From NCBI RefSeq assembly GCF_011682065.1, contig NZ_VUYU01000001.1, positions 310,001 to 374,000 of the forward strand: DNA of 64,000 nucleotides, given 5' to 3'. Source of the DNA: Massilia rubra (GTDB lineage Bacteria > Pseudomonadota > Gammaproteobacteria > Burkholderiales > Burkholderiaceae_D). Under the pieces are notes generated by a model that saw nothing but the letters and a program-made list of their open reading frames with translations, ran no database searches and had not been told where the DNA came from. The translations under genes and the position numbers were made by a program. Shown here piece after piece: positions 1 to 64,000 of this stretch (its first letter is position 1; each line of letters opens with the position of its first letter).

Positions 1-2
1 GG

Positions 3-149
3 CAGCTGCCGCTTAACGATCTGTCGGCCCTGTATCCGGCCAGCCGCCAGCTCTCGCCCAAGGTGCGGGCGCTGGTCGATTTTTTGGTGGAGGAGTATCG
101 CGTGGCGCCGTGGGACCTGGCGCTGGCGCAGGCCGGCATCCTGCTTTAG
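3..149 (+). CDS. LysR-family regulator, C-terminal end (5' cut by window)
   Basis: Only the last 48 codons are present, open from the left edge to a TAG stop. The peptide reads like the end of a LysR substrate-binding domain: a proline-led turn followed by the motif LSPKVRALVDFLVEEY, which is the usual last helix of LysR regulators. The target cannot be told from this piece. The stop codon shares its last base with an IS-type terminal repeat that starts at 149, so the native C-terminus may have been altered by an insertion. The family call rests on the motif; the junction effect is inference. Confidence 0.6.
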   Translation, partial: QLPLNDLSALYPASRQLSPKVRALVDFLVEEYRVAPWDLALAQAGILL

Positions 150-169
150 AGCGCCTGACAAAGCCTGTT
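149..169 (+). repeat. IS5-type terminal inverted repeat, left copy
   Basis: The first 14 bases, GAGCGCCTGACAAA, are the exact reverse complement of the end of the transposase remnant at 4330-4349. The following bases (GCCTGTT against ACCGTT) are similar. No transposase reading frame follows directly, so this is either the orphan end of a decayed IS or the left boundary of a larger inserted segment. Confidence 0.6.
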
Positions 170-248
170 ACTTGCCCTGACGGCAACAAGCTCGTACACT
201 GAGTCATACCGACGGTCTGCTATCGGCCAAAAGCGGACCTTCGAAAAT

Positions 249-605
249 TTGAATGCAAGATGTGGAGATGATGACTATCCGAACTCAATACACGTGATCT
301 GCCTCTCATTTTTGTTGGCTTTTACGCTGACGCTCGTGTCATTCGTCGTGCAGCGCAACGGTCCTGAGGTGATCGAGTTTGGCAACCTGTGTGGGCCACT
401 ACATGACGAGTTCTGTTACGAGCCGGTATTAAAGGCCGGCTTTCCGATTGCATACGTGTTCGACGCGCCAGGCATTTCGGTTCCACGAAAACTCGGTCCC
501 GAGGACAGTTTCTCAGTGAGCGCTTTCACGCTAGACGTAGCCATCTACTTCGTTATCGGACTGGTAGCGATCGGCGGATTTTCGTATCGTTGGTCGAAGA
601 GTTAG
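249..605 (+). CDS. Hypothetical small membrane protein
   Basis: 118 residues from a TTG start, with no ATG in frame near the beginning. Two hydrophobic segments are visible, about residues 17-34 and 95-112, with a roughly 60-residue polar stretch between them that carries three cysteines. That suggests two membrane helices joined by a periplasmic loop. I do not recognise a family. Base composition is less GC-rich than the surrounding housekeeping genes, in keeping with the IS-bounded segment in which it lies. The reading frame is open further upstream, so the true start is uncertain. Confidence 0.4.
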   Translation: MNARCGDDDYPNSIHVICLSFLLAFTLTLVSFVVQRNGPEVIEFGNLCGPLHDEFCYEPVLKAGFPIAYVFDAPGISVPRKLGPEDSFSVSAFTLDVAIYFVIGLVAIGGFSYRWSKS

Positions 606-965
606 AAGACGCGCTGCTGACTATCTCTCGGACCAGTGCGGCGATCAAAAATGCACTCAGCGGCTCAGGGTCTACGGCTGTTATGGGTCGAAAACAGACC
701 AACGGTAGCGCCCTTCGATTCGAGAAAAACTGTATCAAATCTAGGTTTTGAAGCACAAATGCAAACAGTCTCCCGAAGGGGGCTGTTATTTGACAAACCT
801 CGATGTCCATCGAGGATGCGCGGTTATGCTGGAGGCGAGGACGGGAATCGAACCCGTCTAGGCGGTTTTGCAGGCCGCTGCGTGCTCTAAGAGATCAAGA
901 ACTTAGCTCAATACCTCTCATGTAAACCTCTCGAGTTCGCTTCGTTGAATCGACAAAGGTGTCTG
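606..965. other. Non-coding stretch with hairpins and a tRNA remnant
   Basis: No convincing gene. It holds the tRNA-Cys remnant (830-882). Downstream of that remnant, reading the minus strand, are two hairpins: a 7-bp stem at 798-804/809-815, and an imperfect stem at 764-787 (AACAG pairing with CTGTT around a CCC/GGG core) followed on the minus strand by TTTGCATTTG. The second could be the old tRNA terminator. Confidence 0.4.
830..882 (-). pseudogene. tRNA-Cys 3' fragment (anticodon arm to CCA)
   Basis: Read on the minus strand, this holds the anticodon arm with loop CTGCAAA (anticodon GCA), a variable stretch, a T arm with 5-bp stem ACGGG/CCCGT around TTCGATT, and the acceptor 3' strand CCTCGCC-T-CCA. 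The matching acceptor 5' strand (GGCGAGG) and a normal D arm are not found upstream of it. A 3' tRNA piece of this kind is typical of an attachment site left by a tRNA-targeting integrative element, or of recombination. No integrase gene lies nearby. The tRNA identity is clear; the att interpretation is inference. Confidence 0.7.
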
Positions 966-2669
966 CTACATGCGCTGCATGAAAGCGGCAAAGGCAGTCG
1001 CCTCGAGTGGACGGCTGATGAAATACCCCTGGATAACATCGCACCCGGCCGCTTTCAGTTCGGCGAGCTGGCCCTCGGTTTCCACGCCTTCAGCGACCGT
1101 GCGCATGCCCAGCGAGCGGGCGAGAGCAACGACCCCTTGTATCACCGCCGCTGCCTTTGCCGAATCGAGCAGCGCCAGCACAAACGATCTGTCGATCTTC
1201 AGGGTGTCAATCGGCAGCCGTACCAGATAGCCGAGACTGGAGTAGCCCGAGCCGAAGTCGTCGAGCGAGGTGGAGATGCCAGCTCCATTCAAGGCGGCGA
1301 GAACCGCCGCCGCTTTTTCGATATCGCTGACCAGCGAGTCCTCGGTGACTTCAACATCGAGCATGGCGGGATCAATGCCGTGTTCCTGCGCGATGCGAAG
1401 AATTTTGTCGACCAGTCCCGCGCCGGTCAGCTGCCGGGCAGACAAATTCAGGCTGATCCGCGGCACGCGTATTCCCATGCGTCGCCATCCATCGATTTGC
1501 TGGCAGACTGCCGCGACCAGCCAGTCGACCAGCAGGCCTTCGTACGCCGACTCGAGCAGGACGTCGAGAAACGCAGCCGGTGAGAGCAGGCCCCGTGCTG
1601 GGTGACGCCAGCGCAGCAGTGCCTCGGCGCCGGTGATCGATGCATCGGAGAGCGCCATCTGCGGCTGAAAATGCAGTTCGAACTGGTTCCCGGCAAATGC
1701 TTCGCGCAGCTCAATGCGCAAGTCGAGCCGGTCGCGCATGCCGCGGTCCAGCGCCTCGTCGTACACGCGCAACTGAAACCGGCCGGCAAACTTGGCCGCG
1801 TACATGGCTGCGTCGGCGTGGCGTAACAGGGTCTCGGCCGACTCCGACACATCCCTCAGCAGAGCAACGCCGATGCTCGCCGACAGCGAGAGCGAGCGTC
1901 CACCTGCTTCGAACGGCGTCGCGAACTGCCGCAGCACCACTTGCGCGAGTTGTTCCGCCGCGCGGTCGGTAGCCTGGCGTAGCAGGAGGATGAACTTGTC
2001 GCCGCCAATCCGGGCGGCAAAGACGGCGGGATCGAGAACGGCAAGCAGCCTTTCCACAAAGTCGCGCAGCACGCCGTCACCGACCGCATGGCCAAATGCA
2101 TCATTGACTTCCTTGAAATGGTCCAGGTCGATTAACAGTACAGCGACGAGACCGGCACGCGGCAGCGCCGGCGACGCAGCGTCGGCCACTGCAAGGGCGA
2201 TCATCTCCATGCACTTGCGCCGGTTTGCCAATCCCGTCAGGTAGTCGTGGCTTGCTTCATAGGCCAGCATCGCCCCGTGCTCATGTTCGCTCGTCACATC
2301 GCGAAACAGCACGGTGATGCCATCGTCGTGTGCGAACGAGCGTACTTCAAACCACGTCTTCAACGGTGCGTAGTAGCCGGTGTGCCTGCCGGGAATACCG
2401 GTGGCAGCAGTCTGCCGGTAAACGCAATAGTAATCGGTGTTCACCAGGTCCGGATAACAGTGCCACATGTCGCGTCCGAGCAGGTTTTCCCGCTTTTGCT
2501 GCAGGTACCGCTCGGCTGTGTGGTTGAGATATGTGAAGCGCCACAATTTGTCGATCGACATGAATCCATCGCTCAGACTATCGAGCATGTCGCTCAGGTG
2601 GGCGGGCGCCGGATGGCCGGCAGCGACGTCTGTCGGCTGGGCAGCGCGTGAGTCAGGTTCGCGTTCCAT
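966..2669 (-). CDS. PAS-GGDEF-EAL protein, probable cyclic-di-GMP phosphodiesterase
   Basis: 567 residues. A PAS domain (about 25-130) is followed by a GGDEF domain (about 140-300) and an EAL domain (about 320-560). The cyclase signature is degenerate: GGDKF replaces GG(D/E)EF, so cyclase activity is unlikely, though GTP could still bind and act as a regulator. The EAL side keeps the catalytic set: EALLRW, the Asn of SLNLSARQL, EVTED, DDFGSGYSS, LKIDRSF, AEGVE and QGY. The likely reaction is hydrolysis of cyclic-di-GMP to pGpG in the cytoplasm, with the PAS domain sensing the signal. No membrane segment is seen. The gene lies alone in an IS-bounded segment. Confidence 0.85.
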   Translation of the reverse strand: MEREPDSRAAQPTDVAAGHPAPAHLSDMLDSLSDGFMSIDKLWRFTYLNHTAERYLQQKRENLLGRDMWHCYPDLVNTDYYCVYRQTAATGIPGRHTGYYAPLKTWFEVRSFAHDDGITVLFRDVTSEHEHGAMLAYEASHDYLTGLANRRKCMEMIALAVADAASPALPRAGLVAVLLIDLDHFKEVNDAFGHAVGDGVLRDFVERLLAVLDPAVFAARIGGDKFILLLRQATDRAAEQLAQVVLRQFATPFEAGGRSLSLSASIGVALLRDVSESAETLLRHADAAMYAAKFAGRFQLRVYDEALDRGMRDRLDLRIELREAFAGNQFELHFQPQMALSDASITGAEALLRWRHPARGLLSPAAFLDVLLESAYEGLLVDWLVAAVCQQIDGWRRMGIRVPRISLNLSARQLTGAGLVDKILRIAQEHGIDPAMLDVEVTEDSLVSDIEKAAAVLAALNGAGISTSLDDFGSGYSSLGYLVRLPIDTLKIDRSFVLALLDSAKAAAVIQGVVALARSLGMRTVAEGVETEGQLAELKAAGCDVIQGYFISRPLEATAFAAFMQRM

Positions 2670-2765
2670 GTTTCACCTCTCCATTTACATCGGCGCACGC
2701 AGGCACCGTTCACATGCAAACGGTGGAATGTGACCATTCTAGCCCTCTTCCGGATGGCAATGAAT

Positions 2766-2930
2766 TTAGCCGGGCAGCTTGGCCGCAGGAACGTCAACCT
2801 TCTGGATCGATGGCGGCGTGGCGAAAAATTCACCGGCTTTTTCCACGAGCGCGGCTGCGACCTTGCCGGCCAGATGTACCCGGCGCCCGGCCTCATCTGG
2901 AAACGCGTCAAAAATGCCGAAGGTGGAAGG
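2766..2930 (-). pseudogene. Antibiotic-biosynthesis-monooxygenase-type protein, C-terminal remnant
   Basis: About 55 codons ending in ...DVPAAKLPG. The peptide FGIFDAFPDEAGRRVHLAG and the following Ala/Lys-rich helix match the last third of small ABM-domain proteins (putative quinol monooxygenases of about 95-105 residues). The N-terminal two thirds are missing: the frame runs upstream into an IS5-type transposase remnant, which probably cut the gene. There is no start codon or ribosome site for the residual frame. It is therefore a broken gene. The family call is from memory of the motif. Confidence 0.55.
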
Positions 2931-2949
2931 TCTCAGGCTAATTGCGAAC

Positions 2950-3022
2950 CAGCGCGTCCATGAGGCGATTCTTCGACGCCTCCGAGAGCATGACCAAATC
3001 ATGTTGGATCGAGCTTGTGTTG
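2950..3022 (+). pseudogene. IS5-family transposase remnant
   Basis: About 70 bases that align with 3778-3850 of the larger transposase remnant; the encoded QRVHEAILRRLREHDQIM matches QRIHEALLRLLREHDQIM there. Neither end of the element nor the rest of the frame is present. It joins the truncated monooxygenase at its left side. Confidence 0.7.
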
Positions 3023-3542
3023 CTCGCTCATACGCGTGGTGGAGAATGACCTCGTCCGATCGAACTCGCTCTTCCAAGTCTCTCGTGGCAGGTTTCAAGA
3101 TCAATTAGCGCAAAAGGCTCCGCTGGACCAGATTCACGAAGCCCGATGACCATGACGTCATTGGGCTTTTCCATACTCAACGTCACAAGATACAGAGGGA
3201 AGAACCGATGGAAATCAATGTAAGACCAAACTGGAAATGGGCTCCCGGGGGCACATCTTCTCAACTGCCTATCGGACGCGTAACCGTGGCATGTGCAGAA
3301 TAATAGAAAGCCTAACCATAGATGTTTTATAGAAAAAGCATAAATCTATGTGTTTTTTTGAGACATTTGCGGATACCTGAAAGCCCGAGGCGGGTCATTC
3401 GATCAGGAATAGTGGTCCGGACCTTTCAATTTCTAAGCGACTCCTGATGAGACGCCACGGTCCGGTTTGGGGCGATAGCGGACGTACACGGGCTCAGTCG
3501 GAGCATTAAGATAGCGGCAGTGTTCGCAGACGGAGTAATGCC

Positions 3543-4349
3543 ATGGCCCAAGCACTTCTTCCCGAAGACCTTTGGTCGCTCATGGCAGCCCATCTCCCGG
3601 CCCACCGACGATCGCCGAAGGGCGGTCGGCCACGTATCAATGATCGCGCGACCCTGACTGGGATCGTATTTGTCCTCAAGGCTGCAATACCGTGGGAGTA
3701 CCTGCCGCGCCAACTCGGCTACGGCACATGACAATGCTGGCGTCGACTTCACGAATGGATGCAAGCCGGTGTTTGGCAGCGTATCCATGAGGCGCTTCTG
3801 CGACTGCTCCGCGAGCACGACCAGATCATGTGGGATCGAGCTAGCGTTGACGCCGCTAGCGTACCGGCACCTGCCAGTGGCGACCATACGGGCCGTAACC
3901 CGACCGATCATGGCAAACTCGGCTGCAAACACCATGTGCTGGTGGATCAGCGTGAGCCGTCGCTGGTCGCCCGGATCTCGGGCGCGCAGGTGCATGACTC
4001 GCGTCTCGTCATCCCACTCGTAAAGTCAATCCCGGCAGTCAAAGGGCTGGCCGGCCGTGCGCGCAAACGTCCAGGCAAGCCGCATGCCGATCGGGCGTAC
4101 GCTTCGAGAGCACAGCGGGTTTGGCTACGCCGTCGGGGGATCGCAGCGAGGATCGCGCACTATGGCATGGAGTCGCGGGAAAGGCTTGGACGATGGCGTT
4201 GGGTCGTCGAGCGTACCTCAGGTTGGATACGCCGCTTTCGCAGGCTGCGCATCCGACACGAACGACGAGCAGACATTCATCAGGCGTTCCTTTCGCTTGC
4301 CTGCCCGCTCATCTTTTGGCGGTATGTTGAACGGTTTTGTCAGGCGCTC
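3543..4349 (+). mobile_element. IS5-family element, left end missing
   Basis: The right terminal repeat is at 4330-4349 (reverse complement GAGCGCCTGACAAAACCGTT). No matching left end is seen between 3360 and 3542. The only partner in the window is the copy at 149, in opposite orientation. The right end stops 5 bases short of the stop codon of the next gene. The bases flanking the two outer ends are TTA (146-148) and TTG (350-352 of 4xxx), so no perfect target duplication is visible. Confidence 0.6.
4330..4349 (-). repeat. IS5-type terminal inverted repeat, right copy
   Basis: Right end of the IS5-type remnant. It pairs with the copy at 149-169 over 14 identical outer bases. Together the two ends bound the whole 149-4349 segment. 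Confidence 0.65.
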
Positions 4350-4354
4350 TTGGT

Positions 4355-5419
4355 CTATTCCCCGGCGCCGACCTGCCAGGCGCCATCCTGGTAGACCAGT
4401 TCATCGTCCAGGTACACGGCCTCGGTCACGGCGAAGATGTCGACGTGGTAGCGCGCATCCTTGCGCTTGAAGCCCGGCTTCTGGTAGACGCCGTGCTTGG
4501 CCCCCAGCGACAGGTGGATGCCGCACATGCGCTCATAGGTGCCGATGTCGTTGACGCGGCGCTCGCGGGTAAAGGCGCGGTTCATGCCGAAGCCCAGCTC
4601 GCGCAGCCAGACTTCGCCTTCCTCGAGCCGGATGATCTCCAGCACGCGTTCGAATTCCGGCGTGGCGCCCTCGGTGCCGACTACGCGCCCACGTTCGACG
4701 ATCAGCGTGATTGGTGTCTCGGGGCGGTTGACCATGTACGAGGTGTCGCCGAAGACGTGGATGCGCACGCGCCCGTTGACCGCCTCCAGGTCCTGCGCTT
4801 CGGTGAACACTTCGCCGATCGGGAACTGGCCGCCGACGTTGTTCATGCCGCTGTAGTCGCCCACATTCAGTTTGGCCGATTCGAAGGGCGAAGCAAACAC
4901 CAGCGTTTCGCCGCCGCTGTGCACCACGCCCGAGGATGCCGCGTCGATGCGGCGCTTGAGCGCCTTGCCCACGCCGCGGTAATAGGCGCTGTCGTAGGCC
5001 AGCGACGCGATGTAATGCTCTCCCTGCGCGCCCGGCATGCGCGACAGGTGCACATGCTCGATCACTTTCAGCCCCAGTTTGAACAGCTCGACCCGGATGC
5101 GGAACGCTTCGAGGCGGAAGTTGGTCGACTGGATCAGCAGCACCAGGTCGTGCGCGGCCATGCCCTTGAAGGCGGCCAGCACGTCCTCGGGGGCGACGCT
5201 GTCGAAGTCGATGAAGACGGCGTCGGGCAGGTTGCGGCGGTAGCCTTCGGTGAGCGCGCGCGCCAGGTCGGAGCGGCAGTCGTATACCACCAGTGCGCGC
5301 TGCGCCGGGCCGTGTTCGACGACGGTGGCGAGCACCTCGCGCAGGTGGGCGGTGGCGGCGTCGACGGCGTGCGCGGGAATCTCGCCCCAGGGGGCGGCGG
5401 TCAGGTCAGGGGAGGTCAT
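4355..5419 (-). CDS. M29-like (aminopeptidase T/thermophilic type) metallopeptidase homologue
   Basis: 354 residues from the ATG at 5419; a TTG four codons upstream also fits. The C-terminal half keeps the order of metal-binding motifs of family M29: Glu in FPIGEVFTEA, Glu in RELGFGMN, His in GIHLSLG, and His and Asp in YHVDIF. The N-terminal half is an alpha/beta domain with no recognised motif. The likely role is a cytoplasmic metal-dependent aminopeptidase, or a relative with another substrate. The loop sequences diverge from typical M29 enzymes, so activity is not certain. It stands alone, convergent with the IS-bounded segment. Confidence 0.65.
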   Translation of the reverse strand: MTSPDLTAAPWGEIPAHAVDAATAHLREVLATVVEHGPAQRALVVYDCRSDLARALTEGYRRNLPDAVFIDFDSVAPEDVLAAFKGMAAHDLVLLIQSTNFRLEAFRIRVELFKLGLKVIEHVHLSRMPGAQGEHYIASLAYDSAYYRGVGKALKRRIDAASSGVVHSGGETLVFASPFESAKLNVGDYSGMNNVGGQFPIGEVFTEAQDLEAVNGRVRIHVFGDTSYMVNRPETPITLIVERGRVVGTEGATPEFERVLEIIRLEEGEVWLRELGFGMNRAFTRERRVNDIGTYERMCGIHLSLGAKHGVYQKPGFKRKDARYHVDIFAVTEAVYLDDELVYQDGAWQVGAGE

Positions 5420-5608
5420 GGTGCGGTGCAAGGTCTTCGATGGCGTCCATTATACGTGCCCTGTTTTGCTCGGGAGCCACACTTCCTTGTCGAAGCAATA
5501 ATGCTTCGTGTAATTAATTGCGATGACCCAATGGGCATGTGTTAACGTCAGGTAAAACTACACGGCGCAAAGCCGGACCCAACCATCTGACCAACCAAGG
5601 AGATCAAG

Positions 5609-6076
5609 ATGAAGTCACTGTTCAAGCACCTGATGTTCGCGCTGTTTGCCATCACCCTGACCGGCGCCGCCAGCGCGCAGGACGCCCCCAAGCGCGGCAC
5701 GGCCGACGAAGCGGTGGCCATGGTCAAGAAGGCCAGCGCCTACCTTAACGACAATGGCCGCGACAAGGCGATCGCCGCCTTCAACGATCCCAAGGGAGAG
5801 TTCATCAAGGGTGACTTGTACGTCTTCATGTTCACCTTCGACGGCACCGCCCTCGCGCACGGGCAGAATGCCAAGATGGTCGGCAAGAACCTGATCGACC
5901 TCAAGGCCGGCGAGGTGTTTCCGATCCGTGAATTCATCAAGATCGCCAAAAGCCCCGCGGGGACCGGCTGGTTCGGCTACAAGTGGCCCAATTCGATCAC
6001 CAAGGCCATGGAAGAGAAAAATACCTACATCGAGCGCAATGGCGATGTGCTCATTGGCGTGGGTACTTATAAATAG
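5609..6076 (+). CDS. Secreted single-Cache-domain protein
   Basis: 155 residues with a clear signal peptide (residues 1-23, ending AASAQ). The mature part is one Cache-type sensor domain: an N-terminal helix (TADEAVAMVKKASAYL), the segment KGEFIKGDLYVFMFTFDGT, then GKNLIDLKAGEVF and a final YKWPNS strand. Such stand-alone Cache proteins lie in the periplasm and probably bind small carboxylates or similar ligands; no signalling domain is attached. A good ribosome site, AAGGAG, sits 7 bases before the ATG. No operon partner is certain, as the next gene starts 176 bases on. Confidence 0.8.
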   Translation: MKSLFKHLMFALFAITLTGAASAQDAPKRGTADEAVAMVKKASAYLNDNGRDKAIAAFNDPKGEFIKGDLYVFMFTFDGTALAHGQNAKMVGKNLIDLKAGEVFPIREFIKIAKSPAGTGWFGYKWPNSITKAMEEKNTYIERNGDVLIGVGTYK

Positions 6077-6083
6077 CGTTCCT

Positions 6084-6110
6084 GTCCGTTTCGCCATTGG
6101 CGGAATGGAC
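6084..6110 (+). terminator. Hairpin after the Cache gene
   Basis: A 12-bp stem with two G-T pairs: GTCCGTTTCGCC and GGCGGAATGGAC round an ATT loop, 8 bases after the stop codon. There is no U-tract after it, so it may be a weak terminator or an mRNA 3' end. Confidence 0.35.
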
Positions 6111-6252
6111 GATTCCCTCCGGGCATCCCGAGCCGCCCCTTGACATGCCGTGGAACGGTACCCGGTAAATAAACCGCGTGTGCAATCTGTTTGCGCTATG
6201 ATTTGAAGAGCAACACTGGCCCTCATCGACGGGCCGCGACTCTTATACATAT

Positions 6253-7752
6253 ATGGCGGCAAGCGACATGGCACACCGATGGGAAACGCCCGGCAGCGTA
6301 TGGCTGGAAGACGAACACACGGCGCAGTTTGAACTGGCGTCGAGCGAGGGACTTGGCCGCATCGAGCGCCAGGCGCAGTCGCGCGGGCGCCTCCCCGATA
6401 TCGCGCACCTGCTGGGCGCTTCGCTGCCGCTGTCCTGCGACTGCTCGCCCATCTATCCCGAAGGTTTCGCCTTCTGCCCCACCTGCGGCGCGCCGCTCGA
6501 CAAACTGGCCGGACGCGCCAAGACGTCGCCCGACTGGTGGGGGCCATGGTCCGACCATCTGCTGCCGCGCCATGTGCCGCATGGCCTGAACGTGACCGCG
6601 CTGGCGCTGGGCGAGAACCTGGAAGAACGCCCGGCCGCGCCGGCCCCCGGCCGCCCCGACCTCAATATGCCGGCCCCGCCCAATGCGCACTGCGTGTTCG
6701 CGGCCGGCGCCTTCGGTTTTCCCACCCAGCGCCTGATCGCGCTGGCCCACGCCCGCAACGTGCTGCAGTACTGGGACCCGCTCGGCCAGGCCTGGCACGT
6801 CATGGCGCCCGAAGACAACGCGTCCGACCTGACCTTCAGCGTCCCGGCCGCGTCCTACGCCTGGCTGCCGGCAAGCGATCCGCGGCGCGGCGAAGTGGCG
6901 CTGGTGCCGACCGACCGTGGCCTGCGCCGCCTGTTCATCAATCCGGTCAGCGAGACCTATCGCACCGAAGTCGTGTTCGACGGCCAGCTCGCCAGCGCCC
7001 CGGGCGCCATGCGCCGCCATGTGGCCTGCCTGGTCCACGGCGAGGCCGGCACGGTCCTGTGGAGCGCGCACAGCGACATGAGTAATGAAACCGTCTACGC
7101 CTGCGACGCACCGGCCGGCCAGTGGGCGCGCCCGGTCGGCTACGACGGCAAGCTGTTCTGGCTGCACGCCCAGGGCCAGCTGGTATGGCAGCCGGGCGCG
7201 CCGCCGCAATGGATCGCCTGGCCGGCCGGCTGGTCGCCGCGCCTGCAGTTCGGCGGCCCCACCCAAAGCCGCGACGGCCGCCTGTGGCTGATCGGCCATG
7301 ACGGCCAGGCCTATTCTTTCCTCGAACTGGGCAAGCTGGCCGGCCAGCGCGAAGCCTTGAGCGGCGCGCGCCTCGGTTTCGCCAGCCTGCTGTTCCGGCG
7401 CGGCCACGCGGTGGTGGACGAACCGTGGGGCCTGGAGCACGTGGAAGATCCGCACGACGACGACGCCATGGTGCTGCCGCTGCTGCGCGGCTTCAATAAC
7501 AACCGCAGCCAGCCCAGTGGCCTGGTGCTGCGCTTCCACCAGTACACCGGCATGGCCGAAGACGCGCTGGCCGGACGCATCATCCCACGCACCACGTTCG
7601 AATGGATCGGCAAGCGCAACGTCATCCTCGACGACATCGCGCGCCTGGCGCATCCGCTCGAGTGCGTGCCCTTCGTGTACGACAACTGCCTGTGGCTGCA
7701 CCATCCCGACTGGAACCAGGTGCGCGGCTGGCGCCTGGACGCACTGCCGTGA
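6253..7752 (+). CDS. Zinc-ribbon protein of the tubulin-like cassette
   Basis: 499 residues, no signal peptide or membrane segment. Cys62, Cys64, Cys75 and Cys78 form a C-x-C...C-x2-C zinc-ribbon-like site. The C-terminal 370 residues contain recurring strand-rich Trp/Gly segments (VLWSAHSD, GKLFWLHAQGQLVWQP, GRLWLIGHDGQ), which suggests a beta-propeller. No catalytic motif is seen. It is the first gene of a five-gene same-strand cassette, and the next gene starts inside its stop codon (GTGA), so the two are translationally coupled. Ribosome sites are weak for both ATG 6253 and ATG 6268. The family is unknown to me; a scaffold or adaptor role is inference. Confidence 0.7.
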   Translation: MAASDMAHRWETPGSVWLEDEHTAQFELASSEGLGRIERQAQSRGRLPDIAHLLGASLPLSCDCSPIYPEGFAFCPTCGAPLDKLAGRAKTSPDWWGPWSDHLLPRHVPHGLNVTALALGENLEERPAAPAPGRPDLNMPAPPNAHCVFAAGAFGFPTQRLIALAHARNVLQYWDPLGQAWHVMAPEDNASDLTFSVPAASYAWLPASDPRRGEVALVPTDRGLRRLFINPVSETYRTEVVFDGQLASAPGAMRRHVACLVHGEAGTVLWSAHSDMSNETVYACDAPAGQWARPVGYDGKLFWLHAQGQLVWQPGAPPQWIAWPAGWSPRLQFGGPTQSRDGRLWLIGHDGQAYSFLELGKLAGQREALSGARLGFASLLFRRGHAVVDEPWGLEHVEDPHDDDAMVLPLLRGFNNNRSQPSGLVLRFHQYTGMAEDALAGRIIPRTTFEWIGKRNVILDDIARLAHPLECVPFVYDNCLWLHHPDWNQVRGWRLDALP

Positions 7753-9248
7753 CCGGCGCGCTGTCGCGCTACGCGTGCATTCCCGCCAGCGTTGCCCTGC
7801 TGTGCGCGAGCGTTCCCGCATTGGCCGCCTCGCACGTATTCCTGATCCAGAATTCCGGCTGGATGGAGCCGTTCTATACCGACCCGGCCTCGCCCTTCAA
7901 GCCGCTGGTGGCCGAGATCATCATGGCCGCCACCGGCCCGGGCGACCCGATGGTGCTGGCCGCCTTTAACCAGAGCCTGCCCGGCGCGCCCTCGCCCAGG
8001 GCGCTGCTCTCGCTCAAGGTCGACCCGGTGCCGACGCGGCGCGAGGTGGTCAAGGCGCTGGCCGCGCTCGAGGTCGCGCACAAGCCGGGTGGCACGGCGC
8101 TGGCCGACACCGACCTCAATGAAGCCGTCGGTTCGGCCATCGGCACGGCGCTCGGCGGCAAGCCGGGCCTGGTGTGGCTGGTCACGAACAACCGCAATAG
8201 CCCGAACAACGACCAGGCCACGGCGCTGCGCAACCGCGATTTTTACCAGTTGATTCACCGTGGCGACGCGATCAGCAAGGCGCTCGCGTTCCCGTTGCAA
8301 ATGCCGGTGCGCGGCGCGCAGTACCGCGCCAATGGGCTGATGGTGTACGTGTTCGCGGTGGGCGCGCAGGGCGCGCGCGAGCTCGATGCGCTGCTGCTGT
8401 CGGGCCGCCTGCAACGCGTCATCACCGAACCGGCCGCGCGCCTGAAACCGCTCGACCGCGACACGCTGCGCCTGGTGCCGCGCAAGGTCAGCGATGCGCC
8501 GGGCGTGGCGTTTTCGATGGCGCCCGGCGGCGTGCTGCACGCCGACGTGGATGCCGGCACGCGCGCCCCGGCCGCAAAAATCGAGTGGAACCTGGAGAAC
8601 ACCATCTACCCCTACACCATCGCCAGCGCCACTCTCGCTGCGCGTTCGGTGCTGGGCGGCGAAAACCGCGCCATCGAACTGGCCAGCACCCAGGTCAGCA
8701 AGCTCGCACCGGGCAAGAGCGCGCCGCTGGCGTCGACCATGCAGCTGCCGGTGACGCAATTGCCGGGCACGTGGTCGCTCAAGGCCGTCACCTCGGCCGG
8801 CTCGGCCTACGTGCTGCCAGGGCGGATCGAACTGCAACTGAGCGAGCAGCGGCTGGAGCTGTCGCAGGATTTCCGCCAGCGCATGGCGACCTTGTTCCCG
8901 GGCGACCCGCTGCCGGATATCTTTACGCCGCCGGCCCAGATCAAGGGCTCGAGCGCCGCGCTGCCGATCGAAGTGCGGGTCCATTACGGCGTCGGCCCGC
9001 TGCTGGCCGCCATCGGCGCGGCGCTGGCGTTGCTGGGCGCCGCCGCTTGGGCCATGCTGGCCATGGCGCGCCCGCGCAAGGCCTACGTGACGGTGGAGGA
9101 TGAATTGCGTACCATGCAGGCGCGCGCCGGCACCGTGCAGCCGATTTACGACAAGGCGGGCAACAAGGTGGCGCAACTGAAAACCACGCTGTTCGGCCAT
9201 CAACTGATCGACCTGCGCGAAGGCGCGCAGGTACGCTTGGGCCGCTAA
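7749..9248 (+). CDS. Secreted vWA-like protein with C-terminal membrane anchor
   Basis: 499 residues if the GTG overlapping the previous stop codon is used; this start gives a proper signal peptide (about 1-27, ending PALAA), whereas longer versions do not. The next segment, HVFLIQNSGWM, sits where a vWA domain has its DxSxS metal site, but the acidic residue is replaced (QNSGW), so metal binding is doubtful. TALADTDLNEAVG and GLVWLVTNN follow in the order expected of a vWA fold. A single membrane helix lies at about residues 414-440 (LLAAIGAALALLG), leaving a 60-residue cytoplasmic tail. Topology: large periplasmic domain, C-terminus inside. It probably contacts the cassette's cytoplasmic proteins. 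Confidence 0.7.
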   Translation: MTGALSRYACIPASVALLCASVPALAASHVFLIQNSGWMEPFYTDPASPFKPLVAEIIMAATGPGDPMVLAAFNQSLPGAPSPRALLSLKVDPVPTRREVVKALAALEVAHKPGGTALADTDLNEAVGSAIGTALGGKPGLVWLVTNNRNSPNNDQATALRNRDFYQLIHRGDAISKALAFPLQMPVRGAQYRANGLMVYVFAVGAQGARELDALLLSGRLQRVITEPAARLKPLDRDTLRLVPRKVSDAPGVAFSMAPGGVLHADVDAGTRAPAAKIEWNLENTIYPYTIASATLAARSVLGGENRAIELASTQVSKLAPGKSAPLASTMQLPVTQLPGTWSLKAVTSAGSAYVLPGRIELQLSEQRLELSQDFRQRMATLFPGDPLPDIFTPPAQIKGSSAALPIEVRVHYGVGPLLAAIGAALALLGAAAWAMLAMARPRKAYVTVEDELRTMQARAGTVQPIYDKAGNKVAQLKTTLFGHQLIDLREGAQVRLGR

Positions 9249-9274
9249 ACTTTTACTCTATCAGGACGATCTTC

Positions 9275-9727
9275 ATGCAAAATCCCCAGGCTCCCGCAAG
9301 CGCACCCGCCGATCCCGGCTTCAAGCTTCCCGGCGACAGCAGCGCGCCTGCCGGACAGGCCGGCAAGGACGCCGACGGCGCCTTGAGCACGCAGGCGCCG
9401 ATCGAAGTGGCGCCCGTGCTTGGCGCGCCCGCAACCGATACCGCCTCGCGCGACCTGGCCATCGGCGGCGCCGTGTTCCTGGTGCTGCTGATCGTGTACT
9501 TTTTCGTGCGTAACGCGTATGTGCACCACCTGGTGGTCAAGCGCGTGGCGCCGTCGACTGCCGGCAGCGCCGGCTGGCTGCTGTTCGTCGGCCTGTCGTT
9601 CGTGAGCGCGGCGGCGGTGCTGGCGGTCATCAACGCGAGTAAATTCCTGACGCTGGCGATCACCGCGCCGCTGGTGGGGATTGGCCTGGTCGCCCTCGGC
9701 GCGGCCCTGTTCGTGGGCCGGCGCTGA
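9275..9727 (+). CDS. Small three-helix membrane protein of the cassette
   Basis: 150 residues. The N-terminal 58 residues are Ala/Pro/Gly-rich and look disordered. Three hydrophobic segments follow: FLVLLIVYFFV, WLLFVGLSFVSAAAVLAVI and LTLAITAPLVGIGLVALGA. No family is recognised. It lies 26 bases after the vWA-like gene and 38 before the tubulin-like gene, same strand, so it is probably co-transcribed and part of a membrane complex. Confidence 0.7.
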   Translation: MQNPQAPASAPADPGFKLPGDSSAPAGQAGKDADGALSTQAPIEVAPVLGAPATDTASRDLAIGGAVFLVLLIVYFFVRNAYVHHLVVKRVAPSTAGSAGWLLFVGLSFVSAAAVLAVINASKFLTLAITAPLVGIGLVALGAALFVGRR

Positions 9728-9765
9728 TCCGCCCCCGCCTCCGACGACCCAATGATTGAAAGACA

Positions 9766-12700
9766 ATGACAATGGCAGAATTTCCCAACACCGGCAGCGC
9801 AGCGGCCAAGGCCGAACTGAAGGTCGACCTGCGGCCCACGCTGTTCATCGGCGCCGGCGGCACCGGCATGGAAGTGATGCTGCGGATTCGCCGCCGCATC
9901 CTGTCGGAGGTCTGGAACCGCCACAACCCGACCCGCGTCGAATCGATCGCGCAGTTCCCGGTCGCGCGCTTCCTGCACTTCGACCTCGATAACAACGCCA
10001 TCATCGACGAAGGAAAATCGCAGCGCACCGACCCGTGGTACGAGCTGGTCAAGCTGGGCGACGACGAGCGCCTGGTCGAGTCGCTCGACCTGCCCCAGTA
10101 TCACGAGTCCGACGACAGCCTGGCGCGCTTTCCGCTGATCGAAAACTGGATGCCGCTGCGGCCTAAAAAACTGCGCTCGCTCGGGATCGATCCGTCCAAG
10201 GGCGCGGGCCAGATCCGCGCGCTGGCGCGCCTGTACCTGTTCGATAAATATCCCAAGCTGCGCGGACGCATCAAGGGTGCCCTCAATTTCTTGAGCAGCA
10301 ACGCCGGCAACGAGCGCAAGGAAACCTACCAGCGCCTGGGGCTCCAGGTCGATACGTCCAAGTTCCGCATCGTCGTCATCGCCTCGTGCGCGGGCGGCAC
10401 GGGCGCCGGCAGCGCCATCGACCTGGGCTGGATTTCCAAGGCCATCGCGCGCCAGGAAGTGTCCGACAACCAGGTCGACCTGGTCCTGTTCATGCCGTCC
10501 GGTTTCGCCAAGGCCAACAAGGAGCGCACCGAGGCCAACGCCTACGCCACCCTGATGGAACTCGAGACGACCATGCGCGACATGAACGCGCAAGTCCGTT
10601 GGGCCGAACCGGACAACCTGGTCGGCAAGGGCGCGCCCTTCGACGATGTGTATTTCGTCGATACCGCCAACCTGGCCAACAAGGCCACCAGCGACGTCAA
10701 GGATGTCTACCAGATGGTGGCCGACACCCTGTTCGAAGACTTCGCGTCGGCCGATTTTGCCAACCGCAAGCGCTCGATCGCGGTCAACCAACAGCAGCAC
10801 AAGCTCGGGCCGTTCAACCCGCGCGTGCCGGAACAGCGCTTCGGCGACATGCGCCTGTCGTACTCCAAGGTGTATTCGGCCTTCGGCCAGGCGGTGCTCG
10901 ACACCCAGCAAAGCCTGCGCGACGATATCCGCGCCTACGAACTGGCCGCGCTGATGGTCAAGGCCTTCTTCGGCCTGGCGGGCAGCGACGGCGTGGCGGC
11001 GCGCCGCGCGGGCGATCAGGAACGCGACGTCTTCATGCGCGAGCAGATGTCGATGAGCGAGCATCCGTTCGACGAATTCCCCGACTTCAAAAAGGGCACG
11101 GTCGACCTGACCCCGTTCCAGGAATACGCGCTGACCGACCAGCTGCTGATGGACAAGGACCAGCGCTCGCTGCTGGAACGGGTCGAGAGCAAGGTGCAGC
11201 TGGAGATGGACCGCATCATGGCCTCGTACGACCTGGGCGTGTGGCGCGAAAAAGTGGCCGAGCTGCTGCCGCACCTGGAGCGCGACGCCATCCGCGAAGC
11301 CGGCGCCACCGCCGAAACGAGCGAAGACCGCATCAAGCGCCATACTTCCGAGCTGACCACGCGCCTCAAGGGCCGCGCGCGCACCCAGTTGTACGCGCTG
11401 CTGGACGATCGCAAGCAGGGCGGCCTGGAATTCGTGCTCTCGCTGCTGGAACAGATCAAGGCGCGCCTGCTGCAGCGCGACCTGGGCAACGCCGAACGCA
11501 ATGGCAAGCGCTATCGCGACATCCGCGACGCGCTGCGCACGCGCCAGGTCGAGGAGTCGCTCGGTAACCTGTCGCAGGCGGCCAGCCGCCTGTTCGGCAA
11601 GGATGCGCAGGCGCGCGAAGTAATGGCCCACCTCAAGCGCGACATTGCCGACTACCTGCGTTTCCACCTGCTGGCGGTGGCGGCGGGCCAGTCGATCGAG
11701 GTCATGCGCACCATGTCATCCTGGCTGGGCGACCCGCAAAGCACCGATGAACAGGGGCAGCCCGTGTGGAGCGGCATCGCCGGCGAATTCCAGGAGGGAC
11801 GCCGCTGCGTGCAGGCCATGCTCGGCGCGGTCGACCAGCGCATCGACCAGCTGCGCGCCGACGCGCGCCACGAACACGCGACCTACATCAAGCTGGCCAG
11901 CGACATCCTGCCCGACCCGGTGGCACTGAGCGGCGACATCCACGCCTGGAGCGAGGAAGTGTTGCTCGAATTCGGCGGCTCGGCGCGCCTGTTCCCGCAA
12001 CTGGGCGACGAAAAACTGCGCGCCAGCCTGCTGCTCAAACTGTTCCGCCGCGCCCAGACCCAGCTCAGCGTGGAAGAACTGGACGACGCCGAACCCGTCG
12101 ATCCCCTGCTCGAACGCCTCGGCGCCATGTCCCCGCAGGAGCGCGCGCGCATTTTCGGCGAGTGGCTCAAAAGCGCCATGCCGTGGATGAACGCGCGCTT
12201 TTCCGCCGAGTTCACGCCCAGGGCCGACCAGTTCAAGTGCTTCATCGGCGTGGGCGACGTCAATGCCTGGCGCCTGATGGAGACCGAAATTCGCGCCGCC
12301 GTGCCGGCCGGTTCCTTCCATGGCGACCTGGTTTCGGTGGTCAACACCGGCATTAGCGGCAAGGCGGTGTGCTACATCGAGCTGTCGGGCTTTCCGATGA
12401 CGGTGCTGCGCGGCCTGCCGACCTGGCGCACCTCGTACCAGATCGAAAACCCCAAGATTCCGACCCACCTGCATTTCGACGCGACGCGCTTTCGCCATCC
12501 GATTTCGCCGTCGATGGATGAACTGAACCGCCTGGCCGACGATTACGAGTGGTTCTTGCAGGCCAACGCGCTTGGCGTGATCCGCCGCAAGAGCGATCTG
12601 GCCGACCGCGAAGCGTCGTTCCAGCCACGCGGGCAGTACCTGTTCGAAGTCGAACCGGGTTCCGGCGAGTGGCTCCAGATCGGCAACGAGTTCGCGATCC

Positions 12701-13386
12701 GCTCCAACGGCCTGCCGCCGTACTACCGCGAGCAGGTGATCGCCGCCGTGCAGCAGCGCCTGGCCAGGCTGGGACCGAACCAGTTCACCATGCTGGCGAC
12801 CCTGATGCGCCACTTCCAGCAGCGCGTGTATGAACCGAAGCTCGAAGTCGATGAAACCGGCGCCCAGCTGCCGTCGCCATCGCTGCCGAACATCACCGCG
12901 CGCCGCCTGTACGAAGAGTGGTTCAAGCGCGCACGCGCCATGAATCCGGCGCTGGCGCAGCGCGATATCGACGCCGCCGGCGCTTCGCTGGCCGAGTGGA
13001 CCGAACCGGTGCCCGGTTCGGCCAGCGACGCCTACGCGTGGGAAGTGGAAAAGTCGGTCGACAAGCGCGCCATTCGCGCGGCCTTCCTGGCCAGCGAGCC
13101 CGAGGCGGCGCAGGCGCTGGCCGCGCGCGCGCTGGCGCCGCCGCCGCAGGCAGCGGGCGCGCGCTATAAACTGTTCCTCAACGGCGCGCAGCAGGGACCG
13201 TTTTCGATTGACGAGATCGCGCTGCGCATCGCTCGCGCGGAAGCCGGGCCGCAGACCAAGGTCTGGAACATGCAGTGGAATCCCAAGGCCGACAAGTGGA
13301 AGAGCGCGGGCGAACTGCCGGAGCTGGCCTCCTTGTTCGACGATGCCATCCCGGACCCCGACAACGACATACCCGATCCGGACTGA
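9766..13386 (+). CDS. Large tubulin-like (Tubulin_2-type) protein with C-terminal GYF_2 domain
   Basis: 1206 residues, cytoplasmic. The N-terminal 330 residues resemble the tubulin/FtsZ GTPase fold: TLFIGAGGTGMEV (GAGGTG at 29-34) matches the first nucleotide loop, and CAGGTGAGSAIDLG (GGTGAGS at 210-216) matches the tubulin signature GGGTG(T/S)G. Residues 400-760 are helix-rich with long charged stretches (DDRKQGGLEFVLSLLEQI). At about 1132-1190 a GYF_2-type domain (YKLFLNGAQQGPFSIDEI...W) follows an Ala/Pro linker. GYF_2 domains generally bind proline-rich peptides, and the next gene encodes a long proline-rich stretch. GTP-dependent polymer formation is possible but inferred. Start: ATG 9766; ATG 9772 is also possible. 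Confidence 0.8.
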   Translation: MTMAEFPNTGSAAAKAELKVDLRPTLFIGAGGTGMEVMLRIRRRILSEVWNRHNPTRVESIAQFPVARFLHFDLDNNAIIDEGKSQRTDPWYELVKLGDDERLVESLDLPQYHESDDSLARFPLIENWMPLRPKKLRSLGIDPSKGAGQIRALARLYLFDKYPKLRGRIKGALNFLSSNAGNERKETYQRLGLQVDTSKFRIVVIASCAGGTGAGSAIDLGWISKAIARQEVSDNQVDLVLFMPSGFAKANKERTEANAYATLMELETTMRDMNAQVRWAEPDNLVGKGAPFDDVYFVDTANLANKATSDVKDVYQMVADTLFEDFASADFANRKRSIAVNQQQHKLGPFNPRVPEQRFGDMRLSYSKVYSAFGQAVLDTQQSLRDDIRAYELAALMVKAFFGLAGSDGVAARRAGDQERDVFMREQMSMSEHPFDEFPDFKKGTVDLTPFQEYALTDQLLMDKDQRSLLERVESKVQLEMDRIMASYDLGVWREKVAELLPHLERDAIREAGATAETSEDRIKRHTSELTTRLKGRARTQLYALLDDRKQGGLEFVLSLLEQIKARLLQRDLGNAERNGKRYRDIRDALRTRQVEESLGNLSQAASRLFGKDAQAREVMAHLKRDIADYLRFHLLAVAAGQSIEVMRTMSSWLGDPQSTDEQGQPVWSGIAGEFQEGRRCVQAMLGAVDQRIDQLRADARHEHATYIKLASDILPDPVALSGDIHAWSEEVLLEFGGSARLFPQLGDEKLRASLLLKLFRRAQTQLSVEELDDAEPVDPLLERLGAMSPQERARIFGEWLKSAMPWMNARFSAEFTPRADQFKCFIGVGDVNAWRLMETEIRAAVPAGSFHGDLVSVVNTGISGKAVCYIELSGFPMTVLRGLPTWRTSYQIENPKIPTHLHFDATRFRHPISPSMDELNRLADDYEWFLQANALGVIRRKSDLADREASFQPRGQYLFEVEPGSGEWLQIGNEFAIRSNGLPPYYREQVIAAVQQRLARLGPNQFTMLATLMRHFQQRVYEPKLEVDETGAQLPSPSLPNITARRLYEEWFKRARAMNPALAQRDIDAAGASLAEWTEPVPGSASDAYAWEVEKSVDKRAIRAAFLASEPEAAQALAARALAPPPQAAGARYKLFLNGAQQGPFSIDEIALRIARAEAGPQTKVWNMQWNPKADKWKSAGELPELASLFDDAIPDPDNDIPDPD

Positions 13387-13390
13387 CGCC

Positions 13391-14317
13391 ATGAACCTGC
13401 AAGACCAAGTGATCTACCGCTGCATCCACGCCGCCTGCGCGCGCCCGATGCCGCGCCGGGTCGATTTTTGCCCGTACTGCGGCACCGCCCAGCACGAGGG
13501 CGCGTTGCGGCCGGCCTCCGCCGCCGTGAGCGAGCCTGTGCCCGCGCCCGCGCCGCCCGTGGCGGCCTACGTCGCGCCAGCGGTCGAAGCGCCGGCGTTC
13601 GTGCAGGAAGTGCCGATTGCACCGGCCAGGCCCGGCCCCGCCGCCGCTCCGCCTCCGCCGCCGCCGATCCCTGGTCCGGCCGCCGCCGCCGTCCCTCCGG
13701 CCCCGCCCAAAGCCGTGCCGCGCGCCGCACCCTCCGGGCCGGCGCTGCGCAAACCGATCCGCCTGCGTTACTGGCTGATGGCGCTCGCCGTCCTGGCCGG
13801 CATCTGGTTCATGGCCAGGCCCGAGCCGAAGAAGTTCGAGGCGCGCATCGAGCAGGCGATTTTGCAGGCCGAGGATTGCAATATCAAGGAGGCCAGGGCC
13901 GAACTGGACGCGCTCAGGCGCGACAAGGCCAGCGAGGCCCAGCTTGACCGCCTGCAGTCGTCGATCGGCGCGGCCGCCAGTGCCTGCGAGCGCAAACGCA
14001 CGCGCGGCGCCAAGGCCAAGAGCGCACCCAAACGCGACACGCCGGCCGTGCCGGTCAAACCCGAGGCGCCGGTGGTGGAACGGCCTGTGATCGAACGCCC
14101 GGCCGGCCAGTCGGCGCGCAACCTGATCGCCGAAGCGGAGCGTGAACTGGCGCAGGGCAATTACAAGGCCGCCTCCGACAAGCTGGAAACCTGCATCGCC
14201 ATGGTCGACGGCAGCCGCGAATGCGCCGCCTTCAAAAAGCACGCCGACCGCCTGCTCACGGACATGCGCCATTGCGTGGGGGCGGGACGCGAGTGGATTA
14301 ACGACCGCTGCATGTAA
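13391..14317 (+). CDS. Zinc-ribbon, proline-rich, single-pass membrane protein
   Basis: 308 residues from ATG 13391, 4 bases after the tubulin-like gene. Cys11, Cys16, Cys27 and Cys30 form a zinc ribbon. Residues 50-112 are very rich in Pro and Ala, including a run of six prolines. A membrane helix lies at 127-142 (WLMALAVLAGIWF), followed by a charged helical domain with a TPR-like repeat (AEAERELAQGNYKAASDKL) and four cysteines near the end. Expected topology: ribbon and proline-rich arm in the cytoplasm, C-terminal domain in the periplasm. The proline arm is a plausible ligand for the GYF_2 domain of the preceding protein. It ends the cassette. Confidence 0.75.
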   Translation: MNLQDQVIYRCIHAACARPMPRRVDFCPYCGTAQHEGALRPASAAVSEPVPAPAPPVAAYVAPAVEAPAFVQEVPIAPARPGPAAAPPPPPPIPGPAAAAVPPAPPKAVPRAAPSGPALRKPIRLRYWLMALAVLAGIWFMARPEPKKFEARIEQAILQAEDCNIKEARAELDALRRDKASEAQLDRLQSSIGAAASACERKRTRGAKAKSAPKRDTPAVPVKPEAPVVERPVIERPAGQSARNLIAEAERELAQGNYKAASDKLETCIAMVDGSRECAAFKKHADRLLTDMRHCVGAGREWINDRCM

Positions 14318-14446
14318 GTACAACTCAGGTGCGCAGCGCGTGGCAACTCGTCAGACATGTATCTTTTTTGTAAAGATTGCCAAAGTTCTTGCAGAAATGT
14401 TGCTTCTTGGTCTACGATCACGTTTTCCACTTCACCGGAGACGTCG

Positions 14447-14854
14447 ATGGCGCTCAGCAGAATTTTCCCATCGCTGGCGCTGGCCTGCGGTGCAGCATCG
14501 GTGCAAGCTGCCAGCTTCGATTGCGTCACGCCCGAGTTTCCCGACAAATCGGTATCGATCCAGGCCGCGCGCCGCGTCGACGACCAGGTGCGCGCGTGGG
14601 AAAAATGCTATGCCCAGTTCCGCGCGCGCCAGTGGAGCATCGATGCCGCGCGCCAGAACGATGAAGTGGCGGCCGGCGTGGAACGCTGGGTGACGCTCGC
14701 GCGTACGCCAGGGGCGGCGGGCGGTGCCAACGCCGCCAGCGCGCGGGCGCGCGGCGCCGATGCGCCGGCCAGGGTCGCACGCGGCAAACGCGATAACCAG
14801 GTCATGCGCTTCGTTGAACAGGTCCCGGTCGAATACGCGGTCGAACTGCGCTGA
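14447..14854 (+). CDS. Hypothetical secreted protein
   Basis: 135 residues from ATG 14447, preceded by CCGGAGA. A signal peptide ends near VQAAS (about residue 22). The mature part has two cysteines (in FDCVTPEF and EKCYAQF), which could pair, and a helix (AARRVDDQVRAWEKCYAQF). The C-terminal third is Ala/Arg-rich. I do not recognise a family. It lies 129 bases after the tubulin-like cassette on the same strand and may or may not belong to it. It converges on the molybdopterin oxidoreductase gene. Confidence 0.6.
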   Translation: MALSRIFPSLALACGAASVQAASFDCVTPEFPDKSVSIQAARRVDDQVRAWEKCYAQFRARQWSIDAARQNDEVAAGVERWVTLARTPGAAGGANAASARARGADAPARVARGKRDNQVMRFVEQVPVEYAVELR

Positions 14855-14866
14855 GCGCAGGCGACT

Positions 14867-17110
14867 TCACAGCAGCGGGCGCATCTCGATTGCAATTCCC
14901 GACAGGACCGCGTTGCCCGACAAGGGGTCGCGCAGGTTCTCGTCCAACAGCGCGTTCAGGTTCACCCCCGGCCGTTCGGCCGCCACCCGCATGTGCGTGC
15001 CTTCCAGGTTGTGGCCCCAGCCATGCGGCAGGCTGACCACGCCCGGCATCATCTGCGCCGATATCTCCACCTGCGCCTCGATCATCCGTTCGCCATTGCG
15101 GATCTGCGCCATGGCGCCATCGACCAGGCCAAGGCGGGTCGCGTCAAGCGGATGGACCAGCGCCGTGCAGCGGTAGGCGCCCTTGGCCAGCACCGGCAGG
15201 TTGTGCATCCAGCTGTTGTTCGAGCGTAGCTGGCGGCGCCCGACGATGACCAGTTCCGGCGCCGGCGCGCGCAGGTCGTCCCTGGCGCGCGCCAGGTCGT
15301 CGAGCAGCAGCTGCGGCGCCAGTTCGATCTTGCCCGACGGCGTGCGCAGCGCTTCCGGAATGCGGCTGGTCATCGGCCCCAGGTCGATGCCGGACGGCGC
15401 CGCCTTCAGGCGCGCCAGGGTCAGCCCGTCCGGATGTTTGCCGAACTGGTCGCCGTACGGGCCGCTGCGCAGCGCCAGGTCGAGCATGCGTTCGGCGCCG
15501 CGCGCGCTACCCAGGGCCGCCATCAGCGCGGGCGCCGCCGCACCGGCCGCGCGCGCCAGGTCTTCCTGCATATGCTCGTCGTCGAGCGCGTCGATGTCGG
15601 CCGCCGCGCCCAGTCCTTTGACGATGGCGGCGATGCGCATCATGCTTTGCCATTCGTGCGGCTGGTCCGGCGCGCGCGCCAGCACCGGGGCGCTGAAGCG
15701 GGCGTGATTGCGGTGCGAGAACTGGGTGAAGCTGACGTCGTAATGCGCGTCCTCCAGCGGCGAAACGCCCGGCAGGATCACGTCGGCGTGGCGCGAGGTT
15801 TCATTCAGATAGATATCGAGGCTGACCATGAAGTCGAGCCCGTCGAGCGCACGGGCCAGGCGCGCCCCGTTTGGCGCCGACAGCACCGGATTGGCGGCAA
15901 TGGCGATGAGCGCGCGTACCTGGCCGGGGCCGGGCGTGTCGATTTCTTCGGCCAGGCAGGTCACCGGCAGTTCGCCCGACACTTCGGCCGCACCCGAGAC
16001 GCGCGAGCGATAGCGCCCCGTGACCACGCCGCGCCCGATACCCGGCGCGCCGCGCGTGTTGGCCGAAAACGCGGCCGCTTTCGGGAACATGGCGCCGCCT
16101 TCCTGGTCCAGGTGCCCGGTCAGCACGTTGATCGCATCGATCAGCCATGAACACAAGGTGCCGAATTGCTGGGTGCATGTGCCGATGCGGCCGTAGATGG
16201 CCGCGCGCGGGGTGTTGGCCAGGCTGCGCGCCAGCTGGCGCATGGTGGCCGCCTCGATGCCGCAGCGCGCCGCCACCAGTTCGGGCGCGTACTCGCGCAC
16301 CGCCGCCTCCAACTGTTCCAGGCCCACGGTGTGTTCAGCCAGCCGGCCAAGGCGCACCAGTCGTTCGTCGAACAGCGCGTGCGCGATCCCCAGCAAAAAG
16401 AAGACATCGGCGCCGGGGCGGATGAAGTGGTGGGCGTCGGCCACGTCGGCCGTTTCGGTGCGGCGCGGATCGACCACGACCAGCTGGCCGCCGCGCGCGC
16501 GCAGGGCCTTGGCCTTGCCGCGAAAGTCCGGCACGGTCCACAGGCTGCCGTTCGAGACCATCGGGTTGGCGCCCAGGATGAGCAGAAAGTCGCAGCGCTC
16601 GATATCCGGCACCGGCACCGACAGCCAGCTGCCGAACATCAATCCGACCGAGAGCATCTTCGGCACCTGGTCCACGCTCGACGCCGAGAACATATTGCGC
16701 GTGCCGAGCGCGCGCGCCAGGCGCGGGAAGTACAGCAGCAGGCTCATTTTGTGCGACACCGGGTTGCCCAGCACCGTGGCCACGGCGTTGGCGCCGCCGG
16801 CGGCGATGACCGGCGGCAGGCGGCGTTCGATTTCGGCGTAGGCCTGATCCCAGGTGGCTGGTTCAAAGACGCCATTGCGCTTGATCAGCGGCGTGCGCAG
16901 GCGGTCGGGATCGTCGTGCAGGTCTTTCAGGCCGATCGCCTTGGGACACAAAAAGCCATGCGAGAACACGTCGTTGGCGTCGCCGCGGATGCGCACCACC
17001 TTGTTCTCTTCGAGGTCGAGTTCAAGCCCGCAGCAAGCTTCGCAAAACGGGCAAATGCGGTGCGCGCCGGTGGCGGGCACGGCGGTAGGCGGGGAGGCGG
17101 ACAAGGTCAT
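14867..17110 (-). CDS. Molybdopterin-dependent oxidoreductase, catalytic subunit
   Basis: 747 residues from ATG 17110 (GGAAAG 10 bases upstream; a GTG three codons earlier is possible). The N-terminus has an iron-sulfur motif, CPFCEACCG...LCPKA, for one [4Fe-4S] cluster. It is followed by molybdopterin-guanine-dinucleotide motifs typical of the DMSO-reductase family (ILGANPMVSNG, VVDPRRTETADVAD, NETSRHADVILPG) and a C-terminal molydopterin-binding domain (NNSWMHNLP, HGWGHNLEG). No twin-arginine signal is seen, so it is probably cytoplasmic. At the position where formate dehydrogenases carry Cys or Sec I see Ser/Asp-type residues (ASSVDQVP), so the Mo ligand is unclear. No electron-transfer partner is adjacent; the substrate is unknown. 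Confidence 0.8.
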   Translation of the reverse strand: MTLSASPPTAVPATGAHRICPFCEACCGLELDLEENKVVRIRGDANDVFSHGFLCPKAIGLKDLHDDPDRLRTPLIKRNGVFEPATWDQAYAEIERRLPPVIAAGGANAVATVLGNPVSHKMSLLLYFPRLARALGTRNMFSASSVDQVPKMLSVGLMFGSWLSVPVPDIERCDFLLILGANPMVSNGSLWTVPDFRGKAKALRARGGQLVVVDPRRTETADVADAHHFIRPGADVFFLLGIAHALFDERLVRLGRLAEHTVGLEQLEAAVREYAPELVAARCGIEAATMRQLARSLANTPRAAIYGRIGTCTQQFGTLCSWLIDAINVLTGHLDQEGGAMFPKAAAFSANTRGAPGIGRGVVTGRYRSRVSGAAEVSGELPVTCLAEEIDTPGPGQVRALIAIAANPVLSAPNGARLARALDGLDFMVSLDIYLNETSRHADVILPGVSPLEDAHYDVSFTQFSHRNHARFSAPVLARAPDQPHEWQSMMRIAAIVKGLGAAADIDALDDEHMQEDLARAAGAAAPALMAALGSARGAERMLDLALRSGPYGDQFGKHPDGLTLARLKAAPSGIDLGPMTSRIPEALRTPSGKIELAPQLLLDDLARARDDLRAPAPELVIVGRRQLRSNNSWMHNLPVLAKGAYRCTALVHPLDATRLGLVDGAMAQIRNGERMIEAQVEISAQMMPGVVSLPHGWGHNLEGTHMRVAAERPGVNLNALLDENLRDPLSGNAVLSGIAIEMRPLL

Positions 17111-17230
17111 GGCGAGCACTTTCCAAAAAATCGAACGGTCGTGCGATTGTGTGCATTCGGCGCCCGACTGTCAACCGAAATGTCGGGCGCCGGTGTATGC
17201 TACTGAGCAACAACAACCGTAGGGGAAATC

Positions 17231-17554
17231 ATGAAAATCACATCGCTCATCGGCTGCGCCATGATGCTCGCCGCGCTGGCCGGCTGCCACAAGGACGAGC
17301 AGGGCATGGGACCGGCGCAGAAGGCCGGCGCCAATATCGATAAAGCCGGCGACACCGTCGGCGCCAACCTGAAGGCCAACGTCGACAAGGCCGAGGAAGC
17401 GGGCAAGAAGATCACCGATGCGGCCAAGGCCACCGGCGACAAGATCGACGAAGCGACCCTGGACGCCAGCAAGGGGCTGGACCGGGCCACCGAGAACGTC
17501 GGCAAGAAGGTGGAACAGGCGGGCGAGAAGATCCAGGAATCGGCGCGCAAATAG
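17231..17554 (+). CDS. Small lipoprotein, charged amphipathic helix
   Basis: 107 residues. A lipoprotein signal ends in the lipobox LAGC (Cys19). The mature part is one long Lys/Ala/Asp/Glu-rich helix with 11-residue-like repeats (ANVDKAEEAGKKITDAAK), reminiscent of LEA-like or entericidin-type stress proteins. A role in envelope stress is inference. It has its own upstream space, with GTAGGGG just before the ATG, and it converges with the next gene with only 11 bases between the stops. Confidence 0.7.
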   Translation: MKITSLIGCAMMLAALAGCHKDEQGMGPAQKAGANIDKAGDTVGANLKANVDKAEEAGKKITDAAKATGDKIDEATLDASKGLDRATENVGKKVEQAGEKIQESARK

Positions 17555-17565
17555 TCACGCCGTAG

Positions 17566-18348
17566 TCAGGCTGCCCCGCGCCGGCCGGCGCTGCCGGCGC
17601 GCCAGTCGTCGACGGCGTCCACGCTCACGACCAGCGCCACCATGTTCGGAAAGCGTTCGAGCATCTGGTCCAGCCACGGCAGGTCCCGCATCAGCTGTTC
17701 GGGGGCGGGTGGGGCCGGCTTGCGCAGGCGCTCGAGCACGCGCCGGCGCCGTCCCAGTTCCGGGTCGCCGGCGGCATTGAACAGCGCCAGTTCGCCCACG
17801 GCGCGCTCGACCAGCGACCCGGCCGCGCCGAAGCGCAGCAGGCGGCGCCTGTCGCCAGCCCAGTCGAACAGGCTGGCCGCCACCGGCAGCAGCGTTTCGT
17901 GGCCCGGCTTCCAGCCGGCCGCCAGCAGGTGCGCCATGACTTCCTCGAACAGGGCGCGCGCGCACAGGTTGATCATGGCGTCGCCGTCGAGGATGCGCTG
18001 CATCTCGCGCCGCCACGACGTTTCGTCGCCGGCCGCCTGCGTCAGCGTCAGGCGCGCCAGCGCGGCCCGGTACTGCGCAATGGCCAGGTCGCACAGATGC
18101 TGCGGGTCGGCGCGCCCGCTGTCGGGCAACAGCGGCTGGGGCTGCGCGCCATATTCCGGCACCGCTCCGGCCGCCTGCGCGGCCCACGCCAGCGCCAGTT
18201 CGTAAGCCTCGCGCAGGTACTGGAAACCGGCGGCGTCGCCTTCCTGGTCGATTCTCTTGAGTTCACGCGCATAGGCGCGCCGCACCGTGCGCATGTCGGC
18301 GTCCTGGCCCAATCCGAGCCTGGCGAACGAGGCGTGCATGGAGGGCAT
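17566..18348 (-). CDS. J-domain-like protein lacking the HPD motif
   Basis: 260 residues. The first 55 resemble a J domain (FARLGLGQDADMRTVRRAYARELKRIDQE...FQYLREAYELAL), but the HPD tripeptide needed to stimulate Hsp70 ATPase is replaced by RID. The rest is helical with no known motif. Similar J-like proteins in betaproteobacteria are usually annotated as J-domain-containing, with unknown role. The ATG is 1 base after the stop of the upstream diguanylate cyclase gene on the same strand, so the pair is probably one transcript. Confidence 0.6.
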   Translation of the reverse strand: MPSMHASFARLGLGQDADMRTVRRAYARELKRIDQEGDAAGFQYLREAYELALAWAAQAAGAVPEYGAQPQPLLPDSGRADPQHLCDLAIAQYRAALARLTLTQAAGDETSWRREMQRILDGDAMINLCARALFEEVMAHLLAAGWKPGHETLLPVAASLFDWAGDRRRLLRFGAAGSLVERAVGELALFNAAGDPELGRRRRVLERLRKPAPPAPEQLMRDLPWLDQMLERFPNMVALVVSVDAVDDWRAGSAGRRGAA

Positions 18349-18349
18349 G

Positions 18350-20440
18350 TCAGACGATGGTCAGCTTCGGCGGCGTGGCCGCGTTTTTCGATTCCGGCCA
18401 GGTGCCGAGCACGATCGACATGTCGACGTAGCCGGCGCCCCAGGCGCGCTCGAGGTCCTGCTCGATGTTTTCCATCGTGGTCTTTTCGAAATTGGCGAAG
18501 CCGCGCACGCCGTAGGCGCGGTTGCGCCCGTGCGCCTTGGCCAGGTAGAGCGCCATGTCGACCAGGTTGACGGCGCGTTCCCACGGCAGCGCATCGGTGC
18601 CCGGCACCAGGGGAAAGGGCGCGAAGCCGATCGACACGTTCACCGACAGGCGCTTGTCCTGGTAGTCGATGCCCTGCTGCGAAATCCCGGTCAACAGGCG
18701 CCGTGCGATTTCCTCGACGCCGCTGCGCGGGATGGCCGGCAAGAAGGCGAGGAATTCTTCACCGCCCCAGCGCACGATCATGTCGGTCTCGCGCAGGATG
18801 TCGCGCAGGCTGTCGGCGATCATTTTCAGCACGGCGTCGCCGGCCGCGTGGCCATGGCTGTCGTTGACGTGCTTGAAGTGGTCGACGTCGAGCAGGAACA
18901 GGGCGCCGACGATTTCCTCGCCCGAGGTGCCGGCGCCGCGTTTTTCCACCTGCAGGTGGCCGCGCATGAACTCCTGGAAGTGGCGCCGGTTGTACAAACC
19001 GGTAAGCGGATCGCGCGAACTTTGCTGCTTCAGTTCCAGGTTCTTGACCTTGAGCTGGGCATTCGCGTGGCGCACCTTGCGGTACAGGATGCCGACCACC
19101 AGCGCGGCCAGCGCAAACACCACCGCCAGCAGCCACCACACGCGCTGCTGCAGGCGGCGGTTGTCGATTTCGGTCGTCTTGAGCTGGTTTTCGCGGCTCA
19201 GCAGTTCGATCTGGCGCTGCTTCTTTTCGGTCTCGTACTTTTCCTGCAGTTCGAGCGTGGCTTTCTGGCGCCGTTTTTCGAACAGCTCGTTCGACAGCGC
19301 GCGCTCGCGGTGATAGGCCTTGACCGCGCCCGCCATGTCGCCGGCGCGTTCGAGCGCGGCGCCGTATTCCATCAGCACTTCCTGCAATTCCGGCTTGTCG
19401 CCGACCTTTTCGTACCAGGCCAGGCCCATGTCGAAATGGCGCTTGCCCTCGACCAGGCTGCCCAGGCCCAGGTGCGCCTGGCCCAGGTTCAGGTGCGCGG
19501 TGGCCACGGTGCTGTCGTCGTTCAGGCTGCGCCCCGCCTTCAAGGCCTGGTTTGCGTACGACAGGGTGCGCGCATAATCGTGCTGCTTCAGGTAGCTGTC
19601 GGACAGGTTCACCAGCGACCCGGCGATCATCGCCTCGGCGCCGATCTGGCGCTCGTACTCGAGCCCCGCCAGCAGGGCGCGCAGGCCGCGCTGCGGCTGG
19701 TTGGTTTCGACCGCCAGGCCGTATTCGGTATCCTTCAGGGTCGCCAGGCGCCCCGGCGAATTGGTTTGCTCGGCCAGCGCGGTGGCTTCGTCGAGCGCCT
19801 CGAAACCCTTGTCATGCTCGTTCAACTGGCCGTACAGGATGGCCAACGAATTGAGCGCCTGGACCTTGGGGATCGGCTGGCCGTACTGGCGCGCCAGGGT
19901 CAGCGCGGTCTGCATCTTGCCCATCGCGGCCGGAAAATTGCCGTCTTCCGCGTAGGCCTGGCCGGAGGTAATCGCGGCCTGCACGCGCAGTGCCATGTCG
20001 TCGGTGGTGTTGGCGATCTTTTCGCCTTCCCACGCCAGTTGGTGCGACAGCGCCAGCTGGTCCATGCGCGAGACCACGTAAGCCTTGGTCAGCAGCCCCT
20101 TGGCCTTGACCACATTGTCCTTCGTGTCGCGCCCGAAGGCGATCAGTTCCTCGGCCGCGGCCAGCGCTTCGGGCACCTGGTTCAAGCCGCGCAGGGCCAG
20201 GCACAGCTGGACCAGGAAATCGGCCTTGGTGCGCACCGGCGCGGCGCGCGCCTCGGTTTCGATCCGGCGCAGCGCTTCGAGCGCCTTGGGCGGAACGTAG
20301 CGGTTGATTTCGCGGATTTCCACCAGGCGCGCATCGAGGGCCGGATGCTGGGCCTGGGCGAGACCCGACACCAGGCATAGCGATGCCAGCAGCACGCGGA
20401 CCTGGCGGCCCGACGGGGTGTCTGATAAACCTGCCAACAT
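18350..20440 (-). CDS. TPR-type membrane diguanylate cyclase
   Basis: 696 residues from ATG 20440 (AAGGAA 6 bases upstream). A signal peptide (about 12-32, SLCLVSGLAQAQ) is followed by a 400-residue helical region with several TPR-like repeats (GQAHLGLGSLVEGKRHFDMG and similar), one membrane helix (WLLAVVFALAALVVGILY) and a C-terminal GGDEF domain. The active-site motif is intact (RWGGEEFLAFLP), with FKHVNDSHGHAAGD upstream, so it should make cyclic-di-GMP from two GTP. The TPR part lies in the periplasm and probably senses a protein or ligand. It is the first gene of a two-gene unit with the J-like protein. Confidence 0.9.
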   Translation of the reverse strand: MLAGLSDTPSGRQVRVLLASLCLVSGLAQAQHPALDARLVEIREINRYVPPKALEALRRIETEARAAPVRTKADFLVQLCLALRGLNQVPEALAAAEELIAFGRDTKDNVVKAKGLLTKAYVVSRMDQLALSHQLAWEGEKIANTTDDMALRVQAAITSGQAYAEDGNFPAAMGKMQTALTLARQYGQPIPKVQALNSLAILYGQLNEHDKGFEALDEATALAEQTNSPGRLATLKDTEYGLAVETNQPQRGLRALLAGLEYERQIGAEAMIAGSLVNLSDSYLKQHDYARTLSYANQALKAGRSLNDDSTVATAHLNLGQAHLGLGSLVEGKRHFDMGLAWYEKVGDKPELQEVLMEYGAALERAGDMAGAVKAYHRERALSNELFEKRRQKATLELQEKYETEKKQRQIELLSRENQLKTTEIDNRRLQQRVWWLLAVVFALAALVVGILYRKVRHANAQLKVKNLELKQQSSRDPLTGLYNRRHFQEFMRGHLQVEKRGAGTSGEEIVGALFLLDVDHFKHVNDSHGHAAGDAVLKMIADSLRDILRETDMIVRWGGEEFLAFLPAIPRSGVEEIARRLLTGISQQGIDYQDKRLSVNVSIGFAPFPLVPGTDALPWERAVNLVDMALYLAKAHGRNRAYGVRGFANFEKTTMENIEQDLERAWGAGYVDMSIVLGTWPESKNAATPPKLTIV

Positions 20441-20733
20441 CACGTTCCTTCATGTGAAAACCGGTGCTTTCCGAGCGGGAAAACTGCGGTCAATTATATT
20501 CTTGTTGCAAGCGGGAAAGTTCCACCGGCACTCAGATTGTGCCCCTAAATGCACATGTAAATGGCAGGCACGTGTGTTTCGATGACGCTTTGGCATGGAA
20601 GTGTTGGTCCGATACGACGCCCCTGGCGGTGCTTCATGACCGCGATTAGGCCGTCTGTCGCATTTGCCGCCCGGCGCCGCGCGTTTGACTTACATTCCGT
20701 ACAAGCCCATCAATCAACATGTCAGGAAACACC

Positions 20734-21600
20734 ATGCTCGAACTGCGCAATGTGGTCAAAACATTCGGTAACAAGGTGCGCGCGGTCGATGCCGTGAGCC
20801 TGTCGCTGGAACACGGCGTGGTCGGCCTGATCGGCCACAATGGCGCCGGCAAGACCACCCTGATGCAGATGATCGCCACGCTCACGCGCCCGAGCAGCGG
20901 CCAGATCCTGTTCGACGGCGTCGATATCGTGGCGCGCCCGCAGCACATCCGGCGCCGGCTCGGCTACCTGCCGCAGGACTTCGGCGTGTACCCGAATCTG
21001 TCGGCCCTCGAATTCATGCAGTATTTCGCCGCCCTCAAAGGCGTGCGCGATCCGGGCCGCGTCAAGCACCTGCTCGAACTGGTCAACCTGCACGAACAGG
21101 CCAGGCGCCCTGCGGCCTCGTTCTCGGGCGGCATGCGGCGCCGCCTCGGCATCGCCCAGGCGCTGCTGAACGACCCCGACATCCTGGTCGTCGACGAGCC
21201 CACCGCCGGCCTCGATCCCGAGGAACGCCTGCGCTTTCGCAACCTGCTGGGCGAACTCGGATCGACCAAGCTGGTGATCATGTCGACCCACATCGTGTCC
21301 GACGTCGAAACCATCGCCGGCCGGCTGGCCACCATGGACGCGGGCAAGCTGATCGCCTGCGAAACGCCGCGCACCCTGCTCGACCAGGCGCGCGGGCGCA
21401 TCTGGTCGGCCAATGTCGGCGCGGCCGACTACGAACTGCTGCGCGCCAGGGTGAATGTGCTGCACGCGCAGCGCGAGGGCGAGCAGGTGGCGCTGCGCAT
21501 CGTGCACGGCGCCTCGCCGTGCGCCGGCGCGCGACTGGCCGAACCGACCCTGGAAGAAGCGCTGATCGCCCAGCGCCACGCCTTGAAGGAGGCGGCGTGA
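20734..21600 (+). CDS. ABC transporter ATP-binding protein
   Basis: 288 residues from ATG 20734, chosen because AGGAAA lies just before it; ATG 20719 would add five residues. Walker A GHNGAGKTT, Q-loop region YLPQDFG, signature FSGGMRRRLGIAQAL, Walker B ILVVDEPTAGLDP and the switch His (STHIVSD) are all intact. It belongs to the class of drug/antibiotic or ABC-2 type exporters. The next gene encodes its permease and overlaps the stop codon. Confidence 0.9.
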   Translation: MLELRNVVKTFGNKVRAVDAVSLSLEHGVVGLIGHNGAGKTTLMQMIATLTRPSSGQILFDGVDIVARPQHIRRRLGYLPQDFGVYPNLSALEFMQYFAALKGVRDPGRVKHLLELVNLHEQARRPAASFSGGMRRRLGIAQALLNDPDILVVDEPTAGLDPEERLRFRNLLGELGSTKLVIMSTHIVSDVETIAGRLATMDAGKLIACETPRTLLDQARGRIWSANVGAADYELLRARVNVLHAQREGEQVALRIVHGASPCAGARLAEPTLEEALIAQRHALKEAA

Positions 21601-23165
21601 TGCTGTCGATGCTGCACCTGCTGCGCGCGCTGGCGCTCAACGAGGTACGCCTGCGCATGCGGCGCACCTCGACCATGGTGGCGCTGCTGGCGGTGGTGGC
21701 GGTCAGCTGGGCGATGATCGCCGACCCCGCCAGCGGCAATGCACTGCTGGTGTTTAACAAGGCGCGCGTGCTGTACACCAGTTCCGCGCTGGCATTGGGC
21801 AGCGCCACCCTGGGCGCCTTGCTGTTCGGCCTTGGCGGTTTTTACCTGGTGCGCGGGCGCATGAGCGAAGACCTGCGCAGCGGCATCGGCGGCGTGATCG
21901 GCGCCACGCCGGTCGGCAGCGCGCTGTTCCTGGCCGGGCGCTGGCTGGGCGCCTGCGCCTACCTCGGCGCGCTGGTGGCCGCCTTCATTCTCACCATGCT
22001 GGTGCTGCACGGGCTGCGCGGCGACGGTCCGCTCGAACCGCTGGTCTACCTGCAAACCTACGTGCTGCTGATGGCGCCGATGGTGCTGTTCGCGGCCAGT
22101 TGCGCGATCCTGTTCGACAGCTGGGCGCCGCTGATGGGCAAGGGCGGGGACGTGCTGTTCTTCATGCTGTGGATAGCGCAGCTGGTGTTGATGACGCAAA
22201 GCGGCAGCAGCGAGGTCCCGGCGCTGATGGTGTTCGATTTTTCGGGGCTGGCGGTGGCGGTGGCGGCGGTGCACGGGTTTGTGAGCGGCACTGATTTCTC
22301 GATTGGGTCGAGCCCTTTCGACGCCGCGCTGGCGCCGGTGTCGCTGCCGCCGCTGCTGTGGAGCGCGCGCATGATCGGGCTGCGCGCGGCGTCGGCCGTG
22401 CTGGCACTGGTGCCGCTGCTGCCGGCCTGGTGGCTGTTCCACCGCTATTCGCCGGACCGGGTCAAGCCCGGGCGCGCCCGCTTGCGCCGCACCCCACTGG
22501 CGCTGGTCAATGCCGCACTGCGCCCCTTGGCCGTGCTGGCCAATCCCTTGCTGGCGCTGGCCGCGCGCGTGCCGGGGCTGGCCGGCCAGGTGCTGGCCGA
22601 CCTCGCGCTGACCTTCATCATCGCCCCTGCCGCGCTGCTGGCGTTTGTCCTGTGTGCGGGCGCCGCCGTATTCGCACCGATGAACGCCCTGCCGGCGCTG
22701 CTGATGGCGGCGGTGGCGTCGTGGGGCATCCTGGTGGGCGACATCAGTACCCGCGACTACGCGGGGGCCACCGAAGACCTGAGCGGCACGGTGAGCGGCG
22801 GGGTGGCCTTGCGCTACCTGCGCCAGTATGCCGCCAGCGTGCTGCTTGGCTTGATGTTCATGGGGCCGGTGGCGCTGCGCTGGGCCTTCACGCAGCCGCT
22901 GCGGGCACTGGCGCTGGTGGTGGGCGTGGCCAGCCTGTCGGCGTTGGCCAGCCTGTTTGGCCGCTGCGGCAGGACGGCGCGCCTGTTCCTGTCGCTGTTC
23001 CTGTTCGGGTTCTACGTCGCGCTCAACGCCACCGAGGCGCCGAGGATCGACGCGGTGGGCTTCAATGGCGCCGCCAACCTGCACTCGGTGGCGCTGTACG
23101 CGCTGGTGGGCGCGCTGGCGCTGGCCGGCGGCTACCTGTACAACGCCGGCCGCCTGGAACGCTAG
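21600..23165 (+). CDS. ABC-2 type transporter permease
   Basis: 521 residues. The ATG overlaps the stop of the ATPase gene (TGATG), with GGAGGCG upstream. About 12 hydrophobic segments are visible, in two sets of six, for example TMVALLAVVAVSWAMIA, ALALGSATLGALLFGLGG and TFIIAPAALLAFVLC. The first six resemble an ABC-2 half and the second six look like a duplication. The substrate is unknown. The stop lies inside the 13-base palindrome CTAGGAGTCCTAG shared with the convergent gene. Confidence 0.85.
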   Translation: MLSMLHLLRALALNEVRLRMRRTSTMVALLAVVAVSWAMIADPASGNALLVFNKARVLYTSSALALGSATLGALLFGLGGFYLVRGRMSEDLRSGIGGVIGATPVGSALFLAGRWLGACAYLGALVAAFILTMLVLHGLRGDGPLEPLVYLQTYVLLMAPMVLFAASCAILFDSWAPLMGKGGDVLFFMLWIAQLVLMTQSGSSEVPALMVFDFSGLAVAVAAVHGFVSGTDFSIGSSPFDAALAPVSLPPLLWSARMIGLRAASAVLALVPLLPAWWLFHRYSPDRVKPGRARLRRTPLALVNAALRPLAVLANPLLALAARVPGLAGQVLADLALTFIIAPAALLAFVLCAGAAVFAPMNALPALLMAAVASWGILVGDISTRDYAGATEDLSGTVSGGVALRYLRQYAASVLLGLMFMGPVALRWAFTQPLRALALVVGVASLSALASLFGRCGRTARLFLSLFLFGFYVALNATEAPRIDAVGFNGAANLHSVALYALVGALALAGGYLYNAGRLER

Positions 23166-23170
23166 GAGTC

Positions 23171-24944
23171 CTAGACCGCCAGTTGCTGCAACAGGTACAG
23201 GCGCTGGTACAGGCCGCCGTCGACCTGCATCAACTCGTCGTGCGAACCGGCTTCCGAGATGCGGCCGTGATTGAGCACCACGATGCGGTCGGCCTCGCGG
23301 ATGGTCGAGAGGCGGTGTGCGATGGCGATGATGGTCACCCGTCCGCGCAGTTCGTTCAAGGCCTCCTGCACCACCTGCTCGGTGGCGCTGTCGATATGCG
23401 AGGTCGCTTCGTCGAGCAGCAGGATGCGCGGCTGGCCGGCCAGCGCGCGCGCAATCGCGATCAGCTGTTTCTGGCCGGTCGACAGGCGCGAGCCGCTTTC
23501 GCCGAGCGGCGTATCGTAGCCGTCTTCCAGCGCGGCGATGAAGTCGTGCGCATGGGCCGCGCGCGCCGCCGTTTCGATGGCTTGCTGCGACAGGCCGCGT
23601 CCCATGTCGATGTTCTCGCGCGCCGACGCCGCCAGCAGGAACGGGTCCTGCGGCACCAGGCCCACCTCGGAGCGGAAACGCTCGTTGTCGATGGCCGCCA
23701 GCGGCTGGCCGTTCACTTCAATGGCGCCGGGGCGCGACGGGTAGTAGCGCAGCAGCAGCGACAGCAGGGTCGACTTGCCGCTGCCGGTGTGGCCGACGAT
23801 GCCGAAGAAGGCGCCCTGCCGCACGTCCAGGTTCAGGTCGTGCAGCACGTCCTGGCCGGGCGCGTAGCCGAAGGTGAGGTTGCGGATGCGCACCGCCGGC
23901 GCGTCCGGCGCCCCCGCCTCGGGAGGCGCCGCACGGCCGCTGTCGTGTTCCGGCGCGCCGGCTTCGCCCAGCAAGGCCGATACGCGCGCGGTCGCCACCA
24001 CGGCTTGCTGCAAGCCGCTGAACTGCATCGTAATCTGGATCATCGGTTCGACCACGCGCGCGATGTAGCTGATGAAGGCGTACAGCACCCCGACTTCGAG
24101 CGCGTTCATCTCGCGCCGCCCGAAGCTGTAGATCACCACCGCCAGCAGGATCACATTGAGCAAATCGAGCGCCGGGCGCAGCAAAAAGGCGTTGGCGCGC
24201 AGTTCGGCCAGGCGCGCCTTGTAGTGCGCCTCGTTGGTGGCGCCGAAGCGCGCACCGAAGCGTTCTTGCGCGTTATTCGCCTGCAGCACGCTCATGCCGC
24301 CGATCGATTCGGCGATCTGGCCGTTGATGTCGCTGCGCAGGGCGCGCGCGCGGGTCACCGCCGGCGCCGACAGGCGCTGGTAGACGAACACGATGACCAC
24401 CACCGCCGGCACCAGCGCCAGCACGATCAGCATCAGGCGCCAGTCCAGCCAGGCCATGGCGATCATGGTCCCGACCAGCACGATGCTGCTGTCGAGGATC
24501 ACGAACAGCACCTGGATGTACAGCGTCTTGACGGCCTCGGTGTCGTTGGTCACGCGGCTGATCAACTGGCCGGTGATGGCGCGATCGAAAAACGCCATCG
24601 GCAGGCGCAGCACGTGGCCGAACACCCATTCGCGCAGGCGTTGCACCGAACGCATGGCCAGTCCCGACAGGCGCACCAGTTGCAGGTAGCGCAGCCAGCT
24701 GGCGATCCAGCCGCTCACCAGCATGGCGCCGAGCAGCATGGCCATGCGCGGAAAATCGAGGTGGCGCGGCAGCAGGTGGTCGTCGATCAGGGCCTTGCCG
24801 AGGATCGGGCCGATCACTTCCAGGCCGGCCGCGAGAATCAGCCACAGGGTCGCCCACAGCAAATGCCGGCGGTCGGGTTGGGCGGCGCGGCGCAACAGGC
24901 TGATCGCTTGCGCGGCCTGCGCCGGCATGGCTTTGGCGGTGGTA

Positions 24945-24955
<11 letters not shown>
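23171..24955 (-). CDS. Heterodimeric ABC exporter, subunit 2 (MdlB-like)
   Basis: 594 residues from ATG 24955, which overlaps the end of the upstream subunit by 11 bases. Six membrane helices are followed by an ATPase domain: Walker A GHTGSGKST, signature LSTGQKQLIAIARAL and Walker B ILLLDEATSHID. The signature deviates (STGQ for SGGQ) while the catalytic Glu is kept. In MdlAB/BmrCD-type heterodimers one ATP site is degenerate, and this subunit supplies the altered signature for it. The substrate (drug, lipid or peptide) is unknown. Confidence 0.85.
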
Positions 24956-26696
<1,741 letters not shown>

Positions 26697-26727
26697 TGAA
26701 TACGTTCCTTGGATGTTGCGCCCGGAC

Positions 26728-26751
26728 GAAAAAAACGGGCCGAAGCCCGTC
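26728..26751 (-). terminator. Intrinsic terminator after the phasin gene
   Basis: On the minus strand ACGGGC, loop TTCG, GCCCGT is followed by seven Ts (26729-26735 read as A on plus). It lies between the phasin stop (26830) and the ABC exporter start, so it should separate the two transcripts. Confidence 0.85.
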
Positions 26752-26792
26752 AATTTACTACTTTTGGCAACTTGGCGCAGAGGCCGCCCGTG

Positions 26793-26819
26793 CCAGGAGT
26801 CTGCCGCGCAGACTCCTGG
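26793..26819. repeat. Perfect 12-bp inverted repeat
   Basis: CCAGGAGTCTGC and GCAGACTCCTGG enclose a CGC loop just downstream of the phasin stop codon. There is no T-tract of its own; it may be an mRNA 3' stabiliser working with the terminator 40 bases on, or a REP-like unit. Confidence 0.6.
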
Positions 26820-26829
26820 GGCACTACCG

Positions 26830-27615
26830 TCACTTCCTGCGCGCGCCTTTCGAGGTGGACGATTCGCCCAGTTTGCCGCTGCCCGGCTTGCCCGGATAGG
26901 TGCCCGTCGGCGGCGTGGCGTCGACCGGCTTGATGCCGGAGACGTCGATCTGGATGGCGTCGTCGGCCGCCAGGGGCGCGGCGGCAGGCGTGTCGTGCAC
27001 GGCGCTGGCGGCCACGCTGGCGGCGGCGCGCGCGATCGGCGTGGCCTCGGCCAGCGGCAAGGGATCGGCCTCGGGTTCGTCGGCCGCGCGCAGGCTGACG
27101 ATGATCGGCTCGTCGCGCACGTCATGCGAATCGTGCGAATCGTGCGAATCCGGCGCGACGCCGCGCGCGGATGCGGATTCGGATTGGCTGGCGTCGTCGG
27201 CTTGTTCGTCGTAATCTTCGCTGTAGTCCTCGTCGTCGGCGCCATGCGCTTCGTCGTTGGCCGATTCGCGCACTGAGGCTGGCGCGGCCAGGGCCGACAA
27301 GATGGACGAGCCGGGCGCATTCACGCGCGCGCTGCCGGCGATGCCGAACAGGGCGCGGCTGTAGGCGAGCAGGGTGTCGAAACCGTCGCGGCTGTGCGCG
27401 GTGAGCGCAAACAGGTCGCGCGGGTCCTTGGCGGTCAGCAACTGCTGGATGGCGGCCGTCGATTTTTCGACGCTGGCGCGCGTCGTTTTCAGGTTCAGGG
27501 CAATCAGCTTCTCGGTATTTTCTACCGCTTTGCCGGAAAAATGGCGGAAAGCGTCGAGTTGGGCTTCGAGCTGGGCTTTGCGTGCTGCGGAAAACTGTTC
27601 TGGAAGGTTGCTCAT
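26830..27615 (-). CDS. Phasin-family protein
   Basis: 261 residues from ATG 27615 (AAGGAACCCC upstream). The first 105 residues are the phasin domain: EQFSAARKAQLEAQLDAF, then LNLKTTRASVEKSTAAIQQLL and the AKDPRDLFAL motif. Phasins coat polyhydroxyalkanoate granules in the cytoplasm. The C-terminal 150 residues are low-complexity, with an acidic stretch (DDEDYSEDYDEQADD), a repeated Asp-Ser-His unit (three times) and a basic Lys-rich end, and are unusual in length. No PHA synthesis gene is adjacent. It is divergent from the deaminase gene. Confidence 0.85.
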   Translation of the reverse strand: MSNLPEQFSAARKAQLEAQLDAFRHFSGKAVENTEKLIALNLKTTRASVEKSTAAIQQLLTAKDPRDLFALTAHSRDGFDTLLAYSRALFGIAGSARVNAPGSSILSALAAPASVRESANDEAHGADDEDYSEDYDEQADDASQSESASARGVAPDSHDSHDSHDVRDEPIIVSLRAADEPEADPLPLAEATPIARAAASVAASAVHDTPAAAPLAADDAIQIDVSGIKPVDATPPTGTYPGKPGSGKLGESSTSKGARRK

Positions 27616-27844
27616 TGGGGTTCCTTGGAAGTGTTTTATGACGCGCTGCAATATTGCTAAGTCTATCCATGATTGCCAGCCTTGAAAAGCAATTTTTCAA
27701 CTGTGCTCACGAAAATATCTTGCAATGCAGCATTTATCTTATTGGCATGACGACAGCATGACAAACACGCGTCCGCGCGCCCCAAGTCGGGCCCGATTCG
27801 CTACAATCAGCAGGCCCGCTAACGCCGTTCCCAAGGAGTCCCCG

Positions 27845-29119
27845 ATGGATCTCGTACTTCGCAACGCCAGCCTGCCCGACGGGCGCCTCCAGATCGATAT
27901 CGCGGTCGAGAACGGGCTCATCGCCGCCGTCGGTCCCGGCCTGGCGGTGCGCGGCGCGCGCGAGATCGACGCCGGCGGCGACCTGGTGACGCCGCCCTTC
28001 GTCGACGCCCACTTCCACATGGACGCCACCTTGAGTTACGGCCTGCCGCGCGTGAACCGGTCGGGCACCCTGCTCGAAGGGATCGCGCTGTGGGGCGAGC
28101 TGAAACCCGGCCTGACCCAGGACGCGCTGATCGAACGCGCCATGCAGTACTGCGACTGGGCGGTGGCGCGCGGCCTGCTGGCGATTCGCTCGCACGTGGA
28201 CATTTGCGACGATCGCCTGCTGGCGGTGGAAGCGCTGCTGGAAGTGCGGCGCCGGGTGGCGCCTTATCTCGACCTGCAACTGGTCGCGTTTCCGCAAGAC
28301 GGGATTTTGCGCAGCGCCACCGCTTTCGACAACCTCAAGCGCGCCATCGGGATGGGGGTGGACGTGGTGGGCGGGATTCCCCATTTCGAGCGCACCATGA
28401 GCGAGGGGGCGGCCTCGGTGCGCCTGCTGTGCGAGTATGCGGCCGGGCAGGGGCTGCGGGTGGACATGCACTGCGACGAATCGGACGACCCCATGTCGCG
28501 CCATATCGAAACGCTGGCGTTCGAAACGCAGCGCCTCGGCCTGCAGGGCAGGGTGGCCGGCTCGCACCTGACCTCGATGCACTCGATGGACAACTACTAT
28601 GTGAGCAAGCTGCTGCCATTGATCCGCGAGGCGGGCGTGGCGGCGATCGCCAACCCGCTGATCAACATCACCCTGCAGGGACGGCACGACAGCTACCCCA
28701 AGCGGCGCGGCATGACGCGCGTGCCGGAGCTGATCGCCGCCGGCGTGCAGGTCGCCTTTGGCCACGACTGCGTGATGGACCCGTGGTACAGCCTGGGCTC
28801 GGGCGACATGCTGGAAGTGGCGCACATGGGCCTGCACGTGGCGCAGATGACGGGGCAGGAGGCGATGCACCAGTGCTTCCTGGCGGTGACCGAGGTCCCG
28901 GCCCGCATTCTCGGGCTGGAAGGTTACGGGATTGCGCCCGGCTGCCACGCCGACCTGGTGCTGCTCGACGCCGCCAGCACGGTCGAAGCGATCCGCCTGC
29001 GGGCGGCGCGGCGCATGGTGATCCGGCGCGGCGTGGTGGTGAGCGAGGCGCCGCGCGCGCAAGCGACCCTGCACCTGCCGGGACGCCCGGCCGGCACGAA
29101 TTTTCGCCTCGGGCGCTGA
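27845..29119 (+). CDS. CodA-type deaminase, predicted 5-methylcytosine deaminase
   Basis: 424 residues from ATG 27845, preceded by AAGGAG. It is collinear with E. coli cytosine deaminase: metal ligands His56/His58 in DAHFHMD, the FPQDGI motif, MHCDESDD, HLTSMHSMDN, a PLINITLQGRHD segment and FGHD (Asp308). The residue after that Asp is Cys309, where E. coli CodA has Asp314. Published work identified CodA relatives lacking this Asp as deaminases that turn 5-methylcytosine into thymine, so that activity is predicted here; cytosine may also be used. Cytoplasmic, about 47 kDa. A GNAT gene follows after 16 bases on the same strand. Confidence 0.8.
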   Translation: MDLVLRNASLPDGRLQIDIAVENGLIAAVGPGLAVRGAREIDAGGDLVTPPFVDAHFHMDATLSYGLPRVNRSGTLLEGIALWGELKPGLTQDALIERAMQYCDWAVARGLLAIRSHVDICDDRLLAVEALLEVRRRVAPYLDLQLVAFPQDGILRSATAFDNLKRAIGMGVDVVGGIPHFERTMSEGAASVRLLCEYAAGQGLRVDMHCDESDDPMSRHIETLAFETQRLGLQGRVAGSHLTSMHSMDNYYVSKLLPLIREAGVAAIANPLINITLQGRHDSYPKRRGMTRVPELIAAGVQVAFGHDCVMDPWYSLGSGDMLEVAHMGLHVAQMTGQEAMHQCFLAVTEVPARILGLEGYGIAPGCHADLVLLDAASTVEAIRLRAARRMVIRRGVVVSEAPRAQATLHLPGRPAGTNFRLGR

Positions 29120-29135
29120 GCCTCGGAGCGCCCTG

Positions 29136-29657
29136 ATGAAGATCCTCGACACCGCGCGCCTGGTGCTGCGCACCGTGGAAGCGGCCGATGCGCCGTTCTA
29201 CCTGGAGCTGGTCAACGATCCCGATTTCCTGCTCCACATCGGCGACCGCGGCATCCGCACGCTGGACGCGGCGCGCACGCACATCGACAATGGGCCGGTG
29301 CGCATGCAGGCCGCGCTGGGCCACGCCATCTGGCTGGTGGCGCACAAGGAGAGCGGCGCGCCGATCGGCATGTGCGGCCTGATCAAGCGCGACACCTTGC
29401 CCGAGGTCGACCTCGGCTACGCCTTCCTGCCGGCCTGGCGCGGCCAGGGCTATGCGGTCGAGGCGGCCCGCGCCGTGGTCGGGTACGCGCGCGAGCGCCT
29501 GGGACTGGCGCGCCTGCTGGCGATCACCTCGCCGCACAACACGGCGTCCGGCGCCCTGCTCGAAAAACTTGGCCTGCGTTTTGACAAGATTGTCCACCTT
29601 ACACAGGAAGACCCCGGCACCCGGCTGTATGCGATGCAACTGTGTGCAACTGCCTGA
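29136..29657 (+). CDS. GNAT N-acetyltransferase (RimJ/RimL-like)
   Basis: 173 residues. The start TARLVLRTVEAADAPFYLEL and the central DLGYAFLPAWRGQGYAVEA (acetyl-CoA loop RGQGYA), followed by RLLAITSPHNTAS and LLEKLGL, are typical of the Acetyltransf_3 group that modifies ribosomal proteins or small molecules. GGAGCG precedes the ATG. Probably the second gene of the deaminase transcript. The substrate is unknown. Confidence 0.85.
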   Translation: MKILDTARLVLRTVEAADAPFYLELVNDPDFLLHIGDRGIRTLDAARTHIDNGPVRMQAALGHAIWLVAHKESGAPIGMCGLIKRDTLPEVDLGYAFLPAWRGQGYAVEAARAVVGYARERLGLARLLAITSPHNTASGALLEKLGLRFDKIVHLTQEDPGTRLYAMQLCATA

Positions 29658-29779
29658 AATACTTGTTGTCAGTTAACTGAAACGCATTTCTTTTTATCTT
29701 TCATAAGTGCATGATTGGTTGGCAAAGCAAGCGTCTTTACAGGCGCTGCGGCAAGTCCCCCAACCAGCCGAGAGAGCCC

Positions 29780-31501
29780 ATGAAACTCGCCAACCTCCGA
29801 ATTGCCGTGCGCCTCGGTGCGCTCGGCGCTTTCTTTTTTGCCGCATTATTGTTGGTGGGCATAGGCGCCTGGACGGCGCTGTCCGGCGCCAACGCCAAGA
29901 GTGCGCTGGCGATGCAGCGCGCCGCCAAGCTCACCGAAGCGGTCGACACGGCGCGCGGCGCCCAGGTCGAATTCAAGATCCAGGTGCAGGAATGGAAAAA
30001 TATCCTGCTGCGCGGTTCGGACGCGGCCCAGCTCGAAAAATACAGCGCCTCGTTCCGCAAGAGCGGCGAGACCACCCGGGCCGAACTGGCCAAGGTCAAT
30101 TCCCTGCTCGGCGAGCTGGGGCTGAAAACACCGCTGGTTGACGACGCCATCCGCGCCACCGGCGAACTGGGAAAAAACTATCTGGGCGCGCTGCAAAAGT
30201 TCGATGGCGCCAATCCGGACAGCTACAAAAACATCGACAACCTGGTCAAGGGCATGGACCGCGAGCCAACCCAGAAGATCGACGCCATCGTCAGCTATAT
30301 CAGCACTGAAACGCGGGCGCTGACGGCGGCCATGATCAAGGAGCAGGCCGCCGCCGAACGCGCGGCCAGCATCGAACTGCTGGTGATCGTGCTGGTGACG
30401 GTGGTGGTGGGCGCGGTGATCATGGTGTGGCTGGTGCGCAGCATTACCGGGCCCTTGAATGAAGCGGTCAATATCGCCCGCATCGTCGCCAGCGGCGACT
30501 TGTCGACCTCGATCGAAGCGCGCGGCAGCGATGAAATCGGCATGCTGCTCAAGTCGCTCAAGGACATGCACGACAGCCTGGCCGAGATCGTCGGCAAGGT
30601 GCGTGCCGGCACCGATGCGATTGCCAGCGCATCGAGCGAGATCGCCGACGGCAACCTGGATTTGTCGGCGCGCACCGAAGAGCAGGCCAGTTCGCTTGAA
30701 GAGACGGCCTCGGCCATGGAAGAACTGACCTCGACCGTGAAACAGAACGGCGAGAACGCCAGCCAGGCCAGCAAGCTGGCCAGCGACGCCTCGACGGTGG
30801 CGGTGCGCGGCGGCGACGCGGTGGCGCAGATGATCCACACCATGGGCTCGATCAACGAATCGTCGCGCAAGATCGTGGACATCATCGGCGTGATCGACGG
30901 GATTGCCTTCCAGACCAATATTCTGGCCCTGAACGCCGCGGTGGAAGCGGCGCGGGCGGGCGAGCAGGGACGCGGCTTCGCGGTGGTGGCGTCCGAAGTG
31001 CGCAACCTGGCCCAGCGTTCGGCGGCGGCGGCCAAGGAAATCAAGGCCCTGATCGGCGACTCGGTCGACAAGGTCGAAACCGGCAGCAAGCTGGTGGGGC
31101 AGGCGGGCAACACGATGAACGAAGTCGTTGCCAGCGTACAGCGGGTGACGGCGATCATCGGCGAGATTGCCGTCGCCAGTGGCGAGCAGAACGTGGGGAT
31201 CGACCAGATCAACGATGCGATCACGCAGATGGACACGGTCACGCAGCAGAACGCGGCGCTGGTTGAAGAAGCGGCGGCGGCGGCCGAAGCGATGAAGCAG
31301 CAGGCGGCCAGCCTGGCCGAAGCGGTCAGCGTGTTCAAGATCAGCAACAAGCACGTGACGGCGGCCCCGGCGGCGCGCACCACGCAGCAACGGGCGGCCC
31401 CGGCGGCCCGCGCGGGGGCGGTGCGGCTGGCGCCCGGCAAAGCCAAAGCCGCCCCGGCGCGCCCGGTTGCCGCTGGCGACAAGGAATGGGAAGAATTCTG
31501 A
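29780..31501 (+). CDS. Methyl-accepting chemotaxis protein
   Basis: 573 residues from ATG 29780 (GAGAGA just upstream); an ATG 69 bases earlier gives a basic tail that does not fit. TM1 lies at about 13-35, then a helical periplasmic domain of about 150 residues (4HB-like), TM2 ([19 protein letters not shown]), a HAMP domain and a long signalling helix with the conserved hairpin tip [18 protein letters not shown]. An Ala/Pro/Lys linker carries the C-terminal EWEEF, which resembles the NWETF pentapeptide that tethers CheR/CheB. The ligand is unknown. A terminator follows at 31596. No che genes are adjacent. Confidence 0.92.
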
Positions 31502-31587
31502 GCCCCCAACTGGGGTCAGAGCTTTAACTTGAAACATTTCATGGAGCCCCAACCGGGGTCAGAGCTTTAACTTGAAACATTTCACGA
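31502..31587. repeat. Tandem 43-base direct repeat
   Basis: Two copies with a 43-base period, each holding GGGGTCAGAGCTTTAACTTG and then AAACATTTCA. They lie straight after the chemoreceptor stop. A third, inverted copy is at 31721-31754. Similar GGGGTCAGAG sequences are known as dispersed REP-like repeats in proteobacteria. Confidence 0.8.
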
Positions 31588-31754
31588 AATAGTTTCAAAA
31601 AACCGGGAAGATTCCCGGTTTTTTTACGTCAGCCATCCGTGAAGGTGTCGCTTTTATACAAAAAATGGCCGGATGTCGCGCTTTTTGACGATCTTGGGTT
31701 CAACGCTGGCCAGGACGAGGAAATGTTTCTAGATAAAGCTCTGACCCCGGTTGT
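31547..31754. mobile_element. MITE-like element, about 208 bases
   Basis: Its ends form a terminal inverted repeat of about 34 bases: the left copy starts CAACCGGGGTCAGAGCTTTA (31550) and the right end is its reverse complement (...AAAGCTCTGACCCCGGTTG), with 2-3 mismatches further in. The interior has a terminator and no gene. It carries no transposase and would have to be mobilised in trans. The extra tandem left copy at 31502 argues for past slippage or nested insertion. Confidence 0.5.
31596..31626 (+). terminator. Intrinsic terminator after the chemoreceptor gene
   Basis: AAAAACCGGGAA and TTCCCGGTTTTTT form a long stem with a GA loop, ending in a T-run. The stem works on both strands. 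It lies inside the MITE-like element. Confidence 0.8.
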
Positions 31755-31943
31755 AGGCGTTTGCCGCGCTTCGGGGAATCAGGCTTCCTACCCCCGCTGG
31801 TGGAGAGTATTGTGTTTACGCATGGTTTACTAATTGTGCACGGGACGTTGTCGACTATCTATATAATATCAGGGGTATCGCCGTGACCGGGACCGGTCCG
31901 CCTATGCCTTCCCAATCTCAGCCGAACTATCCCTAAGGATCCA
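31755..31943 (+). promoter_or_regulatory. Leader of the stressosome operon
   Basis: No gene. A perfect TATAAT occurs at 31862-31867, in AT-rich sequence about 80 bases before the RsbR start. No good -35 hexamer stands at the usual spacing (TTGTGC is about 22 bases upstream), so the promoter call is weak. AAGGATCC precedes the RsbR ATG. Confidence 0.35.
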
Positions 31944-32810
31944 ATGAGCAACGACAAAAGCACCCAGTTAGCCCTGATTATTACGCAGTTCGAACATGAG
32001 CTGCTGGAAGTGTGGCTGTCGGGATTGATGACGCGTATGATTCGCCGCGATAAGAACGCCGAGGCCGAACTGCGCCAGCAAGCCACCCGTTTCCTGCCCC
32101 TGCTGGTGCGCGCCCTCGAACGCGGCGCCACCACCGATATCGAAGGCGCGGCCTGGGACGATACCCGCCACATGCTCACCGAGATCTCGCAGGCGCGCGT
32201 GCGCCAGGGCTTCTCGTCGATCGAGACGGCCAGCTTCATCTTCGCCCTCAAAGAGCCGCTGTTCGCCTACCTGCGCACCGCGCTGGCCGACAATCCGATC
32301 CGGCTGGTCGAGGAAACCGCCACCACCAGCGCGCTGTTCGACCGCCTCGGCCTGTTTACCATCGAGGTGTACCAGAAGGCGCGCGAGCAGGTCATCCTGC
32401 GCCAGCAGCAGGAACTGCTGGAGCTGTCCACCCCCGTCGTGCAGTTGTGGGACGGCGTGCTGGCCCTGCCGCTGATCGGCACCCTCGACAGCGCCCGCAC
32501 CCAGGTGGTGATGGAAAACCTGCTGCAGAAAATCGTCGATACCGGCGCTTCGATCGCGATCATCGACATCACCGGCGTGCCGACCGTGGACACCCTGGTG
32601 GCCCAGCACCTGCTGAAAACCATCGCGGCCGCGCGCCTGATGGGCGCCGACTGCATCATCAGCGGCATCCGCCCGCAGATCGCACAGACCATCGTGCACC
32701 TGGGCGTGAACCTGGAAGACGTGGTCACCAAGGCCACCCTGGCGGACGCTTTCGTGGTCGCGCTCAAGCGCACCGGTTCGACCATCACCCATCCGCACAA
32801 CGCGCGCTAA
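31944..32810 (+). CDS. rsbR: RsbR-type stressosome protein
   Basis: 288 residues. The N-terminal helical sensor region (about 1-155, LALIITQFEHELLEVWLSGL) is of the RsbRD N-terminal type rather than a globin. A linker and a STAS domain (about 165-275) follow. The STAS loop IDITGVPTVDTLVAQHLL carries the threonines that RsbT phosphorylates in RsbR proteins (Thr210, Thr214 and Thr217 are candidates). RsbR and RsbS build the stressosome core and hold RsbT until stress. It is the first of six overlapping or closely spaced genes (gap to rsbS 2 bases). Confidence 0.9.
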   Translation: MSNDKSTQLALIITQFEHELLEVWLSGLMTRMIRRDKNAEAELRQQATRFLPLLVRALERGATTDIEGAAWDDTRHMLTEISQARVRQGFSSIETASFIFALKEPLFAYLRTALADNPIRLVEETATTSALFDRLGLFTIEVYQKAREQVILRQQQELLELSTPVVQLWDGVLALPLIGTLDSARTQVVMENLLQKIVDTGASIAIIDITGVPTVDTLVAQHLLKTIAAARLMGADCIISGIRPQIAQTIVHLGVNLEDVVTKATLADAFVVALKRTGSTITHPHNAR

Positions 32811-32812
32811 GC

Positions 32813-33169
32813 ATGGAACGCATACCGATCCTGAAAATGGGCCGTCTGCTGCTGGTGACGATCCAGGTCGACATGCACGATCGCCTGGCCATGACCCTGC
32901 AGGACGACCTGACCGCGCGCATCGTCAAGGACCGCGCGACCGGCGTGCTGATCGATATTTCGGCGCTCGACATCGTCGACTCCTTCATCGGCCGCATGAT
33001 CAGCCATACGGCGGCCATGGCCCGCATTCTCGACGCCCGCACGGTGCTGGTGGGGATGCAGCCGGCCGTGGCGATCACGCTGGTGGAACTGGGCTTGACG
33101 CTCGAAGGCGTGAGCACCGCACTGAATGTGGAACGCGGACTGGCCCTGCTGCAGCAGGAACGGGAATGA
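32813..33169 (+). CDS. rsbS: RsbS-type STAS protein
   Basis: 118 residues, one STAS domain of normal length. The N-terminus IPILKMGRLLLVTIQVD and the motif DISALDIVDSFIGRMI are characteristic. Ser57 matches the Ser59 phosphorylated by RsbT in Bacillus subtilis RsbS. ATG 32813 is 2 bases after rsbR; longer frames run inside rsbR and are rejected. It forms the stressosome core with RsbR. Confidence 0.9.
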   Translation: MERIPILKMGRLLLVTIQVDMHDRLAMTLQDDLTARIVKDRATGVLIDISALDIVDSFIGRMISHTAAMARILDARTVLVGMQPAVAITLVELGLTLEGVSTALNVERGLALLQQERE

Positions 33170-33197
33170 CCGCCGTGGTACAGCGGCGGAGCGCGCC

Positions 33198-33614
33198 GTG
33201 AGCGCCGCCGCCGAAGGCCTGGTCCACGCAGTGCTGATCACCGATGAAGACGTGGTCCGCCTGCGCAAGCTGGTGCGCGACGAAATGGTCGCGCTCAAGT
33301 TTTCGTTGATCGAACAAACCAAGATGGTCACCGCCGCCAGCGAACTGGCGCGCAATACGCTGCGCTACGGCGGCGGCGGGCGCGCCGAACTCGAACTGGT
33401 CGAGCGCGGCGGCAAGCGCGGCATCCAGGTCAGCTTCATCGATGAAGGTCCCGGCATCGCCGATATCGACCTGGCCCTCACCGACGGCTATACCAGCGGC
33501 GGCGGGATGGGCCTGGGCCTGTCCGGGGCGCGCCGCCTGGCCGACGACTTTATTCTCGACAGCGCGCCAGGCAAAGGCACCACCGTCACCATCGCGAAAT
33601 GGAAGTTGTTTTGA
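33198..33614 (+). CDS. rsbT: RsbT-type serine kinase/switch protein
   Basis: 138 residues from GTG 33198, with GGAG 7 bases upstream; the longer frame lies inside rsbS. The GHKL ATPase boxes are intact: ELARNTLRYG (N box), DEGPGIADI (G1) and GGGMGLGLSGARRL (G2). RsbT phosphorylates RsbR/RsbS on stress, leaves the complex and then binds an output partner, classically RsbU. No RsbU lies here. The last 16 bases overlap the next gene. Confidence 0.9.
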   Translation: MSAAAEGLVHAVLITDEDVVRLRKLVRDEMVALKFSLIEQTKMVTAASELARNTLRYGGGGRAELELVERGGKRGIQVSFIDEGPGIADIDLALTDGYTSGGGMGLGLSGARRLADDFILDSAPGKGTTVTIAKWKLF

Positions 33615-34627
33615 ACAGATTAGGCAGGCAGGCGACCTTTCATGTGGGTGAATCGAGCGAGATCGCAGCGGCGCGCCGCGCCGGCAATACGCTGGCGCGC
33701 CAGCTCGGCTTTGACGAGACGCGCGCCGGCCAGTTGGCTATCGTGATCACCGAGGCGGCCACCAACATCGTCAAGCACGCCGGCGAAGGCGAGATTTTGC
33801 TGCGCGCGCTGCATGCGGGCGAGCGCGCCGGGGTCGAAGTGATCGCGCTCGATCGCGGTCCCGGCATGGCCAACGTGGCGCTGCGCATGGAAGACGGCAA
33901 TTCCACCACCGGCACCTACGGCGTGGGCCTGGGCGCCATTGGCCGCCTGGCGCCGGAATTCGATATCTATTCGCTCGAAGGCCAGGGCACGGTGCTGTTC
34001 ATGACCGTATGGAGCGGCGCGGCCGGTGCGCCGGTGTCGGACTGGGAAGTGGGCGCGGTCTGCCTGCCGATCCCCAGCGAGGAAGTCTGCGGCGACGCCT
34101 GGGACGTGGGCCTCGCCAGCTGGGGCCTGACGGTCGGCATGGCCGATGGCCTGGGCCACGGTCCGGAGGCGGCCGCCGCTTCGGAAGCGGCGGTCGCGCT
34201 GGTGGCCGACCGTCCCGCCGTGGGCGTGTCGGAACTGATGCAGCTGGCGCACGGCGCGCTGCGCGGCACCCGTGGCGCGGCGGTGGCGATTGCGGCCATC
34301 GATTGCGATGCCGGCGAGCTGACGTTTGCGGGCATCGGCAATATCGCCGGCTGCATTTTCGACGGCGCGGCGCGCCGCCACCTGATGTCGCACAACGGCA
34401 TCGTCGGCAGCAACCTGCGCAAGGTACAGAAGTTCAGCCATCCCTGGGCGCCCGGCGCCATGCTGATCATGCATTCGGACGGCCTGGGAACGCGCTGGGA
34501 CCTCGATGCCTATCCCGGCCTGGTATTCCGCCATCCGGGCCTGATCGCGGCGGTGCTGTACCGCGATTTTGCGCGCCAGCGCGATGACGCCAGCGTGCTG
34601 GTAGTGCGTGAGCGGGAGCTGGCGTAA
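33599..34627 (+). CDS. GHKL ATPase fused to SpoIIE/RsbX-type phosphatase
   Basis: 342 residues. Residues 1-140 form an RsbW-like GHKL ATPase (VITEAATNIVKHAGEGE, LDRGPGMANV, GTYGVGLGAIGRL). Residues 150-340 form a PP2C/SpoIIE-type phosphatase (GDAWDVGLASWGLTVGMADG, LTFAGIGNI, HSDGLGTRW, DDASVLVV). In known modules RsbX-type phosphatases reset RsbR/RsbS; the attached ATPase adds a kinase-like or partner-switch half in the same chain. It overlaps rsbT by 16 bases and the next gene by 1 base (TAATG), so translation is coupled. Confidence 0.85.
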   Translation: MEVVLNRLGRQATFHVGESSEIAAARRAGNTLARQLGFDETRAGQLAIVITEAATNIVKHAGEGEILLRALHAGERAGVEVIALDRGPGMANVALRMEDGNSTTGTYGVGLGAIGRLAPEFDIYSLEGQGTVLFMTVWSGAAGAPVSDWEVGAVCLPIPSEEVCGDAWDVGLASWGLTVGMADGLGHGPEAAAASEAAVALVADRPAVGVSELMQLAHGALRGTRGAAVAIAAIDCDAGELTFAGIGNIAGCIFDGAARRHLMSHNGIVGSNLRKVQKFSHPWAPGAMLIMHSDGLGTRWDLDAYPGLVFRHPGLIAAVLYRDFARQRDDASVLVVRERELA

Positions 34628-36018
34628 TGTCGCTGCGGATTCTCAAGATCGCCATCGGCACCGAGCTCGATGTGGTCGGGGCGCGCCAGCGCGCGCGCGA
34701 GATCGCGGTGCTGTGCGGCTTCGCCATGCAGGATCAGGTGCGCATTGCGACGTCGGTGTCGGAACTGGCCCGTAACGTCTTCAATTATGCGCACGGCGGC
34801 AGGGTCGAGTTTTCGATCGAAGATACCGACGGCGCCCAGGCGCTGCAGATCCGCATCGACGACCAGGGTCCCGGCATCGCCGACCTGGATTTGGTGCTGT
34901 CCGGGGGCTACCAGTCGGCCACCGGCATGGGCCTGGGCATCCTGGGCGCGCGCCGCCTGATGGACCTGTGCGAGATCCGCTCCGCGCCCGGCAGCGGCAC
35001 CAGGATCGTGCTGCAAAAGCGCTTTGCCGCCGATGCGCCGCGCATGACGGCGCGCATGGTGGGCGACATGTGCGCCCACCTCAACGCGCTGGCGCCCGAT
35101 TCGATGCTGGGCGAAGTGCAGCAGCAGAACCAGGAACTGCTCGGCACTCTCGATGAGCTCAAGGCGCGCCAGGAAGAACTGCTGGCCCTCACGCGCGAGC
35201 TCGAAGAGAACAACCGCGCCGTCAAGGTGCTGTACGCGGAGCTCGACGAGAAGGCCGAGCACCTGCGCCGCGCCGACCAGGCCAAGTCGCGCTTCCTGTC
35301 GAACATGAGCCACGAATTCCGCACGCCGCTCAGCTCCATCCGGGCGCTGTCCAAGCTGCTGCTGGCGCGCGCCGACGGCGAGCTGTCGGAAGAGCAGGAA
35401 AAGCAGGTCCGGTTCATCCTGCAAGGGACGATCGCCCTCAACGAGATGGTCGACGACCTGCTCGACCTGGCCAAGATCGAAGCGGGCAAGGTCGATGTGC
35501 GGCCCGAGCGCTTCATGGTGGCCGACATGTTCAGCACCTTGCGCGGCCTGCTGCGGCCCTTGTTGGGCGGTTCGGCCGTGGCGCTGACCTTTCATGAACC
35601 CCCGGCCGGGCTGGCGCTGTGCAGCGACCAGAGCAAGCTGGCGCAAATACTGCGCAACTTCATTTCGAATGCGATCAAGTACACCGAGCAGGGCGACATC
35701 GCGGTCCGTGCGGCCTTGCTGCCGGAGCAGGGTATGATGCACTTCAGCGTGGCCGATACCGGCCTGGGAATCGCCGCCTGCGACCAGGCGTTCATCTTCG
35801 AGGAATTCAGCCAGATCGAAAACCGCTTGCAGACGCGCGTCAAGGGCACCGGTCTCGGCTTGCCGCTGTGCCGCAAGCTGGCCGACCTGCTGGGCGGGGC
35901 GGTGGGCGTCGACAGCGTGGCGGGCGCCGGTTCGGTATTCTGGGTGTCGGTCCCGCTCACGCCCATGGCGGACCGGGACGACGCCCCGGTAACGTCATAT
36001 TTACATAATCCGGATTGA
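34627..36018 (+). CDS. RsbT-like ATPase fused to a histidine kinase
   Basis: 463 residues, no membrane segment. Residues 1-135 repeat the RsbT fold: ELARNVFNYAHGG (Glu47, Asn50), DDQGPGIADL and GMGLGILGARRL. A coiled coil (about 162-225) leads to HisKA with SNMSHEFRTPLSSIRAL (His229) and a full HATPase domain (NFISNAIKYT, DTGLGIA, KGTGLGLPLC). It thus has two separate ATP-binding GHKL domains. It probably links stressosome state to a phosphorelay, replacing RsbU. It overlaps the upstream gene by 1 base, and the hybrid kinase gene follows. Confidence 0.88.
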   Translation: MSLRILKIAIGTELDVVGARQRAREIAVLCGFAMQDQVRIATSVSELARNVFNYAHGGRVEFSIEDTDGAQALQIRIDDQGPGIADLDLVLSGGYQSATGMGLGILGARRLMDLCEIRSAPGSGTRIVLQKRFAADAPRMTARMVGDMCAHLNALAPDSMLGEVQQQNQELLGTLDELKARQEELLALTRELEENNRAVKVLYAELDEKAEHLRRADQAKSRFLSNMSHEFRTPLSSIRALSKLLLARADGELSEEQEKQVRFILQGTIALNEMVDDLLDLAKIEAGKVDVRPERFMVADMFSTLRGLLRPLLGGSAVALTFHEPPAGLALCSDQSKLAQILRNFISNAIKYTEQGDIAVRAALLPEQGMMHFSVADTGLGIAACDQAFIFEEFSQIENRLQTRVKGTGLGLPLCRKLADLLGGAVGVDSVAGAGSVFWVSVPLTPMADRDDAPVTSYLHNPD

Positions 36019-36026
36019 GGTCCACC

Positions 36027-37544
36027 ATGCAGTCCATTCCATTTGCCGGTTCATTGATCCTCAACGTCGACGACAGCGAAGGGGCACGCTACGCCAAGTC
36101 GCGCATTCTCACGCGTGCCGGTTTCCGGGTGATCGAGGCCACCGACGGCACCTCGGCCCTGCTGCGCACGCGCGAAGACAAGCCGGACCTGGTCCTGCTC
36201 GACGTCAAGCTGCCCGACATTAACGGCTTCGAAGTGTGCCGCCTGCTCAAGGACGATCCCGACACCCGCCCCGTGCTGGTGCTGCAAACGTCGGCGTCGT
36301 ACATCGGCGTGGCCGACAAGATCCGCGCGCTCGAAGGCGGCGCCGACAACTACCTGTTCGAGCCGATCGAACCGGAAGAACTGGTCGCCAACGTCAAGGC
36401 GCTGCTGCGCCTGGGCCAGGTCGAGCGCGAGTTGCGCGACGTGGACCGTCGCAAGGATGAATTCCTGGCCACGCTGGCGCATGAACTGCGCAATCCCCTG
36501 GGACCGATCCGCAACGCGGTCGAGCTTTTGTGCCGTCTCGACCCGAACGTGCCGGAACGCCAGGACAAGGCGCGCCAGACCATCCTGCGCCACACCGGCC
36601 ACCTGGTGCGGCTGGTCGAAGACCTGCTCGACGTGGCCCGTATTTCAAAAGGCAAGATCACGCTGCACGAAGAGCGGGTGGAGCTGAAAACGTTCATCGG
36701 CAGCGCGCGCGAGTCGGTGGCGCACATCGCCGAGAGCCGCAACCAGCGCCTGGAAGTGGCGCTGCCGGCGCATGAAGTGTGGCTCAGCGGCGACCATGTG
36801 CGGCTGGCGCAAATCGTCGGCAACCTGCTGCATAACGCGTTCAAGTTCACGCCGCCGGGCGGGGTCGTCACGCTCACGGCTGAAGTGACGGGGCAGGAGA
36901 TCCTGATTCGCGTGGCGGACAACGGCATCGGCATCGCCGCCGGCAAGCTCGATTACATTTTCGACCTGTTCGCGCAAGATGGCTTTACGCCCGACCGGGT
37001 GCAGGACGGCCTGGGCATCGGCCTGTCGCTGGTGCGCACGCTGGTGACCCTGCATCACGGGACAGTGAGCGCGTCGAGCCCCGGCGTGGACCAGGGCAGC
37101 GTATTCGAGGTGCGCCTGCCGATCGACGCCATCGGCAGCGGCGCCGCTGGCGCAAACGTGGCGGGCGCCGATGCCGCCGCCACGCGCATCCTGGTGGTGG
37201 ACGATAATGTCGATGCGGCCGACATGCTGGCCGAGCTGCTCGGCATCGGCGGCCACGATGTGAAGGTCGCTTACAACGGACAGCAGGCGCTCGATCGCGC
37301 GGCGGAGTTCAAGCCGACGTACGTGTTCCTCGATATCGGCCTGCCCGACATGAGCGGCTACGAAGTGGCGGCCAAAATGCGCGAGCTGCCCACCATGGAC
37401 GATGCGGTGCTCGTTGCGCTGACCGGCTACGGCCAGGCGCGCGACCGCGAGCAGGCCATGGAGGCCGGCTTCGACGACCATATCGTCAAGCCGATCGATT
37501 TTGCCAAGGTCACGTCGCTCGACCTGCAGCGCCGCAAGCGCTAA
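36027..37544 (+). CDS. Hybrid REC-histidine kinase-REC protein
   Basis: 505 residues from ATG 36027 (GAGG upstream; a TTG four codons earlier is possible). Order: REC1 (Asp59 in LVLLDVKLPD), HisKA (His152 in LAHELRNPLGPIRN), HATPase (NLLHNAFKFT, DNGIGIA, GLGIGLSLVRTL) and REC2 (FLDIGLPDMSGYEV, with VKPIDF). In REC1 the conserved Lys before Pro is replaced by Glu (YLFEPIEP), so its switch may be altered or locked. No DNA-binding or membrane part. Last gene of the stressosome operon; the final output is not encoded here. Confidence 0.9.
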   Translation: MQSIPFAGSLILNVDDSEGARYAKSRILTRAGFRVIEATDGTSALLRTREDKPDLVLLDVKLPDINGFEVCRLLKDDPDTRPVLVLQTSASYIGVADKIRALEGGADNYLFEPIEPEELVANVKALLRLGQVERELRDVDRRKDEFLATLAHELRNPLGPIRNAVELLCRLDPNVPERQDKARQTILRHTGHLVRLVEDLLDVARISKGKITLHEERVELKTFIGSARESVAHIAESRNQRLEVALPAHEVWLSGDHVRLAQIVGNLLHNAFKFTPPGGVVTLTAEVTGQEILIRVADNGIGIAAGKLDYIFDLFAQDGFTPDRVQDGLGIGLSLVRTLVTLHHGTVSASSPGVDQGSVFEVRLPIDAIGSGAAGANVAGADAAATRILVVDDNVDAADMLAELLGIGGHDVKVAYNGQQALDRAAEFKPTYVFLDIGLPDMSGYEVAAKMRELPTMDDAVLVALTGYGQARDREQAMEAGFDDHIVKPIDFAKVTSLDLQRRKR

Positions 37545-37549
37545 CTCGG

Positions 37550-38608
37550 TTACTGCCAGGGGAAGAACCACGCCAGCGGTTTGTCGACGCGCGCGGCCCA
37601 CGACTTTTCGTTGTGGGTGGCGCCTTCGGCGACGTGGTAAAACAGGTCGGCATCTTGCCGGTAGCCTTGCTTTTGCAGGGCGTCGCGCATCTTGATGGTC
37701 TCTTCCAGGCCATCCTTCACCGTTCCGGCGTCGAGATAAAACTTCACCGGCAGGCGTGGCGGCAGCGTTGTCACCAGCGCCTCTTTGTTCCACCAGAACG
37801 AGCCCGATAGCGACGCCGCTTTCGAGAACACCGCCGCATTTTTCTGCGCAATCGAGACCGAGGCGATGCCGCCCAGCGACGAGCCCATGATGGCGGTCGA
37901 TTCCTTGCCGGACAGGGTGCGCAGCGTGCTGTCGATGTACGGCTTGACCGTGTCGAGCACGAAGCGCTGGTAGGTGTCGAGCTGGCCGCCGCCGTACTGC
38001 GGGTCGCAGCAGGGCGTGTATTCGTCCACGCGCGCGGGCGTGTTGTCGATGCCGACCACGATGATCTCTTCCATCACGCCGGTGGCCACCAGCCGGTTGA
38101 CCGTTTCATCGATGCCCCATTCGACGCCGAAGGCGGCCGTCCTGGCGTCGAACAGGTTCTGGCCGTCGTGCATGTACAGCACCGGATAACGCTTGGCGCG
38201 GTTCTCGTCGTAGCTCGGCGGCAGGTAGATGCGCAGCTTGCGGCTGTTCTTGAGCTGCGGCGAGGCGAAGTCGGGGATGATCTTCACTTTGCCGAAGGGC
38301 GCGCCGAAGAAGGGATAGATGTCGCGCGTGCTGCCGGCGGCGAGCCTGTAGGCGCCCCCGATGGCCACCTTGTCGTCGCCGAGGGCCGGTTTCATGAGCA
38401 CCTCGCCCAGTTCGTCCGGCCAGGTGTAGGTCCAGACCTTGCCATCGCCGCTGTTGGCGTCGGCGCCTTTGGACCATGACATCGGCCCCTTGTCGCCACG
38501 GATGGCGAGACCGCCTTTGGGGCTGTCGTAATGGACGCGCACCGTGGTGGCGTTGGCGGCCAGCGGCAGCATGCTTGCCGCGGCAAGCGTGAGTCGTGCC
38601 AGTGTCAT
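37550..38608 (-). CDS. Secreted esterase (enterochelin-esterase-like, alpha/beta-hydrolase)
   Basis: 352 residues with a signal peptide (1-20, LPLAANA). An N-terminal starch-binding/E-set-like part (TTVRVHYDSPKGG...WTYTWPDELGEVLMKPAL) is followed by an esterase-D-type hydrolase domain: YLPPSYDENRAKRYPVLYMH, the nucleophile in MGSSLGG, an Asp in KFYLDAGTVKD and His in GATHNEKSW. The family removes acyl groups from oligosaccharides or siderophores. It is the last gene of a minus-strand operon with two debranching-type glycosidases, 13 bases after the previous stop, so substituted oligosaccharides are a likely substrate. Confidence 0.8.
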   Translation of the reverse strand: MTLARLTLAAASMLPLAANATTVRVHYDSPKGGLAIRGDKGPMSWSKGADANSGDGKVWTYTWPDELGEVLMKPALGDDKVAIGGAYRLAAGSTRDIYPFFGAPFGKVKIIPDFASPQLKNSRKLRIYLPPSYDENRAKRYPVLYMHDGQNLFDARTAAFGVEWGIDETVNRLVATGVMEEIIVVGIDNTPARVDEYTPCCDPQYGGGQLDTYQRFVLDTVKPYIDSTLRTLSGKESTAIMGSSLGGIASVSIAQKNAAVFSKAASLSGSFWWNKEALVTTLPPRLPVKFYLDAGTVKDGLEETIKMRDALQKQGYRQDADLFYHVAEGATHNEKSWAARVDKPLAWFFPWQ

Positions 38609-38621
38609 TGCATCTTCCCTT

Positions 38622-41468
38622 TTACTTCAGGCGCAGCAGGCGCGCGCCATGCACATCGAACTTGTTGGACGGACCGTCGGCGCCGCCGGCCGCGCTGAAG
38701 GTGCTGTTACTTTGCAGGTAGCTCATATTATAGAAGTCGCTCATCTCCAGCGCGTAGCGGCCGGGCTTGAGGCGGGCGATCAACGGGGTCGACATCACCA
38801 GCGGCGCGCCGGCCTGGTCGATGCGCGCGTGCGGCAGCTGCACCACGCCCTGCGCCGCGATGCGGCCGGATGCGTCTTTCAGGGCCAGCCATTTTACGCC
38901 GCCGCTGATACCGAGGTTAATCTGGTTGGCGCGGTTATGGTAGCGCACCTGCACGCCGTACTCGCCGCCCTGCACCACGTTCACGGCGCCGAAGCGCAGG
39001 CGCTCGCCCGGCTTGCCCCAGTCCTTGATGTGCGGCTGCGCCACGCCGTCGAGCGCCGGCGCGATGTCGATCGCCGTGCCGGTGCAGCGCGGCACGCTGT
39101 GGTGGCTGCGGTTGCCCGATGCGGAAAACTGCGCTTCGATGGCGTAGCACGCGGCCGTGGGCGCGGCGCGGTCGGTCCAGGCGCCGGCGGCGACCCTGGC
39201 GGCAATCAGCTTGCCATCGCGGTAGACGTTGTACACGACGCCGGCGCCATTGCCGCCGGCGTCGATCCGCAGCGTCCCCGGTTTCGTGATGCCGGCAATG
39301 GCCGGTTCACGCGGACCGAATACGTCCGGCCCCTCGGCGTATTGGGCGGCATCGACGCGGCGTATTTGCCGCTCGCCTCTTTGCAGTGCGCCGAGCGTGA
39401 TATCGATGCTTGCGTTGTCCGGCAACTGGCGCCAGGCGATCGACTGTGCCATGCGCTGGCCACCGACGGCGATCGATTCGACCGGGAACCAGCCGCTGTC
39501 GTTCGTCGCATCGGGCAGCGCGATGCGCACGTTGATGCGCTTTCCGCGCACAGCCAGGTTGTCGAGGGTGATGGTCCTGCTCGCGCCGAACACCTCGCGC
39601 CGCAGTTTGCTGGTGATGAAAGGGCGAACGTCGATGCCGCTGTCTGTCACCTCGATGCCGAACACGTTCCCGATCACCATGCCGAGGTAGCCGCCGACGG
39701 ACCACAGCTGGCGCCTGGAGTTGATGACAGGGCCGATCAGGGCCGGCCGTTGTTCGTCGAGCAGGAGCGGCTGGCCGGTAATCCATTCCAGGTTCTCCAT
39801 GTTCGACAGGTTCAGCGCGGCGCCGCGCATCAAGGTGTCGTACGCGGCGTCGGCCACGCTGACGTTGGCGTGCATGGCGGCCGCCCTGAGGCCGTACGCG
39901 GTCACGAAGGGCCAGATCGCGCGGTTGTGATACACCGGCATGCCCTGCTGCTGCGGGTAGATGACCGGCGCGCCCATCGGGCCGTGCGGATAGCTGGCCA
40001 GGATGCGGTGCGCGCGTTCGCCGTCGGCCACGCCGGTGACGATCGCCAGCGCTTGCCCGAGCCAGTCGAATTTATGCAGCGGCGCCCCGTCGAAGTGGGG
40101 CGCGGTCAAGCTGCTGTACATGCCGGCGTCTTCCAGCCAGAAGCGCTGGTTGATGCTGCGTTTGAGCGCGGCGGCCCAGCCGGCGTATTTGGTCGAGCGC
40201 ATGGCGTCGCCGCTGTCATGCGCGAGCGACGCGGCCAGGGTCAAGGCTTGGTAGTGCAGCACGTTGGTGGACAGTGCCTTGGAACTGGCGAGCGACGCCA
40301 GGTCGCCCACGATCCAGGCGGCGTAGCTCTGGTCGCGCCAGTCGAGAAAGGATTGCTCGCCCATGTACAGGCCGGAAGCGGCATCGAAGGCGGCCAGCCG
40401 GTCGTTGTCGAGCGTGTTGACCAGCGCCCGCAAGGCGCGTGCGGCGAACGGCGCGCGCTCGGCCGGCGCCAGGTTGTTCAGGGCCGCTTGCGCGCCCAGC
40501 ACCCAGGCCACGCGGTCGGTACTGACCGGCCAACTGCCGCCGCTGCCGGTATCCTGGACGATCTGCAGGCCGTCGGCGCTGCCCGCCACCTGCGGGGCGC
40601 GCTCGATGCCGGCGCGGTAGCCGGACAATTTGAAGTCGAGCGAATTGCGCACCCGTTCCGGGTCGAGCATCGCCAGCCCCAGGTCGGCGGCGTACGACAG
40701 GTCGCGCGTCCAGACGTAATGCCACTTCTCGCCGGTTTCGAAACAGTCGCAGTCGATGGCGGCCGCGCCGTTGTAGTTGCCGTCCTTGATCTGCGCGACG
40801 GCATTCTGTTTCATTTCGCCCGCCGTCAGCGCAAACAGCGCGTCGAACGCCAGGCTGCCGCTGCGCACCGTCGGCGTGTTCGCGGCTTCCTGGTACGTTG
40901 TCGATTGCGGGCCGGGGTCGCGCAGCGGCATGGTGCTCGATTGGGTATAGCTGCGCAGCTTTGCCCCGGCATCAGGCGTCGACCAGCGCACCGTGTGGCT
41001 GCCGTACTCCCGGCTGACGCTGACCGCGTGGCCCTGGTGCGGGTCTTGCCTGCTGGCGGACGGGATGCTCATTTGCGCCACCCGCAGCAACGGCGCTGCT
41101 GGGTTGGAGGCGTCGACAGAAAAGCGCCAGGTGGAGGTCTGTTTGACGAACAGGTAGTCCTCGGGACCGGACTGGGTCCGCATCCGGTAGCTGGCGCCGG
41201 CGGCCACGGTGACGCTGGCGGCCGGGTCGATCACCCATTCGGCCGACCAGTCCTTGCTGCCGACTTTGAAGCCGTGGTAGCCGGGGCTGACCAGGATGTC
41301 GGCTTCGTACACGCCTTTGCCTTTGTAGGCCAGCGGGTGGTCGATGCCCCAGCCATTGAAGCCGCCGCGCAGGTACATCGGCGCGGCCAGCGGGCCGCTG
41401 TCGGCGATGCCGGCGGCGCTGGCCGGGAACAGGGCCGCTGCGGCCAGCAGGTGGGAGGCGGCGAACAT
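38622..41468 (-). CDS. Secreted multidomain (alpha/alpha)6 glycosidase with starch-binding module
   Basis: 948 residues; ATG 41468 overlaps the upstream stop (TGATG). A signal peptide (FAASHLLAAAALFPASAAG) is followed by a CBM48/E-set-like module (MYLRGGFNGWGIDHPLAY), a six-hairpin barrel (KWHYVWTRDLSYAADLGLAM, NLEWITGQPLLLDE) and C-terminal beta domains. The motif VWTRDLSYAAD resembles the conserved Trp-Arg-Asp of glucoamylase/debranching enzymes. It probably cleaves alpha-glucans in the periplasm or outside. Exact GH family not assigned. Confidence 0.75.
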   Translation of the reverse strand: MFAASHLLAAAALFPASAAGIADSGPLAAPMYLRGGFNGWGIDHPLAYKGKGVYEADILVSPGYHGFKVGSKDWSAEWVIDPAASVTVAAGASYRMRTQSGPEDYLFVKQTSTWRFSVDASNPAAPLLRVAQMSIPSASRQDPHQGHAVSVSREYGSHTVRWSTPDAGAKLRSYTQSSTMPLRDPGPQSTTYQEAANTPTVRSGSLAFDALFALTAGEMKQNAVAQIKDGNYNGAAAIDCDCFETGEKWHYVWTRDLSYAADLGLAMLDPERVRNSLDFKLSGYRAGIERAPQVAGSADGLQIVQDTGSGGSWPVSTDRVAWVLGAQAALNNLAPAERAPFAARALRALVNTLDNDRLAAFDAASGLYMGEQSFLDWRDQSYAAWIVGDLASLASSKALSTNVLHYQALTLAASLAHDSGDAMRSTKYAGWAAALKRSINQRFWLEDAGMYSSLTAPHFDGAPLHKFDWLGQALAIVTGVADGERAHRILASYPHGPMGAPVIYPQQQGMPVYHNRAIWPFVTAYGLRAAAMHANVSVADAAYDTLMRGAALNLSNMENLEWITGQPLLLDEQRPALIGPVINSRRQLWSVGGYLGMVIGNVFGIEVTDSGIDVRPFITSKLRREVFGASRTITLDNLAVRGKRINVRIALPDATNDSGWFPVESIAVGGQRMAQSIAWRQLPDNASIDITLGALQRGERQIRRVDAAQYAEGPDVFGPREPAIAGITKPGTLRIDAGGNGAGVVYNVYRDGKLIAARVAAGAWTDRAAPTAACYAIEAQFSASGNRSHHSVPRCTGTAIDIAPALDGVAQPHIKDWGKPGERLRFGAVNVVQGGEYGVQVRYHNRANQINLGISGGVKWLALKDASGRIAAQGVVQLPHARIDQAGAPLVMSTPLIARLKPGRYALEMSDFYNMSYLQSNSTFSAAGGADGPSNKFDVHGARLLRLK

Positions 41469-43774
41469 CAGCGGTATTCCTTGCGCTCGACGATGCCTTT
41501 CAAGGCGTCCTTCGATCGGAGCATGGGGAAGTCTCCGGCGCGGTACCGCCTGGGCGTCTGGAAAACCAGTTCGCCGATGTCGGCGGCGTAGCTGGCCTGG
41601 TGCGCACGCAGCGCAAGCGGCTTGCCATCGATGCTGGCCTTGCCTCCGCCGGTTACCAACGTTGCGGGTTTGCCGGGTGCGAGTTCGAACGCAAGCTGCG
41701 AACGGCTCTTGTCGGCGCTTAGCATGCTGAAGACGACCTTGCGCCTGGTGGCGCCGGCCAGCCGCAGCTGCCACTGCTGCTGTTTGCCCGCGCGGCGGAA
41801 ATCGACCTCGATGTTCTCGCCCGCGCCGAACGGCAGGACCGCGTAAAACGCGCTCCATGCGGCGGGAATGGCGGGCGTGAATGCAAGTGTGTTGTCGAGC
41901 AGGCGTGGCCGGAAGCCCACGTAGTCCTGGTAGCCGTTGCGCGCGTATTCGGCCACGCTCCACGACTGCGCGTAGGTGCCCGATGGGGTGAGCTTGCCGT
42001 CGTCGCCGGGCAGGGCGTCGAGCAGTTCGCTCATGTTTCCCAGCGTTCCCAGGCCGAGGATTTGCCGGCCCAGGTTCTGGCTTAACGTCCATGCCAGGTC
42101 CTGGTAGCCGAACTTGTTCAGGGCCGTGACGGTGAAGCCGGCGTTCCAGCCCCAGATGGTGCCCTGGTGGTAAGCGGCGTCCTTGTGGTGGAAGTCCGGG
42201 TTTTGGTGGCGCGGATGGAAGTAGGGATCGTTCTGGCTCAGCGAGGCGATACCGTAGGGGTAGAGCAGCTCGGACACCGCATTGCGCGTCACGCGCGCCT
42301 GCACCTTGGGTGGAATGAAGTCGTCGAACGGAATCGACACCAGCATCAGCTGGTTGGGACGGACCTTGGTGTCGCGGCTGGCGTCGTCGCGCAAGCGGTC
42401 GGCCATGACACTGCCGTCCCAGTACAGCGCGAGGAAGCTGCGGCGCGCCTTGTCGGCCAGCGCGTTCCACTGGCGCGCCCGGGCGGCGTCGCCGGCGTCG
42501 CTTGCGAGGTAAGCGCCGGTCTTGAGCGCCGTGTGCCACAGGGCCTGGATTTCGACGGCGCGCGGGCCACGGGCCGACCATGGGTCCTGGTTGTCGATGC
42601 GCGCGTCCATCCAGGTGTCGGCCGAATCGTGCGCCAGCAGGCCATCCTGGTCGGCGTAGTTGGCGATGGCGCCGTCGAAGTAGGGCAGGGCCAGCTGGTA
42701 CATCTGGCGCGCAAAGGCTTTGTCGCCGGTGTACTGGATATATTCGAAGGCTTCGCGCAGCATCCACGGCGTGCCGTCGACGGTGTTGTAAATGGTCTTG
42801 TCGCTGGCCGACACGCGGTTGGGAATGCGGCCGTATTCCTTGTCGCGCGGTTCGCGCAGGTTCTGGTAGCGCGCAAAATTCGACAGCACGGCTTTGGCGT
42901 CGTCGAACTGGCCCGATACCAGCAGGGTGCCGGGCAGGGCGATGAAGGTGTCGCGGCCCCAGTTGTCGCGGAACCAGGGCAGGCCAGCCCAGATGCCGGT
43001 GCCGAATTCCTCCACCACGAACATGCGGCTGGCGGCCTTGGCCCAGTTCAGCGCCTTGTTGTACTCAAGGTCGCTGGTGGCGAGATAGCTTTTGGTCAGG
43101 GCGTCGTACAGCGCTTTGCGTTCGGCGCCGATGGGGTCGGCCTTGGCCAGCGCCTGCGCGCGCTCGCCGGCCTGGGCGGCGCTGTCGCCAAAGGCGACCA
43201 CCACGGTCATGCTGCGCACGGCGTGCGCGCTGCGCAGCGTGAGCGCGTCGCCCAGCATGAAGGGCTGGTCGGCGGCGATGGCGGTAAACAGCTTGGCGCC
43301 GCCGGATGGCGCAATCAGCACCACGTCGCCGTCGCGGCGCACGGCGCCCGGATCCTTGAACAGGGTTTGCACAGTCAATATGGCGTCGGCCGGATTGGTC
43401 AGGCGGATCGCGAGCGCGTGCTTTTTCGACAGCAGCGCCATTTCTTCAAGGGCGCCGCCGGCGTGGCGCACGCGGTGGCCGTAGGGCAGGACCTGTTCGT
43501 TCGAGCGCGTGCGTTCGTTGGCCGCGCCGTCCACGAACGTGGCGTAGCCTTCGTACACCGACGCGTTCTTGATGGTGTAGCCGGCGCCCCTGTCATGGCT
43601 CTGCGTGTAGCCCTCGAAGTAGCCGGCCAGGTTGTCGCCGACGACGAACTGCGATTGCTGGCCAGGCGGCACGCTGATCGCCATCGCGTCGAAAAAGGCG
43701 TCCACGCCAGGTTTGCCGGCGACGGCGGCGAGCGGCATGGTCATGGCCGCCGCCAGGGTGATCAGGTACTTCAT
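41468..43774 (-). CDS. Secreted amylo-alpha-1,6-glucosidase-like debranching enzyme
   Basis: 768 residues with a signal peptide (1-20). The catalytic part carries the hallmark GLPWFRDNWGRDTFIALPG (264-282) and DTWMDA (386-391), as in the glycogen-debranching (GDE) C-terminal domain. It should cut alpha-1,6 branch glucose from limit dextrins, outside the cytoplasm, unlike the usual cytoplasmic debranching enzymes. It is the first gene of the three-gene minus operon. HexR-like boxes lie upstream (43812-43826 and beyond). Confidence 0.8.
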   Translation of the reverse strand: MKYLITLAAAMTMPLAAVAGKPGVDAFFDAMAISVPPGQQSQFVVGDNLAGYFEGYTQSHDRGAGYTIKNASVYEGYATFVDGAANERTRSNEQVLPYGHRVRHAGGALEEMALLSKKHALAIRLTNPADAILTVQTLFKDPGAVRRDGDVVLIAPSGGAKLFTAIAADQPFMLGDALTLRSAHAVRSMTVVVAFGDSAAQAGERAQALAKADPIGAERKALYDALTKSYLATSDLEYNKALNWAKAASRMFVVEEFGTGIWAGLPWFRDNWGRDTFIALPGTLLVSGQFDDAKAVLSNFARYQNLREPRDKEYGRIPNRVSASDKTIYNTVDGTPWMLREAFEYIQYTGDKAFARQMYQLALPYFDGAIANYADQDGLLAHDSADTWMDARIDNQDPWSARGPRAVEIQALWHTALKTGAYLASDAGDAARARQWNALADKARRSFLALYWDGSVMADRLRDDASRDTKVRPNQLMLVSIPFDDFIPPKVQARVTRNAVSELLYPYGIASLSQNDPYFHPRHQNPDFHHKDAAYHQGTIWGWNAGFTVTALNKFGYQDLAWTLSQNLGRQILGLGTLGNMSELLDALPGDDGKLTPSGTYAQSWSVAEYARNGYQDYVGFRPRLLDNTLAFTPAIPAAWSAFYAVLPFGAGENIEVDFRRAGKQQQWQLRLAGATRRKVVFSMLSADKSRSQLAFELAPGKPATLVTGGGKASIDGKPLALRAHQASYAADIGELVFQTPRRYRAGDFPMLRSKDALKGIVERKEYR

Positions 43775-43811
43775 TCAATCTCCAGGATCTGTACCGAGCG
43801 GGCCGGCATCT

Positions 43812-43826
43812 CGTAGTATGGCTACA
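43812..43826. promoter_or_regulatory. HexR-like operator
   Basis: CGTAGTATGGCTACA, two mismatches from the HexR pattern TGTARTWWWAYTACA, 38 bases before the debranching-operon start codon. It would cover its promoter or early leader. Confidence 0.45.
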
Positions 43827-44046
43827 TTGCCTTGTTATCGATAAAGGATACTACAGATGACGATGCCTATCAAACCGGCCGCTGCGGCACTAGCGTGCTG
43901 CCTGTTTGATCGCTAGTTTTGCTACACAAAGAGTCAATACGCTGTCTGTCCGCGACGCTGCGGCCGCTGCCGCCAATGATCGGTGACTTTTTGTGCTTGC
44001 AGGGATCCGAGTGCCGGTCACGTCTGTTGGTTTTACTACGAAATTC

Positions 44047-44060
44047 CTACAAAAATGTAG
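44047..44060. promoter_or_regulatory. Inverted repeat CTACAAAAATGTAG
   Basis: Five-base arms CTACA/TGTAG round a 4-base A-rich centre. Arms of the same type as the HexR-like boxes but in reversed order, so it could be two half-sites or a different operator. Confidence 0.35.
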
Positions 44061-44137
44061 TAGCGATAAATTTATAGAAAGTAAATTCTCGCTGAAATGG
44101 CACCGAGCTTGTCCGGATGAAAGAAATTCACTGCATT

Positions 44138-44152
44138 TGTAGTCGTACTACA
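44138..44152. promoter_or_regulatory. HexR-like operator with perfect arms
   Basis: TGTAGTCGTACTACA: both six-base arms fit the HexR pattern exactly; only the centre is GC-richer. It lies about 105 bases upstream of the candidate receptor promoter. Confidence 0.6.
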
Positions 44153-44170
44153 GCTACCCAGGCACGATTC

Positions 44171-44185
44171 TGTAGCCGAAATACA
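44171..44185. promoter_or_regulatory. HexR-like operator, weaker
   Basis: TGTAGCCGAAATACA, two mismatches from the pattern, 33 bases (centre to centre) from the perfect-arm site, about three helical turns. Confidence 0.4.
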
Positions 44186-44255
44186 ACGAGCTAGCCCCTT
44201 GCGCTGGGCATTGAATGTAATAAGCGCACTTTTCCGTAGTCGTACGCAACTCTCG

Positions 44256-44283
44256 TTGACAGTAGATCTAGTTTTAGTACAGA
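44256..44283 (+). promoter_or_regulatory. Candidate sigma-70 promoter of the TonB-dependent receptor
   Basis: TTGACA at 44256-44261 and TACAGA at 44278-44283 with a 16-base spacer. The start of transcription would be near 44290, giving a leader of about 97 bases. Confidence 0.4.
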
Positions 44284-44386
44284 ATCGGGCTCAGACGTCC
44301 TTAGAACGTTGCCTTTGGAACCCGTGCAGTCGCCGCCATACTGAATATACGGGAATTGTGTAGTAATGATGAGATGAGGGGACAGA

Positions 44387-47122
44387 ATGAAATTTTTCGC
44401 CAATACCCGTACCAGGAGTGCCGCATTTCCACTGAGCCCGGTCGCCGCCGGTTGCGCCTTGTTCGTTTCCGCCATGTCGGGCAATGTGTATGCGCAAGCA
44501 AGCGCCGCTCCGCAAGCGAGCGAGCAACCGATTGCCACGGTCAAGGTGTCGGGCATTCGCCGCGGTATCGAGGATGCGATTTCGGTGAAAAAGGATTCGT
44601 CTTCCATCGTCGAGGCTATCTCCGCGGAAGATATCGGCAAGTTGCCGGACGTTAGTATCGCGGAATCGATCGCGCGCCTTCCCGGCCTGGCGGCGCAGCG
44701 CGTCGGCGGCCGTGCCCAGGTCATCAGCGTGCGCGGCCTGTCGCCGGACTTCTCCACCACCTTGCTCAACGGCCGCGAACAGGTCAGCACGGGCGACAAC
44801 CGCAGCGTCGAATTCGACCAGTATCCGTCCGAGCTGCTCAGCGGCGTTACCATTTACAAGACGCCGGACGCCGGCCTGGTCGGGCAGGGCTTGTCCGGCA
44901 CGATCGATATGCAGACCGTGCGTCCGCTGTCGTTCGGCAAGCGCACCATCGCCATGAACGTGCGCGGCGAGAAAAACTCGCTCGGCGGCATCGCCAATGC
45001 GAAAGACACGGGCAACCGCTTCAGCGTCAGCTATATCGACCAGTTCGCCGACCGCACGATCGGTATCGCCATCGGCTACGCCCATTTGGCCTCGCCGGTG
45101 TTGTCGAACGAGACCGGCCTGTACGAGCCGTGGAAAACCGATGCGCGTCCTGGGGTACCGGGCGGCACCTATTTGATGGATGGCTTGAAATCGGTGGCGC
45201 GCAGCGGCACCAACAAGCGCGACGGCGTCATGGGCGTGCTGCAATACCGTCCCAACAAGAGCTGGACCAGCATGATCGATGTGTACGCTTCGAAGTTCAA
45301 GCGTGAAGAAACCGCCAACCAGTTCGAAGTGGCCCTGAACGATTACAACGGCGGCTACAAGCCGGGCTTGCTGTATTCGCCGGCCACCACGGCCAATGGC
45401 GTGCTGACCGGTGGCTCGGCCAGCGGCGTGTATCCATTGGTGCGCGGCATGTACAACGACCGCAAGGATGAGATCAAGGCGATTGGCTGGAGCAATACCC
45501 TGCGCTTCGATGGCGGCTGGTCGGTGTTTGCCGACGCCAGTTTCTCGAAGGCGACGCGCGATGAAGTCAGCCTGGAAAACAACCTGCAACTGAGCAATGC
45601 CGCCGCCGATCCTTTCCTCGATACCGTCGACCTGAAGTTCGCTACCGGCACCTTTTCGCACATCGCCGGCCGCCTGAACTACACCGACGCGAAGAATTTG
45701 TATCTGCGCAACACAATTTACGGTTCGGGCTATGGCAAGACGCCGCAAATCGAAGACGAACTCAAGGGTTTCAAGCTGGTCGTCTCGATGCCGGTGCCGA
45801 CCGTGCTGGAAAGCTATTTCTCGGGTGTGGACGTGGGCGTGAATTACGCCGACCGCAGCAAGAACAAGGTGCAGCCGGAAGGCGCGATCACCCTGCGCGG
45901 CGCGCCGGGTCCGGTGCCGAACGAGTTTCTGTACGGCCAGGTCGACCTGGGTTTTGCCGGCACCGGCATGATTCCGTCGTGGAATGTGCCTGGGGTAGTA
46001 AGCCAGTACATGAACTTCAAGCCGAGCTCGACCGAGTCGTTCCTGATTTCGAAGGCCTGGGAAGTGAACGAGAAGATCACGACCAGCTTCATCAAGGCCA
46101 ATATCGACAGCGAAATCGGTTCGGTCACGGTCAAGGGCAATGTGGGCGTGCAGGTGCAGCGCACCGAGCAGTCGTCGCGAGCGAACTATTTTGACGGCAC
46201 CGCGCCGGTCGGCAGCCAGGTCAAGCCGGTCCATGATGGCATGACGTATACCGATTACCTGCCGAGCCTGAATCTCTCGTTCGGCCTGAGCAACCAGCAG
46301 ACCGTCCGTTTTGCAGCCGCCAAGCAACTGGCCCGTCCGCGTATCGACCAGCTGCGCTCGGCGCTCGACTTCAACGTCGGCACCACCGACTTCAAGCCAA
46401 GCGCCAACGGCGGCAACGCGCGCCTCGATCCATGGCGCGCCAAGGCACTCGACTTGTCCTACGAGAAATATTTCGGCAACAAGGCGTATTTTGCGGTCGC
46501 AGCTTTCCACAAGAAGCTCGACACCTATATCTTCACGCAGACCCTGGACTACGATTTCTCGAAATACATTCCCGGCACCAACGCGATTACCGCGATCGGT
46601 AACTACAAAGCGCCGTACAACGGCAATGGCGGCAAGCTGAAGGGCCTGGAACTGTCGGCATCGCTGCCGCTGAGCCTGATCACGCCGGTGCTCGATGGTT
46701 TTGGCTTGTCGGCCAGCGCCACGCACAGCAAGAGCTCGATCGCGATCGAAGATCCGGATAGCAGCATCGGCAAGAATATTCCGCTGCCGGGCTTGTCGAA
46801 GCGCGTGACCAACCTGACTTTGTACTATGAAAAGAATGGTTTCGAGACGCGCGTCAGCCAGCGCAAGCGCTCGGATTTCGTTGGTGAAATCGGCAACTTT
46901 GCCAATGACCGCACCTTGCGCTACGTGGTGGGCGAAGACGTGGTCGACTTCCAGATCGGTTACAACTTTACCGAAGGCAGCCTGAAAGGCTTGGGAGTGG
47001 TGTTGCAGGTTAATAACGTTGGCGACACCGCGTACGAAACCTACGGCGGCGACCGCAACAAGCCGCTGGAATACCAGAAATATGGCCGCACCTTCCTGAT
47101 GGGCGCCAACTACAAGTTCTGA
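44387..47122 (+). CDS. TonB-dependent receptor, probably maltodextrin
   Basis: 911 residues. A signal peptide ends near NVYAQA (about 36). The plug starts with ATVKVSGIRRGIEDAI and holds GKLPDVSIAESIARLPG and VISVRGLSPDFSTTLLNGRE (TonB-dependent plug motif), followed by a 22-strand-type barrel that ends in Phe (GANYKF). No extra N-terminal signalling domain, so no anti-sigma coupling. The subtype (TIGR01782-like) is common in sugar-importing receptors of Caulobacter and Xanthomonas. Its place between debranching enzymes, MFS carriers and amylase suggests maltooligosaccharide uptake across the outer membrane. Terminator follows. Confidence 0.88.
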   Translation: MKFFANTRTRSAAFPLSPVAAGCALFVSAMSGNVYAQASAAPQASEQPIATVKVSGIRRGIEDAISVKKDSSSIVEAISAEDIGKLPDVSIAESIARLPGLAAQRVGGRAQVISVRGLSPDFSTTLLNGREQVSTGDNRSVEFDQYPSELLSGVTIYKTPDAGLVGQGLSGTIDMQTVRPLSFGKRTIAMNVRGEKNSLGGIANAKDTGNRFSVSYIDQFADRTIGIAIGYAHLASPVLSNETGLYEPWKTDARPGVPGGTYLMDGLKSVARSGTNKRDGVMGVLQYRPNKSWTSMIDVYASKFKREETANQFEVALNDYNGGYKPGLLYSPATTANGVLTGGSASGVYPLVRGMYNDRKDEIKAIGWSNTLRFDGGWSVFADASFSKATRDEVSLENNLQLSNAAADPFLDTVDLKFATGTFSHIAGRLNYTDAKNLYLRNTIYGSGYGKTPQIEDELKGFKLVVSMPVPTVLESYFSGVDVGVNYADRSKNKVQPEGAITLRGAPGPVPNEFLYGQVDLGFAGTGMIPSWNVPGVVSQYMNFKPSSTESFLISKAWEVNEKITTSFIKANIDSEIGSVTVKGNVGVQVQRTEQSSRANYFDGTAPVGSQVKPVHDGMTYTDYLPSLNLSFGLSNQQTVRFAAAKQLARPRIDQLRSALDFNVGTTDFKPSANGGNARLDPWRAKALDLSYEKYFGNKAYFAVAAFHKKLDTYIFTQTLDYDFSKYIPGTNAITAIGNYKAPYNGNGGKLKGLELSASLPLSLITPVLDGFGLSASATHSKSSIAIEDPDSSIGKNIPLPGLSKRVTNLTLYYEKNGFETRVSQRKRSDFVGEIGNFANDRTLRYVVGEDVVDFQIGYNFTEGSLKGLGVVLQVNNVGDTAYETYGGDRNKPLEYQKYGRTFLMGANYKF

Positions 47123-47156
47123 TGCCTTCCCTGCCGGGGCGATCCCGGCACTGAGC

Positions 47157-47194
47157 ACAACCCCGGCGCATGCAAGTGTGGCGGGGTTGTTTCA
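47157..47194 (+). terminator. Intrinsic terminator after the receptor gene
   Basis: Nine-base stem ACAACCCCG and CGGGGTTGT round a 16-base loop, followed by TTCATTTT. Confidence 0.65.
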
Positions 47195-47361
47195 TTTTCG
47201 TAATGGCGAGTGTGCGTTAACGACGATCAGATTGCCCGAATAGCCTCAATTACACCCCACTTGCACGCAACTCCGTTACAAAAAATCGCATTCTTGACTA
47301 CAAAAGAGTAAACTGCAGGATGCTTTCCCGTCGGGCTAGCTAGTCAAATTGTGAGTGTCCT

Positions 47362-49218
<1,857 letters not shown>

Positions 49219-49234
49219 AGCGGCAGGCGGGTAA

Positions 49235-49262
49235 AAAATGGGCAGCTTCGGCTGCCCATTTT
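49235..49262 (+). terminator. Intrinsic terminator after deaD
   Basis: AAAATGGGCAGC, loop TTCG, GCTGCCCATTTT: a 12-bp stem ending in a T-run, working on both strands. It starts 16 bases after the stop. Confidence 0.85.
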
Positions 49263-49354
49263 GCTTGGGGGGCACTTCGCAGCGGTCCGGGCGACTGGCG
49301 CGCAAGCGCACTGCCAGCGACGGCTTGCTGCGCATCCGCCATCGAATGGGGCTC

Positions 49355-49867
49355 CTATTTACGCCATTTGATTGTGCTGATGACCGCTTCCAGGTCCCGA
49401 CGTGCCTGTTGCGTGGAACCCGGGTCTAGTTGCACCGCATAAATGAACGCGGCAGGCCCGCAAATCACGCGAGTGGATGCGTAAAATTTTCCTTCAGATG
49501 TGCTCATCTCGTCCGATGACTCATACTCGACGTAAGCATCCGTGCGCTTGACCGGTATACGCGCGTCCAGCGGCGTTGCGGTAAAGATGTGCAGCCGTTT
49601 GAGATCTGCATAGTCGCACGTTGGTGGGCAGGAAAGCTCACGTCCCACTTTGCATGCCTCAAGGACCAGCATTGGAAGCCCCTTCTCCTTTGTCTTTTTT
49701 GAAAAGAAGCGCCCTGCTCTATCTATCTTGTTATACCACCCAGGCTGTGGCGCTATTGAAAAGCCGCCCATTTTCACCCTGTCCGCCGCATGCGCTCCGG
49801 AGACGCAAGCGAGGGTGATCGTGATAAGGATCGCACAGGCTTTCAAATTCCTTGAGGCTGATTTCAT
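49355..49867 (-). CDS. Hypothetical secreted protein
   Basis: 170 residues from ATG 49867, chosen because it starts a signal peptide (ACAILITITLACVSGAHAA); the longer frame overlaps the upstream gene. The mature part contains three cysteines (EACKVGREL, SCPPTCDY) and a final LEAVISTIKW helix. No family recognised. GC content is lower than in the neighbours, and the gene lies with 49956-50504 inside the starch locus, so later acquisition is possible. Confidence 0.6.
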   Translation of the reverse strand: MKSASRNLKACAILITITLACVSGAHAADRVKMGGFSIAPQPGWYNKIDRAGRFFSKKTKEKGLPMLVLEACKVGRELSCPPTCDYADLKRLHIFTATPLDARIPVKRTDAYVEYESSDEMSTSEGKFYASTRVICGPAAFIYAVQLDPGSTQQARRDLEAVISTIKWRK

Positions 49868-49955
49868 GACTGGTTTTTTCCATGGTGCTGCGCTGCCGGC
49901 AATTTGCCGAATCGCCGCTGTTGCTTGCGGATTCAATAGGTGGCCGCCCGCTCTG

Positions 49956-50504
49956 TTACTGCGAAGCGAAACCACCGCCGATGCGTTCACCAGTGTGCGT
50001 TGCAAGGATAAACGGCTGCCATCCGCCTGGCGGATCCCACTCGCCGCAGCCTTCGATATGCGTCGGGGTGACGCAGTGTACCAGCACGCCGTCAATGCCG
50101 AGATCGGCGGTTTTCCATCGTAGCTCGCCGTCCGGCCCGAAGGCGAACAGCTCGGACTCGGAGCTTGCCAGGATGCGGAAATCCTCGCCGGACGTTTGTA
50201 ATTGCGCAGCATCGTAGAATTTGGAAAAATACCCGTCCATCTGGTGTATCACCACGTCTTCTGTCACGCAATCGACAATGAAGATGCGCCCTCCGTAGCC
50301 GATATACGCTTTGGTACCGTCCATCCGGACTGCCTGGAAGCAGATGCATTCGACAGCAGAAGCCACATCGATTCGCAGGCGAGCGTCGCAATCCCAGCCC
50401 ACGGCAACGCTCGCGGCGATCGCAGCCCCAGGGCGATCAGCTCCTACCAGAAGGGATCTGGTAAACAAGGATACATCGTGTTCTTCTAAAAACGATATCG
50501 TCAT
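49956..50504 (-). CDS. Hypothetical protein, strand-rich
   Basis: 182 residues from ATG 50504; a GTG ten codons upstream is possible. Alternating short strands (KAYIGYGGRIFIVDC, ESELFAFGPDGELRWKT) look like beta-propeller or WD-like blades, similar to proteins that follow polymorphic or immunity genes, but no family is recognised. It is cytoplasmic, with no signal peptide. It lies 88 bases upstream of the 49355 gene on the same strand. Confidence 0.55.
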   Translation of the reverse strand: MTISFLEEHDVSLFTRSLLVGADRPGAAIAASVAVGWDCDARLRIDVASAVECICFQAVRMDGTKAYIGYGGRIFIVDCVTEDVVIHQMDGYFSKFYDAAQLQTSGEDFRILASSESELFAFGPDGELRWKTADLGIDGVLVHCVTPTHIEGCGEWDPPGGWQPFILATHTGERIGGGFASQ

Positions 50505-50559
50505 GGTTTCTTGCTCATGAATTCTTGCAATCACATTGCCGGCAAGCGGCGGGTTGAGA

Positions 50560-51837
50560 TCAGTGCGCGGAAGCGGGTATCGCGGCCTGGGTGGCCGGCG
50601 CCTCGTCCTTCACCAGGCACCACAAGGCCGCCGACATCGCCAGCGAGGCGCCGCAAATGATGTACAAGGTGCTCTGGTCCGGCACCCGTTTCAAAACGAA
50701 GCCGACGCCGGTGGACATCAACTGCGGCAGCACCACCGACAGGTTGAACACGCCCATGAAAAAGCCCATGCGGCTCTTGTCCACCTTGTCGCTCATGATA
50801 GCAAACGGCAGGCTGACAATGGCGCTCCAGCCGATGCCGACCACCGCCATCAGCGCGTACAGCATCATTGGCGTGCGCGCCGTGGCCGCAATCAAGAAGT
50901 ACCCGACCGCCATGATGGCGACGCAGCCGGCCTGCGTGTGCACGCGCCCGATCTTGCGCGCCAGGGGCGCGAGCACCAGCGCCGGCAGCAGGAAGCCGAC
51001 CGTATTCATGATCGCGAAGGCGAAGCCGATAATCTGCCCGCTCATGTCGTTGGCCGCCTTGGTTGCCAGGCCCGCCGGCACCAGATGCTGCTGAATGAAG
51101 CCATAGGTGTAGACGAACATCGACTGCACGCCAAGCCACGCGAAGCCATGCGCAATATAGATGCGCCACAGCTGGCCCCAGTCGGCCTTGGTGGCCGCTG
51201 CCGTCTCGGTCTTCTTGACCATCTCGCGTTCTTCCTTGATGAAGAACATCGGCACCACCGAGAATACGAGCACGATGCCCGCGCCGACCGAAATGAGCAT
51301 GTCGTTGCCCACGGTCGCGCCGATCAGGTAGGCCATCACGCCAAAGAAGCCCGAGATGGTTTGCATCCAGGTGTAGCCGAGCGTGCGCGCTTCGCCTTCC
51401 GGCGTCACGTCGGCAATGATCGAGCGGGTCGGGTTGAAGCTGATATTGATCGACAGGTCCAGCGTCAGCGCGACAATCACCGCCACGATGAGAATATTCT
51501 TGATGCCCAAGAAGTCGCCAACCACGTCGATGCGCGGCAGCAGGAACACCATCAGTGCGGCCAGGGTGCCGCCGATCAGGATGAAGGGCCGGCGCCGTCC
51601 GCCCCAGAACCAGGCATCGTCGCTGATCAAGCCGATGATCACCTGGCCGAAAATCCCGGCCATTGGTCCCGCCGCCCAGACAATGCCGATTTCATGGATC
51701 TGGAGGTTGAAGCGCGTGCTCAAAATCCAGCTCAGGGCCGAAATCTGGATGCAGAGCGCGAATCCCATGGCCGTCGACGGCAGGCTCAGGGTCGCATAAA
51801 AAAGGTTATTCAAGCGCTTCTGCATGTCCAGCATCAT
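50560..51837 (-). CDS. MFS sugar transporter (SLC45/GPH-like) 1
   Basis: 425 residues from ATG 51837 (GGGGAC upstream; ATG 51834 also possible). Twelve hydrophobic helices. Motifs of the SLC45-like sugar group: IHEIGIVWAAGPMAGIFGQ, GRRRPFILIG, TRSIIADVTPEGEARTLGY and FFMGVFNLSVVLPQ. Probably imports glucose, maltose or maltodextrin by proton symport. The operator-like TGTTATTTGACTACA lies 16 bases before the start. Divergent from a second carrier of the same family. Confidence 0.85.
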   Translation of the reverse strand: MMLDMQKRLNNLFYATLSLPSTAMGFALCIQISALSWILSTRFNLQIHEIGIVWAAGPMAGIFGQVIIGLISDDAWFWGGRRRPFILIGGTLAALMVFLLPRIDVVGDFLGIKNILIVAVIVALTLDLSINISFNPTRSIIADVTPEGEARTLGYTWMQTISGFFGVMAYLIGATVGNDMLISVGAGIVLVFSVVPMFFIKEEREMVKKTETAAATKADWGQLWRIYIAHGFAWLGVQSMFVYTYGFIQQHLVPAGLATKAANDMSGQIIGFAFAIMNTVGFLLPALVLAPLARKIGRVHTQAGCVAIMAVGYFLIAATARTPMMLYALMAVVGIGWSAIVSLPFAIMSDKVDKSRMGFFMGVFNLSVVLPQLMSTGVGFVLKRVPDQSTLYIICGASLAMSAALWCLVKDEAPATQAAIPASAH

Positions 51838-51852
51838 GTCCCCATCTTGTTC

Positions 51853-51867
51853 TGTTATTTGACTACA
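51853..51867. promoter_or_regulatory. HexR-like operator before MFS gene 1
   Basis: TGTTATTTGACTACA; read on the minus strand TGTAGTCAAATAACA, one mismatch from the HexR pattern outside the centre. It lies in the leader, just before the ribosome site. Confidence 0.55.
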
Positions 51868-51933
51868 AAACCGTGAATTTGTTGTGTGATTTACCCGGCT
51901 TCCTGCGGCGATTCTACTATGGAACTGTTTAGA

Positions 51934-51962
51934 TTGACACTTAGAAATCGCCATGTTATTTT
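51934..51962 (+). promoter_or_regulatory. Candidate sigma-70 promoter of MFS gene 2
   Basis: TTGACA at 51934-51939 and TATTTT at 51957-51962, spacer 17. A TATAAT at 51971 has no -35 partner. The -10 is inside the HexR-like box at 51954-51968, which fits repression. Confidence 0.45.
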
Positions 51963-51968
51963 CCTACA
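51954..51968. promoter_or_regulatory. HexR-like operator before MFS gene 2
   Basis: TGTTATTTTCCTACA, two mismatches from the pattern and nearly the same as the 51853 box (shared TGTTATTT and CTACA). Confidence 0.5.
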
Positions 51969-52003
51969 AATATAATGCGTAGCCAAACGCCTGGAGACTC
52001 CCG

Positions 52004-53335
52004 ATGCAGATGCAATTCCCGCCGATCAAACCGCGCCTGAGCTTCTGGCAGTTGTGGAACATGAGCTTCGGCTTCTTTGGCATCCAGTTCGGGTTTGCCC
52101 TGCAAAACGCCAATACCAGCCGCATTTTCTCGACCCTGGGCGCGAATGCCGACGACCTGCCGCTGTTCTGGCTCGCCGCGCCGGTGACCGGCCTGCTGGT
52201 GCAACCGGTGATCGGCTACCTGAGCGACAATACCTGGCACCCGTTCTGGGGCCGCCGCCGTCCCTTCTTCTTCCTCGGCGCCTTCCTCGCCACCGTCGCC
52301 ATGTTCCTGATGCCAAATTCCTCGTCGCTGTGGATGGCGGTGTTCGTGCTGTGGATGATGGACGCTTCGATCAATGTGTCGATGGAGCCGTTCCGCGCCT
52401 TTGTGGGCGACAAGCTGCACCCGGTCCAGCAAACCTCGGGCTTTGCGATGCAAACCTTCTTCATCGGCTGCGGCTCGGTGATCGCCTCGCTGCTGCCGAC
52501 CATCTTCACCGAGTGGTTCAACGTCAGTAATATCCCGGTCGCCGGCGGCATCCCGGACACGGTGCGCTACTCGTTCTATGCCGGCGGCCTGGCCTTTATC
52601 GGCGCGGTGTCGTGGACCGTTATCACCACCCGCGAGGCGCCGCCGGAAGACATGCAGGCGTTCCGCGCCGAGGTCGAAAAGCGCAAGGGCACCTTGACCG
52701 CGCTGCGCGAGATCCTTGGCGGCTTCACCACCATGCCGCGCACGATGGTGCAACTGGCGAGCGTGAGCTTCTTTTCGTGGCTGGCGCTGTTTACGATGTG
52801 GGTCAACACCACCCCGGCCGTGGCCGAAAACGTCTTCGGCACGGTCGACGCGCAGTCGGCCGCCTTCCAGAGCGCCGGCAACTGGGTCGGCGTGATGTTC
52901 GCGGTGTATAACGGCGTGTCGGCCATTGCCGCCTTTATCCTGCCGGTGATCGCGCGCCGCACCAACCGCAAGATGACGCACCTGGCCTGCCTGGTCATCG
53001 GCGGCATCAGCCTGGCCAGCATTTTCTTCATCACGCAAAAAGAGATGCTGCTCATTCCGATGGTCGGCGTCGGCATCGCGTGGGCCAGCATTCTCACCGT
53101 GCCGTATGCCATCCTGGCCGGCGCGTTGCCGGCGCAGCGCATGGGCTTTTACATGGGCGTCTTCAATTTCTTCGTCGTGATCCCGCAGATTATCGGCGGG
53201 GTGATTCTTGGGCCGATCAGCAAGGCCTTGCTGGGCGGGCGTCCGGTGGCGACCTTGCTGCTGGCCGGGGCGTGCATGGCCATCGGCGGCTTGCTGACCG
53301 TGTTCGTGACCGATAAAGGCGAGCAGAAAACCTAA
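52004..53335 (+). CDS. MFS sugar transporter (SLC45/GPH-like) 2
   Basis: 443 residues, twelve helices, paralogous to the carrier at 50560. It has the same conserved spots: FGIQFGFALQNANTSRIF, GRRRPFFFLG, MEPFRAFVGDK and FYMGVFNFFVVIPQ. The start is ATG 52004, with CTGGAGA upstream. It is probably a glucose/maltose permease and the first gene of a run with phosphoglucomutase and alpha-amylase (gap 57 bases to pgm). Confidence 0.85.
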   Translation: MQMQFPPIKPRLSFWQLWNMSFGFFGIQFGFALQNANTSRIFSTLGANADDLPLFWLAAPVTGLLVQPVIGYLSDNTWHPFWGRRRPFFFLGAFLATVAMFLMPNSSSLWMAVFVLWMMDASINVSMEPFRAFVGDKLHPVQQTSGFAMQTFFIGCGSVIASLLPTIFTEWFNVSNIPVAGGIPDTVRYSFYAGGLAFIGAVSWTVITTREAPPEDMQAFRAEVEKRKGTLTALREILGGFTTMPRTMVQLASVSFFSWLALFTMWVNTTPAVAENVFGTVDAQSAAFQSAGNWVGVMFAVYNGVSAIAAFILPVIARRTNRKMTHLACLVIGGISLASIFFITQKEMLLIPMVGVGIAWASILTVPYAILAGALPAQRMGFYMGVFNFFVVIPQIIGGVILGPISKALLGGRPVATLLLAGACMAIGGLLTVFVTDKGEQKT

Positions 53336-53377
53336 GGTGGCGTCGAAATTTTCCTACCTGTCGTATCGTATTGTTAA

Positions 53378-55024
<1,647 letters not shown>

Positions 55025-55048
55025 TTCACCACAACCAACAGGGAATAC

Positions 55049-56701
55049 ATGAAATTTTCCGCACTTGCAGTCTCACTGGCGCTCACTTTCGGCGCTGCCC
55101 ACGTCAGCGCCGCTCCGCCCGTGGCGCGCACCCCGTTTGTGTGGGAAAACGCGACTGTGTATTTCCTGTTGACGGACCGCTTCAACAACGGCAACAAGGC
55201 CAACGACCTGGCCTACGGCCGCAAGGCCGACGCCGCACCGCTGCGCGGCTACATGGGCGGCGACCTTGCTGGCGTGACCGCCAAGATCAAGGAAGGCTAT
55301 TTCAAGGAGTTGGGCGTCGATGCGATCTGGATCACGCCGCCGGTCGAGCAGATTCATGCCGGCACCGATGAAGGCACCGGTAAATCCTACGGCTTTCACG
55401 GCTACTGGGCGCGCGACTTCACCAGCATCGACGCCAACCTGGGCAACGAAGCGGACCTGCAGGAACTGGTCGACACCGCGCACGCCAACGGCATCCGCGT
55501 GCTGCTCGATGTGGTGATGAACCATACCGGGCCGGTCACGGCATCGGACCCGGTATGGCCGAAGGACTGGGTGCGCACCGCACCGGTGTGCGCCTTCAAG
55601 GATGCGCGCACCACCATCGACTGCACCTTGGTAAAGAACCTGCCGGATTTTCGCACCGACGCCGACCGCCCGGTCGCACTGCCGCCGGCGTTGGTGGCCA
55701 AGTGGAAGGACGAAGGGCGCTACGAGCGCGAAGTGGCGAGCCTGGATGCCTTCTTCAAGGAGACCGGCTACCCGCGCGCGCCGCGCTACTACCTGATGAA
55801 ATGGCACGCGGACTGGGTGCGCAAGTACGGCTTCGACGGCTTCCGCGCCGACACGGCCAAGCATGTCGAGCCGCGCGTGTGGAAGGAGCTGAAAAAGGTC
55901 GCCAGCAAGGCCTTCGATGACTGGAAGCGCGACAACCCGTCCAAGCGCCTCGGCGACGGCAAGTTCTACATGACAGCCGAAGTCTATAACTACTCGCTGC
56001 GCCACGCGCACCAGTTCGACATGGGCGGCGAAACCTTTGTCGACTTCTACGACAATGGCTTCGACAGCGTGATCAATTTCAGCATGACGTCGGACGCCAG
56101 GGGCGGCTACGACGCCATGTTCGGCCGCTATGCAGCGCTGCTGGCCGGGCCGCTGCGGGGCTATTCGGTGATGAATTATCTGAGCTCGCACGATGACGCG
56201 GCGCCGTTCGATCCGGCGCGCACGCGTCCTTACGACTCGGCGGTCAAGCTGCTGCTCTCGCCGGGCGCGGCGCAGATCTATTACGGCGACGAGACCGCGC
56301 GCCTGCTCACCTACCCGGGTGCGAAGGGCGACGCCATGCTGCGCTCATTCATGAACTGGGATGAACTGGCCAGCAACGCGCAGCGCGACGGGTATCGTAT
56401 CGCGGAGGTGCGCAAGCATTGGGGAATCATCGGCCGCTTCCGCCAGATGCATCCGGCGGTGGGCGCGGGCGAGCACCGCAAGCTGCAGGCGACGCCGTAT
56501 GTGTTTGCGCGCACCTACGAGAAGGATCGGGTCGTGGTGGGGCTCGATCTGTCGACCGACAAGTCGACGCCGATTGTGGTGGCGCCGATTTTTCGGGATG
56601 GCGAGTCGGTAACCGATTACTACTCGGGCAAGAAGGCCGTGGTGGCGGGTGGGAAGGTTGATTTCCACACCAAAAACGGCATTGTGCTGATCGCGAACTG
56701 A
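55049..56701 (+). CDS. Secreted alpha-amylase (GH13)
   Basis: 550 residues with a signal peptide (1-21, AAHVSAA). GH13 conserved regions: DVVMNH (154-159), GFRADTAKHV with nucleophile Asp268, acid/base Glu311 (AEVYN) and LSSHDD (Asp382). A short C-terminal beta domain follows. It cleaves alpha-1,4 bonds in starch or maltodextrin in the periplasm or outside. Same strand and 24 bases after pgm. No starch-binding module is attached. Confidence 0.92.
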   Translation: MKFSALAVSLALTFGAAHVSAAPPVARTPFVWENATVYFLLTDRFNNGNKANDLAYGRKADAAPLRGYMGGDLAGVTAKIKEGYFKELGVDAIWITPPVEQIHAGTDEGTGKSYGFHGYWARDFTSIDANLGNEADLQELVDTAHANGIRVLLDVVMNHTGPVTASDPVWPKDWVRTAPVCAFKDARTTIDCTLVKNLPDFRTDADRPVALPPALVAKWKDEGRYEREVASLDAFFKETGYPRAPRYYLMKWHADWVRKYGFDGFRADTAKHVEPRVWKELKKVASKAFDDWKRDNPSKRLGDGKFYMTAEVYNYSLRHAHQFDMGGETFVDFYDNGFDSVINFSMTSDARGGYDAMFGRYAALLAGPLRGYSVMNYLSSHDDAAPFDPARTRPYDSAVKLLLSPGAAQIYYGDETARLLTYPGAKGDAMLRSFMNWDELASNAQRDGYRIAEVRKHWGIIGRFRQMHPAVGAGEHRKLQATPYVFARTYEKDRVVVGLDLSTDKSTPIVVAPIFRDGESVTDYYSGKKAVVAGGKVDFHTKNGIVLIAN

Positions 56702-56724
56702 CTCCCAAGCCACTAACGTAGGAG

Positions 56725-56817
56725 CCGTCGTCCCCGCGCAGGCGGGGATCCATAGCACCTATGAGCCGAGGTGCCATGGATTCCCGCCAAGGGGGCCGCC
56801 GAGGCCGGGAACGACGG
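56725..56817. repeat. REP-like imperfect inverted repeat
   Basis: Left arm CGTCGTCCCCGCGCAGGC... and right arm ending CCGGGAACGACGG, with ATCCAT and ATGGAT facing each other across the centre. Extended copies of CGTC(A/G)TTCCCGC...GGGAATCCAT type are common dispersed repeats in proteobacteria. It may act as an mRNA 3' end for the amylase transcript. Confidence 0.55.
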
Positions 56818-56890
56818 TAGTGGCATTTCATACATTTCATGCAATAGGGTATGCTACGCGCGACTTCCCGAACTGTCCGAAGTGACCGCG

Positions 56891-58744
56891 ATGACCAAAG
56901 AAAACGATTCAGAACAAAAGTACAGCCGTACCGCCTATGCCGACGGCCCCCGGCTGCTGGCCGACATTGGCGCGACCCACGCGCGCTTTGCCCTCGAAAC
57001 CGCGCCCGGCGTCCTGCGCTCGGTGCGTGTGCTCAAGTGCGACGACTTCCCCGGCATCGTCCCGCTGCTGCATACCTACCTGGCCGACCACGCCGGCATC
57101 CGCATCAATCACGCCGCCTTCGCCCTGGCCAATCCGATCAGCGGCGACATGATCCGCATGACCAACCGCGACTGGCAATTCTCCACCGATGAAGTGCGCC
57201 GCGAACTGGGCCTGAACACCCTGCTGATCGTGAACGACTTCACCGCCCTGGCGATGTCGCTGCCCGGCCTGTCCGGCGCCGACTTGATGCAGGTCGGCGG
57301 CGGCACGCCGGCCGCCAACGCCGTCATCGGCGTGGTGGGACCGGGCACCGGCCTTGGCGTGTCCGGCATGATCCCGACCGTCGACGGTTTCGTCACCCTT
57401 GGCAGCGAAGGGGGCCACGTCAATTTCGCCCCGGCCGATGAACGCGAATTCGCGATCCTCCAATACGCATGGAAGGAATGGACGCACGTGTCGAACGAGC
57501 GCCTGATCTCCGGCCCCGGCATGGAACTGATCTACCGCGCGCTGGCCCAGCGCAACGGCGTGCAGGCCGCGCCACGCACCTCGCCCGAAATCATCACCGG
57601 CGCGCTGGACGAGAACGACGCGCTCTGCCTCGAAGTGCTCGAGTGCTTTTGCGGCATGCTCGGCGGCGCCGCCGCCAACCTGGCGGTCACGCTCGGCGCC
57701 TTTGGCGGCATCTTCATCGGCGGCGGCATCGTGCCGCGCATGGGCGAGTGGTTCCTCACATCGCCGTTCCGCGCACGCTTCGAAGCAAAGGGCCGCTTTT
57801 CGTCCTACCTGGGCCAGATCCCGACGTACGTGATCATGATTCCTAACCCGGCCTTCATCGGCGTGGCGACGATCTTGTCGGAACATCTGCGCGGTCGCAG
57901 CGGCGCAAATACGCTGATGGAGCGCGTGCAGCATTTGCAGCACGAACTGTCGCCCGCCGAACAGCGCGTGGCCACGCTGGTGCTGGAACACCCGCGCAAG
58001 GTGCTGGGCGAGCCGATCGCCGAAATCGCGCGCCTGGCCGACGTCAGCCAGCCGACCGTGATCCGCTTCTGCCGCTCGCTGGGATTTTTGGGCCTGGCCG
58101 ACTTCAAGCTCAAGTTCGCGAGCAGCCTGACCGGCACCATCCCCGTGCGCCACAGCCAGGTGCGCGTGTCCGACAGCACGCACGACCTGTCGGCCAAGGT
58201 GATCGACAATACGGTGTCGGCGATCCTGAAATTCCGCGACCAGCTCGATGTGGTCTCCATCGACCGCGCCATTGCGCTGCTGCGCAAGGCCAACCGGGTC
58301 GAGTTCTACGCCATGGGTAACTCGCGCGTGGTGGCGCTCGATGGCCAGCACAAGTTCTTCCGCTTCCGCATTCCCACCTCGTCGTATGGCGACTCGCACT
58401 TGTTTACCCTGGCCGCCGAACTGCTCAAGCCGGGCGACGTGGTGATCGCCATTTCCACCTCGGGCCAGTTGCCGGAATTGCTGGCCGCCGTGGATGCGGC
58501 GCGCGCCACCGGCGCCGATGTCATTGCGATCACCAGCAGTAAATCGGCGCTGGCGAAGCGGGCGACTATTTGCCTGGCGGTCGATCACAGCGAAGACAGC
58601 ACCAGCTTCCTGTCGATGATCTCGCGCGTGCTCCAGCTGCTGCTGATCGATATTCTGTCGGTCGGGATTTCGCTCGGCGCACAGGGCATTGACTCGGCCG
58701 ATCACGATAAGAAACGCTCGCTGATCTCGCACCTCGATATTTAA
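56891..58744 (+). CDS. Bifunctional glucokinase / RpiR (HexR-type) regulator
   Basis: 617 residues from ATG 56891. Residues 1-335 are glucokinase: LLADIGATHARF (ATP loop), IVNDFTALAMSLP (catalytic Asp), GPGTGLGVSG and GSEGGHVNFAP. Residues 340-420 are an RpiR-type helix-turn-helix (EIARLADVSQPTVIRFCRSLG), and 450-600 a SIS sugar-phosphate domain (MGNSRVVAL, VIAISTSGQ). The enzyme makes glucose 6-phosphate; the regulator half is close to HexR, which binds KDPG or a sugar phosphate. Such fusions are known in betaproteobacteria. HexR-like boxes lie round the neighbouring starch genes. Confidence 0.92.
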   Translation: MTKENDSEQKYSRTAYADGPRLLADIGATHARFALETAPGVLRSVRVLKCDDFPGIVPLLHTYLADHAGIRINHAAFALANPISGDMIRMTNRDWQFSTDEVRRELGLNTLLIVNDFTALAMSLPGLSGADLMQVGGGTPAANAVIGVVGPGTGLGVSGMIPTVDGFVTLGSEGGHVNFAPADEREFAILQYAWKEWTHVSNERLISGPGMELIYRALAQRNGVQAAPRTSPEIITGALDENDALCLEVLECFCGMLGGAAANLAVTLGAFGGIFIGGGIVPRMGEWFLTSPFRARFEAKGRFSSYLGQIPTYVIMIPNPAFIGVATILSEHLRGRSGANTLMERVQHLQHELSPAEQRVATLVLEHPRKVLGEPIAEIARLADVSQPTVIRFCRSLGFLGLADFKLKFASSLTGTIPVRHSQVRVSDSTHDLSAKVIDNTVSAILKFRDQLDVVSIDRAIALLRKANRVEFYAMGNSRVVALDGQHKFFRFRIPTSSYGDSHLFTLAAELLKPGDVVIAISTSGQLPELLAAVDAARATGADVIAITSSKSALAKRATICLAVDHSEDSTSFLSMISRVLQLLLIDILSVGISLGAQGIDSADHDKKRSLISHLDI

Positions 58745-58746
58745 CT

Positions 58747-61464
<2,718 letters not shown>

Positions 61465-61567
61465 CTGGCGTCCGGTGTCGTCGTTATAGAAGCGCCGGGA
61501 CAGCGAGTATGTTTGCTACACTTCGATTTCGCCCAAGCCCCCGATTTTTGCATATTATCGACGACTT

Positions 61568-61582
61568 TGTAGTGAAATTACA
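61568..61582. promoter_or_regulatory. HexR-type operator before the pullulanase gene
   Basis: TGTAGTGAAATTACA: both arms fit the HexR pattern TGTARTWWWAYTACA; only the first centre base differs. It is the best such site in the window. It overlaps the stop codon (61578-61580) of the upstream response-regulator gene. Confidence 0.65.
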
Positions 61583-62918
61583 TCTTTCTTCCCGGGGCGA
61601 GCTGATATTTTTTGAGCTTGTCGTACAGGGTTTTGCGCGGCACGCCGAGTTGGTCGGCGGCGGTGGCGACGTTGCCATCGACTGCGTCAAGCTTTCGTGA
61701 GATCAGTTCACGCTCGTACGCGTCGAGCTGCTGCGGCAGGCTCAGGGCGGAGCCGGCGAGGGGAGCGGCGACCGATGCCGGCGCCGGCGTGGCGACAATG
61801 CCGAGCACCAGCCGCTCGGCGAAGTTGCGCAGTTCGCGCACATTGCCCGGCCACTCCGCCGCCTGCCACTGACTCATTTGCTCACTGCTCCATTGCGGCG
61901 CCGCACGTCCGTAGCGCTGCGCCGCATCCTGCGTAAAGTGCGCCATCAGCAGGGCGATGTCGTCGCGCCGTTCGTTCAGGCGCGGCAAATCGATGGTGGC
62001 CACGCCGATGCGGTAGTACAGGTCTTCGCGAAAGCGCCCCTCGTTACTCAGTTCCAGCAAGTCGGCCTTGCTGGCCGCGATGATGCGAAAGTTCACGGCG
62101 ATCGCCTCGTTCCCGCCCAGGCGCTCAAGCTGGCGCTCTTGCAGCACGCGCAGCAGCTTGACCTGCAGCGCCATCGGCATGCTCTCGATCTCGTCGAGGA
62201 ACAGGGTGCCGCCGTTGGCGTATTCCAGCTTGCCGATGCGGCGCTTGTGCGCGCCCGTGAACGCTCCCGCCTCGTGCCCGAACATCTCGCTCTCGAACAC
62301 CGACTCGGGCAGGGCGCCGCAATTGATCGCGACAAAATTGCCCTTGCGCGCGCTGGCCGCGTGGATCAGGCGGGCCACGACTTCCTTGCCGGTGCCGGTC
62401 TGGCCGTGGATCAAAATGTCGACACCGGCCGGCGCGATATTACGCACCAACACCTTGAGCCGTTCAATGGCGTCGGACCGCCCCACCAGTTGCGGCGTAT
62501 CGGGATGCAGCGCCCACGCGGTCTTGAGGCGGCGGTTTTCCAGCACCAGCGAACGGCGCTCCTGGGCGCGCCGGACGGCATCCATCAGGCGTTCGGCGCC
62601 GAACGGTTTTTCGATGAAGTCGTAGGCGCCGGCGCGCATCGCGCCGACCGCCATCGCCACGTCGCCATGGCCGGTCACCATGATCATGGGCAGTTCCGCG
62701 TCCAGCGCCACCACTTGCGCCAGCAGGTCCAAGCCGGAGCGCCCGGGCAGGCGTACGTCGCTGACGATGACGCCGTCAAAAGCCGCATCCAGCGCGCCTT
62801 GCGCTTGTTCGGCGCTGGCGTAGGCATGCACGGTAAAGCCCCCCAGTTCCAGGGTCTGGGTCGTGGCCAGGCGCAGCGGCGCTTCGTCTTCCACCAGGAT
62901 AGCCTGCATGGTCTTCAT
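61578..62918 (-). CDS. dctD: Sigma-54-dependent response regulator (DctD/NtrC type)
   Basis: 446 residues. A REC domain (Asp54 in [10 protein letters not shown], with EKPFGAE), AAA+ domain with Walker [15 protein letters not shown] (the sigma-54 contact), [11 protein letters not shown] and a C-terminal Fis-type helix-turn-helix ([19 protein letters not shown]). It activates sigma-54 promoters on phosphorylation by the partner kinase, with which its start overlaps by 4 bases (ATGA). Order and type match DctD, which controls C4-dicarboxylate uptake, but no dct transport gene is in the window, so the target is unproven. Confidence 0.88.
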
Positions 62919-64000
62919 TCGTTCCTTTTCTCCGGCAGCGGCAGGCGGACTTCGAACACGGCGCCACCGCCAGGGCGATTGCTGCCTTCGAGCTGTCCGT
63001 TCATGGCTTGCACGATCGATGATGATATCGCGAGCCCGAGCCCGAGGCCCTTGCCCGATGGCTTGGTGGTAAAAAACGGTTCGAACAGGTGCGCGGCGAC
63101 GCTGTCGGACATGCCCGGGCCGCTGTCGCTGATGCGCACCACGGCGTAACCGTCAATCGACGCCAGCGTGACCGACACTGCGCGTACCTGGGCCTCGTCG
63201 ACGGCGTCGAGCGCATTGCGCAGCAGGTTGATGAACACCTGTTCGATGCGCACGGCGTCGCCGGTGATCAGCAGCTGCATGGGCGACGACAGCGGCGGCA
63301 GCGCCAGCGCTACCCCGAGGCGCTTGAATTCGCCCTGCAGCAAAAACGCCGAGGCGGCGAGGGACTGGGCGATGTCGACCGTCGCCACAGCGTCGCTGCG
63401 CCGCGCAAAGCCTTTCAACTGACCGATGATGGCGCCCATGCGCGCGCTGGCGTCGCTGATGTGGGTCAGGTTGGCGCTGGCCTGCTCCTGCTGGCCGCGT
63501 TCCAGGAAGGTGCGGGCGTTGTCGGCAAACGCGCGGATCGCGGCCAGCGGCTGGTTCAGTTCATGCGTGACGCCGGCCGCCATCTGGCCCAGCATCGCCA
63601 GCTTGCCCGCCTGGACCAGCTGGTCCTGGGTCGTGCGCAGTACCTGCTCGGTTTGTTTCAGGGTGGCGTAGCGCGCTTCCAGGTCGTCGTTGGCCTGGCG
63701 CAGCAGCGCGGTGCGCTCGGCCAGCCGCAGATCGAGTTCGCCGGCGGCGCGCTGCAACGCGGCGTTGGCGGCCTGGCGCTCTTCCAGCCGGCGGCGGCGC
63801 TGGTACAGGGCCCAGGCCGCGACGATGGCGCTGGCCGTCACCAGCGCGGCGGCCAGCGCCCATAAGGCGGCCACGCGGCGCACCCGGTCCTGCGCCGGGA
63901 ACAGCATCAGTTGCCAGCCCAGGGGGCCGGTCCGGCGCGCCGCATGCGGCGGTAACTGCCCGTCGATGCGCGTGATCGGACGACGCGCGTATTGATCGGT
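62915..64000 (-). CDS. dctB: DctB-type sensor histidine kinase (5' end beyond window)
   Basis: The frame is open to the right edge, so the N-terminal sensor part is incomplete. Visible: the end of a periplasmic domain (PLGWQLMLFPAQDRV), a membrane helix (ALAAALVTASAIVAAWAL), a coiled coil, HisKA with GVTHELNQPLAAIRAFADNA and HATPase (NLLRNALDAV, DSGPGMS, GKGLGLGLAIS). The pattern matches DctB. The ATG at 63907 is internal, not a start. Partner gene downstream overlaps by 4 bases. Confidence 0.85.
   Translation of the reverse strand, partial: TDQYARRPITRIDGQLPPHAARRTGPLGWQLMLFPAQDRVRRVAALWALAAALVTASAIVAAWALYQRRRRLEERQAANAALQRAAGELDLRLAERTALLRQANDDLEARYATLKQTEQVLRTTQDQLVQAGKLAMLGQMAAGVTHELNQPLAAIRAFADNARTFLERGQQEQASANLTHISDASARMGAIIGQLKGFARRSDAVATVDIAQSLAASAFLLQGEFKRLGVALALPPLSSPMQLLITGDAVRIEQVFINLLRNALDAVDEAQVRAVSVTLASIDGYAVVRISDSGPGMSDSVAAHLFEPFFTTKPSGKGLGLGLAISSSIVQAMNGQLEGSNRPGGGAVFEVRLPLPEKRNE

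Follow-up and report, generated by a model that had tools for sequence, protein, structure and literature searches.

Genome comparisons published in 2010 predicted the FtsZl1 family to be part of a vWA-linked membrane-remodeling system (Makarova and Koonin, PMC2875224). According to the available text of that paper, OmpA-like, kinase or P-loop GTPase partners are frequent in FtsZl1 operons without defining them, and the vWA MIDAS is intact in the majority of the partners and not in all. The same text left open how FtsZl1 contacts the membrane, whether T6-H7 elements are retained, and whether the protein polymerizes. A tubulin protein beside a membrane-linked vWA protein is also found in the GAP1-N2 conflict systems (Kaur et al., 2020, PMC7159879, available text).

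We analyzed a five-gene cassette from Massilia rubra whose sequence places it in the FtsZl1 (Tubulin_2) family. An earlier sequence-only reading had called it an undescribed system, a claim that does not stand, since the family with its vWA and envelope partners is already present in the available text of PMC2875224, and other tubulin/vWA clusters in that of PMC7159879. As far as the former text goes, the cassette shares with FtsZl1 an N-terminal FtsZ-like domain, a long helical region, a vWA partner, membrane proteins and an envelope-spanning arrangement in Gram-negatives. What is new in the Massilia variant, measured against that text, is a GYF domain, a tandem IPDPD tail and a zinc-ribbon/proline anchor, none of which it mentions, together with an altered vWA site and a stretch after H7 that has no acidic residue. 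The cassette further differs from the published FtsZl1 systems in that its vWA metal site is replaced and it has no kinase or P-loop GTPase partner; OmpA-like, kinase and P-loop GTPase domains gave no Pfam match in the five proteins or in the gene at 5609-6076. Unlike the GAP1-N2 systems, as described in the available text, the five proteins had no Pfam match to DO-GTPase, GAP1 or FNIII repeats, in a search that used no dedicated GAP1 model. Literature searches on Tubulin_2 with vWA, on the caspase/DUF4384/tubulin set, on GltJ with GYF and MglA, on adventurous gliding with a GYF domain, and under the product name returned no paper.

Coordinates are positions in the window, the 64,000-nt stretch of the Massilia rubra genome that was analyzed (NZ_VUYU01000001.1, 310,001-374,000, forward strand). 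The five genes lie at 6253-14317, all on the + strand, and comparison with five relatives indicated purifying selection, with dN/dS of 0.09-0.17 for the tubulin-like gene 4 and 0.18-0.66 for the four others. All five ORFs of the sequence-only reading were found where it had placed them, with two starts corrected. Gene 5 starts at ATG 13391, 4 bases past the gene 4 stop, and gene 2 most likely starts at GTG 7749, judging from a GTGA overlap with the upstream stop and a signal-peptide-like N-terminus. On genome contigs the full set was present, in a single order and strand, in 60 of 63 related loci, a count that takes in L062 (frames broken), L005 (fifth gene cut) and L064 (partly masked); the remaining three (L010, L034 and L046) are cut by contig ends. 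Short or broken loci (L001, L062 and L065-L088) were excluded from the locus profiles. The conserved order and the dN/dS values rule out a chance gene cluster, and long antisense ORFs were set aside in view of the protein-level conservation of the sense frames. The genes thus travel together, as had been proposed, and the vWA and tubulin-like genes co-occurred in two genome surveys. The exception was L127, where genes 3 and 5 were undetected despite room for both; at L125 and L126, gene 5 could lie past the contig end.

Gene 4 (9766-13386, + strand; identified by Pfam, predicted fold and dN/dS) encodes a protein of 1206 residues without a signal peptide or transmembrane (TM) helix. Tubulin_2 (PF13809) matched residues 26-378 (E 3.1e-49, 168.5 bits against a cut-off of 27), and the family was matched in 24/24 aligned members. 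Sequence and alignment showed that the two nucleotide loops noted earlier are intact and at the positions given, T1 (GAGGTG) at residues 29-34 (9850-9867, + strand) and T4 (GGTGAGS) at residues 210-216 (10393-10413, + strand). Structure prediction, which had been proposed as a check on the tubulin fold, gave a model that aligns with CetZ, tubulin and FtsZ up to H7; the model is weak (mean pLDDT 64.4, pTM 0.39), and Foldseek alone found tubulins at E 0.05 only. Gene 4 differs from FtsZ, tubulin and CetZ in its long insertions, its helical C-terminal region, its GYF domain, a candidate T7 without an acidic residue, and very low sequence similarity. Long helices in the model span residues 519-547, 553-606, 612-654 and 670-701. 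Local hhalign against FtsZ covered the T3-T4 region only (E 0.005-0.02, probability 2-7%), and the position of H7 therefore rests on the fold alignment.

Alignment by fold stops near residue 331. The stretch that follows (residues 331-346; 10756-10803, + strand) ends in AVNQQQHK and is, from fold alignment and conservation, the candidate T7 region; VNQ[QA]QHK was found in 63/63 full-length homologues. Residues 331-355 include neither Asp nor Glu; the T7 register is tentative, and pLDDT is below 50 in this part of the model. This lack of an acidic residue suggests that hydrolysis by gene 4 may be slow or absent, which would favor a GTP-stabilized scaffold over a treadmilling filament. With the register tentative, it also means that the label 'GTPase' may be too strong: of the cytoplasmic GTPase and periplasmic sensor proposed by the sequence-only reading, the link to the membrane, with parts in the cytosol and the periplasm, was borne out, while the enzymatic term may overstate the case. 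A dynamic FtsZ-like filament that serves division or cell shape and treadmills through GTP hydrolysis would fit the tubulin/FtsZ fold and the intact T1 and T4 loops, but a canonical FtsZ is encoded elsewhere in the genome, most surveyed genomes do without the cassette, and the candidate T7 region has no acidic residue, so that we hold this explanation to be very improbable. From sequence and model, the gene 4 protein is best read as a cytosolic tubulin-like scaffold that would bind GTP and dock on an envelope complex.

A GYF_2 domain (PF14237) was found at residues 1139-1187 of gene 4 (13180-13326, + strand; E 1.8e-7, 31.2 bits against a cut-off of 25.8) and in 24/24 aligned members. This domain had been missed by the earlier reading. 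GYF domains are a class that binds proline-rich peptides, and a Smy2 complex was among the structure matches listed for the gene 4 model. The domain also matched, by sequence profile (E 7.3e-6) and by fold, the GYF domain of GltJ (AgmX; PDB 7z3c) of Myxococcus gliding motility, a protein with a zinc ribbon and a role in the envelope. GltJ and the cassette have in common the GYF domain and a zinc ribbon with a TM anchor, but in the cassette the GYF domain sits on the tubulin-like protein and the ribbon on a separate protein, that of gene 5. The Tubulin_2 protein of L099, from another class, likewise carries a GYF domain; the Tubulin_2 proteins of other cluster types (L093, L095, L096, L097 and L100) showed none at E up to 0.05, and these loci had no match to the gene 5 profile. 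Gene 4 ends in the tail AIPDPDNDIPDPD (13345-13383, + strand), with a tandem IPDPD. By motif counts, the final 30 residues held at least two copies of [IVL]PDP in 57/63 full-length homologues, a single copy in one and none in five, which end in PPPL-type tails; elsewhere the motif occurred 12 times in 75,150 residues.

Gene 5 (13391-14317, + strand; 308 aa, dN/dS 0.25-0.61) has the parts expected of the zinc-ribbon/proline/membrane protein described earlier, namely a zinc ribbon, a proline-rich linker, one TM helix and a helical periplasmic part, as read from sequence and alignment. The ribbon cysteines C11, C16, C27 and C30 (13421-13480, + strand) are invariant in 24/24 aligned rows, and the ribbon pattern was found in 62/64 proteins, the others being broken (L062) or masked (L064). 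The linker (13481-13765, + strand) has a median proline content of 24% in 62 gene 5 proteins against a background of 6.8%, and a juxtamembrane P-x(1-3)-[RK]-x-P-[IV] motif was present in 54/64. Linker proline was below 11% in L027, L030, L039 and L055, which weakens the idea of docking by proline; PP[LP]-type motifs beside the TM helix are kept in L030, L039 and L055 and not in L027. Low values in L031 and L057 were set aside: at 13 and 23 residues, their linkers probably result from a misplaced TM helix. The TM helix itself lies at 13772-13819 (+ strand; hydrophobic stretch and alignment). A PDB profile search returned mostly short cytochrome b562 rows, and weak PADLOC matches to Csm2 (E 0.007 and 0.04) were taken as chance helical similarity.

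Gene 2 (7749-9248, + strand; 499 aa, dN/dS 0.20-0.33) is predicted to encode a secreted protein with a vWA domain, a beta-sandwich, a TM helix and a cytosolic beta tail (model pLDDT 85.1). The helix spans residues 416-440 (8994-9068, + strand) in the model and is hydrophobic in sequence. A second structure comparison matched the vWA domain of CLCA1 (Z 10.3, rmsd 2.7, 130 aligned); its top seven rows are vWA proteins, judged partly by their titles, and later rows are mixed. Foldseek with the whole model placed beta-sandwich and channel chains on top, not vWA, and the vWA alignment, run as a profile against PDB sequences, found no match. The earlier description of a vWA-like protein with a C-terminal anchor thus agrees with the predicted fold and the single TM helix, with no Pfam vWA family matched. 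At the MIDAS-like position, gene 2 has QNSGWM (residues 34-39; 7848-7865, + strand), which was found in 68/71 homologues, with QDSGWM in 2/71 and L010 truncated; the classical DxSxS motif was found in 0/71 and a TNN motif in 71/71. By sequence, a conserved Q[N/D]SGWM...TNN signature takes the place of the metal motif. A vWA fold with a TM helix and cytosolic tail would also suit a non-polymerizing GTP switch that serves a periplasmic sensor or transporter, with ligand sensing by the vWA protein and the tubulin-like partner passing on its own nucleotide state. Proteins of the tubulin fold usually polymerize, and Pfam found no transporter subunit or signaling domain in the five proteins; on the other side, gene 4 lacks the acidic residue after H7. 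Transport or signaling was proposed by a reviewer of the 2010 paper (PMC2875224, available text). We consider such a switch unlikely.

We tentatively favor an FtsZl1-type envelope complex with GYF-proline docking, GTP-dependent clustering and vWA action across the membrane, a reading that may well hold while falling slightly short of probable; we infer its docking, clustering and function. The gene 4 protein would attach by its GYF domain to the proline-rich gene 5 linker, and the tubulin domain, by binding GTP and self-associating, would cluster the gene 5 anchors in the inner membrane. Through the membrane, these clusters may then act on the vWA protein. The latter would bind, with no classical metal site, either a wall ligand or a protein in the periplasm. 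An outer-envelope partner could complete the span in relatives. A lipoprotein-like glycine-zipper gene was present in 11 relative loci and in L092, with glycine-zipper matches under the curated cut-offs; at L099 a 17kDa_Anti_2 match lay just above its cut-off and PG_binding_1 under its cut-off, and gene 5 carries PEGA domains. No outer-envelope partner was identified within the window. A bolder version, which we judge decidedly unlikely, has a hydrolysis-poor, GTP-stabilized tubulin scaffold gripping the envelope anchor by a GYF-proline clutch while a metal-site-less vWA protein reads or pulls the wall, with parts like those of gliding focal adhesions rearranged around a tubulin. To our knowledge, a tubulin-to-envelope linkage of this kind has not been described in bacteria. 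The variant offers handles on the FtsZl1 questions: the GYF domain and the proline-rich linker as a candidate docking pair, the predicted H7 with a conserved stretch after it that has no acidic residue, the conserved tail of gene 4, and the vWA site, changed alike in all 70 homologues with a readable motif. These are open to experiment in culturable Massilia relatives.

In the window's order, the vWA profile matched 5/300 genomes, all among the 7 Tubulin_2-positive genomes, and in a survey of 150 genomes from an order in a different class the vWA and Tubulin_2 profiles matched the same 4 genomes. Across the surveys, tallies count the own genome, or the centre genome in the 150-genome survey, and G046 (L087), G387 and G842, which fall under the family cut-off, were kept in the counts. 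The cassette was absent from most genomes surveyed, and present in every same-genus genome listed by the survey (16 and the own genome); the 76 genomes without a match in that survey were not listed by kinship. Such uniform presence is unlike typically patchy defense genes, and speaks against a conflict or programmed-death system in which infection or damage would make the tubulin-like protein assemble and switch on an effector. The same five genes moreover recur without a variable effector, and no effector domain was found in the five proteins by Pfam or PADLOC, the weak Csm2 matches of gene 5 aside. Effectors do occur in other Tubulin_2 clusters, L093 (CHAT, caspase, DUF4384 and OmpA) and L096 (STAND and TIR), and in Azospirillum sp. 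TSA2s relatives of genes 3 and 4 adjoin three caspase-family genes and OmpA and DUF4384 genes; tubulin clusters are also counted among conflict systems in the available text of PMC7159879. We regard this alternative as rather unlikely for the cassette.

Genes 1 and 3 complete the set. Gene 1 (6253-7752, + strand; dN/dS 0.20-0.37) encodes a soluble protein of 499 aa that carries a zinc ribbon at its N-terminus (Zn_Ribbon_1, E 0.013, under its cut-off); the propeller-like fold named in the sequence-only reading is putative. The ribbon noted in the same reading is present in the window's branch and not conserved throughout, its cysteines being lost in Rhodoferax-type rows. Genes 1 and 5 share 22-26% identity with these rows, which points to fast divergence. 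A PDB profile search with gene 1 gave a single weak antibody row. At Azospirillum L121, the gene 1 and vWA profiles had no match at E <1, and the protein at the gene 1 position shares the zinc ribbon only. Gene 3 (9275-9727, + strand) encodes 150 residues with the three helices described earlier; they are hydrophobic and are better read as TM helices. A match to an LPXTG-type anchor (E 0.0058) was set aside because it covers a TM helix in a protein of a Gram-negative host. Near its N-terminus, gene 3 has an F-x-[LIV]-P motif (FKLP, 9320-9331, + strand) that was found in 63/66 homologues, the others being read from an overlong start (L059 and L060) or broken (L062).

The cassette of five genes (6253-14317, all in one direction) lies in a 7.57 Mb genome whose nearest named matches are Massilia species, and which also encodes a canonical FtsZ. 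The likely start of the vWA gene (gene 2) is the GTG at 7749, and that of the last gene (gene 5) the ATG at 13391. All five genes showed dN/dS values below 1 (0.09-0.66) when compared with five relatives. All five genes were present, in order, in 60 of 63 related loci, and the remaining three loci run off contig ends. Frames are broken across both the cassette and a neighbouring oxidoreductase gene in Massilia sp. H-1 (L062), a pattern more suggestive of sequence error than of a lost system. A survey of 300 genomes from the window's order detected Tubulin_2 in 7; the vWA profile matched 5 of these and no other genome. In 150 genomes from an order of another class both were found in the same 4, one of which (L127) yielded no detectable gene 3 or gene 5. 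In further surveys Tubulin_2 was rare, with 24 of 120 relatives, 5 of 321 genomes sampled across the class and 8 of 398 sampled across the phylum, each count including the genome itself and one match below the cut-off. All 16 same-genus genomes listed in the survey of relatives have it.

Additional genes were seen around the cassette. A lipoprotein-like gene with glycine-zipper matches below the Pfam cut-offs was found in 11 loci (L023, L030, L039, L045, L054, L055, L059, L060, L061, L089 and L090), and also in L092. Directly upstream of the cassette is a secreted Cache-domain protein (5609-6076), which occupies this position in some relatives only. Directly downstream, a small secreted-looking protein with no Pfam match (14357-14854) has relatives in 8 loci.

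Pfam placed Tubulin_2 at residues 26-378 of the gene 4 protein and GYF_2 at residues 1139-1187. An AlphaFold2 model built with 24 sequences was of modest quality (mean pLDDT 64.4, pTM 0.39), and Foldseek matched it weakly to tubulins (best E 0.05, none at 0.001). GYF domains were also among the Foldseek matches, including 7z3c of GltJ, which was retrieved by a sequence profile as well (E 7.3e-6). In a second fold comparison, the titles of all 50 matches listed identify them as CetZ, tubulin, microtubule or FtsZ entries (Z 12.0-12.9), and most alignments span residues 22 to about 331. This range covers the part up to H7, which an earlier study was unable to locate in this family (Makarova & Koonin, 2010; PMC2875224). 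A block, KRSxAVNQxQHK, comes after the fold-aligned range, and VNQ[QA]QHK is kept in all 63 full-length homologues. Residues 331-355 contain neither Asp nor Glu, and the aligned stretch is acidic (e.g., MENAENGD) in the Tubulin_2 proteins of L093, L095, L096 and L124; the weakness of the model in this region leaves the register uncertain.

Tandem [IVL]PDP motifs terminate 57 of the 63 full-length gene 4 homologues, with a single copy in one and PPPL-type tails instead in five of the Rhodoferax type; the background is 12 occurrences elsewhere in 75,150 residues. Related acidic repeats end the gene 4 relatives of L099, L125 and L126, from another class, and are absent from the tails in L127 and L121. 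The IPDPD motif was also seen inside gene 1 insertions (L023, L039 and L061; 3 of 23 aligned rows), hinting at a binding partner that gene 1 and the gene 4 tail might share. By its sequence gene 1 encodes a soluble protein; it is evolving fast, and its ribbon cysteines are gone in the Rhodoferax-type rows.

None of 24 gene 2 members gave a vWA family match in Pfam. The gene 2 model was good (pLDDT 85.1), and its top match in the second fold comparison was the vWA domain of CLCA1 (Z 10.3 over 130 residues). At the place of the metal motif, 68 of 71 homologues carry QNSGWM and two QDSGWM, one being truncated there; DxSxS occurs in none of the 71, and TNN is present in all. The metal site is thus altered in a conserved way.

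Gene 3 encodes three hydrophobic helices, with an F-x-[LIV]-P motif close to the start in 63 of 66 members. Gene 5 combines four cysteines with a linker rich in proline (median 24% in 62 proteins versus a background of 6.8%) and one transmembrane segment. Its outer part varies, being helical in betaproteobacteria and carrying PEGA domains in L099. From the parts, predicted folds, topology signals and co-occurrence established here, we propose that the GYF domain of gene 4 would dock on the gene 5 linker, that GTP-bound tubulin domains would bring about clustering, and that this could influence the vWA protein on the other side of the membrane, possibly with an outer-envelope partner in relatives. 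The proline-poor linkers of L027, L030, L039 and L055 speak against proline content itself as the basis of docking; a PP motif beside the transmembrane segment is retained in the last three.

The Tubulin_2/FtsZl1 family and its link to vWA proteins were published in 2010 in a paper whose authors proposed membrane remodelling and a reviewer of which suggested transport or signalling (Makarova & Koonin, 2010; PMC2875224). Its Polaromonas member may be of the same type as our cassette. Tubulin/vWA clusters of other phyla were classed as conflict systems in a later study (Kaur et al., 2020; PMC7159879). A literature search, with subscription journals mostly outside its coverage, found no description of the present combination of parts, and we therefore regard the cassette as a variant of a known family.

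Other Tubulin_2 clusters differ in their neighbours. In L093 (1617-12263), CHAT, caspase, DUF4384 and OmpA genes line up with the Tubulin_2 gene. In L096 (6388-16460), one protein holds Tubulin_2 and, near its C-terminus, a STAND-type NTPase match; a TPR-S sensor protein is encoded before it and a TIR protein after it. In L097, a neighbouring protein gives ordinary Pfam VWA matches. No GYF match (E up to 0.05) was found in the five proteins from L093, L095, L096, L097 and L100, and the gene 5 profile found nothing in these loci; within this small sample, the GYF domain and the gene 5 anchor thus go together, as judged from profile matches. On plasmid p2 of Azospirillum sp. TSA2s (L121:3439-19057), relatives of genes 3 and 4 occur with a zinc-ribbon protein in the place of gene 1 and a small zinc-ribbon/PEGA gene, adjoining three genes of the caspase family and several OmpA and DUF4384 genes; this locus yielded no relative of the vWA gene. 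A Meiothermus taiwanensis plasmid (L123:1-12822) carries consecutive genes for vWA, Tubulin_2 and one hypothetical protein, then brxL; upstream of these lie a Swt1-type HEPN gene and a gene for an ATP-binding protein.

Elsewhere in the window (21429-23165), a long minus-strand ORF with no Pfam match at 1e-5 (21429-23084) overlaps a long plus-strand ORF (21519-23165).
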